34,268 nucleotides of DNA. It comes from Rickettsiales bacterium (GTDB lineage Bacteria > Pseudomonadota > Alphaproteobacteria > Rickettsiales > SXRF01). Positions within the stretch are counted from its first letter, which is position 1. The number at the start of each line of letters is the position of its first letter. The notes under the pieces were generated by a model. It worked only from the letters and a program-made list of their open reading frames with translations. It ran no database searches and had not been told where the DNA came from. The stretch is taken from assembly GCA_947459535.1 (NCBI GenBank), contig CANHDY010000006.1:1-34268 (forward strand), written 5' to 3'. Below, one piece after another: positions 1 through 34,268 of this stretch. The translations under genes and the position numbers were made by a program.

Positions 1-308
1 ACCAGCTCGCTGCCCTTCAGCGGCGGCAGGAGAATATCGATAATCACCCCCTGAATTTTGGAGAGCATCAGCGAGGAAGAAGTATTGGCGAAGGCGTTCT
101 GCACCATCGCCATCATGATGAGGCCGGGGGCAATGAATTGATCATAAGGCACACCATCAATCAGCCGCTCCTGCCCGCCCAGCGCCAGCATCAGCACCGC
201 AAGAAAGAGCAGCGTGGTGATGACCGGTGCGATAATCGTCTGATTCCATACCTTACCAAAGCGCCAGATTTCGCGCTTGCATAAGGTATAGATGCCGATG
301 GTGTTCAT
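1..308 (-). CDS. ABC-2 type transporter permease, N-terminal part (runs off window)
   Basis: The reverse strand from the ATG at 306-308 reads MNTIGIYTLCKREIWRFGK, then VWNQTIIAPVITTLLFLAVL, and stays open to the window edge. A short amphipathic N-terminus, the xxWNQTIxAPVxTTLLFL first membrane helix and a second hydrophobic stretch with GLIMMAMVQNAFANTSSSL are typical of ABC-2 exporter permeases of the YadH type, which pair with a separate ATPase; the partner is not in the window. About 102 codons are visible, roughly 40 percent of the usual length. A palindromic repeat ends 6 bases before the start codon, so the leader is largely repeat and only a weak GGGA is available as ribosome site. The substrate cannot be inferred. 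Confidence 0.8.
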   Translation of the reverse strand, partial: MNTIGIYTLCKREIWRFGKVWNQTIIAPVITTLLFLAVLMLALGGQERLIDGVPYDQFIAPGLIMMAMVQNAFANTSSSLMLSKIQGVIIDILLPPLKGSEL

Positions 309-313
309 ATAAA

Positions 314-397
314 ATCCCGTGAGCCACGCATGTGGCTGCACGGGATCTATAATCTTGGATAGAATCCTGCGCAATCGCTTTCGCGATTCGCAGGATT
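314..397. repeat. Double-hairpin palindromic element between ABC-2 permease and BI-1 genes
   Basis: Two hairpins lie side by side. Arms at 314-327 and 332-346 share ATCCCGTG/CACGGGAT outer ends; arms at 363-378 and 383-397 share AATCCTGCG/CGCAGGATT outer ends. Each stem has one bulge. The same two outer sequences recur fused at 8546-8608 inside a HIT gene, and the first one recurs at 31022-31060, so this is a dispersed repeat family. It may also act as a transcription barrier after the BI-1 gene. Confidence 0.75.
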
Positions 398-402
398 TAG
401 TA

Positions 403-1161
403 TTATCGCCTTTCGCCAATGAAGCGCAGGATGTAGATAAAGATATTGATGAAGTCCATGTACAGGCTGAGTGCGCCCATGATGGAGGCTTTGGCCATCG
501 CTTCCGCGCTGCCCGCCACCTGATAATACATGGCTTTGATGCGCTGGGTGTCATAAGCGGTCAGCCCCACGAAGATCAGCACACCAATCACTGAGGTCGC
601 AAACATCAGCGCCGAGCTTTGCAGGAAGATGTTCACGATCGAGGCGATGATCAGACCGATCAGACCCATCATCAGGAATGAACCCCAGCCGGAGAGGTCT
701 TTTTTCGTGGTGTAGCCATACAGGCTCATGCCGCCGAACATCCCCGCCGAAATGAAGAAGGCGCGGGCAATCGACTCACCGGTATACATCAGGAAAATAG
801 AGGTGAGCGACAGCCCCATGAGAACCGCAAAGCTCCAGAACGATATCTGAAGCGTGCTCGTGCTCATGCGGTTAATGCCGAGCGACATCCACAGCACCAT
901 GCCCAGCGGCGCAAACGCCACCAGCCAGCCAAGGCCGGTCATGCCTGCCATCTGGCCGGTTTCTGTCACTTGATAGAGCGCGGAAAGCACCGCCGGAGAA
1001 TTGGCGGCGAACAGCGCCGTGATACCAGTCAGCGCCAGCGCGCTGGCCATGTAGTTGTAAATCTTGAGCATGTAGCTGCGCAGCCCCATGTCATAGGCAG
1101 CTGCCTGTGACTGGCCGTAATCTACGGTGCTTACTTTTGCGAACGGATCGCGTAAATTCAT
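403..1161 (-). CDS. Bax inhibitor-1 / YccA-YbhL family membrane protein
   Basis: The 252-residue product has a hydrophilic N-terminus (MNLRDPFAKVSTVDYGQSQA) and about seven membrane segments. Family hallmarks visible are the YMLKIYNYMASALALTG first helix, the SLTSIFLMYTGESIARAFFISAGMFGGMSLYGYTTKKDLS-type central block (split here around residue 130-160), and the C-terminal GLTAYDTQ motif followed by a helix rich in DFINIF. BI-1 family proteins sit in the inner membrane and are described as calcium-leak or proteostasis factors; the precise role here is unknown. The start is well supported by an AGGAGG six bases upstream on the minus strand (around 1168-1175). The length is normal. It is transcribed toward the ABC-2 permease gene, separated by a double-hairpin repeat. 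Confidence 0.92.
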   Translation of the reverse strand: MNLRDPFAKVSTVDYGQSQAAAYDMGLRSYMLKIYNYMASALALTGITALFAANSPAVLSALYQVTETGQMAGMTGLGWLVAFAPLGMVLWMSLGINRMSTSTLQISFWSFAVLMGLSLTSIFLMYTGESIARAFFISAGMFGGMSLYGYTTKKDLSGWGSFLMMGLIGLIIASIVNIFLQSSALMFATSVIGVLIFVGLTAYDTQRIKAMYYQVAGSAEAMAKASIMGALSLYMDFINIFIYILRFIGERR

Positions 1162-1489
1162 GATATTCCTCCTAAGGTTAAACCGTCATGCCGGCATGTA
1201 CCGGCATCCAGCTTTATTCAAGCCACACTATTATATGGTAGCGCGCCTGACCATTTCAACCAAAACCGGACAGAAGACCCACTTTTTTTGTAGGCTATTC
1301 GTTTTTACTTGATTTTAGGGGTAAAGCCCTCTAACAACCTACCTCCCTATCGTCGGGCGAGGCATTGCCTTGGCGGTAAGTTTTTGAGTTGTTTCCGTTC
1401 GCGTCTGCTGACGCTCACATGAAACAAGCTCAGGGCTGGTCGGCCTGCTGGCCTCCGGCCTGGTCACTAAATTTTTGAAAGGAACGAAA
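1162..1489. other. Divergent intergenic region and rpmI leader (about 330 bases)
   Basis: This stretch separates the divergent BI-1 and rpmI genes. It holds one palindromic repeat (1185-1211), a T-rich stretch around 1281-1320 that may carry the promoter, and a GC-rich segment at 1432-1468 with repeated GGCC that could fold. No infC is found upstream of rpmI although infC-rpmI-rplT is a common order. I see no clear L20-binding mimic and cannot name a promoter with confidence. Confidence 0.5.
1185..1211. repeat. Single dRS3/NIME-like hairpin (GTCAT...ATCCAG)
   Basis: The sequence GTCATGCCGGCATG followed by TACCGGCATCCAG forms a short hairpin (TGCCGG with CCGGCA) bracketed by GTCAT at the left and ATCCAG at the right. 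The same bracket recurs at 2061-2140, 3254-3339, 11736-11823 and 30914-31063, so this is a solo copy of the window's commonest palindrome type. Confidence 0.65.
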
Positions 1490-1690
1490 ATGCCCAAACT
1501 GAAGACCAAATCAGGTTGCAAGAAACGCTTTAAGTTTACTGCAACCGGCAAAGTCGTCGCTCCCCAGGCTGGCAAACGCCACGGCATGAGCAAACGCACC
1601 AACCGCTTCATTCGCAATGCACGCGGTACGACCATCATGGATGAGTCGGATCAGCACCGCATTGTTCAATACATGCCGTACGGAGGATAA
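1490..1690 (+). CDS. rpmI: 50S ribosomal protein L35
   Basis: The 66-residue basic protein reads [20 protein letters not shown] at its start and ends in [11 protein letters not shown], the normal L35 pattern and length. It is part of the large ribosomal subunit. The frame is open five codons upstream from a TTG at 1475, but the ATG at 1490 is the correct start: it gives the canonical MPKLKTKS terminus and has an AAGGA at 1479-1483 with a six-base gap. rplT follows after six bases, so the two are co-transcribed as in most bacteria. No infC is present upstream. Confidence 0.96.
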
Positions 1691-1696
1691 ATCGCC

Positions 1697-2059
1697 ATGG
1701 CACACGCAAAATCTGGCGCAAACCGCGCACGTCGTAAAAAAATTCTCAAAATGGCGAAGGGCTATTATGGCCGTTCGAAAAACTGCATCACGATCGCCCG
1801 CGAGAAGGTCGAAAAAGGCCTGCGCTATGCGTACCGCGATCGCCGCACCAAAAAACGCAATTTCCGCAGCCTGTGGATCCAGCGCATCAACGCTGGTGTT
1901 CGCGAACACGGCATGGTCTATTCGCAGTTCATGAATGGCCTGCTTAAAGCGGGGATTGAAGTGGATCGCAAGGTACTTTCTGACCTCGCCACCCACGAAC
2001 CAGCTGCCTTCAAAACGCTGGTGGATCAGTCCAAAGCCGCGCTGAAAAAAGCCGCTTAG
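1697..2059 (+). CDS. rplT: 50S ribosomal protein L20
   Basis: The 120-residue product is a textbook L20: a basic N-terminal extension with [20 protein letters not shown], then [20 protein letters not shown] and [20 protein letters not shown]20 is needed early in 50S assembly and in many bacteria represses its own operon. An AGGA at 1683-1686 precedes the ATG. It lies six bases after rpmI and is followed at once by a palindromic repeat that fills the gap to pheS, so pheS may be in the same transcript. No anomaly is seen in the coding sequence. Confidence 0.97.
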
Positions 2060-2060
2060 T

Positions 2061-2140
2061 TGTCTTTGCGAGGAGGGCTCTTGCCCGACGAAGCAATCCA
2101 GCCTACAACACTGGATTGCTTCGCTTCGCTCGCAATGACG
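2061..2140. repeat. Palindromic element between rplT and pheS
   Basis: GAAGCAATCCAG (2090-2101) and CTGGATTGCTTC (2111-2122) are perfect inverted arms around nine bases, and the outer ends TTTGCGAG and CTCGCAATGACG are also nearly complementary. The element fills the gap between rplT and pheS and has the ATCCAG / CTGGAT / ATGACG punctuation of the other GTCAT-type elements. It could act as an attenuating stem between ribosomal and synthetase genes. Confidence 0.8.
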
Positions 2141-2150
2141 GATTGATACC

Positions 2151-3242
2151 ATGACCGACATCTCCACGCTTCGCACCGAATCGCTTGCTGCCGTTGCTGG
2201 CTGCGCATCTTCGTCTGCGCTGGAAGATCAGCGCGTGGCGCTGCTTGGCAAAAAAGGCAGCATCACCGAAGCACTGAAAACACTTGGGCAGGCGACGCCC
2301 GAAGAGCGCAAAACTCTTGGCGCTGAGCTGAATAAGCTCAAAACCGACATCGCGGACGCGATTGATGCTAAAAAAACGCAGCTTGCGCGCGCCGAACTGG
2401 ACGCGCGCCTTGCGAGCGAAACCATTGATGTGACGCTGCCCGCCGCCCCGGTGCCGCAGGGCAGAATCCACCCCGTGAGCTACGTGATGGAAGAGATCAC
2501 CGCCATTTTCGCGCAGATGGGGTTTCATGTCGCGGATGGGCCGGATATTGAGGATGATTACCACAATTTTGATGCACTTAATATTCCCGCCAGCCACCCG
2601 GCGCGGCAGATGCATGACACTTTCTATTTGAAAGTGTCGGATGACGGATTACGGATGACGGATGACGCAGCGAACACATTTCGTCAACCGTCAACCGTCA
2701 ACCGTCCACTGCTTCGCACCCACACCTCGCCTATTCAAATCAGAACAATGAAGGGCGGCAAACCACCGTTTCGCTTCATCGCTCCGGGCAGCACCTATCG
2801 CTGCGACTACGATCTCACCCACACCCCGATGTTTCATCAGATCGAAGTGTGCATGATTGATAAAAATGTGCATATGGGGCATCTCAAAGGCTGCATCCAT
2901 GATTTTCTGAAAGCGTTTTTCGAGCTGGATGAAGTGCCGCTGCGTTTCCGCCCCAGCTTTTTCCCCTTCACGGAGCCTTCCGCCGAAGTGGATATTGGCT
3001 GCAAGCGCTCGCAGGGCGAGCTGAAGATCGGCGAAGGCTCGGATTGGCTTGAGGTGCTCGGCTGCGGCATGGTGCACCCGAATGTGCTGAAAAACTGCGG
3101 CATTAATCCCGATGAGTGGCAGGGGTTCGCGTTTGGCATGGGGGTGGAGCGCCTCGCCATGCTAAAATATGGCATTCCTGATCTGCGCACCTTCTTTGAA
3201 AGCGATGCGCGCTGGCTGAAACATTACGGGTTCGCGCCATGA
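2151..3242 (+). CDS. pheS: Phenylalanyl-tRNA synthetase alpha subunit, with an in-frame repeat insertion
   Basis: This is the catalytic alpha subunit (363 residues) of the alpha2-beta2 enzyme that charges tRNA-Phe. Visible are the N-terminal coiled-coil arm (residues 1-90), the class II core with [47 protein letters not shown] and the C-terminal motif 3 [22 protein letters not shown]. Residues 162-186, between DTFYLK and LLRTHTS, are extra: family members have only a few residues here. They are encoded by a 72-bp inverted element of four plus four 7-bp units (2639-2710). Reading frame and all catalytic motifs are intact, so the protein is probably active with a surface loop extended by about 20 residues. 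pheT follows after a 109-base gap filled by another repeat. Confidence 0.96.
2639..2710. repeat. Four-unit 7-bp inverted element inserted in frame in pheS
   Basis: The left arm is four 7-bp units (GGATGAC, GGATTAC, GGATGAC, GGATGAC; 2639-2666). A 16-base spacer follows, then four units in the opposite orientation (GTCAACC three times, then GTCCACT; 2683-2710). The total is 72 bp, exactly 24 codons. The same 28+16/17+28 layout is found in aguA at 11572-11644. Confidence 0.85.
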
Positions 3243-3253
3243 AATATTATTTT

Positions 3254-3339
3254 GTCATTCCTGCGAAAGCAGGAATCCAGCAGCGCCACGTCTGTGGCGC
3301 AATAAATAAAGACTGGATCCCCGCTTCCGCGGGGATGAC
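3254..3339. repeat. Three-hairpin GTCAT...ATCCAG element between pheS and pheT
   Basis: It begins GTCATTCCTGC, folds with GCAGGAATCCAG, has a central hairpin GCGCCAC/GTGGCGC (3283-3300), and ends with CTGGATCCCCGC pairing with GCGGGGATGAC. The right end abuts the GGGAG ribosome site of pheT. Head and tail sequences match neisserial dRS3/NIME-type repeats as I remember them. Confidence 0.85.
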
Positions 3340-3351
3340 GGGAGTAACGCT

Positions 3352-5769
3352 ATGAAATTCACCTTGAGCTGGCTTAAAGACCATCTGGAAACCACGGCAT
3401 CCATCAGTGAGATTGCACAGAAGCTGACCGCCATAGGACTTGAGGTGGAGCAGATTATCGATCGCAGCGAAAGCCTGAAGTCGTTCACGGTGGCACATAT
3501 TCTCGCCGCCGAAAAACACCCGCAGGCAGATAAGCTGCGCGTTTGCAAAGTGGCGTCGGACGCCGGAGAATTGCAGATTGTCTGCGGCGCGCCCAATGCC
3601 CGCGCCGGCATCTATGTGGCGCTGGCTAAGGAAGGTGCGCTGATTCCCCGTGATGGATTTGTCATCAAAAAAACAAGCATCCGCGGTGTGGAATCAAACG
3701 GCATGCTGTGCTCGGCGGATGAACTGCAGATCGGATTCCCCCCCTCTGCCCCCCCCGCAAGCGGGGGGGATGAAAGGGGGGGCATCATCGAGCTGCCGGA
3801 AAGCAACATAGGCACCCCGATTGCTGAGGTGCTGGGGCTTTCTGACCCGGTGATTGATATCGCCATCACCCCCAACCGCGCGGACTGTCTTGGTGTTCGC
3901 GGCATTGCCCGCGATTTAGCGGCAGCCGGGCTGGGCACGCTCAAACCACTCGCCCCCATCAGCAGCGCAGAAGCTGGCGGTGAATCCCCCATCGGCATTA
4001 CCATTGAAACCGCGAGCTGCCAGCAATTTATCGGTATTACTATCCGTGGTGTGAAAAATGCCCCTTCTCCGAAGTGGCTGGCGCAGCGCCTGGAAGCCAT
4101 CGGCCAGAAACCGATTTCGGCGCTGGTGGATATCACCAACTATTTCACTTTCGACCTTGGGCGTCCGCTGCATGTGTATGATGCGGATAAGCTGAAAGGG
4201 CATCTTACCGTGCGCGGCGCGACTGCCGGTGAGCCGCTCCATGCGCTGAATGACAAGCACTACGAGCTTGAGGAAGGCATGTGCGTGATTGCTGATAGCT
4301 CCGGCGCGGTGGCGCTCGGCGGCATTATCGGCGGCATGGCCACCGGCTGCGACCTCAGCACCCAGAACGTGCTGCTTGAAGTGGCGCTGTTTGATCCGGC
4401 GCATGTGGCGGCGAGTGGCCGCGCGCTGCAGATTGAATCTGATGCACGCTATCGTTTTGAACGCGGGCTGGATGTGGCGTTTCTTGAAGAAGGCGCAAGG
4501 CGCGCAGCGGCGATGATTCAGTCGCTATGCGGCGGCGCAGCCGCAAGGCCAGTCATCGCGGGCAAAACTCCAAATTGGCAGCGCATCATTGCCTTCAACC
4601 CCGAGCGCGTAAAAACCCTCGGCGGTGTCGATATTTCAGCAGAAACCAGTTATGGTATTTTAGAAAAGCTTGGTTTTACCGTCATCCGCCATCCGTCATC
4701 CGTCGTCCCGCCCAGCTGGCGCGCGGATGTGGAAGGCGAGGCAGATCTGGTCGAAGAGATACTGCGCATCCACGGCTATGACCACATTCCGGCAAGCCCC
4801 CTGCCCGCTGCCGGCTTCAACACCAGCGCCGCACGAACTCCCGCGCAGCTGCGCGTGCTTGCAGCGCGCCGGGCGGCGGTCATGCTTGGCTATGATGAAA
4901 CCTGTCATTACTCCTTCATTTCTGAAAAACAGGCGAAGGATTTTGGCGGCCAGAAGCCCCAGCTGGTGCTGCAAAACCCGATCTCTGCCGATTTAAGCGT
5001 GATGCGCCCCAGCCTGCTGCCCGGCCTGCTTGCCAGCGCCCGCAGCAATATCAGCCGCGGCATCAGCGATCTTGCGCTCGCCGAGCTTGGGCTGACATTT
5101 CATGATATCGGCGAAAAAGGTCAGCAGATGGTGCTCGGCGCGCTGCGCGCCGGCCGCAGCAAACATTATGTGTATGGCGCTCAGTTTCAGGAAAAGCGTG
5201 ATTTACTATCCGCCTATGACGCCAAGCGCGAGGCGCTGTTTGTGCTGTCGCAGCTCGGCGTGATGAAGGCCGACATCACCACGAGCGCGCCCGCATGGTA
5301 CCATCCCGGCCGCAGCGGCGCGCTGACACTCGGCGGTAAAATCATTCTCGGCTATTTTGGCGAGCTGCACCCGGCGCTGCTCAGCGCGCATGACATCAAT
5401 GAACCGGCAGTTGCTTTTGAAATTTTCCTTGGCGCGATTTTCGAACCGCGCGCAAAAGGCAAAATGAAACCCGCGCTGAAACGTTCGGACTTCCCAGCCG
5501 TGGAGCGCGACTTTGCTTTCATCGTGGATCAGAAACTTCCTGCGGCGGACATTGAAAAAACCATCCGCGCCGCGGATAAGCAGCTCATCACCGAGGTGCA
5601 GCTGTTTGATGTGTATAGCGGCAAAGGGGTGGATAACGGCAAAAAATCGGTCGCCATCCGCGTGACGCTGCAATCGTTTGAGCGCACGCTGACCGAGGAA
5701 GATATCGCCGCCGCCTCGCGCCAGATTCTGCAGGCCGCTGGCAAGTTTGGCGGCGTGCTGCGGCAATGA
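3352..5769 (+). CDS. pheT: Phenylalanyl-tRNA synthetase beta subunit, with two in-frame repeat insertions
   Basis: The 805-residue beta subunit begins MKFTLSWLKDHLETTASISE and shows the N-terminal tRNA-binding (EMAP-like) domain at about 40-155, B3/B4 editing domain, B5 domain with PPSWRADVEGEADLVEEILR, and the C-terminal anticodon-binding FDX-ACB domain (SDFPAVERDFAFIVD near 705). Length is normal for the family. Two stretches are repeat-derived: residues about 129-144 (FPPSAPPASGGDERGG) come from a C/G-run hairpin, and residues 444-452 (VIRHPSSVV) from four 7-bp GTCATCC-like units. Both fall in loops where homologues vary in length. An SD-like GGGAG at 3340-3344 precedes the ATG. The stop overlaps the next gene by ATGA. 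Confidence 0.96.
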   Translation: MKFTLSWLKDHLETTASISEIAQKLTAIGLEVEQIIDRSESLKSFTVAHILAAEKHPQADKLRVCKVASDAGELQIVCGAPNARAGIYVALAKEGALIPRDGFVIKKTSIRGVESNGMLCSADELQIGFPPSAPPASGGDERGGIIELPESNIGTPIAEVLGLSDPVIDIAITPNRADCLGVRGIARDLAAAGLGTLKPLAPISSAEAGGESPIGITIETASCQQFIGITIRGVKNAPSPKWLAQRLEAIGQKPISALVDITNYFTFDLGRPLHVYDADKLKGHLTVRGATAGEPLHALNDKHYELEEGMCVIADSSGAVALGGIIGGMATGCDLSTQNVLLEVALFDPAHVAASGRALQIESDARYRFERGLDVAFLEEGARRAAAMIQSLCGGAAARPVIAGKTPNWQRIIAFNPERVKTLGGVDISAETSYGILEKLGFTVIRHPSSVVPPSWRADVEGEADLVEEILRIHGYDHIPASPLPAAGFNTSAARTPAQLRVLAARRAAVMLGYDETCHYSFISEKQAKDFGGQKPQLVLQNPISADLSVMRPSLLPGLLASARSNISRGISDLALAELGLTFHDIGEKGQQMVLGALRAGRSKHYVYGAQFQEKRDLLSAYDAKREALFVLSQLGVMKADITTSAPAWYHPGRSGALTLGGKIILGYFGELHPALLSAHDINEPAVAFEIFLGAIFEPRAKGKMKPALKRSDFPAVERDFAFIVDQKLPAADIEKTIRAADKQLITEVQLFDVYSGKGVDNGKKSVAIRVTLQSFERTLTEEDIAAASRQILQAAGKFGGVLRQ
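3736..3782. repeat. C-run/G-run hairpin in frame in pheT
   Basis: Runs of C (3738-3744 and 3750-3757) are mirrored by runs of G (3762-3769 and 3775-3782) around GCAAGC, making a very stable stem. It encodes PPSAPPASGGDERGG between DELQIG and IIELPE, where other PheT proteins have a short linker. Related hairpins lie in trmB and dnaX. Confidence 0.7.
4681..4708 (+). repeat. Solo arm of four 7-bp units in pheT
   Basis: GTCATCC, GCCATCC, GTCATCC and GTCGTCC lie end to end (28 bases) and are read in frame as VIRHPSSVV immediately before PPSWR. This is exactly one arm of the paired elements in pheS and aguA; no opposite arm is seen nearby. Confidence 0.75.
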
Positions 5770-6383
5770 CGCCCCACTACTGGCAAAAAGCCAAGCATCA
5801 TCTTTCCACACACGATCAAGTGCTAAAAAAAATCATCGCGAGCTATGATGGCGAAGCGCTTTCGATTCGCGGCGATGCGTTTTACACCCTCGCCCGCTCG
5901 ATTGCCGGACAGCAGATTTCGGTGAAGGCCGCCGACAGCATCTGGGCGCGCTTTGAAAAAGCCGCTAAAAAAATTACGCCTGCTTCGATTCAAAAACTTG
6001 ATGTCCAAACGATGCGCGCCTGCGGATTCTCAGCAAGCAAAGCCGCCTACATGCACGCGCTGGCGGAGCATTTTGTAGCGAACAGGAAGCTGATTGCGCG
6101 CTGGCCGGAGATGGAGGATGAGGCAATTATCGATGAGCTCACCACCATCAAAGGCATTGGCCGCTGGAGCGCGGAAATGTTTCTGATTTTCGCTCTGGGA
6201 CGGCCGGATGTGTTTCCGGTGCTGGATATTGGCCTGCAGAAAGCTGTGGCACTGCATTATCACGGTGGCCAGCGCCTCACTCCCAAACCGCTGCTGGCTT
6301 ACGGCGAGCGCTGGCGGCCGTATCGCTCGGTTGCGACATGGTATTTATGGCGCGCGCTTGACCCGGTGCCGGTCGCGTATTAA
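5766..6383 (+). CDS. DNA-3-methyladenine glycosylase (AlkA/HhH-GPD family)
   Basis: The 205-residue protein is an HhH-GPD base-excision repair glycosylase. Visible are SIAGQQISVKAADSIWARF (residues about 36-55), the helix-hairpin-helix LTTIKGIGRWSAEMFLIFAL (about 124-143) and the catalytic aspartate region PDVFPVLDIGLQKAV. It removes alkylated purines such as 3-methyladenine. It lacks the N-terminal domain of E. coli AlkA, as do most alphaproteobacterial members near 200-215 residues. The start ATG overlaps the pheT stop (ATGA), implying translational coupling to pheT, a functionally unrelated gene. The C-terminal YRSVATWYLWRALD is also typical of the family. Confidence 0.92.
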   Translation: MTPHYWQKAKHHLSTHDQVLKKIIASYDGEALSIRGDAFYTLARSIAGQQISVKAADSIWARFEKAAKKITPASIQKLDVQTMRACGFSASKAAYMHALAEHFVANRKLIARWPEMEDEAIIDELTTIKGIGRWSAEMFLIFALGRPDVFPVLDIGLQKAVALHYHGGQRLTPKPLLAYGERWRPYRSVATWYLWRALDPVPVAY

Positions 6384-6453
6384 AGCTTGTTTAATAGCTT
6401 ATTAATCCATCTTTGCTAAGCATGTGTGGATGTATTTTGATCGGGAGGAAATA

Positions 6454-7155
6454 ATGTCGCAGGCGCGCAATTTTTTACTTACATTCGTCAGCTTGGTGGC
6501 CCTCAGCGGCGCAAGCGACGCAGCGCAATCTAAGCGTGCGTGCTGCACTGGCAAAGAAAACCCGAGATGGTATGCAGGTCTTTCAGGCAGCGTTGTGTTC
6601 CTTGACGATGTTGATATTGGAACCCAAGTTACCAACGCCAGCACTGGCAATCAGTTTCGTACCATCTCCCTTGACATTGGCTATGGCGTTGGCGGCGTGG
6701 TTGGTTATCGTATTTTTCCGAATATCAGCACTGAGCTTGAAGTCATGTATCGGCAGAATGAAACGGATAAGTTCGGTTCCGACCCCGTAACACCGCAACC
6801 GGGTTTTTATACTGCCCAAAAATCTGTCGCTGTGATGGGCAACCTGATGTATAGCTACAGGCAGCTGGAAAGCTGGTATCCGTATGCTGGCGTGGGCGCC
6901 GGTATGGTGAATGTCAAAGCTCCTTTTTATGTAACCAACGGTGCGGAAACGCTCACATTCAAAGATTGGCTCTTTGGCTATCAGTTCATGACAGGCATCG
7001 GCATTCCTATTCGCGGCACTCCGTTTGAATTCAATGCTGGCTATCGTTTCATGAAAACGGAGCAAGGCGAGCGCCGCTCTGTCACAACCTCCGATGTTTT
7101 CACTTTTGACAATACCACCCATAATGTTGATGTCGGCTTTAAGATGAATTTTTAG
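6454..7155 (+). CDS. Outer-membrane beta-barrel protein
   Basis: The 233-residue product starts MSQARNFLLTFVSLVALSGA, a signal peptide probably cleaved near GASDAAQS. The mature part has alternating hydrophobic/polar strands, for example RWYAGLSGSVVFLDDVDIG, VGGVVGYRIFPNISTELEV, YPYAGVGAGMV and FEFNAGYRFMK, and ends HNVDVGFKMNF with the terminal phenylalanine used in BAM recognition. This fits the OmpA-like/Omp25 8-strand porin-like superfamily. The start at 6454 is preferred over an in-frame ATG at 6424 because a GGGAGGAA lies at 6443-6450 and the signal peptide begins there. Two adjacent cysteines near the mature N-terminus (ACC) are unusual for a barrel. Its specific function is not recognisable. 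Confidence 0.82.
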   Translation: MSQARNFLLTFVSLVALSGASDAAQSKRACCTGKENPRWYAGLSGSVVFLDDVDIGTQVTNASTGNQFRTISLDIGYGVGGVVGYRIFPNISTELEVMYRQNETDKFGSDPVTPQPGFYTAQKSVAVMGNLMYSYRQLESWYPYAGVGAGMVNVKAPFYVTNGAETLTFKDWLFGYQFMTGIGIPIRGTPFEFNAGYRFMKTEQGERRSVTTSDVFTFDNTTHNVDVGFKMNF

Positions 7156-7246
7156 CCGCTGGGGCTAGTATTTCTGCTCATCTGATGGTTGCAGCCTACG
7201 AAAAGCTGGTGTATGGCTTCGGCAATCTTTAACTGGCATTGACATT

Positions 7247-8539
7247 ATGATCCCTCGCTATTCCCGCCCCGACATGACCGCCATCTGGAGCGATGACACA
7301 CGTTTTCGCATCTGGTTTGAAATTGAAGCCCACGCCTGCGACGCGCTAGCGAAGCTGGGTGTGATCCCTAAAGAAGCGGCCGAGACCATCTGGAAAAAAG
7401 GGCGGTTTGACGCTCAGCGTGTGCATGAAATCGAGCGCACCACCAAGCATGACGTGATCGCGTTCCTCACCAACGTGGCGGAGCATGTCGGCGCGGAGGC
7501 GCGCTTCCTGCACCAGGGCATGACCAGCTCCGATGTGCTGGATACCTGCCTTTCCGTGCAGCTGGTTCGCGCGACCGATATTCTGCTTGCTGATATGGAT
7601 GCGCTGCTTAGCGCCATCAAGCGCCGTGCCTATGAGCACAAAGACACGGTCTGCGTTGGCCGCAGCCATGGCATCCACGCCGAGCCGGTGACGTTTGGCC
7701 TGAAGCTCGCCACCTACTACGCCGAGTTTTCGCGCTGCAAAGAGCGTCTGATTGCCGCGCGAAAGGAAATTGCCACCTGTGCGATTTCCGGCGCGGTGGG
7801 CACCTTTGCCAATATCGATCCGTTTGTGGAACAATATGTCGCGGAAAAAATGGGGCTTACGATTGAGCCTGTGTCAACGCAGGTCATCCCGCGCGATCGC
7901 CATGCGATGTATTTTGCAACACTGGGGGTGATCGCCAGCAGTATGGAGCGGCTTGCCACGGAAATTCGCCACCTGCAGCGCACCGAAGTGCTCGAAGCGG
8001 AGGAATATTTTTCGCCCGGCCAGAAAGGCTCTTCGGCCATGCCGCACAAGCGCAACCCGGTGCTTTCTGAGAACGTGACCGGCCTTGCGCGCATGGTGCG
8101 CAGCTATGCGCTGCCTGCGATGGAAAACGTCGCGCTGTGGCATGAGCGTGATATTTCGCATTCTTCGGTGGAGCGTATGATCGCGCCGGATGCCACGGTG
8201 ACGATGGATTTTGCACTGAATCGCCTGACGAGTATCATCGATCAGCTAGTGGTCTATCCCGATCAAATGGCGGAAAACATGAATATGCTGGGCGGCCTTG
8301 TCTTTTCGCAGCGTGTACTGCTGGCGCTGACGCAGGCCGGGGTCTCGCGCGAAGACGCCTACACACTGGTGCAACGCAACGCCATGAAAGTGTGGGATTT
8401 TGGCAAAGACTTCCTCACCGAGCTATCAAGCGATGCCGATGTCACCGCACGCATCAAGCCCGCTGAACTGGCCAAACTCTTTGACCTTGGCTACCACACC
8501 AAACATGTGGATACGATTTTCAAGCGGGTTTTTGGGTAA
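7247..8539 (+). CDS. purB: Adenylosuccinate lyase
   Basis: The 430-residue enzyme belongs to the fumarase/aspartase superfamily and catalyses two steps of purine synthesis (SAICAR to AICAR, and adenylosuccinate to AMP). Diagnostic stretches are MIPRYSRPDMTAIWSDDTRF at the start, TSSDVLDT, CVGRSHGIHAEPVTFGLKLA, and the signature loop SPGQKGSSAMPHKRNPVLSE around residue 260. Length is typical of the shorter alphaproteobacterial PurB type. The stop codon shares one base with the start of the HIT gene (TAATG). No clear ribosome site precedes the ATG. No insertion is seen in this gene. Confidence 0.96.
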   Translation: MIPRYSRPDMTAIWSDDTRFRIWFEIEAHACDALAKLGVIPKEAAETIWKKGRFDAQRVHEIERTTKHDVIAFLTNVAEHVGAEARFLHQGMTSSDVLDTCLSVQLVRATDILLADMDALLSAIKRRAYEHKDTVCVGRSHGIHAEPVTFGLKLATYYAEFSRCKERLIAARKEIATCAISGAVGTFANIDPFVEQYVAEKMGLTIEPVSTQVIPRDRHAMYFATLGVIASSMERLATEIRHLQRTEVLEAEEYFSPGQKGSSAMPHKRNPVLSENVTGLARMVRSYALPAMENVALWHERDISHSSVERMIAPDATVTMDFALNRLTSIIDQLVVYPDQMAENMNMLGGLVFSQRVLLALTQAGVSREDAYTLVQRNAMKVWDFGKDFLTELSSDADVTARIKPAELAKLFDLGYHTKHVDTIFKRVFG

Positions 8540-9021
8540 TGCGTAAATCCTGCGGCGAGCATAGCGAGAGCGCAGGATCCCGTGCTGCTGCTTCGCAGCC
8601 CACGGGATTTTTACTACACCCCACTCTAGCAAGCGATACGCTCGTGATTGGCGACCTACTGGCCTGCCGCCTGCTGCTGATGAACAACTCCAGCTTTCCA
8701 TGGGTGATTCTGGTGCCGCGAAAAGATGGGCTTCGCGAGCTGTTTGACCTCAGCGCGGAGGATTACACGGCGGTGATGGCGGAAGTGCGTTTGGTCAGCG
8801 AAGCTTTCGCCAGCGAAACCCGCGCCGATAAAATGAATATCGCGGCGCTAGGCAACATGGTGCCGCAGCTGCATATCCATATCATCGCACGCTATAAAAG
8901 TGATGCTGCGTGGCCAAACCCTGTGTGGAATTCAGGCATCGCTGCAACGCCTTATCATGCGTCTGAACTCAGCGAAAAACTGGCTCAGCTGAGGACGATT
9001 TTCAACATTACAAAGATGTAA
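8539..9021 (+). CDS. HIT domain protein whose first codons are a palindromic element
   Basis: From HPTLASDTLVIGDL onward (about residue 27) the product is a histidine-triad protein of the alphaproteobacterial subfamily with MNNSSFPWVILVPRK, the nucleotide-binding core ADKMNIAALGNMVPQLHIHI and DAAWPNPVW. The triad reads QLHIHI, so the first His is Gln, as I recall for this subfamily. Normal members begin about six residues before HPTLA. Here residues about 3-24 (KSCGEHSESAGSRAAASQPT) are encoded by the double hairpin at 8546-8608, read in frame. The start ATG overlaps the purB stop by one base, so coupled translation would still work through the insertion. HIT proteins are nucleotide hydrolases or transferases; the substrate is unknown. 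Confidence 0.86.
   Translation: MRKSCGEHSESAGSRAAASQPTGFLLHPTLASDTLVIGDLLACRLLLMNNSSFPWVILVPRKDGLRELFDLSAEDYTAVMAEVRLVSEAFASETRADKMNIAALGNMVPQLHIHIIARYKSDAAWPNPVWNSGIAATPYHASELSEKLAQLRTIFNITKM
8546..8608. repeat. Fused double hairpin in the 5' end of the HIT gene
   Basis: AATCCTGCG (8546-8554) pairs with CGCAGGAT (8571-8578), and ATCCCGTG (8577-8584) pairs with CACGGGAT (8601-8608). The two hairpins share the bases GGATCC. The same outer ends occur, in the other order, at 314-397. It is translated in frame. Confidence 0.8.
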
Positions 9022-9065
9022 TATTTTTTCCATAGCACCGTCATCGGCGCGCTGCTAAAACATAT

Positions 9066-9087
9066 TTGTCTTTAATAACAAAGACAA
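9066..9087. promoter_or_regulatory. Perfect 8-bp inverted repeat upstream of the secreted Lys/Ala-rich gene
   Basis: TTGTCTTT (9066-9073) and AAAGACAA (9080-9087) are perfect inverted halves around AATAAC, about 33 bases before the start codon at 9120. The position and symmetry suit an operator or a hairpin in the leader; the factor is unknown. Confidence 0.4.
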
Positions 9088-9119
9088 TCTTTAACCTCTC
9101 TTTTTCAAAGGATTACCCC

Positions 9120-9350
9120 ATGAACAAGACTCTCGCTCTCGTTGCCGCTCTCGGCCTCGTTGCTGCTCCTGCTTTCGCTGCTCCGGAAGCTCCTGCTAAA
9201 GTAGTTAAGGAAGAAGCTGCTAAAGCCGCTCCTGCTGCTGCTAAAGAAGAAGGCAAAAAAGAAGAAGCTAAAAAAGAAGAAGCTGCTAAAGACGCTGCGA
9301 AAGCCGCTCCTGCAGCTGGCGAAGCCAAAAAAGAAGAAGCGAAACACTAA
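9120..9350 (+). CDS. Small secreted Lys/Ala/Glu-rich protein
   Basis: The 76-residue product has a clear signal peptide (MNKTLALVAALGLVAAPAFA, cleavage after AFA) followed by a low-complexity region of alternating APAA and KKEEAKKEEA blocks ending in KH. An AAAGGA at 9108-9113 lies seven bases before the ATG at 9120; the longer frame from 9066 would bury the signal peptide. A strong intrinsic terminator follows at 9377-9410, so it is a self-contained monocistronic gene. Codon use is extremely biased to GCT and GAA/AAA, suggesting high expression. The mature chain should be helical and highly charged in the periplasm or outside. I do not recognise a named family. Confidence 0.75.
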   Translation: MNKTLALVAALGLVAAPAFAAPEAPAKVVKEEAAKAAPAAAKEEGKKEEAKKEEAAKDAAKAAPAAGEAKKEEAKH

Positions 9351-9376
9351 TCGTTTCCCTGAATCTTTTGGATTCA

Positions 9377-9410
9377 AAAACCCGTGGGGCTATGGTTCCA
9401 CGGGTTTTTT
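9377..9410 (+). terminator. Rho-independent terminator
   Basis: AACCCGTGG and CCACGGGTT form a nine-pair stem around GGCTATGGTT, followed by a T run (9405-9410). It lies 27 bases after the stop of the small secreted protein gene and is the clearest intrinsic terminator in the window. Confidence 0.88.
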
Positions 9411-9525
9411 ACTGCCCATGGCACTTTTTTCTTGCTTTTTCTCCCCCTAGTGCCTATCCCCTTTACTCCTTGGTTCAGCCTGCTTTCGGAATAAACGCAA
9501 GGTCCCCGCTTCCGCGAGGACAGTT

Positions 9526-9557
9526 GATTTTCTAAGCAGTTTGCTGCTAAGAAAATC
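9526..9557. repeat. Hairpin immediately 5' of the tRNA gene
   Basis: GATTTTCTAAGCAG (9526-9539) and CTGCTAAGAAAATC (9544-9557) are nearly perfect inverted arms with a four-base loop, ending five bases before the tRNA. A smaller hairpin, GTCCCCGC/GCGAGGAC, lies at 9502-9519. If transcribed, it would sit in the tRNA 5' leader. Confidence 0.6.
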
Positions 9558-9562
9558 TAACT

Positions 9563-9637
9563 GGCTCGGTAGCTCAGCGGTAGAGCAGGGGAATCATAAT
9601 CCCTTGGTCGGGGGTTCAAATCCCTCTCGAGCCACCA
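9563..9637 (+). tRNA. tRNA with CAU anticodon (Ile2 or elongator Met)
   Basis: The acceptor arms GGCTCGG and TCGAGCC pair (last pair G-T), the D arm is GCTCAGCGGTAGAGC, the anticodon arm GGGGAATCATAATCCC carries CAT, the T arm is GGGGGTTCAAATCCC with one outer mismatch tolerated, and CCA is encoded at 9635-9637. The variable region CTTGGTCG resembles tRNA-Ile(CAU), which is decoded after lysidine modification by TilS, but elongator tRNA-Met cannot be excluded by eye. It is not an initiator, since the three G-C pairs flanking the initiator anticodon loop are absent. Confidence 0.9.
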
Positions 9638-9682
9638 TCCTACGCCCTAACGGGCTTTGGATGGCGCCGCCCCCTTCTTTTC
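9635..9682 (+). terminator. Possible terminator hairpin after the tRNA
   Basis: CCATCC (9635-9640) can pair with GGATGG (9659-9664), with an inner GCCC/GGGC pair. A T/C-rich run ends near 9682. The stem begins within the encoded CCA, so it may be a processing or termination structure; the U-tract is imperfect. Confidence 0.35.
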
Positions 9683-9727
9683 CATCCTATGGTTTCGCCC
9701 ACCGCGCATATGTGGTAAGATGAAGCC

Positions 9728-9919
9728 ATGCGCTATTTTCTTTTAGTGCTGATGCTTGCCAGCTGTACCAGCCCCTACAAGGACTGGGAGAGCTATAGCG
9801 CGGCCAGCAGCGCCGCCGCGCCAGCCTCCTCCTGCTCTACACGGCTGACACTCGGCGGCGGGCTCTCCACACGCTGCCCCTCCCCCCCGCCTGCCGCCGC
9901 CACCACACCGACAAAATAA
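9728..9919 (+). CDS. Small putative lipoprotein
   Basis: The 63-residue product starts MRYFLLVLMLASCTSPYKDW: a short basic and hydrophobic signal followed by a lipobox LASC with the lipidated cysteine at residue 13. The remainder is Ser/Ala/Pro-rich with two further cysteines (SSCSTRL and TRCPSPPP). An AAGATGAAG lies just before the ATG. It precedes aguB by 59 bases. Low-complexity small lipoproteins of this kind are common and poorly conserved, so the call rests on the signal alone; the family is not recognised. Confidence 0.55.
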   Translation: MRYFLLVLMLASCTSPYKDWESYSAASSAAAPASSCSTRLTLGGGLSTRCPSPPPAAATTPTK

Positions 9920-9978
9920 TTGGCATTTACAGCCCAATATTGTACACCGCTCGCGAGCTCATTTTCAGGAAAAACACC

Positions 9979-10869
9979 ATGACCAACATGCTGCGCCTTG
10001 CCGCCATTCAGATGAAATATGCAGGCACTCCCAAAGCAAGCCTTGCGCATGCGCTCGATATGCTCGGCGACGCGGCAGCTAAAGGCGCGCAGGTGGCATG
10101 CCTGCCGGAACTGTTCCTCACGGATTATTTCTGCCAGGGGCTGGATAGCAGTCGTTTTGACCTTGCCGAGCCAGCAGACGGCGCCACCACACAGGCGCTC
10201 TCTATCCTTGCAAAAAAAACCGGCATGGTCATCGTCAATTCCATTTTTGAAAAAGCCGCCGAGGGGCTGTATTACAACACCGCAGTGGTGATTGATAAAG
10301 ACGGCAGCACCGCTGGCATTTACCGCAAAATGCACATTCCCCACGACCCGCTGTTTGAAGAAAAATATTACTTCACGCCCGGCGATCTTGGCTTTAAGGC
10401 ACACGCCACCAGCGCCGGCAAGCTGGGCACGCTCATCTGCTGGGATCAGTGGTATCCCGAAGGCGCGCGCCTCACCGCCATGCAGGGCGCACACACCCTC
10501 TTCTACCCCACCGCCATCGGCTGGCATCCTTCCGAGAAGCGTGAGTGGGGCGAATCGCAGGTCGATAGCTGGATCACCATCCAGCGCGCCCACGCGATTG
10601 CGAGCGGCGTGTTTGTGTGCGCCGTAAACCGTATCGGCCACGAAATTCCGCCGCAGGGTGGCGATGGCCTTGAATTCTTCGGCAATTCCTTCATCTGCGA
10701 TCCGTATGGCCGCATGCTCGCCCACGCATCGCATGACAAAGAGGAGGTGCTGATTGCTGAGGCCGACCTCTCGCTGGTGGAGCATAAGCGCCGCAACTGG
10801 CCGTTTTTCCGCGACCGGCGTGTGGATGCATATGCGGGGCTGACGTCCCGGTGGACGGATGACAGATGA
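9979..10869 (+). CDS. aguB: N-carbamoylputrescine amidase
   Basis: The 296-residue nitrilase-superfamily enzyme hydrolyses N-carbamoylputrescine to putrescine, CO2 and ammonia. The catalytic triad is visible as Glu44 in LPELFLTDYFCQ, Lys117 in YRKMHIPHDP and Cys154 in LICWDQWYPE; the stretches AIGWHPSEK and EFFGNSFICDPYGR also match AguB. The ATG at 9979 is chosen because it gives the family N-terminus and has CAGGAA nine bases upstream; a TTG at 9940 is less likely. The last residues (RWTDDR) and the stop are encoded by 7-bp repeat units, the left terminus of the four-helix-bundle cassette that begins at 10850. aguA lies just beyond that cassette, so the pair once formed a direct two-gene unit. 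Confidence 0.94.
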   Translation: MTNMLRLAAIQMKYAGTPKASLAHALDMLGDAAAKGAQVACLPELFLTDYFCQGLDSSRFDLAEPADGATTQALSILAKKTGMVIVNSIFEKAAEGLYYNTAVVIDKDGSTAGIYRKMHIPHDPLFEEKYYFTPGDLGFKAHATSAGKLGTLICWDQWYPEGARLTAMQGAHTLFYPTAIGWHPSEKREWGESQVDSWITIQRAHAIASGVFVCAVNRIGHEIPPQGGDGLEFFGNSFICDPYGRMLAHASHDKEEVLIAEADLSLVEHKRRNWPFFRDRRVDAYAGLTSRWTDDR

Positions 10870-11281
10870 CGGATGACAAAAAGAAATATAAAGCTGTTAA
10901 ATCTTTCGAGGATATTGAGGTATTTCGGCGTGCTTATAAAATCTCACTGATTGTCCATAAAACCAGCCTAACCTTTCCACAAATCGAGCAGTATGCACTA
11001 GGCGACCAAATTCGTAGAGCGAGTAAATCTATCTGTGCAAATATTGCGGAAGGCTACGGAAAACAAAAGCAATCACCTGCAGAATTTAAACGTTTTCTCC
11101 TGATGTCATTAGGATCCAGCGATGAAATGAGAGTATGGTGCAGATATTGCTATGATCTGGGCTATATTGTAGAAAATTCATGGCAAGAATGGCGTAATGA
11201 ATACGCTACTATTTCTCGCATGTTACAGGGGTTGATCAATCATCTATGAACTTGTCATCTGTCATCCGTCATCCGTCATCC
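10850..11281. mobile_element. Putative S23/four-helix-bundle cassette with four-unit 7-bp inverted ends
   Basis: The left end is GGTGGAC, GGATGAC, AGATGAC, GGATGAC (10850-10877); the right end is GTCATCT, GTCATCC, GTCATCC, GTCATCC (11254-11281). Both are exactly 28 bases and inverted to each other. The 376 bases between them hold one gene and are visibly richer in A/T than the flanks. No transposase, target duplication or recombinase gene is seen. The arms are the same type as the short elements in pheS, pheT and aguA, so I read this as the gene-bearing member of that family. Confidence 0.65.
10866..11249 (+). CDS. Four-helix-bundle protein (S23 / TIGR02436-like)
   Basis: The 127-residue product contains the family core: FEDIEVFRRAYKISLIVHKT, then LTFPQIEQYALGDQIRRASKS, then ICANIAEGYGKQKQSPAEFK and RFLLMSLGSSDEMRVWCRYC. 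Members are known from intervening sequences in 23S rRNA genes and as relatives of Avd, the accessory protein of diversity-generating retroelements; no enzymatic function is established. The start ATG lies in the third 7-bp unit of the left terminus, so the protein begins MTDDKKK, and it overlaps the aguB stop as ATGA. Its own stop overlaps the aguA start as ATGA. The gene is A/T-richer than its neighbours, which suggests recent arrival. Here it sits in a protein-coding operon, not in rRNA. Confidence 0.88.
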   Translation: MTDDKKKYKAVKSFEDIEVFRRAYKISLIVHKTSLTFPQIEQYALGDQIRRASKSICANIAEGYGKQKQSPAEFKRFLLMSLGSSDEMRVWCRYCYDLGYIVENSWQEWRNEYATISRMLQGLINHL

Positions 11282-12448
11282 TACAGAATGCCCGCCGAGT
11301 GGGAGAAGCAAGCCGCCATCTGGCTCGCATGGCCGCATAATAAAGAAGACTGGCCGGATAAGTTTGAGCCGATTCCCTGGGTGTATGCGGAAATTATTCG
11401 CCATATCGCACGCTCGCAAATGGTGCGCCTCGTGGTGCAGAATGACAAAGAACAAAAACGCGCCACCGACGTGCTGGAGCGCGCCGGCGTGAACATGAAA
11501 CACATCAAGTGGCATGTGATTCCCACCGATCGCATCTGGCTGCGCGATAGCGGCCCGATTTTTGTAAAGCCGGTGGACGGTGGACGGTGGACGGCTGACA
11601 AGAAAAAACAATCGCCGTCATCCGTCATCCGTCATCCGTCATCCGTTATGCTCGACTGGCGTTTTAACGCGTGGGCAAAATACCCCAACCACAAAAAAGA
11701 TGATTTAGTTCCGGAGAAAATTTTTGAATATTTTCGTCATCGCCCGAATCGCCATGGCGATTCTAGGGCGATCCAGCTGGATTCCCCTAGAATTTTGCAA
11801 AAGCAAAATTCGGGGAATGACGTGACTATCATCCAACCGATGCACAAAGGAAAGCGCGTGGTACTGGAAGGTGGCTCTATCGACGTGAACGGCAAAGGCA
11901 CGCTCATTACAACTGAGGAATGTTTGCTCTCCAAAATCCAGTGCCGCAACCCGGGCTTTACGTGTGATGATTATGCTGAGGTGTTTGCAACCTATCTTGG
12001 CATTGATCAGATCATCTGGCTTGGAAACGGCATTGTCGGCGATGATACGCACGGCCATGTCGATGACATCACGCGCTTTGTGAAAGCCGATACGATTGTC
12101 ACGGTGGTTGAGAAAGATAAGCGTGATGACAATTACAGCCTACTGCAGGATAACCTGAAGCGCCTGAAAAAAGCACGCGACGCGAAGGGTAACGCCTTTA
12201 ACATTATTGAGCTGCCCATGCCACGGCCAGTAGTGTTTGAAGGCCAGCGCCTGCCTGCCTCCTATGCCAATTTCCTCATCTGCAACGAGGTCGTGCTGGT
12301 GCCGACCTTTAACGACCCCATGGATAGAATTGCGCTCAATATTCTGGCCGAGTGCTTTCCGAAGCGCGAGGTGGTGGGTATTCATGCGGTGGATCTCGTC
12401 TGGGGGCTGGGCACCATCCACTGCATGAGCCAGCAGGAACCTGCGTGA
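11246..12448 (+). CDS. aguA: Agmatine deiminase with repeat-derived N-terminus and two in-frame insertions
   Basis: The 400-residue enzyme converts agmatine to N-carbamoylputrescine, the substrate of AguB. Key motifs are present: MPAEWEKQAAIWLAWPHNKE, IWLRDSGPIFV, VLEGGSIDVNGKGTLITTEE, GNGIVGDDTHGHVDDITRFV and the catalytic Cys393 in GTIHCMSQQEP. Three parts are repeat-encoded: the first residues (NLSSVIRHPSS), about residues 110-133 (VDGGRWTADKKKQSPSSVIR region), and about residues 164-193 between VPEKIFEYF and TIIQPM. All are in frame and fall in loops or at the end, so activity may be kept. The start at 11246 overlaps the preceding stop; an in-frame ATG at 11288 would give the ancestral MPAEW start but has no ribosome site. 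Homologues are about 340-350 residues, in line with about 50 inserted residues. Confidence 0.92.
   Translation: MNLSSVIRHPSSYRMPAEWEKQAAIWLAWPHNKEDWPDKFEPIPWVYAEIIRHIARSQMVRLVVQNDKEQKRATDVLERAGVNMKHIKWHVIPTDRIWLRDSGPIFVKPVDGGRWTADKKKQSPSSVIRHPSSVMLDWRFNAWAKYPNHKKDDLVPEKIFEYFRHRPNRHGDSRAIQLDSPRILQKQNSGNDVTIIQPMHKGKRVVLEGGSIDVNGKGTLITTEECLLSKIQCRNPGFTCDDYAEVFATYLGIDQIIWLGNGIVGDDTHGHVDDITRFVKADTIVTVVEKDKRDDNYSLLQDNLKRLKKARDAKGNAFNIIELPMPRPVVFEGQRLPASYANFLICNEVVLVPTFNDPMDRIALNILAECFPKREVVGIHAVDLVWGLGTIHCMSQQEPA
11572..11644. repeat. Four-unit 7-bp inverted element in frame in aguA
   Basis: The left arm is GGTGGAC three times and GGCTGAC (11572-11599); a 17-base A-rich spacer follows; the right arm is GTCATCC four times (11617-11644). 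The two arms use different versions of the unit (GGTGGAC versus GGATGAC), as also seen in pheS. The total is 73 bp, against 72 in pheS; the frame is kept by adjacent bases. Confidence 0.85.
11736..11823. repeat. GTCAT...ATCCAG / CTGGAT...ATGACG doublet in frame in aguA
   Basis: The first hairpin (11736-11776) is GTCATCGCCC, then GAATCGCC/GGCGATTC, then GGGCGATCCAG. The second (11777-11823) is CTGGATTCCCC, AATTTTGC/GCAAAATT, then GGGGAATGACG. The two abut head to tail. They encode about 29 residues of AguA (from RHRPNRHGDSRAIQLD to about GNDV) absent from homologues. Confidence 0.85.
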
Positions 12449-13320
12449 TGCGCTTACTTGCAACGAGCTGGCGGGTGTTTCGCAGCGCTGTGGCGAATAC
12501 GGTGAATCATGACGGCATCGAGCATGCTGGCTACCTTGCTTTTCTTGGCCTGCTCGCGCTGTTTCCTTTTTTAGTGTTCATGGTGTCGGTGATCGGGTTT
12601 ATCGGCCAGGGTGAAGCGGGCGAGCGCCTGATCGCCGAGGCGCTTTCGGTGCTGCCCGAGCACGTGACCGCCGCGCTGAAGCCTCGCGTGGTTGAGATTA
12701 TTTCTGGCCCGCCACAAGGGCTGCTGACGGTCGCGATTCTGGGCGCCATCTGGACAGCATCCTCCGCTGTGGAGGGCATCCGCACTGTGCTGAACCGCGC
12801 CTACCATGTCACCACGCCGCCGGCCTACTGGCTGAGGCGTAGCCTGAGTGTGCTGCAGCTGCTCATTTTCACCGCCATTTTAATCACTGCCATGCTGGCG
12901 CTGGTCTTTCTGCCGATTGTACTGGCCAACATTGAGCGCTGGCTCGGCATCGCGCTGATGGATGGCAGCGACCACGAGCTGGGGCGTCTTGTCATCTGGC
13001 TGGCGGTGGGCGCGATTTTTGCCGCTGTCAGCACTATTTATTACACCATCCCTAACATCAAGCAGAGTTTCATCGCGGTGTGGCCGGGGGCGCTGGTGGT
13101 GGTGGTGCTGTGGCTTTCTGCAGCGAACCTCTTTACCATGTATCTTTCGAATTTTAATCAGGTCAATCTGATTTATGGCAGCTTGGGCGGCATCATCGCC
13201 GCGCTGCTGTTTTTTTATATCTGTAATGTGATTTTTATTTTCGGCGCCGAACTGAATTATGAAATCACCCGCGCACTTGGGCTTCGTGTAGTAGAGCGTG
13301 AGCATGGCGCTGATCGTTGA
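12448..13320 (+). CDS. YihY/BrkB family inner-membrane protein
   Basis: The 290-residue protein has about six membrane segments and the family pattern: FRSAVANTVNHDGIEHAGYL near the N-terminus, ALFPFLVFMVSVIGFIG, GPPQGLLTVAILGAIWTASS, a central RRSLSVLQLLIFTAILIT helix, YYTIPNIKQSFIAVWPGALV, and NFNQVNLIYGSLGGIIAALL ending in FGAELNYEI. Members were once annotated as ribonuclease BN but are regarded as membrane proteins of uncertain function. The ATG at 12448 overlaps the aguA stop (TGATG), so the frame upstream of it is not used. It overlaps the next gene by 17 bases, suggesting one transcript from aguB onward. Confidence 0.88.
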   Translation: MRLLATSWRVFRSAVANTVNHDGIEHAGYLAFLGLLALFPFLVFMVSVIGFIGQGEAGERLIAEALSVLPEHVTAALKPRVVEIISGPPQGLLTVAILGAIWTASSAVEGIRTVLNRAYHVTTPPAYWLRRSLSVLQLLIFTAILITAMLALVFLPIVLANIERWLGIALMDGSDHELGRLVIWLAVGAIFAAVSTIYYTIPNIKQSFIAVWPGALVVVVLWLSAANLFTMYLSNFNQVNLIYGSLGGIIAALLFFYICNVIFIFGAELNYEITRALGLRVVEREHGADR

Positions 13321-15376
13321 CAAAACATCCACGCAAAGGAGCGCATCACACAGGCAAACATGGCTGGCGGTGATTGGGATGGCTGCGGGCTTTTTTCTGC
13401 TCGGCTTTGGCGATCGTTTAAGCGAAATCATACCGCGCGAGCGAGCCAGCGATTTTGCCATGCACCTGATTGCATTACTGCTTGCGATACCGATTGCAGC
13501 CTCGGCCGTGCTGTGGTGGAAAAAATACCCCCCCGCTCGTGTGCTGGCAGTGGCGGTGGCGGGCGGGCTATTTGCTTTCACCCTGCTGCCGCCAAACCTT
13601 GGTGGCACGCTTGGTGTCGTAGAGCAGCTTGTCTGCAGCGCAGGTGCTGCGTTGTTACTGGTGTCGCTCTGCCGCGCCAGCTTTTTCAGGCGAGTTGCCA
13701 TACGCGCCATGCCGTGGGTGCTGGTGCTTATGCGCGTGCCGGTATGGTGGTGGATTGGCGGCCTGTTTGTGCTTTTTCTGGCGCTCACCATCAGCCTGTC
13801 ATGGTATCTGTTTGAGTTCCGCCCGTCTTATGATGATTCACTGGTGCAATATATTCAGGGTAAAATTTACGCGCAGGGCAAATTTTTCATCACCCACCCG
13901 CTGCAGGAATTTTTTGTCACCAAGCTGATGATTAACGGCAGAGAGCAGTGGTATTCCATCTGGCAGCCGCTGCATGCGTTTTTTATTTCGCTGGGGTTTC
14001 GCGTGGGTGCGCCGTGGCTCACCAACCCCATGCTCGGCGCGCTCAGTCTAGTTGCGATTTATTTCCTCGCGCTGCGCGTCACCGATGAGAAAACCGCCCG
14101 CCTCGCTGCGCTTTTAACACTGCTGTGTCCGTTTGTTTTCTTCATGTCGTCGGAATACATGGTGCATGCCACCTCCCTGCTCTTTTCGGCGCTATTTCTG
14201 TGGTTCTTTTTTGAAATGCGCCATGCGATTCAGCATCACAATCAAACTGATGCTGTCTGTTTTGGGCTGCTGGTCGGGCTGGCCATCGGCATGGTGTTTC
14301 TGATTCGGCCGCTGACGGCTGTCGGCGTGATGGTGCTGTTTGTCTTTTTCTTTCTCTACGAACTCTGGAAAAACCCGAAAGCCCACCTGCCATCCATGCT
14401 GGCAATTGGCCTTGGCTTTGCGGTGTGTGGCTGCATTCAGGTGTGGTATAACCTGAACACCACCACAGAGTGGTGGCAGGCACCTTACATCAAAGAACAT
14501 GAGCGCGGCCTGCCCGGTTTTGAGCGTGGCCATACCTGGCTGATCGGCCTGTTGAAAGGCCAGCGCGAGTGGCAGCTGCTCAACCATGCCATGTTTGAGT
14601 GGTTTGTGCCCTCCACGCTGTTTGTGCTGATTGCCTGCCTGACGCCGATGAAAAATACCGCGCTACGGCTGCTGGCGGCACTGCTTGTCGCCTACAGCAT
14701 GGTGAACATGTATAACCGCTTTATCTACCATATCTTTGGCCCACGCTTCATCTATGAGCTTGCGCCCGCCATCATCGTCCTCACCGCCTATGGCATGATG
14801 AAGCTTCCGGCGCTGCTTCGGCTTCACCATGTGCGCCTGGCCAGCGGCAAGCGCGTGGTGCAGGCCTCACTGCTGATCACGGTGATGGCAACTTTTGCTA
14901 CCGGCTGGGCAGATAAAATACCGCCTGTTCTGCGCATGTATCAGAACTACGTGCAGAACAAACCAAAATTTGTGCGAATGATCATGGAAGAAGCAAAAAA
15001 ACCTGCCCTGGTCTTTATTGAGCGTCAGCGCCCAAAAACTGCAGCGCGGCAACGCCCGGGCCCAAACAAATATCTGTGGGTTGCGTTTTTAAACCCGCCA
15101 ACGCCAAATTCACCGATCATTGTCGCGCGCGATTTAGGCGACCGTCGCAACCGCGAGCTCATGAAATACTATCCTAACCACACGCCTTACCTTGAATATA
15201 AAGGCCGACTCTTCCCCATCGATCGGCGAAGCGGCACTGCGCGCGAAGTGCGCGAAAAACAGCGTAGGGAAAACAGTCTTTCAAAACAGGCGGTGCGCCC
15301 GGGCATTGATGCCCCCATCACACCAGCGCCGCAAGTTTCCCCAGATAATGCAGATATAAAAACGCCAGCGCAATAG
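13304..15376 (+). CDS. GT-C fold membrane glycosyltransferase (GT39/ArnT-like)
   Basis: The 690-residue product has roughly a dozen membrane helices and a C-terminal soluble tail. The first periplasmic loop contains FEFRPSYDDSLVQYIQGK (residues about 170-187), with the DD acidic motif expected of polyprenyl-phosphate-sugar dependent GT-C transferases, followed by WYSIWQPLHAFFISLGFRVG. Later helices include MSSEYMVHATSLLFSALFLW, which resembles ArnT/PMT-family proteins. Donor and acceptor are unknown; the nearby DprE1/AftB/DprE2-like genes make a lipid-linked sugar donor plausible. The ATG at 13304 overlaps the YihY gene; a GTG two codons earlier is possible. The 3' end overlaps the prepilin peptidase gene on the other strand by 59 bases. 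The tail (residues about 600-690) is rich in Arg/Pro and not recognised. Confidence 0.75.
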   Translation: MALIVDKTSTQRSASHRQTWLAVIGMAAGFFLLGFGDRLSEIIPRERASDFAMHLIALLLAIPIAASAVLWWKKYPPARVLAVAVAGGLFAFTLLPPNLGGTLGVVEQLVCSAGAALLLVSLCRASFFRRVAIRAMPWVLVLMRVPVWWWIGGLFVLFLALTISLSWYLFEFRPSYDDSLVQYIQGKIYAQGKFFITHPLQEFFVTKLMINGREQWYSIWQPLHAFFISLGFRVGAPWLTNPMLGALSLVAIYFLALRVTDEKTARLAALLTLLCPFVFFMSSEYMVHATSLLFSALFLWFFFEMRHAIQHHNQTDAVCFGLLVGLAIGMVFLIRPLTAVGVMVLFVFFFLYELWKNPKAHLPSMLAIGLGFAVCGCIQVWYNLNTTTEWWQAPYIKEHERGLPGFERGHTWLIGLLKGQREWQLLNHAMFEWFVPSTLFVLIACLTPMKNTALRLLAALLVAYSMVNMYNRFIYHIFGPRFIYELAPAIIVLTAYGMMKLPALLRLHHVRLASGKRVVQASLLITVMATFATGWADKIPPVLRMYQNYVQNKPKFVRMIMEEAKKPALVFIERQRPKTAARQRPGPNKYLWVAFLNPPTPNSPIIVARDLGDRRNRELMKYYPNHTPYLEYKGRLFPIDRRSGTAREVREKQRRENSLSKQAVRPGIDAPITPAPQVSPDNADIKTPAQ

Positions 15377-15800
15377 CCACGCCATACGGCACTGATTCGC
15401 CTTCTTTGAGAATACGGGGAAGCACCTTGATTGACTTGATATGCGGAATCAGCTTGCGAATTATCCATAGAGCAGCTGCCAGCAAACCACCAAGAATTGC
15501 AGTCACAAAAATAAATTCAAGTAGCGATGACCAGCCAACCCACAACGCGCAAACTGTGATAAGTTTAATGTCGCCCCCGCCCATCAGCCTCAGCGCAAAC
15601 ACCACGTAGCCCACAAGGAAAACAATAGCAGCGCCGGCAAGCGCCATCATCCAGTCGATCTGGTGTGGGCTGATGAGCACCGCTACCGGATAAAGCACGA
15701 GAATAGAGGCGACCAGCCAGTTGGGGATGATATAGCGCGTGACGTCAAACGCGATGACAGCTATCATGCTGAAAATGATGTATAGGCCAATAGCAGTCAT
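15318..15800 (-). CDS. cpaA: Prepilin peptidase (A24 family, CpaA/TadV-like)
   Basis: The 160-residue polytopic protein carries the two catalytic aspartates of type IV prepilin peptidases: FDVTRYIIPNW near residue 19 and the LRLMGGGDIKLI motif near residue 71. It lacks the N-terminal methyltransferase domain, as do CpaA/TadV enzymes that process Flp-type prepilins. About five membrane helices are seen. No other tad/cpa genes are in the window, so it is an orphan here. Its last 20 codons overlap the end of the convergent glycosyltransferase gene. The ATG at 15798-15800 on the minus strand has AGGGGG about seven bases upstream. Confidence 0.87.
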   Translation of the reverse strand: MTAIGLYIIFSMIAVIAFDVTRYIIPNWLVASILVLYPVAVLISPHQIDWMMALAGAAIVFLVGYVVFALRLMGGGDIKLITVCALWVGWSSLLEFIFVTAILGGLLAAALWIIRKLIPHIKSIKVLPRILKEGESVPYGVAIALAFLYLHYLGKLAALV

Positions 15801-15888
15801 AAAACCCCCTGTTTTTTGCAGATTATCAGCCAGTTCTTAACCAGAGATTAACGGGCTCTATGCTATGATAAAAACTAGGATTCACACC

Positions 15889-16698
15889 ATGCTGAACCTG
15901 TTGCTGTCACTGCTTTTACTCTATGCTGCGTTGCTGGCAGGCATGTATGTGTTTCAGCGCTTGCTGATGTATCACCCAGCCAGCGCGATGGGCACGCCAG
16001 CGCAGCACGGGCTGACTGAATTTTCAGAACATTTTATCACAACACCTGACGGCGAGACGCTGCAGCTATGGTATCGCGCAGCGGGCGGCGCGCTTCCAAC
16101 CGTGCTGTATTTTCATGGCAATGCCGGCAATATCGCCGGACGCGCCGGCATCTTTGAGGCGCTTGCGGCGCGCGGTTTTGGCGTGGCGGCGCTCAGCTAT
16201 CGCGGCTATGGTAAAAGCAGCGGCCAGCCCAGCGAGCAGGGTTTATATCGCGATGCCGCTGTCGCCATCGGCTGGCTGGCAAATGACAAAAACACACCGG
16301 AAAACAAACTGATTGTTTATGGCGAGTCGCTGGGCACCGGGGTCGCCAGCTGGGTGGCAACGCAGCACAACATTGGTCTGCTGGTGCTTCAGGCACCGTA
16401 TCTTTCCGTGGCCAAAAGAGCGCAGGAAATCTATCCATTCATCCCGGTGTCACTGCTGCTCAAAGATCATTTCAATAGCGCTTCGCGCATCGCCTCCATC
16501 CACACGCCGCTGCTTCTGTTTCATGGCGAAGAGGATGCAGTGATTCCCATTCACCACGGCCGCGCGCTGCTTGCGATGGCGCCGGAGCCTAAACGTTCAT
16601 TTTTCCTGCCCGGCGTGGGTCATAATGATTTTGACAGCCACGCAATTTCGTCGCATGTTGAAGACTATGCACGAGAGCTTGGTCTAATCCCGCAATGA
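15889..16698 (+). CDS. Alpha/beta hydrolase (Bem46/ABHD17-like) with N-terminal membrane anchor
   Basis: The product has an N-terminal hydrophobic segment (MLNLLLSLLLLYAALLAGMY) followed by FQRLLMYHP and a serine hydrolase domain. Visible are the oxyanion HGNAGN in YFHGNAGNIAGR, the nucleophile elbow YGESLGTG, the acid in FHGEEDAVIP and the histidine in PGVGHNDF. This is the pattern of the Bem46/ABHD13/17 group, whose substrates in bacteria are mostly unknown. The ATG at 15889 has AGGA eight bases upstream; an ATG at 15865 in frame would add MIKTRIHT. Its stop overlaps the DprE1-like gene (ATGA), so it probably belongs to the same operon. Confidence 0.88.
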   Translation: MLNLLLSLLLLYAALLAGMYVFQRLLMYHPASAMGTPAQHGLTEFSEHFITTPDGETLQLWYRAAGGALPTVLYFHGNAGNIAGRAGIFEALAARGFGVAALSYRGYGKSSGQPSEQGLYRDAAVAIGWLANDKNTPENKLIVYGESLGTGVASWVATQHNIGLLVLQAPYLSVAKRAQEIYPFIPVSLLLKDHFNSASRIASIHTPLLLFHGEEDAVIPIHHGRALLAMAPEPKRSFFLPGVGHNDFDSHAISSHVEDYARELGLIPQ

Positions 16699-18065
16699 AC
16701 AGTAAACAGGAACGATTATATGGCTGGGGTCATTCCCCGCTGGCAACCTGCCGCTCATGGCGGCCGGAGAAAGAGCGCGAGCTGCGCGAACTGCTGCGGC
16801 AGGCGGGCAGCGGCACATTGCTGGCACGTGGCATGGGGCGCGCCTATGGTGATGCCGCCCTGCAGCCCGCCGGCGTCATTCGCACCGAGCGTCTTGATCA
16901 TCTGATTGAGTTTGATAGCGAGCATGGGCTGCTGCGCGCGCAGGCGGGCGTCACACTCGCCGAGGTGATGGATTTTGCTGTGCCACGTGGTTTTCTGCCG
17001 CCAGTGATTCCCGGCACACGAAACATCACGCTGGGCGGCGCTTTTGCCTGCAACGTGCATGGCAAGAATCATTTCCGCAGCGGCGATTTTGCCGAACATG
17101 TGCAGTCCATCCGGCTGCTGCTGGCGGATGGTCGCTCACTGGAATGCTCAGCGAAGGAACACAGCGATCTTTTCTGGGCGACTGCCGGCGGCATGGGCAT
17201 GACTGGCATCATCCAGGAGATCACGTTGCGGCTTCAGCGTATCGCATCGCTGTCACTGAAAACCACCTCTTATCGCGTGGATTCCATCAGCGATATGATC
17301 GCCGCTTTTGAACATTACCGCGACCGAAGCGATTACATGATCGGCTGGATTGATCACATGGCACGCGGCGATGCGCTTGGTAGTGGTGTCTTTGAATCCG
17401 CCTCGCATATCACCACCGACGAGGGCGGCGAGCCGCTTGAGCGCTACCGACCACTGAAACCTGGCATGACGATTCCGTGTTTTGCGCCCTCGTGGCTGCT
17501 GAACCGCTACAGCATGGCGCTGTATAACCGTCTGCGCTTCCGCCGCTACCAGCATGAGAGGCGCAGCGATGTCGTGCATTTTGACAGCTTCTTTCACCCG
17601 CTCGATCGTCTGGGTCACTGGTATCGGCTGTATGGGCGGCGCGGTTTTTTCCAATATCAATGCCTGATTCCCGAAACGCCGCAGGTGGCTCATCATGCTG
17701 AGCGCTTTCTTGAAATGCTCCAGAAAGAGCGTCTTTTTTCTTATCTCGCGGTCATCAAATACCACCGCGATGGGCTTGGCATGCTCACCTTCCCGTTGAA
17801 GGGCTATAGCCTTGCGCTGGATTTTCCGAACACCAAGCGCGTGCGGGCTTTTCTGCCGCAGCTCAGCCGCTGGGTGGCGGAGCGAGGCGGCCGCGTCTAT
17901 CTCGCGAAAGATGCGCTGCTGACACCGGAGCTGTTCCGCCACATGTACAGCACCCATGCCGGGCTATGGCAGGAGGTGCTGGAGGAGGTGGATCCTGCGG
18001 CGCGCTTTTCGTCGCTGATGTCTGACCGGCTGAGCTGGAAACCATGGCGCCTGCCGAGCGCGTAG
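16695..18065 (+). CDS. FAD-linked oxidase, DprE1-like (polyprenylphospho-ribose 2'-epimerase subunit)
   Basis: The 456-residue protein matches mycobacterial DprE1 closely in pattern: GWGHSPLATCRSWRP at the start, FAD-binding RGMGRAYGDAALQPAG, then IPGTRNITLGGAFACNVHGK followed by NHFRSGDFAEHV, AGGMGMTGIIQEITLRLQRI, and C-terminal GRVYLAKDALLTPELFRHMY with DPAARFSSLMSDRL. DprE1 oxidises decaprenylphospho-ribofuranose at C2', and DprE2 then reduces it to the arabinofuranose form. The lysine of YLAKD corresponds to the active-site Lys418 of M. tuberculosis. The position of Cys387, target of benzothiazinones, appears to be Ala here (GYSLALDFP), if my recall of GWNICVDFP is right. It overlaps both neighbours, which are an AftB-like transferase and a DprE2-like reductase. 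Confidence 0.88.
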   Translation: MNSKQERLYGWGHSPLATCRSWRPEKERELRELLRQAGSGTLLARGMGRAYGDAALQPAGVIRTERLDHLIEFDSEHGLLRAQAGVTLAEVMDFAVPRGFLPPVIPGTRNITLGGAFACNVHGKNHFRSGDFAEHVQSIRLLLADGRSLECSAKEHSDLFWATAGGMGMTGIIQEITLRLQRIASLSLKTTSYRVDSISDMIAAFEHYRDRSDYMIGWIDHMARGDALGSGVFESASHITTDEGGEPLERYRPLKPGMTIPCFAPSWLLNRYSMALYNRLRFRRYQHERRSDVVHFDSFFHPLDRLGHWYRLYGRRGFFQYQCLIPETPQVAHHAERFLEMLQKERLFSYLAVIKYHRDGLGMLTFPLKGYSLALDFPNTKRVRAFLPQLSRWVAERGGRVYLAKDALLTPELFRHMYSTHAGLWQEVLEEVDPAARFSSLMSDRLSWKPWRLPSA

Positions 18066-19618
18066 CGCGCTTTTTCTCCGCTCCGCCTACGTGGGGCTGG
18101 CTGGTGCTGCTGCTGGCCGGACTGCTTGCCGCGATGTTTCTTCGCGCCTGGGTGGCGGAGGATGCCTATATTACTTTCCGGGTGATTGACAATGCAGTCA
18201 GCGGCCATGGCCTGCGCTGGAACCTGCATGAGCGCGTGCAGGTCTATACGCATCCTTTGTGGCTGCTGCTGAATATTCCGGTACATGCGCTGTGGGGCAA
18301 CCTGTTTCATTCGGCGGTGGCGGTATCGCTCCTGTGCTCGCTGCTGGCGGTGGCGGTGGTACTGGCTACCAGACGCGCGCCGATAATGATGGTGCTGGCG
18401 CTATTGCTGGTGCCATTCATGGCCAGCAAATCGGTGATGGACTATACCAGCTCCGGCCTTGAAACGGCGCTGGCTTATCTGCTCTTTGCCTTGGTTGGCT
18501 TTGTGCTCGTGCGGCTGCATGAACATCGTTATTTCTGGTTTTTTCTTTCGCTTGGCGTGGCGCTCTCGCTGCTCAACCGGCTGGATACAGCGATTTTATA
18601 CGCGCCGGTGCTGCTCTGGCTGGTTATCACGCAGCGGGCGCAGGTGCGCTGGTTACAGGTGGTGTATGGCGCGCTACCGCTCATTGCGTGGTTTTATTTT
18701 GCGCTGCTTTACTATGGCTTTGTCTTTCCCAACACCAAATACGCCAAGCTGGATACCGGCCTGCCGCTGGCGCTGTATCTGCAGCAGAGCGCTAACTATG
18801 TGAAATACCTGCTGGTGCTGGATCTGGCGGGGTTTGTGGTGCTTTGTTCTTCGCTGTGGTTCATTTTTGGTGCGCGCGGCGTTGCGCAGATGATCGGGGT
18901 AGGCATTTACTGCTATTTTCTTTATGTGCTGCGCATCGGCGGGGATTACATGGCCGGGCGGTTCTGGGCGCTGCCGATTTTTGCCACCATCTGGCTATGG
19001 TATGTCTATCCGCCGCAGCGACTGCGAGCAGATCATCTCTTTGCCATCGCCGCCCTGCTCATGGCGGCGTATGTCGTCTCGCCGATGCTGCGAAATATTC
19101 ATGAAAACTGCCGTGATTGCATTGAGCTCAAAGGCCGCATCATTGATTCTACGCGTAGTTTCCGCGCCAACAGTGTTGTAAAACAGCGCTGGCCGCTGGA
19201 AATCCGGCAATCCTCCAGCCACGGATTCTGCCGCGATGGAAGGCGGCGGCTGGCGAAAAAAAATCCGCCCGTGGAGGTGATGTTTTTTGTCGGCATGCAT
19301 GCTTACTGCGCGGGGCCGCAGCTGCGCGCCATCGATATGCTCGGGCTGGGTGATGCGCTGCTGGCACGGCTGCCCGCTTCGGACGATCAACGTTTTTATA
19401 TTGGTCATTTCCGCCGCGAAATTCCCAAGGGCTATGCCTATGCGGTCGAGACGGGTTTTACCACTCTCATGCATCCCTCGCTGGCTCGCTATTATGAAAA
19501 GCTGCGGCTGATCACGCAAGGTGAGCTGTTTGATACAGAGCGGCTAAAAACCATTGTGCAATTCAATCTTGGCGCTTATGACCATTGGAAAGATGAGTAT
19601 CTCAATGAAACAAAATGA
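18044..19618 (+). CDS. AftB-like GT-C arabinofuranosyltransferase candidate
   Basis: The 524-residue protein has about ten membrane helices and a C-terminal periplasmic domain. The first loop, RAWVAEDAYITFRVIDNAVS followed by GHGLRWNLHERVQVYTHPLW, matches mycobacterial AftB (Rv3805c) and related proteins, with the ED/DD acidic pair used for catalysis on a polyprenyl-phospho-sugar donor. In mycobacteria AftB adds terminal arabinofuranose to arabinan. Placed between DprE1-like and DprE2-like genes, with 22-base and 14-base overlaps, it most likely uses the arabinofuranose donor that they make. The acceptor (LPS, glycan, pilin or other) is unknown. The C-terminal part has MFFVGMHAYCAGPQLRAIDM and LARLPASDD, also present in that family. 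Confidence 0.8.
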   Translation: MAPAERVARFFSAPPTWGWLVLLLAGLLAAMFLRAWVAEDAYITFRVIDNAVSGHGLRWNLHERVQVYTHPLWLLLNIPVHALWGNLFHSAVAVSLLCSLLAVAVVLATRRAPIMMVLALLLVPFMASKSVMDYTSSGLETALAYLLFALVGFVLVRLHEHRYFWFFLSLGVALSLLNRLDTAILYAPVLLWLVITQRAQVRWLQVVYGALPLIAWFYFALLYYGFVFPNTKYAKLDTGLPLALYLQQSANYVKYLLVLDLAGFVVLCSSLWFIFGARGVAQMIGVGIYCYFLYVLRIGGDYMAGRFWALPIFATIWLWYVYPPQRLRADHLFAIAALLMAAYVVSPMLRNIHENCRDCIELKGRIIDSTRSFRANSVVKQRWPLEIRQSSSHGFCRDGRRRLAKKNPPVEVMFFVGMHAYCAGPQLRAIDMLGLGDALLARLPASDDQRFYIGHFRREIPKGYAYAVETGFTTLMHPSLARYYEKLRLITQGELFDTERLKTIVQFNLGAYDHWKDEYLNETK

Positions 19619-20330
19619 CACGGTGCTGGTGGTGGGTGCCACTTCCTCGATGGCTCAGGTGGTGTGCCGCGAGCTGGCCATGCGCGGCTATAAGCTGGTG
19701 CTGGTCGGGCGCGATGAAACAGAGCTGGAGCTGCTCGCCGCCGACCTGCGCACACGCAGCAGCGCCAGCTGTCGCACACAGGTGGCCGATGTAGCGGATT
19801 CAGGCTTTTCCTGCGAGCAGCTGCTGGGCGCGGCAGGCGCGTTCAACCATGCGCTGATCACGCTTGGCGATATGGGCAGCGGCGCTGATGATGCCGCTAA
19901 TCTTAACGCTGTCACACAGCTGAACTATCTCGCACCAGCCGCACTGGCGGCAGCGGCAGCGAGCCGCCTTGCCGAATCAGGCGGCGGGGTGGTGGCATTG
20001 GTCAGCTCGGTGGCGGGGGATCGCGGCCGCGCGAGCAACTATGTTTATGGCAGCGCCAAGGCCGCACTTTCCAGCTTTGCTTCTGGCCTGAGAAATCGCT
20101 ACGCCAAGCTTGGCGTGCATGTGCTGACCATCAAACCCGGCTTTGTCGACACCCCCATGACCTGGGGCATGACAAGCCCGCTGATCGCCAGCCGCGAGCG
20201 TGTCGCGCGCGATATCGTGCGTGCCATGGAAACAAAACGCGATATTCTCTACACGCCATGGTTCTGGCGCCTCATCATGGGCATTATCCAGCACATTCCT
20301 GAGCGTGTGTTTAAGAAGCTGAAATTGTAA
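19605..20330 (+). CDS. SDR-family reductase, DprE2-like
   Basis: The 241-residue short-chain dehydrogenase has a nucleotide-binding VVGATSSMAQVVCRELA loop, the catalytic Ser in SSVAGDRGR, the YGSAK active-site Tyr/Lys and PGFVDTPM. Its C-terminus, ILYTPWFWRLIMGIIQHIPE followed by RVFKKLKL, mirrors the DprE2 tail (membrane-proximal helix then HIPxxxFxKL), which sets it apart from general SDRs. DprE2 reduces the 2'-keto intermediate made by DprE1 to polyprenylphospho-arabinofuranose. The ATG at 19605 overlaps the AftB-like gene by 14 bases; an ATG at 19593 (MSISMKQ) is an alternative. The stop is followed at once by a 9-bp-unit palindromic element. Phosphoribosyl transferase (UbiA-like) and phosphatase genes needed to make the substrate are not in the window. 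Confidence 0.87.
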   Translation: MKQNDTVLVVGATSSMAQVVCRELAMRGYKLVLVGRDETELELLAADLRTRSSASCRTQVADVADSGFSCEQLLGAAGAFNHALITLGDMGSGADDAANLNAVTQLNYLAPAALAAAAASRLAESGGGVVALVSSVAGDRGRASNYVYGSAKAALSSFASGLRNRYAKLGVHVLTIKPGFVDTPMTWGMTSPLIASRERVARDIVRAMETKRDILYTPWFWRLIMGIIQHIPERVFKKLKL

Positions 20331-20416
20331 GTTGCGTAAGTTGCGAAGGTTACGCAGGTTGCAAAGGTTGATTGCCAAACCTACGAAACATCCGTAACCT
20401 CCGCGACCTACGCAAC
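20331..20416. repeat. Palindromic element of four plus four 9-bp units (copy 1)
   Basis: Left units are GTTGCGTAA, GTTGCGAAG, GTTACGCAG, GTTGCAAAG (20331-20366). A 14-base spacer GTTGATTGCCAAAC follows. Right units are CTACGAAAC, ATCCGTAAC, CTCCGCGAC, CTACGCAAC (20381-20416). The total is 86 bp. It exactly fills the gap between the convergent stops of the DprE2-like gene and recR, so it could act as a two-way terminator or spacer. Confidence 0.85.
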
Positions 20417-20417
20417 C

Positions 20418-21008
20418 TCAGAATGGCAATCTCGCCTTCAGCGCTGCGCCAAGCGTGCCATCATCGAGATAATCCAGCTCGCCGCCCATCGGAATACCCT
20501 GCGCGAGGCGTGAAATCGACACCGCGCAATTTTCCAGCCTGCCGGTTAAGTAATGAGCGGTGGTCTGGCCTTCGATGGTGGCGTTGGTGGCGAGAATAAT
20601 CTCTTTCACCTGCTCGCTGGCCGCGCGGCGAATGAGCGGTTCAATGTTCAGTTGCGCCGGCGTTCGATCATCCAGCGCGGAGAGCGTGCCGCCAAGCACA
20701 TGGTACTGGCCGCGATACAGATTGCAGCGCTCAATCGCCCACAAATCCGCCAGATCCTCCACCACGCAGATGACCGAGCCATCGCGCCGCGCATCGCTGC
20801 AGATGCTGCATGGGCTGATGGTATCGAGATTGCCGCAGCTGGCGCACGGGATGACTTTCTGCATCGTGCGGGTGATCGCATCCGCGAGCGGCGCCATCAT
20901 TTTTTCTTTATGGCGCACCAGCTGCAGCACAATGCGTCGCGCCGAGCGCGGCCCCAGCCCGGGCAATCTGGCAAAAAGGCGGATCAGTTCGTCGAGTTCG
21001 TGGGACAT
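20418..21008 (-). CDS. recR: Recombination mediator protein RecR
   Basis: The 196-residue protein starts MSHELDELIRLFARLPGLGP with the helix-hairpin-helix, has a zinc finger (CASCGNLDTISPCSIC, residues about 55-70), a Toprim domain beginning ICVVEDLADLWAIE, and the C-terminal ISRLAQGIPMGGELDYLDDG-type Walker-B-like motif. RecR works with RecF/RecO to load RecA at gaps. Length is normal. It is last in ffs-dnaX-ybaB-recR. A palindromic element starts seven bases before its ATG, and no purine-rich ribosome site is visible on the coding strand there (CCTCCTGA instead), so initiation may depend on coupling or on the repeat. Confidence 0.96.
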   Translation of the reverse strand: MSHELDELIRLFARLPGLGPRSARRIVLQLVRHKEKMMAPLADAITRTMQKVIPCASCGNLDTISPCSICSDARRDGSVICVVEDLADLWAIERCNLYRGQYHVLGGTLSALDDRTPAQLNIEPLIRRAASEQVKEIILATNATIEGQTTAHYLTGRLENCAVSISRLAQGIPMGGELDYLDDGTLGAALKARLPF

Positions 21009-21015
21009 TCAGGAG

Positions 21016-21105
21016 GTTTCGAAAGTCTGGTTGGTTTCGTAGGTTGCGAAGGTTAAGCAAACAGTTCACTTGCGAAACCTACGAAACATCCGAAACCTAC
21101 GCAAC
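21016..21105. repeat. Palindromic element of four plus four 9-bp units (copy 2)
   Basis: Left units are GTTTCGAAA, GTCTGGTTG, GTTTCGTAG, GTTGCGAAG (21016-21051). The spacer is 18 bases. Right units are TTGCGAAAC, CTACGAAAC, ATCCGAAAC, CTACGCAAC (21070-21105). The right arm matches copy 1 unit by unit with few changes. It fills the gap from seven bases before the recR start to one base before the ybaB stop. Confidence 0.83.
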
Positions 21106-21106
21106 C

Positions 21107-21427
21107 TTAAAACGGTAATTTGATGCCCGGCGGCAGATTAATGCTTTTGCTGAGGCGGTTCATTTCTTCGGTGGTGGTGCTATCGACCTTCTCACGTGCA
21201 TTACGGTAAGCGGCAATGATGAGATCTTCGAGCGTTTCTTTTTCTTCGGGCTTCAGCAGCTCAGCATCAATGTTCACGCGCAGCATTTCATGCTTACCGG
21301 TGATGGTCATGCTCACCGCGCCGCCGCCGCTGCTGCCTTCAAAGTGGCTGGCTTCCAGACGCGACTGCATCTCGGTCATCCGGCTTTGCATTTCCTGTGC
21401 TTGTTTCATCATTTTCTGTAGATTCAT
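21107..21427 (-). CDS. ybaB: YbaB/EbfC family nucleoid-associated protein
   Basis: The 106-residue protein has the expected N-terminal coiled-coil (MNLQKMMKQAQEMQSRMTEM) and core with GGGAVSMTITGKHEMLRVNI, KETLEDLIIAAYRNAREKVD and C-terminal LPPGIKLPF. It forms a dimer that binds DNA without strong sequence need. It lies between dnaX and recR as in most proteobacteria. The start has AGAGG about seven bases upstream. The gap to dnaX is only nine bases, the one junction in this operon without a repeat element. Confidence 0.94.
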   Translation of the reverse strand: MNLQKMMKQAQEMQSRMTEMQSRLEASHFEGSSGGGAVSMTITGKHEMLRVNIDAELLKPEEKETLEDLIIAAYRNAREKVDSTTTEEMNRLSKSINLPPGIKLPF

Positions 21428-21436
21428 AACGGCCTC

Positions 21437-23107
21437 TTAGTTGGAATGGATTTTGGTGAGTGTGGCACCGGGGAACTGCTCGAGCACACTGGCAACAAGC
21501 GGATGTGCGGCAGCTTCGCTGATGGCATGCTGTTTCTTTGCTTCATGCTGCTGGGCAAGGCTTGGCTGACCCGGCTCGCTGGATGAGGTGAATTTCCATG
21601 GCTGCCCCGTCCAGCGCGACACCAGCTCGGCCACACGCGGCAGAAAATCACGCGCGAATGACCCCGCCAGATGCACTTCCACCTGCCCGGGAGCGAATGA
21701 CACCAGCTGTGTCTCATGAAACAGCTGGGTGTGCAGTAATGGCTCACGGTTTTTTTCAAACAGCTGAACCAGCTCGGCATAATTCTGCGGCTGCGGCTGC
21801 GTGTTAGTCACCAGCTCCAGACTTGGCCGCACACCCCCTTCTCCCTCTGGGAGAGGGTCGGGGTGAGGGCTGGCGTTTGCTCTTACTGAATTTGAATGAC
21901 CCTCGCTCAACCCTTTCCCAGAGGCAGAGGGCTTTTCTCCATCCTGTCGGGAGGAAGTGTTCTTTGTTAGCTCACCGAGAGTAGGAAGTTCCGCGGCATA
22001 GGCGATACGCACCAGAAGCATTTCCAGCGCCGAAAGCGGCAGCGGCGCCATGCGCACTTCGCTGAGGCCTTTGAGCAACATCTGCCACAGGCGTGTGATG
22101 ACCGCCATACTCGCCTGATCAGCAAGCTGCTTGGCATGGGCGCGCTCCTGCTCACTAAGCGATGGGTCGGACAGCGCCGCCGGCGCCACTTTAACACGGG
22201 TGATGAGATGCACCGCCTCCAGCGCGTTCTGCACCATCAATAGCGGATCCGCACCGGCCTCATACTGGCTGCGAAGCTGGGTGAGTGCTTGCGGCACATC
22301 GCCGCGAAGCAGTGTATCCAGCAGCACGAAGGTGGCGGTGTTATCAGCGGCGCCCAGCATCTGCCGCACCATGGCAGCGCTGATACTGGCCTGCGCGCCA
22401 TCCTCGCTGGCGCGGGCAATCGCCTGATCCAGCAGCGAGAGCGAATCACGCACCGAGCCTTCCGCCGCCAGCGCCATCAGCGACAGCGCTTCCGGATCGG
22501 CAGCCACCTGTTCCTTTTCACAGATGCGCGCCAGATGCGCCGAGAGCATCTGACTTTCCACGCGCTTTAAATCAAAGCGTTGGCAGCGCGATAAAATCGT
22601 CACTGGGATTTTGCGCGACTCAGTGGTCGCGAATATAAATTTCACATGCGGCGGCGGCTCTTCAAGCGTTTTCAGCAGCGCGTTAAAGGCGCTGGTCGAT
22701 AGCATGTGCACTTCGTCGATGATGTAGATTTTATAGCGGGCACTGCTTGGCAGATAGCGCACGCCGTCAATCAGCTCGCGAATATCGCCCACACCGGTGT
22801 GGCTCGCGGCATCCATCTCCAGCACATCGACATGACGATCTTCGCCGATCATCTGGCAGTGGCTGCAAACACCGCAAGGCGAAATGGTGGCACCGCCCTG
22901 CCCGTCTTCACCGATGCAGTTAAGCGCGCGGGCGATGATACGGGCGGTGGTAGTTTTGCCGACACCACGAATGCCGGTGAGCAGAAAAGCATGCGCGATG
23001 CGGCCGGTTTTAATCGCGTTCGACAGCGTGCGCACCAACACATCCTGACCAATCAGGTCATCAAAGCTGGTGGGGCGATATTTGCGGGCGAGAACGCGGT
23101 ATTCCAT
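21437..23107 (-). CDS. dnaX: DNA polymerase III subunits gamma/tau, with an in-frame palindromic insert
   Basis: The 556-residue clamp-loader ATPase begins MEYRVLARKYRPTSFDDLIG. Seen in order are Walker A GIRGVGKTTTARI (about 45), a four-Cys zinc module ending SPCGVCSHCQ, Walker B IIDEVHMLS, sensor 1 FIFATTESRKIP, domain III to about residue 370, and the C-terminal tau part. Residues about 390-426 (from KPSASGKGLSEGHSNS to SPHPDPLPEGEGG) are encoded by a doublet of palindromes at 21831-21941. The peptide SPHPDPLPEGEG is a well known translation product of a widespread repeat. The insert lies in the flexible linker before the tau domain. No Shine-Dalgarno is visible: a 9-bp-unit element reaches to within three bases of the ATG. 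Confidence 0.95.
   Translation of the reverse strand: MEYRVLARKYRPTSFDDLIGQDVLVRTLSNAIKTGRIAHAFLLTGIRGVGKTTTARIIARALNCIGEDGQGGATISPCGVCSHCQMIGEDRHVDVLEMDAASHTGVGDIRELIDGVRYLPSSARYKIYIIDEVHMLSTSAFNALLKTLEEPPPHVKFIFATTESRKIPVTILSRCQRFDLKRVESQMLSAHLARICEKEQVAADPEALSLMALAAEGSVRDSLSLLDQAIARASEDGAQASISAAMVRQMLGAADNTATFVLLDTLLRGDVPQALTQLRSQYEAGADPLLMVQNALEAVHLITRVKVAPAALSDPSLSEQERAHAKQLADQASMAVITRLWQMLLKGLSEVRMAPLPLSALEMLLVRIAYAAELPTLGELTKNTSSRQDGEKPSASGKGLSEGHSNSVRANASPHPDPLPEGEGGVRPSLELVTNTQPQPQNYAELVQLFEKNREPLLHTQLFHETQLVSFAPGQVEVHLAGSFARDFLPRVAELVSRWTGQPWKFTSSSEPGQPSLAQQHEAKKQHAISEAAAHPLVASVLEQFPGATLTKIHSN
21831..21941. repeat. Doublet of CCCTC/GAGGG palindromes in frame in dnaX
   Basis: The left part has CCCCCTTCTCCCTCTGGGAG followed by AGGGTCGGGGTGAGGG; the right part (21899-21941) has CCCTC...CCCTTTCCCAGAGGC and AGAGGG. 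The two are partly inverted to each other and together encode about 37 residues of the DnaX linker. Confidence 0.72.
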
Positions 23108-23110
23108 GAG

Positions 23111-23196
23111 GTTTCGTAGGTTTCAAAGGTTTCGAAGGTTTCGTAGGTTTGCCTAGTAACCTGCGCAACCTGCGCAACTTACGCAACCTCTGAAAC
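23111..23196. repeat. Palindromic element of four plus four 9-bp units (copy 3)
   Basis: Left units are GTTTCGTAG, GTTTCAAAG, GTTTCGAAG, GTTTCGTAG (23111-23146). The spacer is GTTTGCCTAGTAAC (14 bases). Right units are CTGCGCAAC, CTGCGCAAC, TTACGCAAC, CTCTGAAAC (23161-23196). The total is 86 bp, identical in layout to copy 1. It fills the space between the SRP RNA and dnaX and forms the dnaX 5' leader. Confidence 0.85.
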
Positions 23197-23203
23197 CTTT
23201 TTA

Positions 23204-23295
23204 GTGACTGGTGGTGACCCGCAGAGCATCCTGGAACGGCTGCTTCCTTTCGGACCTGACCGGGTTAGCAGGCGACTGCGCCCACCACCAGCCTC
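23204..23295 (-). ncRNA. ffs: Small signal recognition particle RNA (4.5S)
   Basis: The minus strand contains GGTCAGGTCCGAAAGGAAGC, the SRP domain IV with GNAR-type tetraloop and the conserved asymmetric loop, and the ends GCTGGTGGTG and CACCACCAGT close the long hairpin. The RNA binds Ffh for co-translational targeting. Length about 92 fits the short bacterial form. A promoter with TTGCAC and CATAAT lies immediately upstream (23301-23329). The next gene is dnaX, the usual alphaproteobacterial order. Confidence 0.93.
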
Positions 23296-23300
23296 TTGGG

Positions 23301-23329
23301 ATTATGGGTTAAGACACCAAGGGGTGCAA
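23301..23329 (-). promoter_or_regulatory. Sigma-70 type promoter of ffs
   Basis: On the minus strand TTGCAC (23324-23329) and CATAAT (23301-23306) are 17 bases apart. Seven bases after the -10 box the predicted SRP RNA begins, so position and product agree. Confidence 0.7.
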
Positions 23330-23332
23330 GTG

Positions 23333-23950
23333 CTAAAATAGCCACTGTGCAAAGCTATGCACCAGCAGCCACGCCTGATGGATGATTTCAATCATCAGCC
23401 CGGCGGTCAGTGAAATCATCGCAACGGCGGCGATTACCAGCAGCCCATCGCGCTCTAAAATAGCCAGCGCAATGATGGTAATGGCCATGCTTGGCAGAAA
23501 ATTTCCGCCGGGAATGGGCATGGCCAGCACACCGGCGAGCAGCAGCATGGTCAGCGCCAGCAGGCGCTTGCACAGGCCGCCTGTTAAAAAAATCAAGCGC
23601 GGCTTGAGATAAACTTCAAGTTTTTTCATTGGCGCCACCGAGCGCATCAGCGAACCATGAATCACACGCGGCGAGACAGACTTGGTGCGAATGCTCTCCG
23701 GCAGCCAGATGCCATATTTTCCCAGCATTATCTGGATGCAGATAAACATGATCGGTACTGCCATCAGCGTAGAAAAACCCGGGATAATGCCCGCCACCAC
23801 CGAGCTGATGGCCAGCACTAAAATGGCAAGCGCGAGGCCGCGATGCCCCATTTTCTTGAGCAGTTCATCGATGGTCATGGTGCCATCGCGGTCAAAGTCA
23901 GCAACAATTTCAGCGATGATATCGCTGGTTTTCGAGGCGGTCTGTTTCAT
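23333..23950 (-). CDS. ExoD family membrane protein
   Basis: The 205-residue product starts MKQTASKTSDIIAEIVADFD and has the ExoD pattern: a soluble N-terminus with TMTIDELLKKMGHRGLALAI, helices with SSVVAGIIPGFSTLMAVPIM, the LPESIRTKSVSP loop, and C-terminal helices with MPIPGGNFLPSMAITIIALA and LERDGLLVI. ExoD was named for a role in exopolysaccharide synthesis and alkaline tolerance in rhizobia; the molecular function is unknown. The ATG at 23948-23950 has AGGA at the right distance, whereas an upstream in-frame start at 24007 would add 19 unlikely residues. No exopolysaccharide cluster is next to it. Confidence 0.86.
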   Translation of the reverse strand: MKQTASKTSDIIAEIVADFDRDGTMTIDELLKKMGHRGLALAILVLAISSVVAGIIPGFSTLMAVPIMFICIQIMLGKYGIWLPESIRTKSVSPRVIHGSLMRSVAPMKKLEVYLKPRLIFLTGGLCKRLLALTMLLLAGVLAMPIPGGNFLPSMAITIIALAILERDGLLVIAAVAMISLTAGLMIEIIHQAWLLVHSFAQWLF

Positions 23951-24155
23951 GAATCCTGCAATTGGAATAACTGAGCGCAAGACTATGCCAGATAAAATTA
24001 AACACAAGCTTAATCACCCGCCACTTCCTGCAGCACGCATTGTAATGCAGCATATTAGTTAGCATGTTCACACATGCCAGCTGGGGGCAATATCAGCCTT
24101 TGACTCTGCGATGCAAAGGATTTAAAACGGCTGTGGTTCAACTCAAACGGTGGCA

Positions 24156-26543
24156 ATGCCCATGCCAAAACCGCGCGCGCGCACTCCTGTCAGTCCTGCC
24201 CTTCGCCTCGGGGGTCTTATCGTTGGCTTGTGGGCGATGTTCGCCGCACTTAGTTTGTTTGGCTATCACCCTGCGGATCCCTCGCTGAACCGTTCCAGCG
24301 AAGCACCGGTGATGAACTGGGCGGGTTATGCCGGCGCCATCACTGCCGACCTGATGCTGCAAATCACCGGATTAGCCAGCCTGCTGCTGGTCTTTGTGCC
24401 GCTGGCATGGGCGGCAAAACTCGCCGTAGGTGAACGCATCAGCTATTTGTGGATGCGCGCTTGCCTGCTACCTTTATCGCTGGTGCTATCGGCGGCGTTG
24501 TTATCGAGCCTTGAGCCTCCACTTTCCTGGCCGATTGCCAGTGGTCTGGGCGGTGCGATTGGTGGCCTCGCACAGGATCATTTTGCCGGGCTGTTCAAGC
24601 ACGCAAGCTTTATCGCCGCGCTGCTGGTAACTACCATCAGCATCTTACTGCTTACTTTTGGCCTGAGCGCCAGCGATTGGCTGGCAATGACACAGCGCAT
24701 GAAGGCCATGGCGCTGCTGATCAGTGGGCTGGTATTTGCGCTGCTGGCGCGCCGCCGCCGCGATGAAGATGATGACGACGCCTATGATGATGACGCTCCC
24801 GAACGGCTGAGCCTGCGCGAACGCTTTGCCCAGTGGCGCGAACGTCGTCGTAGCAACGACGACGATGAAGAAGATGAGGATGAAGACGATACGGCGCTAG
24901 CGCGTGATGCGGCCGTTGAAGAAGATGAGAAAGACGCATCTCTGCCGCCGAGCCGCTCGCGTGATGTGAAAGTCGCGCGCGTCGCTAAAAAATCGCGTGA
25001 GGATGAAAAGAAATCCGCACCGCGCATTCAAGCCGCGCTGGCGCTGCCGCAAGGGGAATATGAGCTGCCATCTCTTAAACTTCTGGCTTCGGCGCCACGT
25101 GCGAGAAAAAGCGCCATGTCTGAATCCGCCCTCACGCAGAACGCCAAGCTGCTCGAAGGCGTGCTTCAGGAATTTGGCGTCCATGGCGAGATTGCAGAAA
25201 TCCGCCCGGGTCCGGTAGTAACGCTTTATGAGCTGGAGCCAGCGCCGGGCACCAAATCTTCCCGCGTGATTGGTTTATCGGATGATATTGCCCGCTCGAT
25301 GAGTGCAGTGTCCGCACGTATTGCGGTGATTCCCGGACGCAATGCGATTGGTATTGAACTGCCCAACTCAAACCGTGAGACAGTTTATTTCCGTGATATG
25401 CTGGAAAACGAAGCGTTTGAAGCCACCGATGGTAAGCTGCCGCTGGCGCTAGGCAAGGATATTGGCGGCGCGCCAATTATTGTGGATCTGGCGCGCATGC
25501 CACATTTGCTGGTCGCGGGCACCACCGGCTCGGGTAAATCGGTGGCGATTAACACGATGATCATGTCGCTGGTGTACCGCCTGACACCGAATGAATGCAA
25601 ATTCATCATGATTGATCCGAAAATGCTTGAGCTTTCGGTGTATGACGGCATCCCCCACTTGCTGACGCCGGTCGTCACCGAGCCCGGCAAAGCCGTGGTG
25701 GCGCTGAAATGGACCGTTAAGGAAATGGAAAATCGCTACCGGCTGATGAGCAACCTTGGTGTGCGAAATGTCGATGGCTACAATAAAAAAATCCGTGAAG
25801 CCAAAGCCAAAGGCCACACCCTGACCAGAACAGTGCAGACCGGCTTTGACACAGATACTGGCGAAGCTATTTTCGAAGAAGTGCCACTGGAGATGAGCGA
25901 CCTGCCATTCATCGTGGTGGTGGTTGACGAGATGGCGGATCTGATGATTGTCGCGGGCAAGGAAATTGAAGGATCCATCCAGCGTCTGGCGCAGATGGCG
26001 CGTGCCGCTGGTATCCATATCATCATGGCCACCCAGCGCCCATCGGTGGACGTGATCACCGGTGTTATCAAAGCCAACTTCCCCACGCGCATTTCGTTTC
26101 AGGTGACCAGCCGTATTGATAGCCGCACCATTCTTGGCGAGCAGGGCGCGGAGCAGCTGCTGGGGCAAGGCGATATGCTTTATATGGCAGGCGGCGGCCG
26201 CATCACCCGTATCCATGGCCCATTCGTTTCCGACAAAGAAGTTGAAGAGGTGGTGGCGCATCTCAAGGCACAAGGCACACCGACCTATATCGAAGACGTC
26301 ACACGCGATGAAGAAGCGGAAATGGACATGGGCGATACCGGTGAAAAAGATGAGCTGTATGATCAGGCGGTGAAGGTTGTCATGCGCGATGGTAAGGCAT
26401 CCACCAGCTACATCCAGCGCTGCCTGAAAGTGGGCTATAACCGCGCCGCCACCATCATCGAGCAAATGGAACGTGAAGGCATCATTGGCCCGATGAATCA
26501 TGTCGGCAAGCGCGAAGTACTGGTGCGCGACGATGCCGCGTAA
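24156..26543 (+). CDS. ftsK: DNA translocase FtsK
   Basis: The product (795 residues from this ATG) has an N-terminal domain with about four to five membrane helices (residues 15-195), a short very acidic/basic linker rich in D, E and R (about 197-285), then the motor: alpha domain near [20 protein letters not shown], Walker A GTTGSGKS (about 455-462), Walker [16 protein letters not shown], and [20 protein letters not shown]. The C-terminal gamma winged helix ([20 protein letters not shown] onward) reads KOPS-type sequences. FtsK sits at the division septum and moves chromosome ends for dif recombination. The linker is shorter than in E. coli. GTG at 24150 or ATG at 24162 are alternative starts; no strong ribosome site distinguishes them. 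Confidence 0.95.
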
Positions 26544-26548
26544 GTATC

Positions 26549-26649
26549 ATGAGCGATGAACGATGAAATATAGAACGGGGAATCATTGGGCATGGATGAA
26601 GGCGGTGGTGGTAATCACAATCATTCATCTTTCATCGCTTTTTGCTCAT
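26549..26649. repeat. Four plus four 7-bp unit element at the start of lolA
   Basis: Left units are ATGAGCG, ATGAACG, ATGAAAT, ATAGAAC (26549-26576). After a 45-base spacer come CATTCAT, CTTTCAT, CGCTTTT, TGCTCAT (26622-26649), the reverse complement type; the outermost units ATGAGC/GCTCAT match. The unit differs from GTCATCC but the four-unit, seven-base, inverted design is the same. It overlaps the lolA start codon and signal peptide. Confidence 0.6.
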
Positions 26650-27267
26650 CCGGCTTTTGCTGAAACGAAGCCAATCATTTTCATCCCACAGCAGCAACTT
26701 GCCACGCATCAGCGAACCATTGACCGCGTGTCGCATTATTTGAGTGGGCTTTCAACGATCGTGGCGGATTTCACGCAGGTTGCGCCGGACGGCTCACTTT
26801 CCAGCGGCAAATTTTATTTAAGCCGCCCCGGGCGCATGCGCTGGCAATACAACCCGCCAACGCCGATCCTGATGATCGCAAATGGCAAGGAGTTCGTCTA
26901 TTACGACTATGAACTTCAGCAGGTCAGCTACATTCCGCTGGATTCAGCGCTGGTAGGCTTTCTGGCGCAGGAAACCATCCGTTTTGATGGCAAGGTGGGC
27001 ATCACCCTGTTTGAGGAACAGGACGGGGTGATACGCATCGGGCTTGCGCAGCGCGACAAACCCAGCGAAGGCGCGCTGATGCTGGAATTTTCCGATAAAC
27101 CGCTGCTCATCCGAAACCTCAAAGTCACGGATGCCACCGGCCAGCAGACAAGCGTGGCGTTGTCGGATGCTAAATTTGGCGTGGCGCTGGAGAAGGAGCT
27201 GTTTGTTTTCCGCGATCCGCGCCAGAATCCGCGCGCGCCGAAGAACCGCACCTTGATGAATCAATAG
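26563..27267 (+). CDS. lolA: LolA-like outer-membrane lipoprotein carrier protein
   Basis: The 234-residue protein has an N-terminal signal peptide ending near HPAFAETK and the LolA fold: LSGLSTIVADFTQVAPDGSL, SGKFYLSRPGRMRWQYNPPT, ILMIANGKEFVYYDYELQQV, then ALVGFLAQE and a beta-rich half. LolA ferries lipoproteins through the periplasm from LolCDE to the outer membrane. It follows ftsK as in many proteobacteria. The start is uncertain: ATG at 26563 lies within a 7-bp-unit repeat and yields a long 33-residue leader, and ATG at 26596 would give a compact MKAVVVITIIHLSSLFAHPA leader. Part of the hydrophobic core and the cleavage region (IIHLSSLFAHP) is encoded by the right arm of the element. 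Confidence 0.9.
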   Translation: MKYRTGNHWAWMKAVVVITIIHLSSLFAHPAFAETKPIIFIPQQQLATHQRTIDRVSHYLSGLSTIVADFTQVAPDGSLSSGKFYLSRPGRMRWQYNPPTPILMIANGKEFVYYDYELQQVSYIPLDSALVGFLAQETIRFDGKVGITLFEEQDGVIRIGLAQRDKPSEGALMLEFSDKPLLIRNLKVTDATGQQTSVALSDAKFGVALEKELFVFRDPRQNPRAPKNRTLMNQ

Positions 27268-27387
27268 CTTTGAATAAACACGCGATTTTCCGCAGCAGTA
27301 GAGTTTATCAAATTGTCATTGAAACTTCACAATACATTCCTACATGCCATGCTATAAATAATGGGTAACCCACTGGAGCATGTGCCT

Positions 27388-27594
27388 ATGTCGACTGCCA
27401 ACGAGTTTGATGACGCTTCCTATGTGATGCTCGATGCCAACCCGGTGGCGTATGTCCGGCCGGTGATCACAGAACAGGGTAAAACCTACGGCGTTTTCAG
27501 CTCAGATGGCCAGCAGCTTGCACTTTTTTCCACGCAGGAAGCGGCGTATTTCGCCGCCAAGCAGCATGATCTGGATCCGGTGCTGATTCATTAG
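27388..27594 (+). CDS. DUF1150 family protein
   Basis: The 68-residue product has the alphaproteobacterial DUF1150 pattern: DANPVAYVRPVITEQGKTYG, then VFSSDGQQLALFSTQEAAYF, ending DLDPVLIH. In many relatives the gene follows a small heat-shock protein gene; none is present here. Function is unknown. The ATG at 27388 is preferred to the ATG at 27361 because a TATAAA (27353-27358) eight bases before 27361 looks like a -10 box, which would place transcription start after 27361, and GGAG lies upstream of 27388. Confidence 0.75.
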   Translation: MSTANEFDDASYVMLDANPVAYVRPVITEQGKTYGVFSSDGQQLALFSTQEAAYFAAKQHDLDPVLIH

Positions 27595-27615
27595 AGTTTT
27601 TTTGATTGAAAGATT

Positions 27616-27671
27616 CCCCCTCATCCGCGAGCGGTATAGCCACTGCTTCCCTCTCGCTTCAAGGCAGAGGG
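27616..27671. repeat. Degenerate CCCTC/GAGGG palindrome after the DUF1150 gene
   Basis: CCCTCATCC near 27618 and the arms CCCTCT (27649-27654) and AGAGGG (27666-27671) resemble the dnaX-type palindromes. The convergent minus-strand gene ends inside it, so its last residues (SNPLP) are repeat-encoded. Confidence 0.4.
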
Positions 27672-28240
27672 TTAGACTGCGTCATGGAATGCAGCAAAAA
27701 TCCGATGGCTTTAAGCGTAAAGATGGCTGCCAGCAGCCACTTCCAGCGCGCCAGACGATGATAAGCATGCGGCAGCTTCACTAAAATTTTCTCGCGCATG
27801 TCTTTATCCGTTACTTCCTGAAGCGGCAGGTAAGGCGAAGTAATCGCCTGACGGTAGCTGCCAAAGGAAGCAAGCTTGTAATGCTTTGGATACCATGTCA
27901 CGGCGATGCTGTGTTCGTCTGCGCCGCCTTGCCCCACCTGATAGCGGTAATGGCTACAGATGCGACCGATGGCAACCTCGCCCAGCGCAGGCAGCGGCAC
28001 CACCACCACATCATCCAGCGCAAGTCCGGTAAATTGCGGCCAGATCCTGTCGATTTTCCGTTGGATGCTTTCCGGCGGCGCCTCCGGATCCAGCTGCTCG
28101 AGCAGCCGCCGGAAGTCGTTTTCATTCGCGAGGCTGGAGAGATCCGGCAGCCCATCAAACGGCAGTGTAAGCTCTGTACGCGACGTGATGGCGCTTTCTT
28201 CAGCGCGCGATAGTTTCTGCGTCAATATCCAGACGCTCAT
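27659..28240 (-). CDS. Unrecognised protein with Mrr-N/PUA-like motif and C-terminal membrane helix
   Basis: The 193-residue product contains [20 protein letters not shown] followed by [20 protein letters not shown] and [11 protein letters not shown]. This resembles the N-terminal module of some Mrr-type restriction proteins, in which a VxLPxxxxxxIAIGxIxGxYxY strand pair precedes a H-xxV-xW segment. No nuclease domain follows: the chain ends with a single membrane helix ([18 protein letters not shown]). The N-terminal part ([20 protein letters not shown]) is helical. Its ATG overlaps the queC stop (ATGA), so it is co-translated with the queuosine genes, with no obvious functional link. The resemblance is by eye only; it may be an unrelated small beta-barrel domain. 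Confidence 0.6.
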
Positions 28241-28929
28241 GCCACGTACGGCACCGGATCCACAATGCCATTTTCTCGAAAGCCTTTCAGCCGCAGCTGG
28301 CAGGCATCGCAGTGGCCGCAGGCGCGTCCCATCTCGTCTGGGTCATAGCAGCTGGTCGAAAGCGCAAAGTTCACGCCCAGCTTCAGCCCCTGCTGAATGA
28401 TTTCAGTTTTGCTCATATCGATCAGCGGTGTGTGCAGCGTGATACGATGCGCGCCTTCCTGCCCGTAGGCGGTGGCGATATTGGCCATGGTTTCAAACGC
28501 TGCAATAAAGTCCGGCCTGCAATCCGGATAGCCGCTGTAATCCAGCGCATTAACGCCAATAAATAGATCATACGCCTTCAGCACCTCGGCCCATGCCAGC
28601 GCAAAGGAAAGAAAAATGGTGTTGCGCGCCGGCACATAGGTGCTGGGAATGCCGTGGCCAATGGCATCCAGCGGCCGGTCTTTCGGCACACTCATCGATT
28701 TCTGGGTGAGCGATGAGCCGCCAATGCCAGCCAGGTCGATGGTCATGATTTTGTGATCCGTCACGCCAAAATGGCGGGCGATTTTGCGTGCGGCCACCAG
28801 CTCGTGCTGATGGCGCTGGCCATAAGAAAACGAGAGCGCATGCACATCAAATCCATGCGATTTCGCAATGGCGAGCGCCACCATTGAATCCAGCCCGCCG
28901 GAAAGCAGCAATACGGCTTTGTTGGCCAT
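28237..28929 (-). CDS. queC: 7-cyano-7-deazaguanine synthase
   Basis: The 230-residue enzyme converts CDG to preQ0 in queuosine synthesis, using ATP and ammonia. It shows the PP-loop [30 protein letters not shown], the [20 protein letters not shown] stretch, and the zinc cysteines in [20 protein letters not shown]. The ATG at 28927-28929 lies one base after the queE stop; a TTG three codons upstream would overlap queE but is less likely. It is flanked by queE and the Mrr-N-like gene in one minus-strand operon. queD and queF are not in the window. Confidence 0.95.
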
Positions 28930-28930
28930 G

Positions 28931-29596
28931 TCAGTCAATCCCCAGAATTTTATGCGTCTGTAGGGATAGCAGGTAGCCGTGCGTCATGGCAAGTGCCATT
29001 GCGCGCTTCTGGTTCGCGTGGTTTTTATTTTCGTCATATTCGTCCATGGGTTGGACATAGACAGGGATCTTCCATTCACGCTGCCCCACCTCCGCCACGT
29101 CGCGGTAGCCCGGACGGGATTCGGAGATGATAAATTTAAACGCGCGGATATAGGGGCGAAGATCGGCGCGGATGGGAAAATACCCCTGCCCGGTATTTTT
29201 TGGCGAGCAGATGATTTCTACTTCGGGTGGTAACGGCTGGAAAAGTGTGCCGTTACTTTCAATCTGCACTTTAAAGCCAGCTGCAATCAGCGCCGCACAT
29301 AGCGGCACGATATTCTGGCGCAGCGGCTCGCCGCCGGTGATCACGACCAGACGAATTTTAGCGTCCTGCGTCTTACTTTTGACCTCTTCCAAGATACTGC
29401 CAAGGGGTATATCACGGAAGCTCTCAAACTCCGTATCGCAGAAATCACACGCCAGATTGCAACCGCCGAGACGAATGAAGAGCGCTGGCCAGCCTGCATA
29501 AGGCCCTTCGCCCTGCAGCGTTGGGAAGATGGATTTCACCTCCAGTGACAGGCCATCATGCTGGCGCGGTTTGCGGATGGGGTTATTGCCAAACAT
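28931..29596 (-). CDS. queE: 7-carboxy-7-deazaguanine synthase (radical SAM)
   Basis: The 221-residue product carries [20 protein letters not shown] and the radical SAM cluster motif CNLACDFC (CxxxCxxC spacing), followed by [13 protein letters not shown] and [12 protein letters not shown]. QueE converts CPH4 to CDG using SAM and a 4Fe-4S cluster. The C-terminal [20 protein letters not shown] is typical of the alphaproteobacterial form. It is directly upstream of queC. A 33-codon reading frame with a good ribosome site precedes it (29606-29707), ending 10 bases before the queE start. I saw no preQ1 riboswitch sequence in the short leader. Confidence 0.94.
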
Positions 29597-29605
29597 CGGC
29601 GCGTA

Positions 29606-29707
29606 TCAACCCAGGTCGCACAGGGCGCGCCCACGGATCTCATGAACGTTGGTTAAGATCGCCAGCGGCAACAAATGACGCCGAGGATGACGATAGACAG
29701 GCACCAT
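29606..29707 (-). CDS. Possible 33-residue leader peptide upstream of queE
   Basis: The minus strand reads MVPVYRHPRRHLLPLAILTN followed by VHEIRGRALCDLG and a TGA, preceded by TAGGAGAAAATT, a good ribosome site seven bases before the ATG. The frame ends 10 bases before queE. It is basic and not recognised. It could be a short protein, a translation-coupled leader for queEC, or the remnant of a longer gene. Its start lies only 22 bases from the divergent metZ start. Confidence 0.4.
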   Translation of the reverse strand: MVPVYRHPRRHLLPLAILTNVHEIRGRALCDLG

Positions 29708-29729
29708 AATTTTCTCCTAAGATAGAGGC

Positions 29730-30923
29730 ATGAAGACCATAGCAAAAAAGCAAAAACTAGCAACCCGCCTTGTGCGCGCCGGCAGGCTTTCCAGCCCGTT
29801 TGGGGAAACCTCCGAAGCGCTGTTTTTAAACTCCGCCTATAGCTACGACTCAGCGGAAGAAGGCGAAGGCCGCTTTGATGGCAGCATCCCCAGCTTTAAA
29901 TATGGCCGCTATTCCCACCCAAACCTTGCCATGCTGCAGGACAGGCTCACTGCGATGGAAGAAGGCGCGGAAAGCTGTATCGTGACGGCTTCCGGCATGG
30001 CGGCGATGTTTGCCATACTCATGAGCCACCTCAAAACCGGGGATCATGTGGTCGCTAACCGCGTGCTGTTTTCCTCGTGCCACCATATCATCACCCAGAT
30101 TCTGCCACGTTTTGGCATCACACACACACTGGTGGATAGCAGCGATAGCGCAGGCTGGAAACAAGCCATCATACCGAAAACCAAGCTGGTTTTCATCGAA
30201 AGCCCTGCCAACCCAACCTTAGAAATTACCGACATTGCGGCGGTTGCAGCGCTTTGCAAAAAAGCTGGCGCGCTCCTCGTGGTGGATAATGTGTTTGCCA
30301 CGCCACTGCTGCAACACCCGCTCAAGCTTGGCGCGGATGTGGTAATGTATTCCACCACCAAGCATATCGATGGCCAAGGCCGCACGCTGGGCGGCGCGGT
30401 GCTGGGCAAAAAACAGTGGGTTGAAGAAACGCTGATGCCGTTTGTGCGCCACACCGGGCCGCATATGAGCCCCTTTACCGCATGGGTGCTGACCAAAGCG
30501 CTGGAGACATTGCCGCTGCGTATTGCCAAGCACTGCGAGAATGCACAGACAATTGCACATACCCTGGTGGGGCATCCCAAGACCGCAAAGCTCATCTATC
30601 CCGGCCTAAAAAGCCATCCGCAATTTTCTATCGCGAAAAAACAAATGTCGCATGGCGGGCCGATCATCGCGCTGGAGATTAAAGGTGGCAAGAAAGCAGC
30701 GTTTCGTTTTCTCAATGCCCTCTCGATTTTCGATATTTCAAATAATCTTGGTAACAGCAAGAGCCTCGCCACCCACCCCGCCAGCACCACCCATGCCAGC
30801 CTTGGCGCTGACGAGCGCAAAAAGCTCGGTATCAGCGATGGGCTGATTCGTTTGTCGGTAGGGATTGAGGATGCGGAGGATTTGGTGGATGATGTATTGC
30901 AGGCCCTTCAACCGTCATCCTGA
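29730..30923 (+). CDS. metZ: O-succinylhomoserine sulfhydrylase (Cys/Met metabolism PLP enzyme)
   Basis: The 397-residue PLP enzyme belongs to the cystathionine gamma-synthase family. TRLVRAGRLSSPFGETSEAL, FLNSAYSYDSAEEGEGRF and ASGMAAMFAI match the MetZ branch, and the PLP lysine lies in VVMYSTTKHIDGQGRTLGGA. MetZ makes homocysteine directly from O-succinylhomoserine and sulfide. The SAM synthetase gene lies about 1 kb downstream on the other strand. Only AGAGG three bases before the ATG resembles a ribosome site. The last residues (QPSS) and stop codon are encoded by the start of a compound palindromic element (30914-31063). The specific substrate (succinyl versus acetyl ester) is inferred from the branch. 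Confidence 0.88.
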   Translation: MKTIAKKQKLATRLVRAGRLSSPFGETSEALFLNSAYSYDSAEEGEGRFDGSIPSFKYGRYSHPNLAMLQDRLTAMEEGAESCIVTASGMAAMFAILMSHLKTGDHVVANRVLFSSCHHIITQILPRFGITHTLVDSSDSAGWKQAIIPKTKLVFIESPANPTLEITDIAAVAALCKKAGALLVVDNVFATPLLQHPLKLGADVVMYSTTKHIDGQGRTLGGAVLGKKQWVEETLMPFVRHTGPHMSPFTAWVLTKALETLPLRIAKHCENAQTIAHTLVGHPKTAKLIYPGLKSHPQFSIAKKQMSHGGPIIALEIKGGKKAAFRFLNALSIFDISNNLGNSKSLATHPASTTHASLGADERKKLGISDGLIRLSVGIEDAEDLVDDVLQALQPSS

Positions 30924-31063
30924 GGATTTTGTCAGCAGACAAAATCCGTGAGGATCCACTTCAGAAATGTCAGAAGACATTTCTGAAACGCAAAAGTTCT
31001 ACTGAACTTTTGCTATACTGGATCCCGTGCTCGCTGGTCTACTGACCAGCTCCACGGGATGAC
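30914..31063. repeat. Compound element of four hairpins bracketed by GTCATCC and GGATGAC
   Basis: Successive hairpins are GGATTTTGTC/GACAAAATCC (30924-30947), TTCAGAAATGTC/GACATTTCTGAA (30960-30987), GCAAAAGTTC/GAACTTTTGC (30990-31013), and CTGGATCCCGTG...GCTGGTC/GACCAGC...CACGGGATGAC (31019-31063). It starts inside the last codons of metZ and contains the trmB stop codon, so both convergent genes end within it. Confidence 0.85.
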
Positions 31064-31793
31064 AAACAAAACTCAGGTAGGTTGGCTTTCCCGCCAGCGC
31101 TTTCTGTTCATACCGGGTGGGGGTATAGTCTGGCCATGGTTTCAGCCAGTCATCGCAGCTTTTCGCTGTCCACTTAAAATCAGGGTGGGCAAGCAGCCGC
31201 TCCAGCATCCAGGTAGCGTAGTCCGCGTGGTCGGTCGCTAAGCGTAGCTCAGCGCCCGGCTTCATCACCCGCGCGAGGCTGGTTAGAAACTCGGTGGAAA
31301 TGATGCGGCGCTTGTGGTGGCGGGTTTTCGGCCACGGGTCGGGATAGAGAATAAACACGCGGTCAAGCGATGCGTCTGGCAACGCGTCGATCAGCGGCCG
31401 CGCATCATCGCCATGCAGGCGGATGTTCTTTAGTTTTCTGGTTTCAATCTGCTTTAAGAGCTCGCCGATGCCGTTGAGATAGGGTTCGCAGCCAATGATA
31501 CCCACCCCGGGGTTTCTTTCAGCCTGATAGGCCAGGTGCTCGCCGCCGCCGAAGCCGATCTCGAGCCACAACACACCTCCTCCCCCTTTTAGGGGGAGGA
31601 TTGAGGTGGGGGTCTGTTTTGTTTTTTCTGCAGGGTCACAACCCCCACCCTGCCCTCCCCCTAAAAGGGGGAGGGGTATAAGAAGGGAAGGCAGTAACTC
31701 ATCCATCAGCGATTGCTTGCCCGCACGAAGCCTGCGGCCGCGGCGGCGACCAAAAGATGCAAGGAGCCGTGGTTTACTAGGTCGCGTGGACAT
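30999..31793 (-). CDS. trmB: tRNA (guanine-46-N7)-methyltransferase with repeat-derived start, insert and C-terminus
   Basis: The SAM-dependent enzyme makes m7G46 in tRNA. Core motifs are intact: SFGRRRGRRLRAGKQ at the N-terminus, VLWLEIGFGGGEHLAYQAER, GIIGCEPYLNG, NIRLHGDDARPLIDALPDAS and VFILYPDPWPKTRHHKRRII. Three parts are repeat-encoded: the first residues (MSTRPS) lie in the arm of a large inverted repeat; residues about 39-72 (LIPLPLLGGGQGGGCDPAEK to PLKGGGG) come from a C/G-run palindromic doublet; and the last about 20 residues (HPVELVSRPASTGSSIAKVQ) come from the compound element. Homologues are about 220-235 residues against 264 here. It follows metK on the minus strand, the usual order, but with a 129-base gap. 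Confidence 0.92.
   Translation of the reverse strand: MSTRPSKPRLLASFGRRRGRRLRAGKQSLMDELLPSLLIPLPLLGGGQGGGCDPAEKTKQTPTSILPLKGGGGVLWLEIGFGGGEHLAYQAERNPGVGIIGCEPYLNGIGELLKQIETRKLKNIRLHGDDARPLIDALPDASLDRVFILYPDPWPKTRHHKRRIISTEFLTSLARVMKPGAELRLATDHADYATWMLERLLAHPDFKWTAKSCDDWLKPWPDYTPTRYEQKALAGKPTYLSFVCHPVELVSRPASTGSSIAKVQ
31577..31677. repeat. Doublet of C/G-run palindromes in frame in trmB
   Basis: The left hairpin CTCCCCCTTTTAGGGGGAG (31579-31597) and right hairpin CTCCCCCTAAAAGGGGGAG (31655-31673) are themselves inverted to each other, with GGTGGGGGT and ACCCCCACC at the inner ends. The 101 bp encode about 34 residues of TrmB between LLPSL and VLWLEIGFGG. Confidence 0.8.
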
Positions 31794-31925
31794 TCACGCT
31801 AGGCCGCTAGCGAAAATGTGCTTTTCGAGAACTGCGAGGGAGCGTACACAAACGTACGTAACCGAGCAGGAGCGCAGAAAAGCGCATTTGCAGCAAGGCA
31901 TAGTAGAGAATGTCCACACGACCTA
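31777..31925. repeat. Long imperfect inverted repeat between metK and trmB
   Basis: The left end CTAGGTCGCGTGGACATTC (31777-31795) is matched by GAATGTCCACACGACCTAG (31907-31925), one mismatch in 19. Inner segments also pair (GAAAATGTGCTTTTC with GAAAAGCGCATTT; GTACACAAACGTAC in the centre). The trmB start codon lies in one arm and the metK stop codon at the other end. The roughly 149-base structure would be transcribed between the two genes. Confidence 0.75.
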
Positions 31926-33140
31926 GACGTTTCCGGCAGCAATTTTAAGCGGCTCGTTTAGCTTGAACTCGTCCTGCAGTGCGGCAACTAAATCCAGCTT
32001 TTCCCAGCTGAAGCCACCGTCCTTGTCCGGCTCGCGGCCAAAATGGCCGTAAGCAGCGGTGCGCGCATAGATGGGGCGGTTAAGCTGCAAATGCTTTCTG
32101 ATACCACGCGGGCTTAAATCCATCAGCTTCTGCAGCACCACTTCCAGTTTTCCTTCATCGACACGGCCAGTCCCATCAGTGCTCACATAAAACGAAATGG
32201 GCTTGGATACGCCGATGGCGTAGGAAAGCTGGATGGTGCAGCGATCAGCAAGACCGGCAGCTACCACGTTTTTCGCGAGGTAGCGCGCGGCGTAAGCTGC
32301 CGAGCGATCTACCTTCGTCGGGTCTTTGCCGGAGAACGCGCCGCCGCCATGCGGCGCCGAGCCACCATAGCTATCGACAATGATTTTGCGGCCAGTCAGG
32401 CCGGTATCGCCATCCGGCCCACCAATAATAAATTGGCCGGTGGGGTTCACGTAAAATTCCGCTTCGTCGCACATCCAGCCCTTCGGCAGCGCTTCCATGA
32501 CATACGGACGCACAATCTCACGAATCTGTTTTTGCGTTACTCCAGCGATATGCTGCGTGGAAACGACCACCGAGGTCGCCTTCACCGGCACGCCGTTTTC
32601 ATAGAGCAGCGTGACCTGGCTTTTGGCATCCGGCCCCAGCTCTTTGGCAGCGCCGCTGTGGCGCGCGCGCGACAGCCCCAGCAGAATGCGGTTAGCAAGC
32701 TGGATGGGCGCCGGCATCAGCGCTTTGGTTTCGTTGCAGGCAAAGCCGAACATGATGCCCTGATCGCCTGCGCCTTCATCTTTATTATCCGCTGAGTCCA
32801 CGCCCATCGCAATATCCGCCGACTGGCTGTGCAGGTGCACATACACATCCATATTATCAGCGTGGAAACCTTCCTGCAGATAGCCGATTTCGCGTACCTT
32901 ATCGCGCGCGATGCGCTCAATCTGCGCCTTGGTGAGATCAGCGCCGCGTGTTTCCCCGGCGATCACGACCGTGTTGGTGGTGGCGAGTGTTTCGCATGCC
33001 ACACGCGCCTCAGGATTGATCGCCAGCATGGCATCGAGCACGGCGTCAGAAATCTGGTCGCAGACTTTATCGGGATGGCCTTCGGCAACGGATTCGCTGG
33101 TGAAAACATAGCGGCTGCGGCCATGGAAACGAGAGGACAT
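31923..33140 (-). CDS. metK: S-adenosylmethionine synthetase
   Basis: The 405-residue enzyme makes SAM from methionine and ATP. All signatures are clear: [20 protein letters not shown] near the start, [18 protein letters not shown] (about 118-135), [20 protein letters not shown], and [20 protein letters not shown]. Length is normal for the alphaproteobacterial form. AAGGAG sits seven bases before the ATG. A SAM-II-like aptamer and a TTGACA promoter lie upstream (33166-33272), so expression is likely repressed by SAM. Neighbours are the XRE regulator upstream and trmB downstream, as in many alphaproteobacteria. The stop codon coincides with the end of a large inverted repeat. Confidence 0.97.
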
Positions 33141-33165
33141 GAGAACTCCTTGAATGTTATTATAT

Positions 33166-33236
33166 GGGGGATTTGCCGTAGCGAGCAGCGCTTAGACCAA
33201 TATTTAACGTGGCGGCAAGCTGGCAAATCCCCACGA
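33166..33236 (-). promoter_or_regulatory. SAM-II-like riboswitch upstream of metK, with a competing stem
   Basis: The minus strand reads CGTGGGGATTTGCCAGCTTG followed by CCGCCACGTTAAATATTGGT and CTAAG. This matches the SAM-II (metA motif) consensus as I recall it: GATTTG, GCTTGC.GCCACGTTAAA, then CTAA, with CGTGG pairing CCACG as helix P1. GGGGATTTGCC (33222-33232) can alternatively pair perfectly with GGCAAATCCCC (33166-33177), which would break the aptamer. There is no U-tract after the second arm, so control is more likely at translation or folding. SAM-II is typical of alphaproteobacterial methionine genes. Confidence 0.72.
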
Positions 33237-33244
33237 TGCGAGGA

Positions 33245-33272
33245 AAGCTAGCGAAACGCTGCGTGTTGTCAA
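33245..33272 (-). promoter_or_regulatory. Sigma-70 type promoter of metK
   Basis: On the minus strand TTGACA (33267-33272) is followed after 16 bases by TAGCTT (33245-33250). A start about seven bases later would fall just before the 5' end of the SAM-II-like aptamer at 33235, which supports both calls. Confidence 0.6.
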
Positions 33273-33278
33273 GGAAAT

Positions 33279-33719
33279 CTAGTCGAGCAACGGTTTATTT
33301 TCCGCCACCGCGCGCACCAGATCCGAAAGACGCTTACGGATGGGCTGCTCTTTGATGCGCTTGAAAGCCTTCATCATTTCCAGCGATTCGCGCTCAGAAA
33401 CGCCGCCTTCAAATTCAAATTCCACCACATCTTCAGCAAAGCCGGTGGGTGTCGCGGAGCTCGTTGCATAGCCTTCCAGCCCTTCAAAGAAATAGGCCAC
33501 CGGCACATTCATGAAACGCGCGAACTCAACCAGTCGCGCCGCGTTCATGGCGTTGCTGCCTTTTTCGTATTTCTGCACCTGTTGGAAAGTAATGCCGACA
33601 GCTTTAGCGACGGCTTCCTGACTCAGTCCCATCATGGTACGGCGCAATCGCAACCGTTTACCCACATGGCCATCCACGTCCTGTTTGGTGGGAAGTGGAA
33701 TTTTAATCTGCTTACTCAT
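33279..33719 (-). CDS. XRE-family transcriptional regulator
   Basis: The 146-residue protein has a helix-turn-helix XRE domain at about 18-75: VGKRLRLRRTMMGLSQEAVA, KAVGITFQQVQKYEKGSNAM and NAARLVEFARFMNVPVAYFF. A C-terminal segment with RESLEMMKAFKRIKEQPIRK and LSDLVRAVAENK is typical of the alphaproteobacterial regulator found between lnt and metK. Its regulon is not known to me. A quasi-palindrome in its own upstream region may be an autoregulatory operator. The start ATG at 33717-33719 has CGAGGCG upstream. The metK promoter begins seven bases after its... coding end, so metK has its own promoter. Confidence 0.9.
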   Translation of the reverse strand: MSKQIKIPLPTKQDVDGHVGKRLRLRRTMMGLSQEAVAKAVGITFQQVQKYEKGSNAMNAARLVEFARFMNVPVAYFFEGLEGYATSSATPTGFAEDVVEFEFEGGVSERESLEMMKAFKRIKEQPIRKRLSDLVRAVAENKPLLD

Positions 33720-33727
33720 GCGCCTCG

Positions 33728-33746
33728 TGTAACAGTTAACTTTACA
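33728..33746. promoter_or_regulatory. Quasi-palindrome upstream of the XRE regulator
   Basis: TGTAACAGTTAACTTTACA has TGTAA/TTACA ends and a perfect GTTAAC centre, and lies nine bases before the regulator's start codon. It is a plausible autoregulatory site; no second copy was noticed in the window. Confidence 0.35.
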
Positions 33747-33760
33747 ACTCGCAAGCGAAA

Positions 33761-34268
33761 TTAATTAACCATCCTGATATTTCTTTGGTATATCAAGAGC
33801 AAAGCCATGATTAATAATAAAAAATAGACTAGCAGGTACGGATTATCATGATACAGGGTTGGGGTCGCTATCGGCCTTGGCAGCGGGGTGTCCAGAACCC
33901 CTTCTGCACCCAGTTCAAGCTTTGCTACAATACGGCCGTAACCGTCAGTCACCGCGCTAATCCCGGTGTTGGCCACACGCACCAGCGGCAACCCCTGCTC
34001 CACCGCGCGCAGCCGCGCCATGTGGAAATGTTGATGGGGGCCCGTGCTGAGGCCAAACCATGCATCATTGGTGAGATTAAGCAGAAAATCCGGCCTTGTC
34101 TCACTTACGGACAGTTCGGGAAAAATTGCCTCATAACAGATGAGTGGACTAACCGGCGGCAAGCCATGCCAGCGAAGGGTTTGCGGCCCGCTTCCGGCGC
34201 TGAAATCTTTCATTCCCACCGGGGTTTCCAGCGTATCAGGAATCAGCCAGCGCAGCGGCAGAAACTCG
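33761..34268 (-). CDS. lnt: Apolipoprotein N-acyltransferase, C-terminal part (runs off window)
   Basis: The frame stays open to the window edge and reads EFLPLRWLIPDTLETPVGMK at the visible start, then LPPVSPLICYEAIFPELSVS, LLNLTNDAWFGLSTGPHQHF and HMARLRAVEQGLPLVRVANT, ending with a final membrane helix (YLLVYFLLLIMALLLIYQ). The cysteine in ICYEAIFP is the catalytic residue of this nitrilase-like enzyme, which adds the third acyl chain to lipoproteins on the periplasmic face of the inner membrane. An in-frame GTG at 34217-34219 is internal, not the start. The gene precedes the XRE regulator, as usual in alphaproteobacteria. About one third of the gene is present. Confidence 0.93.
   Translation of the reverse strand, partial: EFLPLRWLIPDTLETPVGMKDFSAGSGPQTLRWHGLPPVSPLICYEAIFPELSVSETRPDFLLNLTNDAWFGLSTGPHQHFHMARLRAVEQGLPLVRVANTGISAVTDGYGRIVAKLELGAEGVLDTPLPRPIATPTLYHDNPYLLVYFLLLIMALLLIYQRNIRMVN

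Follow-up and report, generated by a model that had tools for sequence, protein, structure and literature searches.

S23 genes with inverted tandem-repeat arms, a candidate family of compact mobile elements

Introduction

S23 proteins are four-helix-bundle proteins that can be encoded within 23S rRNA genes, in intervening sequences (IVS). Why would an S23 gene lie between two protein-coding genes instead, framed by short tandem repeats that face each other in opposite orientations? This question is raised by the window, a 34,268-nucleotide stretch from the genome of a Rickettsiales bacterium (G000; 1.89 Mb and 98% complete). An earlier note on this DNA had proposed that the gene and its repeats are akin to 23S IVS elements, that they belong to a dispersed family of inverted-arm elements, and that the shorter members of this family derive from S23 cassettes.

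We compared the locus with the rest of its genome, with related genomes, and with S23 genes from other bacteria. The comparisons suggest that S23 cassettes are common among bacteria and have gone largely unrecognised as a family of what may be tiny mobile elements. Under our main reading, an S23 gene and its heptad arms would form a compact mobile element whose arm unit is specific to its lineage; the gene-less copies would be non-autonomous; and the 23S IVS would be one special case. We give this reading a probability of about 0.6. Its support is all comparative and comes from genome sequences.

Results

The S23 cassette between aguB and aguA

The gene at 10866..11249 (plus strand) encodes a 127-amino-acid protein, P0001, which matches both TIGR02436 (105.6 bits) and PF05635 (23S_rRNA_IVP; 106 bits, with a cut-off of 33.8). 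It lies between aguB and aguA, outside any 23S rRNA gene. The left arm of the cassette (10850..10877) consists of four heptads of the form GTCNNCN when read on the minus strand (GTCATCC, GTCATCT, GTCATCC, and GTCCACC), and the right arm (11254..11281, plus strand) has GTCATCT followed by three copies of GTCATCC. Each arm is 28 nt long, and the coordinates agree with those in the earlier note. When we shuffled the window 50 times, we found no arrays with three or more perfect heptads. Two details needed correction. The left arm had been described as four copies of GGNNGAC, which fits three of the units, but the other one is AGATGAC. Also, the arms do flank the gene on both sides, but the left arm overlaps its start: this arm contains both the start codon of S23 (10866) and the stop codon of aguB (10867-10869).

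The AlphaFold model of P0001 (pLDDT 94) is most similar to PDB entries 2gsc and 2rld, and then to 4dwl, which is the Avd protein of diversity-generating retroelements (TM score up to 0.83 by target length). P0001 also has a hit to NF033474 (E = 2.6e-4) that is under the curated cut-off for that family. We recognised no catalytic domain in S23.

Gene-less and solo copies in the same genome

Shorter elements that have the same arms but no gene lie at the positions that had been claimed for them. One is within pheS (2639..2710), with arms at 2639-2666 (minus strand) and 2683-2710 (plus strand) around a 16-nt spacer. Another is within aguA (11572..11644), with arms at 11572-11599 (minus strand) and 11617-11644 (plus strand) around a 17-nt spacer. 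Both of these are in frame. In pheT, there is a solo four-unit arm (4681..4708, plus strand). (Coding insertions appear to use unit variants such as GGTGGAC and GGATTAC, seen within the arms at 11572-11599 and 2639-2666, which lack the TGA stop codon of GGATGAC; this would be expected if selection keeps the reading frame open.)

Across G000, the two-unit pattern GTCATCCGTCATC had 72 matches with at most one mismatch, as compared to 1 match for the reversed control. Besides the cassette, G000 contains around 20 elements with the GTCATCC unit that lack a gene or are solo arms, which bears out the proposal that the cassette is the gene-bearing member of a dispersed family. These copies are either paired arms, with spacers of around 15 nt upward, or solo four-unit arms, and many are in frame within long ORFs. 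Among the 27 distinct GTCATCC arms in the G000 loci that we examined, 22 have exactly four units. Every inverted pair that was readable in the match lists runs from GGATGAC to GTCATCC, and none is reversed.

G000 has six S23 genes, as identified with TIGR02436. The absence of arms from other S23 genes would have counted against the proposal, and indeed none of the remaining five has GTCATCC arms; but all five have inverted tandem arms of their own, with a different 7-, 8-, or 9-mer unit. These units are CACTAGC-type, CGTGGTT-type, ATCATTC-like, and, for two genes (L003 and L004), the 9-mer NCGNAACCT. The second of the two 9-mer-armed genes is close to the end of a contig. The 9-mer is also dispersed, with 69 matches in G000 (3 for the control). 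These include the L003 and L004 cassettes and three gene-less elements with inverted arms in the window, at 20327..20418 (with the unit NCGNAACCT that L003 and L004 share), 21012..21107 (the left boundary is approximate), and 23109..23198. The 9-mer pairs that were readable in the match lists likewise have a single polarity.

Armed S23 genes in diverse bacteria

To detect arms of any sequence, we compared the left flank of each gene to the reverse complement of its right flank and required a score of at least 15. By this measure, 77% of 116 S23 genes had inverted flanks, and none of 181 control ORFs taken from these loci did. In a wider survey, 165 of 210 S23 genes had arms. Arms were found for 65/68 S23 genes from the same order, 45/63 from across the phylum, and 55/79 relatives of P0001 from other collections, which include Bacteroidota, Cyanobacteria, Omnitrophota, and Gemmatimonadota. 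Most of the armed genes (131) have a repeat period of 7; the period is 8 for 23 genes and 9 for 5 genes. The polarity is fixed: in 156/165 cases, the arm upstream of S23 has more G than C.

For about one fifth of the surveyed S23 genes, arms were not detectable. Three S23 genes from cyanobacterial plasmids (L347, L348, and L349) are in ordinary operons, with an integrase or TrbI neighbour, and apparently do not have the cassette layout; such genes have possibly been domesticated, or S23 has a different role there. We found no relatives of S23 in phage records. A Gemmatimonadetes locus (L108) encodes a protein that is about 35% identical to P0001 and has GTCATCC arms (1874-1901 and 2399-2426) in the opposite polarity.

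The arm unit tracks the protein. Leaving out pairs with homologous flanks, the mean distance between units of 7-mer arms was around 3.3 if the proteins were under 50% identical and 1.3 if they were at least 80% identical. Shared descent of whole cassettes suffices to explain this coupling, so it does not by itself prove that the protein binds the unit. As for movement, two pairs of similar cassettes (L118/L119 and L329/L336) were rejected as relocations, as their flanks are homologous, which implies vertical descent. In Nostoc, L133 is 89% identical to L136/L139 and the flanks differ, so this apparent relocation stands.

Eight of the S23 loci lie within 23S rRNA, as confirmed with Rfam, and have CAG-type heptad arms. 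These arms have 4-5 heptads each and pair nearly perfectly; at L069, for instance, the pairing is almost perfect even though the left and right units differ. Few proteins are closer to P0001 than those from rRNA loci, whose aligned sequences are 59-67% identical to it, which supports the proposed kinship of the cassette to 23S IVS elements.

Empty, full, and deleted sites

If the cassette is mobile, then relatives might have empty sites. In another member of the same genus (G001), the aguB-aguA junction is just 48 nt and has no cassette, and the junction is short and empty (38-67 nt) in ten genomes of the family. G001 also lacks the aguA element, and the pheS element is missing from G001 and from other relatives. 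But a more distant relative (G009, locus L087) also has this cassette at aguB-aguA, with a frameshift in its S23 gene, so this site has been either hit or inherited patchily. Thus, the empty sites that had been suggested as a check do exist, alongside a shared occupied one. In G008 and G015, the junction contains some other inserted sequence. Comparison with the empty sites of G001, for the cassette and for the pheS and aguA elements, did not let us define a target-site duplication.

A second site was more informative about short copies. In the genus of G140 (which we call g77), the junction of acd and mmsB (these gene names are tentative) is empty in 28/50 cases, and many others have a full cassette with TAGGCAG arms. 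At three of these junctions (L365, L380, and L381), both arms were kept and the S23 gene is internally deleted. This is direct evidence at one site for the proposed origin of short copies; in G000, we did not see such derivatives. Other acd-mmsB junctions in g77 contain differently-built elements. The arrays at this site differ in length between species, the shortest having 2 units and the longest 12 or more, and at L364 and L370, the unit has drifted in some arms while the partner arm is unchanged. (At L355 and L356, the junction that holds S23 cassettes in other species is filled by a palindrome, ATGCATGTCGCCCAAAAGTGC..., that is unrelated to them.)

TAGGCAG arrays are present in 59 of the 81 g77 genomes, with zero matches for the control, and S23 is present in 67. 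Arrays were also found in 8 of the 14 genomes without S23. Where a sampled S23 gene carries the TAGGCAG unit, the median number of copies elsewhere in the genome is 10, as compared to 2 and 3.5 in the comparison groups (one-sided p = 0.03 each); this is a modest link, with no phylogenetic correction and with only some of the S23 genes in each genome sampled. The S23 genes at the acd-mmsB site are under purifying selection (dN/dS of about 0.07 across 44 pairs), so the resident copies stay functional.

Discussion

Relation to known systems

The cassette shares its plan with the 23S IVS of Coxiella burnetii, which has one S23 ORF within inverted terminal repeats and a stem of 28 bp, the length of four heptads; the stems of such IVS are cut by RNase III (PMC4990558). 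Unlike those elements, the G000 cassette lies between protein genes, has recognisable tandem heptads, and has gene-less copies with the same unit dispersed around the genome.

The cassette also resembles REP sequences and REPINs with their RAYT transposases, where a gene lies within inverted short repeats, there are gene-less inverted pairs and solo arms, and the repeat unit tracks the protein lineage. As with REP sequences, the repeats that flank S23 also form gene-less inverted pairs in G000. But S23 does not belong to the Y1 (HUH) transposases, and none is detectable in G000 (0 matches to PF01797, Y1_Tnp). Also, the arms of S23 are tandem 7-9-mers, while REPs are small hairpins. Another parallel is with the palindromic elements of Rickettsia, which are short palindromic inserts that are tolerated in frame within proteins. 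G000 proteins have in-frame palindromic inserts as well, and we liken the two by description only. By the same standard they are set apart, as we know of no Rickettsia palindromic element with tandem heptad arms or with an S23-bearing form.

Dispersed heptamers have been described before, in Xanthomonas, in Nostoc, and as the STRR sequences of cyanobacteria. Rehm et al. reported arrays of GGGAATC in Xanthomonas and GGGGATT in Nostoc. The arrays in that study are preferentially four units long and include inverted pairs (many of them in Xanthomonas), and the authors accounted for them by G-quadruplexes; they reported neither a link to S23 nor an association with mobile elements (PMC4692102). 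S23 genes of Nostoc in our survey have arms like ATTGGGC or GGGGATT. The GTCATCC arrays show the same preference for four units without G-tracts. Our search of the literature, which covered papers other than subscription papers and preprints, found no link between S23 and heptamer arrays and no mention of TIGR02436.

If our main reading is correct, then it would join three phenomena that are handled apart or left unexplained in the papers cited here: S23 genes in 23S rRNA with complementary ends, the litter of four-unit heptamers, and some of the in-frame palindromic inserts. Those papers leave the function of the S23 protein open, and asking whether it binds the heptads around its own gene would be a direct test of its role.

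Alternative explanations

Do the arms act mainly as a hairpin in the transcript? RNase III would cut the stem, which would free the S23 mRNA or remove the insert and so let cassettes and short copies persist; S23 would bind the cut RNA, and movement would be rare or passive. Within rRNA, this fits the known cleavage of IVS stems and the near-perfect pairing of arms whose units differ, and G-rich left arms are also consistent with it. Armed S23 genes that lie between co-directional genes are mostly in the sense orientation (99 versus 8), but ordinary genes have a similar bias (206 versus 32). In G000, units differ by 0.83 mismatches within an arm, 1.29 between partner arms, and 1.20 between random arms of the family. 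Because partner arms are no closer than random ones, the hairpin is not strictly maintained outside of rRNA, and selection for a perfect hairpin there is unsupported. The greater likeness within arms suggests that each arm evolves separately, which favours recognition of repeated sites over strict selection for a hairpin. (We discounted a positive-looking test of arm register because its segments had been chosen by the alignment itself.) The one-sided drift at L364 and L370 also argues against this explanation, as does the fact that excision would destroy a coding mRNA. Overall, we consider it unlikely.

We think it quite improbable that the arms are simple repeats born by slippage, or G-quadruplex motifs, with some regulatory use, and that S23 is an ordinary small gene among them. 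The varying number of units at the acd-mmsB site, the purifying selection on S23, and the explanation given for the four-unit heptamers of Xanthomonas and Nostoc could all be cited in its favour. However, S23 genes are associated with arms far more often than control genes are, the units track the protein, all of the readable inverted pairs have one polarity, and slippage would explain neither the empty sites nor the inverted partners. G-quadruplexes were rejected as the cause of the four-unit preference: neither GTCATCC nor GGATGAC has GGG, so the needed G-tracts are missing.

Alternatively, a reverse transcriptase might mobilise the cassettes in trans, as Avd acts with the enzyme of a diversity-generating retroelement. 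The similarity of the modelled four-helix fold to Avd, along with the sub-threshold hit to NF033474, is what suggests this. But we found neither a reverse transcriptase nor a template or variable repeat alongside S23; RVT_1 has 0 matches in G000, whose genome is 98% complete, and is present in only 3 of 29 S23-positive relatives. We view this explanation as very improbable. With both enzymes undetected in G000, neither a reverse transcriptase nor a Y1 transposase is a plausible mover there.

A proposed mechanism

For the mobile-element reading, the genomes show the architecture, its generality, the lineage-specific units, the polarity, the empty sites, the internally deleted derivatives, and the gene-less copies, and the structure and comparative history of S23 cassettes are well supported. 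From these patterns we infer arm recognition by S23 and strand joining, and we offer the following mechanism as a hypothesis. S23, probably in oligomeric form, would recognise the units of its own arms, which would act as a series of binding sites and mark the ends of the element. Pairs of arms without a gene would then be moved in trans, much as MITEs and REPINs are. Since S23 has no recognised catalytic domain and neither a reverse transcriptase nor a Y1 transposase was detected in G000, the chemistry of strand transfer would come from host enzymes for replication, repair, or RNA, or from some other partner. The classical 23S IVS would be the same element inserted in rRNA, where RNase III cuts the paired arms; within protein genes, elements would persist where they lie at operon junctions or are translated in frame as peptides. 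The strong purifying selection on long-resident S23 genes also fits a function for the host.

More tentatively, these cassettes could be a distinct and widespread class of mobile element with no transposase of a known type, in which S23 reads the heptads at the ends and host enzymes move the element; the IVS and the heptamers of cyanobacteria and xanthomonads would be their remains. We see this stronger claim as possible and lean against it for now.

Other insertions in and around the arms

The variable loops of PheS and PheT contain different inserts in relatives, at L147 (pheS of G015) and L157 (pheT of G001), which suggests that insertions have landed in these loops repeatedly. We had considered a single unit, GTCATCCC, in the pheT of G001 as a "seed" for an array, but the unit seems to be the edge of another palindromic insertion there, so we dropped this idea.

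In pheS, a hairpin with a 9-bp stem (GACACTTTCTATTTGAAAGTGTC, 2616-2638 in the window) adjoins the outer end of the arm, and its second half is absent in relatives. Stems of at least 6 bp adjoin 5/27 outer ends of arms and 0/27 inner ends, as compared to 2.2% of random positions; at L025, there is an abutting stem on both sides. Finally, aguA contains a second and unrelated insert, GATTCCCCTAGAATTTTGCAAAAGCAAAATTCGGGGAATGACG, at around 11732-11825 in the window, and its translated relatives are found on three contigs of G000 (C83, C79, and C11).

Follow-up and report, generated by a model that had tools for sequence, protein, structure and literature searches.

Paired heptamer arrays in aguA and elsewhere in a Rickettsiales genome, and the possible part of IVP proteins in their spread

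The aguA repeat and related elements of the window

The analyzed DNA (34,268 nucleotides of a Rickettsiales bacterium, contig CANHDY010000006.1; hereafter, the window) includes the gene aguA (11246–12448, + strand; PAD_porph / agmatine deiminase), a 400-aa agmatine deiminase-like ORF in which a 4 + 4 pair of heptamer arrays sits in frame. The left arm (11572–11599, +; 4 × 7 bp) consists of three GGTGGAC units (11572–11578, 11579–11585, and 11586–11592) and a degenerate fourth unit, GGCTGAC (11593–11599), and contains no stop in the aguA frame. It is followed by a 17-bp spacer, AAGAAAAAACAATCGCC (11600–11616, +), and by the right arm (11617–11644, +), in which GTCATCC is repeated four times with the opposite polarity, so that the G-rich strand reads inward. 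The first-pass annotation of the window had described a 7-bp-unit element with a GGTGGAC-type left arm, a GTCATCC-type right arm, and imperfectly complementary arms. Such an element is indeed present; in each unit, its arms are complementary at 5/7 positions, and an internal loop of two bases recurs every 7 bp.

The spacer plus the last codon of the left arm encodes the peptide DKKKQS. At the same loop, the congener G299 has DKKKNK, and this comparison suggests that the aguA spacer may be the host loop itself. In addition, a second palindromic repeat of about 30 aa lies in frame in aguA (11740–11823); it is absent in G299, and three further genomic loci encode a similar peptide. Further palindromic repeats inside or beside genes were noted in the window at 1511–2176 and 3255–3611 and in the polA stretch (L058), with peptides resembling CERSEAIQ and SRESGNPD..RFRGDDG.

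The same annotation had counted the aguA pair as the second complete element, but another one, in which 4 + 4 units enclose an IVP gene, comes before it at the aguB–aguA junction (10850–11281). Its left arm (10850–10877, +; GGTGGAC GGATGAC AGATGAC GGATGAC) and right arm (11254–11281, +; GTCATCT and three GTCATCC units) are 376 bp apart. The IVP gene (10866–11249, +), whose ATG falls inside the heptamer array, encodes a 127-aa four-helix bundle protein (PF05635, E 1.4e-30; TIGR02436). It is this element that encodes the PF05635 protein, and the aguA pair itself encodes none. The IVP of the window matches the Avd model of diversity-generating retroelements (DGR) weakly (E 2.6e-4), and its solved relatives, chains 2gsc and 2rld, are uncharacterised; we infer that this four-helix bundle protein is a relative of DGR Avd. 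The start of the longest aguA ORF (11246–11290) adjoins the right arm of the IVP element and overlaps the IVP stop. Translation of aguA probably begins at the MPAEW codon farther downstream, the annotated ATG being part of the preceding IVP element.

Several other elements occur in the window. The gene pheS contains a short in-frame pair (2639–2710, +) with four GGATGAC/GGATTAC units, a 16-bp spacer, and three GTCAACC units plus GTCCACT; the earlier description of this pair (GGATGAC with GTCAACC type, 4 + 4 units, spacer 16) was accurate. A single unpaired array is located in pheT (4681–4708, +; GTCATCC GCCATCC GTCATCC GTCGTCC). In addition, three inverted pairs of 9-mer arrays were found at 20327–20420 (GTTGCGAAG / AAACCTACG), 21015–21108, and 23109–23189 (AGGTTTCGT / ACGCAACCT), for which no strand is assigned. 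Their unit is shared with the arms of two other IVP genes, those located on contigs C8 and C107. These three pairs are intergenic, near recR, ebfC, and dnaX. The elements of the window are situated within or between protein genes, not in 23S rRNA.

The array family in the genome and at the same sites in relatives

The draft genome to which the window belongs (G000, 98% complete) was sampled as stretches; one 20-kb stretch (L064) was masked and excluded from later counts. In 434 kb, including these 20 kb, 27 tracts with period 7 were detected versus 2 in the dinucleotide shuffle, and periods 4, 5, 8, 10, and 11 gave about 3–6 tracts each in the same sample. The shuffled 434-kb sample also contained no inverted pair. 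The dimer GTCATCCGTCATCC, with no more than one mismatch, occurs 64 times in the genome, and its reversed control does not occur (0). By these counts the family is not a product of chance, and the aguA repeat is one of many convergent heptamer-array pairs in this genome.

A table of 20 pairs from the GG(A/T)(T/G)GAC family was compiled, with units counted by a lenient rule. Exactly four units are present in 14/20 left arms and 16/20 right arms, and most of the remaining arms read five only through one weak flanking unit that passes the lenient threshold. In the IVP-flanking arms of other phyla, the mode is 4–5 units and both arms of a locus agree. The inner spacers are 1, 11, 11, 15, 16, 17, 18, 18, 20, 25, 29, 30, 45, 50, 63, 68, 70, 108, 119, and 376 bp; the last is the IVP-coding form, and the others run from 1 to 119. 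As one of two possible readings, it had been suggested that the unit number of four and the spacer of 16–17 are selected, and that wide scatter in other copies would count against this. The unit number is tight and thus nearly fixed, as expected, but the spacer is widely scattered, which rules out its length as a fixed property. According to inspection by eye, other unit types of this genome (GTTGCT, GGGATTA, GTGGATC, and CCTGAAT) are likewise arranged with about four units facing four. Immediately inside the left arm, the sequence tends to be A-rich, and immediately ahead of the right arm T-rich; single arrays show the same. At least 11 pairs lie in frame in genes, including pheS, aguA, alr, carA, murD, gltX, priA, and polA (the polA label was assigned from its sequence).

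Subtypes and stops were counted from an arm table typed from the printed sequence. Both arms belong to the same subtype in 17/19 scored pairs; mixed arms are thus exceptional and limited to aguA and pheS. Three or more GGATGAC units place TGA in all three sense frames, and arrays of GGTGGAC, GTCATCC, GTCAACC, or GTCCACC never do. All frames are closed in 0/11 sense 5' arms in ORFs versus 7/16 arms outside ORFs, although this filter is partly circular, since elements within ORFs are open by definition. The comparison of TGA-bearing units was not significant (p 0.11). Genic 5' arms contain broken units, namely, GGATTAC in pheS, GGATCAC in polA, and GGATGGC in alr and carA, and aguA has the stop-free subtype. 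Four intact GGATGAC units would be impossible as the 5' arm of aguA because TGA closes all three frames, and the mixed arms of this gene appear to fit such a coding filter.

The first-pass annotation had seen in the mixed arms a sign of recombination or conversion between two subtypes. Both subtypes are common in the genome, and the arms seem to change independently; nevertheless, most pairs are concordant and the 28-bp arrays offer little homology for conversion. As the coding filter accounts for the aguA arms, recombination is neither shown nor needed, and we regard it as improbable.

The sites were further compared with those of relatives. In G299, the aguA, pheS, hemW, and murD sites and three IVP sites are empty, and the pheS site is also empty in G310 and G063. 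Period-7 arrays were found at 6/12 short-pair sites in G299, and 0/400 random segments reached their score; several of the G299 sites plainly belong to other families (GGATTCA, GGGATCG, and GTTGCTG). The GGHTTCA family is not private to G299, as some copies were found in all seven genomes tested. AGGCTTA or AGGCTTC pairs occupy the aguA loop in G063 and G312, and an AGGCTTC-type pair is present in the pheS loop of G312. At the carA site of G299, the two arms come from different families and their G-rich strands still converge, which suggests that arms can be rewritten independently.

The alr pair brackets the conserved VDTGMSRLGL stretch of Alr, and the carA pair brackets the conserved GLDLAKAVS of CarA. 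Alr and CarA with arms are not much longer than their homologues. Judging by these alignments, the arms of alr and carA appear to have overwritten host sequence, and the pair appears not to be a cassette. A simple insertion with its own cargo is ruled out for both genes by the alignment of the spacer to homologues. The element-specific interior of a classical MITE or transposon is likewise missing, the interior of the alr and carA pairs being host coding sequence. A search by eye for target site duplications against the G299 flanks at 15 sites, which have diverged, revealed none evident.

Overwriting without insertion in alr and carA would also be explained by local mutation only, in which slippage grows the tracts, template switching (quasipalindrome repair) inverts them, and IVP is a bystander residing in such tracts. 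The same process would account for homogeneous units within each arm, mismatching arms, and the turnover of units at a fixed site.

Alternatively, the pairs could be kept for the fold of the transcript, as an RNase III site, terminator, or mRNA stabiliser, similarly to 23S rRNA intervening sequences. The predicted RNA fold of the aguA pair has an energy of −32.7 kcal/mol versus −20.9 ± 2.8 for shuffles (z −4.2), and the z values of the aguA and pheS folds are about −4.2 to −4.8. In addition, the intervening sequence (IVS) of Coxiella carries heptamers at an RNase III site (PMC4990558). Against an RNA hairpin, arm mismatches show no G.U excess (G.U 66 versus A.C 81), both strands fold equally, many pairs lie within translated genes, and the G299 carA arms keep their convergent polarity even though they belong to unrelated families. 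The selection of an RNA fold therefore seems a poor candidate.

IVP genes, their flanking arrays, and the dispersal of units

The draft genome of the window contains six IVP genes. In five of them, inverted arrays of 7- or 9-mers lie both upstream and downstream; the remaining gene, located at a contig end, has an array on its one readable side. The array unit is specific to each locus, with 9-mers instead of 7-mers in two. The arms of one IVP (L032, contig C54) consist of mixed 9- and 7-base units (9,7,9,9) and may represent a transitional state between the period classes.

A wider set comprised 80 IVP loci from genome contigs of many bacterial phyla and one archaeon, of which 78 could be scored. 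The inverted score between upstream and downstream flanks exceeded the maximum of 234 swapped pairs in 55/78 loci. The best flank period was 7 or 14 in 61/78 loci, and control flanks 1.2 kb away had no preferred period. In an independent Pseudomonadota set, which brings the total to 106 loci, the best period was 7 or 14 in 27/28; only 3/28 exceeded the swapped-pair maximum, this control being inflated by the many loci that share a unit. Upstream and downstream units match within one mismatch in 41/62 loci versus about 3% when swapped. A unit is shared by 6/6 pairs of IVPs with similarity above 0.8 and by 2–6% of those below 0.5. As far as these comparisons indicate, unit identity tracks IVP similarity and yet appears to turn over fast. 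No rRNA matches were found at 20 other IVP loci, so the IVP-array family is not confined to rRNA.

The constancy of the unit number could also reflect G-quadruplexes, as proposed for the GGGAATC arrays of Xanthomonas: four units would give four G runs, which would set both the number four and the G-rich polarity. The left arms are G-rich (GC skew 0.48) in 47/55 loci, and the four-unit mode is observed both here and in PMC4692102. Arrays of GGATGAC/GGTGGAC and GGGATTA contain four G runs; however, those of AGTGCTA, AGTTGCT, and GATGAAT do not, and these units without GG runs are nevertheless present in about four copies. Convergent pairing would also be left unexplained, and we consider this possibility very improbable.

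Dispersed units were then related to the IVPs of the same genomes. In genomes of another alphaproteobacterial family with an AGTAGGC-armed IVP, 52, 82, 34, 28, and 26 AGTAGGC dimers were counted versus 0–9 in seven relatives. Among the matches listed, neighbouring AGTAGGC dimers on the + and − strands are convergent, many pairs being roughly 50–110 bp apart. Within the family to which the window's genome belongs, the IVP arms of relatives are of the GGTGGAC type (G302), AGGCTTA (G063), and GGATTCA (G306), and these units recur as short pairs; G306 also has a broken IVP with GGATGAC arms at the same aguB–aguA junction. In two genera, an orthologous IVP element with the unit AGTGCTA lies upstream of a nuoD-like gene (L246 of G312 and L031 on contig C58 of G000). 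A copy of this element in G304 (L250) is apparently decayed. Across six genomes, array density rises with the number of IVP genes, which is only suggestive given the small samples; G299 has three IVP genes, yet no array at threshold was found in its 80-kb sample. Taken at the level of these sequence counts, the dispersal of units appears to follow the unit of the resident IVP.

Slippage with template-switch repair, acting without IVP, is the main rival explanation. Against it, one unit type is common to dozens of unlinked loci per genome, IVP loci of many phyla carry such flanking pairs, and the units that are dispersed are those of the resident IVP; we consider it unlikely.

Proposed origin of the arrays and comparison with known systems

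In our best explanation, to which we assign a probability of about 0.6, the aguA pair belongs, as a short, non-coding form, to a REPIN-like family of dispersed repeats linked to IVP. An array comprises four 7-mers, or 9-mers in a sister group, its G-rich strand is directed inward, and arrays form convergent pairs. A pair with an IVP gene between its arrays is the presumed coding form, and a pair with a short host segment between them would be the short form. IVP would recognise its own heptamer and place or rewrite arrays in trans, in the manner of RAYT and its REPINs. Copies would survive where they are tolerated, in protein loops and at gene ends, and would stay at those sites while, in the course of time, their arms are converted one by one to a different unit. 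The mixture of subtypes in aguA would result from such rewriting plus the coding filter, the 5' arm needing the stop-free subtype or broken units and GTCATCC being harmless as a 3' arm. Convergent polarity, four-unit arms, IVP flanks across phyla, unit types that go with IVP similarity, dispersed copies of the unit of a resident IVP, and the persistence of sites are observations; the mobility of the elements and the function of IVP are what we infer from sequence comparisons.

A more specific mechanism can be put forward tentatively, as possible rather than probable: four-helix IVP proteins would drive a widespread class of elements that write into genomes. Each IVP lineage would recognise its heptamer and, without a known transposase or reverse transcriptase, write convergent four-unit arrays at sites that tolerate them, replacing host sequence and converting older arrays to its own unit. 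The arms of alr and carA, which bracket host sequence with little change in length, unlike a simple insertion, speak against the best explanation. Profile searches of the whole draft genome of the window gave 0 matches to reverse transcriptase (PF00078) and 0 matches to the Y1 transposase of RAYT (PF01797). A reverse transcriptase or Y1/HUH transposase was thus rejected as the agent in this genome.

In REPIN systems, the repeat type tracks the gene lineage, and both single and paired copies occur. The REPIN/RAYT system (PMC3116915, PMC3733652) is the nearest working analogue, sharing dispersed short inverted pairs and a single cognate gene flanked by its own repeat. Inverted pairs of a dispersed short repeat together with such a cognate gene were found here as well. 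By contrast, the arms described here are tandem 4 × 7 arrays rather than one palindromic REP, and the cognate gene encodes a four-helix IVP instead of a Y1 transposase, with no Y1_Tnp found in the genome. As for DGR, the weak match of IVP to Avd is one likeness, and the overwriting of sites without a change in length recalls retrohoming, but the genome has no reverse transcriptase. Rickettsia palindromic elements and other in-frame palindromic repeats also lie in frame in essential genes and are tolerated in protein loops; the Rickettsia elements have a longer consensus palindrome in place of heptamer arrays that enclose host sequence, and are not known to be accompanied by an IVP.

Heptamers near an IVP gene have been reported for the Coxiella 23S rRNA IVS, a single rRNA insert in which GACAGAT heptamers are located upstream of the S23p/IVP gene (PMC4990558). 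The protein family and the position of heptamers beside the IVP gene are the same, whereas the arrays described here are on both sides and inverted, occur in many phyla, apparently mostly outside rRNA, and have gene-less dispersed copies. The Xanthomonas protein is described as a pentamer of four-helix bundles (PMC4990558). Heptameric arrays have been described in Xanthomonas and Nostoc, those of Xanthomonas mostly with four copies and about 70 convergent pairs (PMC4692102), and the TAACTGA repeats of Beggiatoaceae are also 7-bp units (PMC4679880). They were interpreted as G-quadruplex or regulatory repeats, and no mention of the IVP family was found in the text of these two papers. No paper in the open-access literature was found to report a general link between IVP and heptamer arrays.

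IVP (PF05635) is a widespread family of unknown role, and scattered reports of bacterial heptamer arrays have accumulated over the years with no cause assigned. If true, a general association of the two, in which the unit follows the protein lineage, would give both a function. It would also mean that short repeats rewrite, in frame, parts of essential proteins such as those encoded by pheS, alr, carA, murD, and polA. IVP, whose genes such paired heptamer blocks flank across bacteria, may help them spread.
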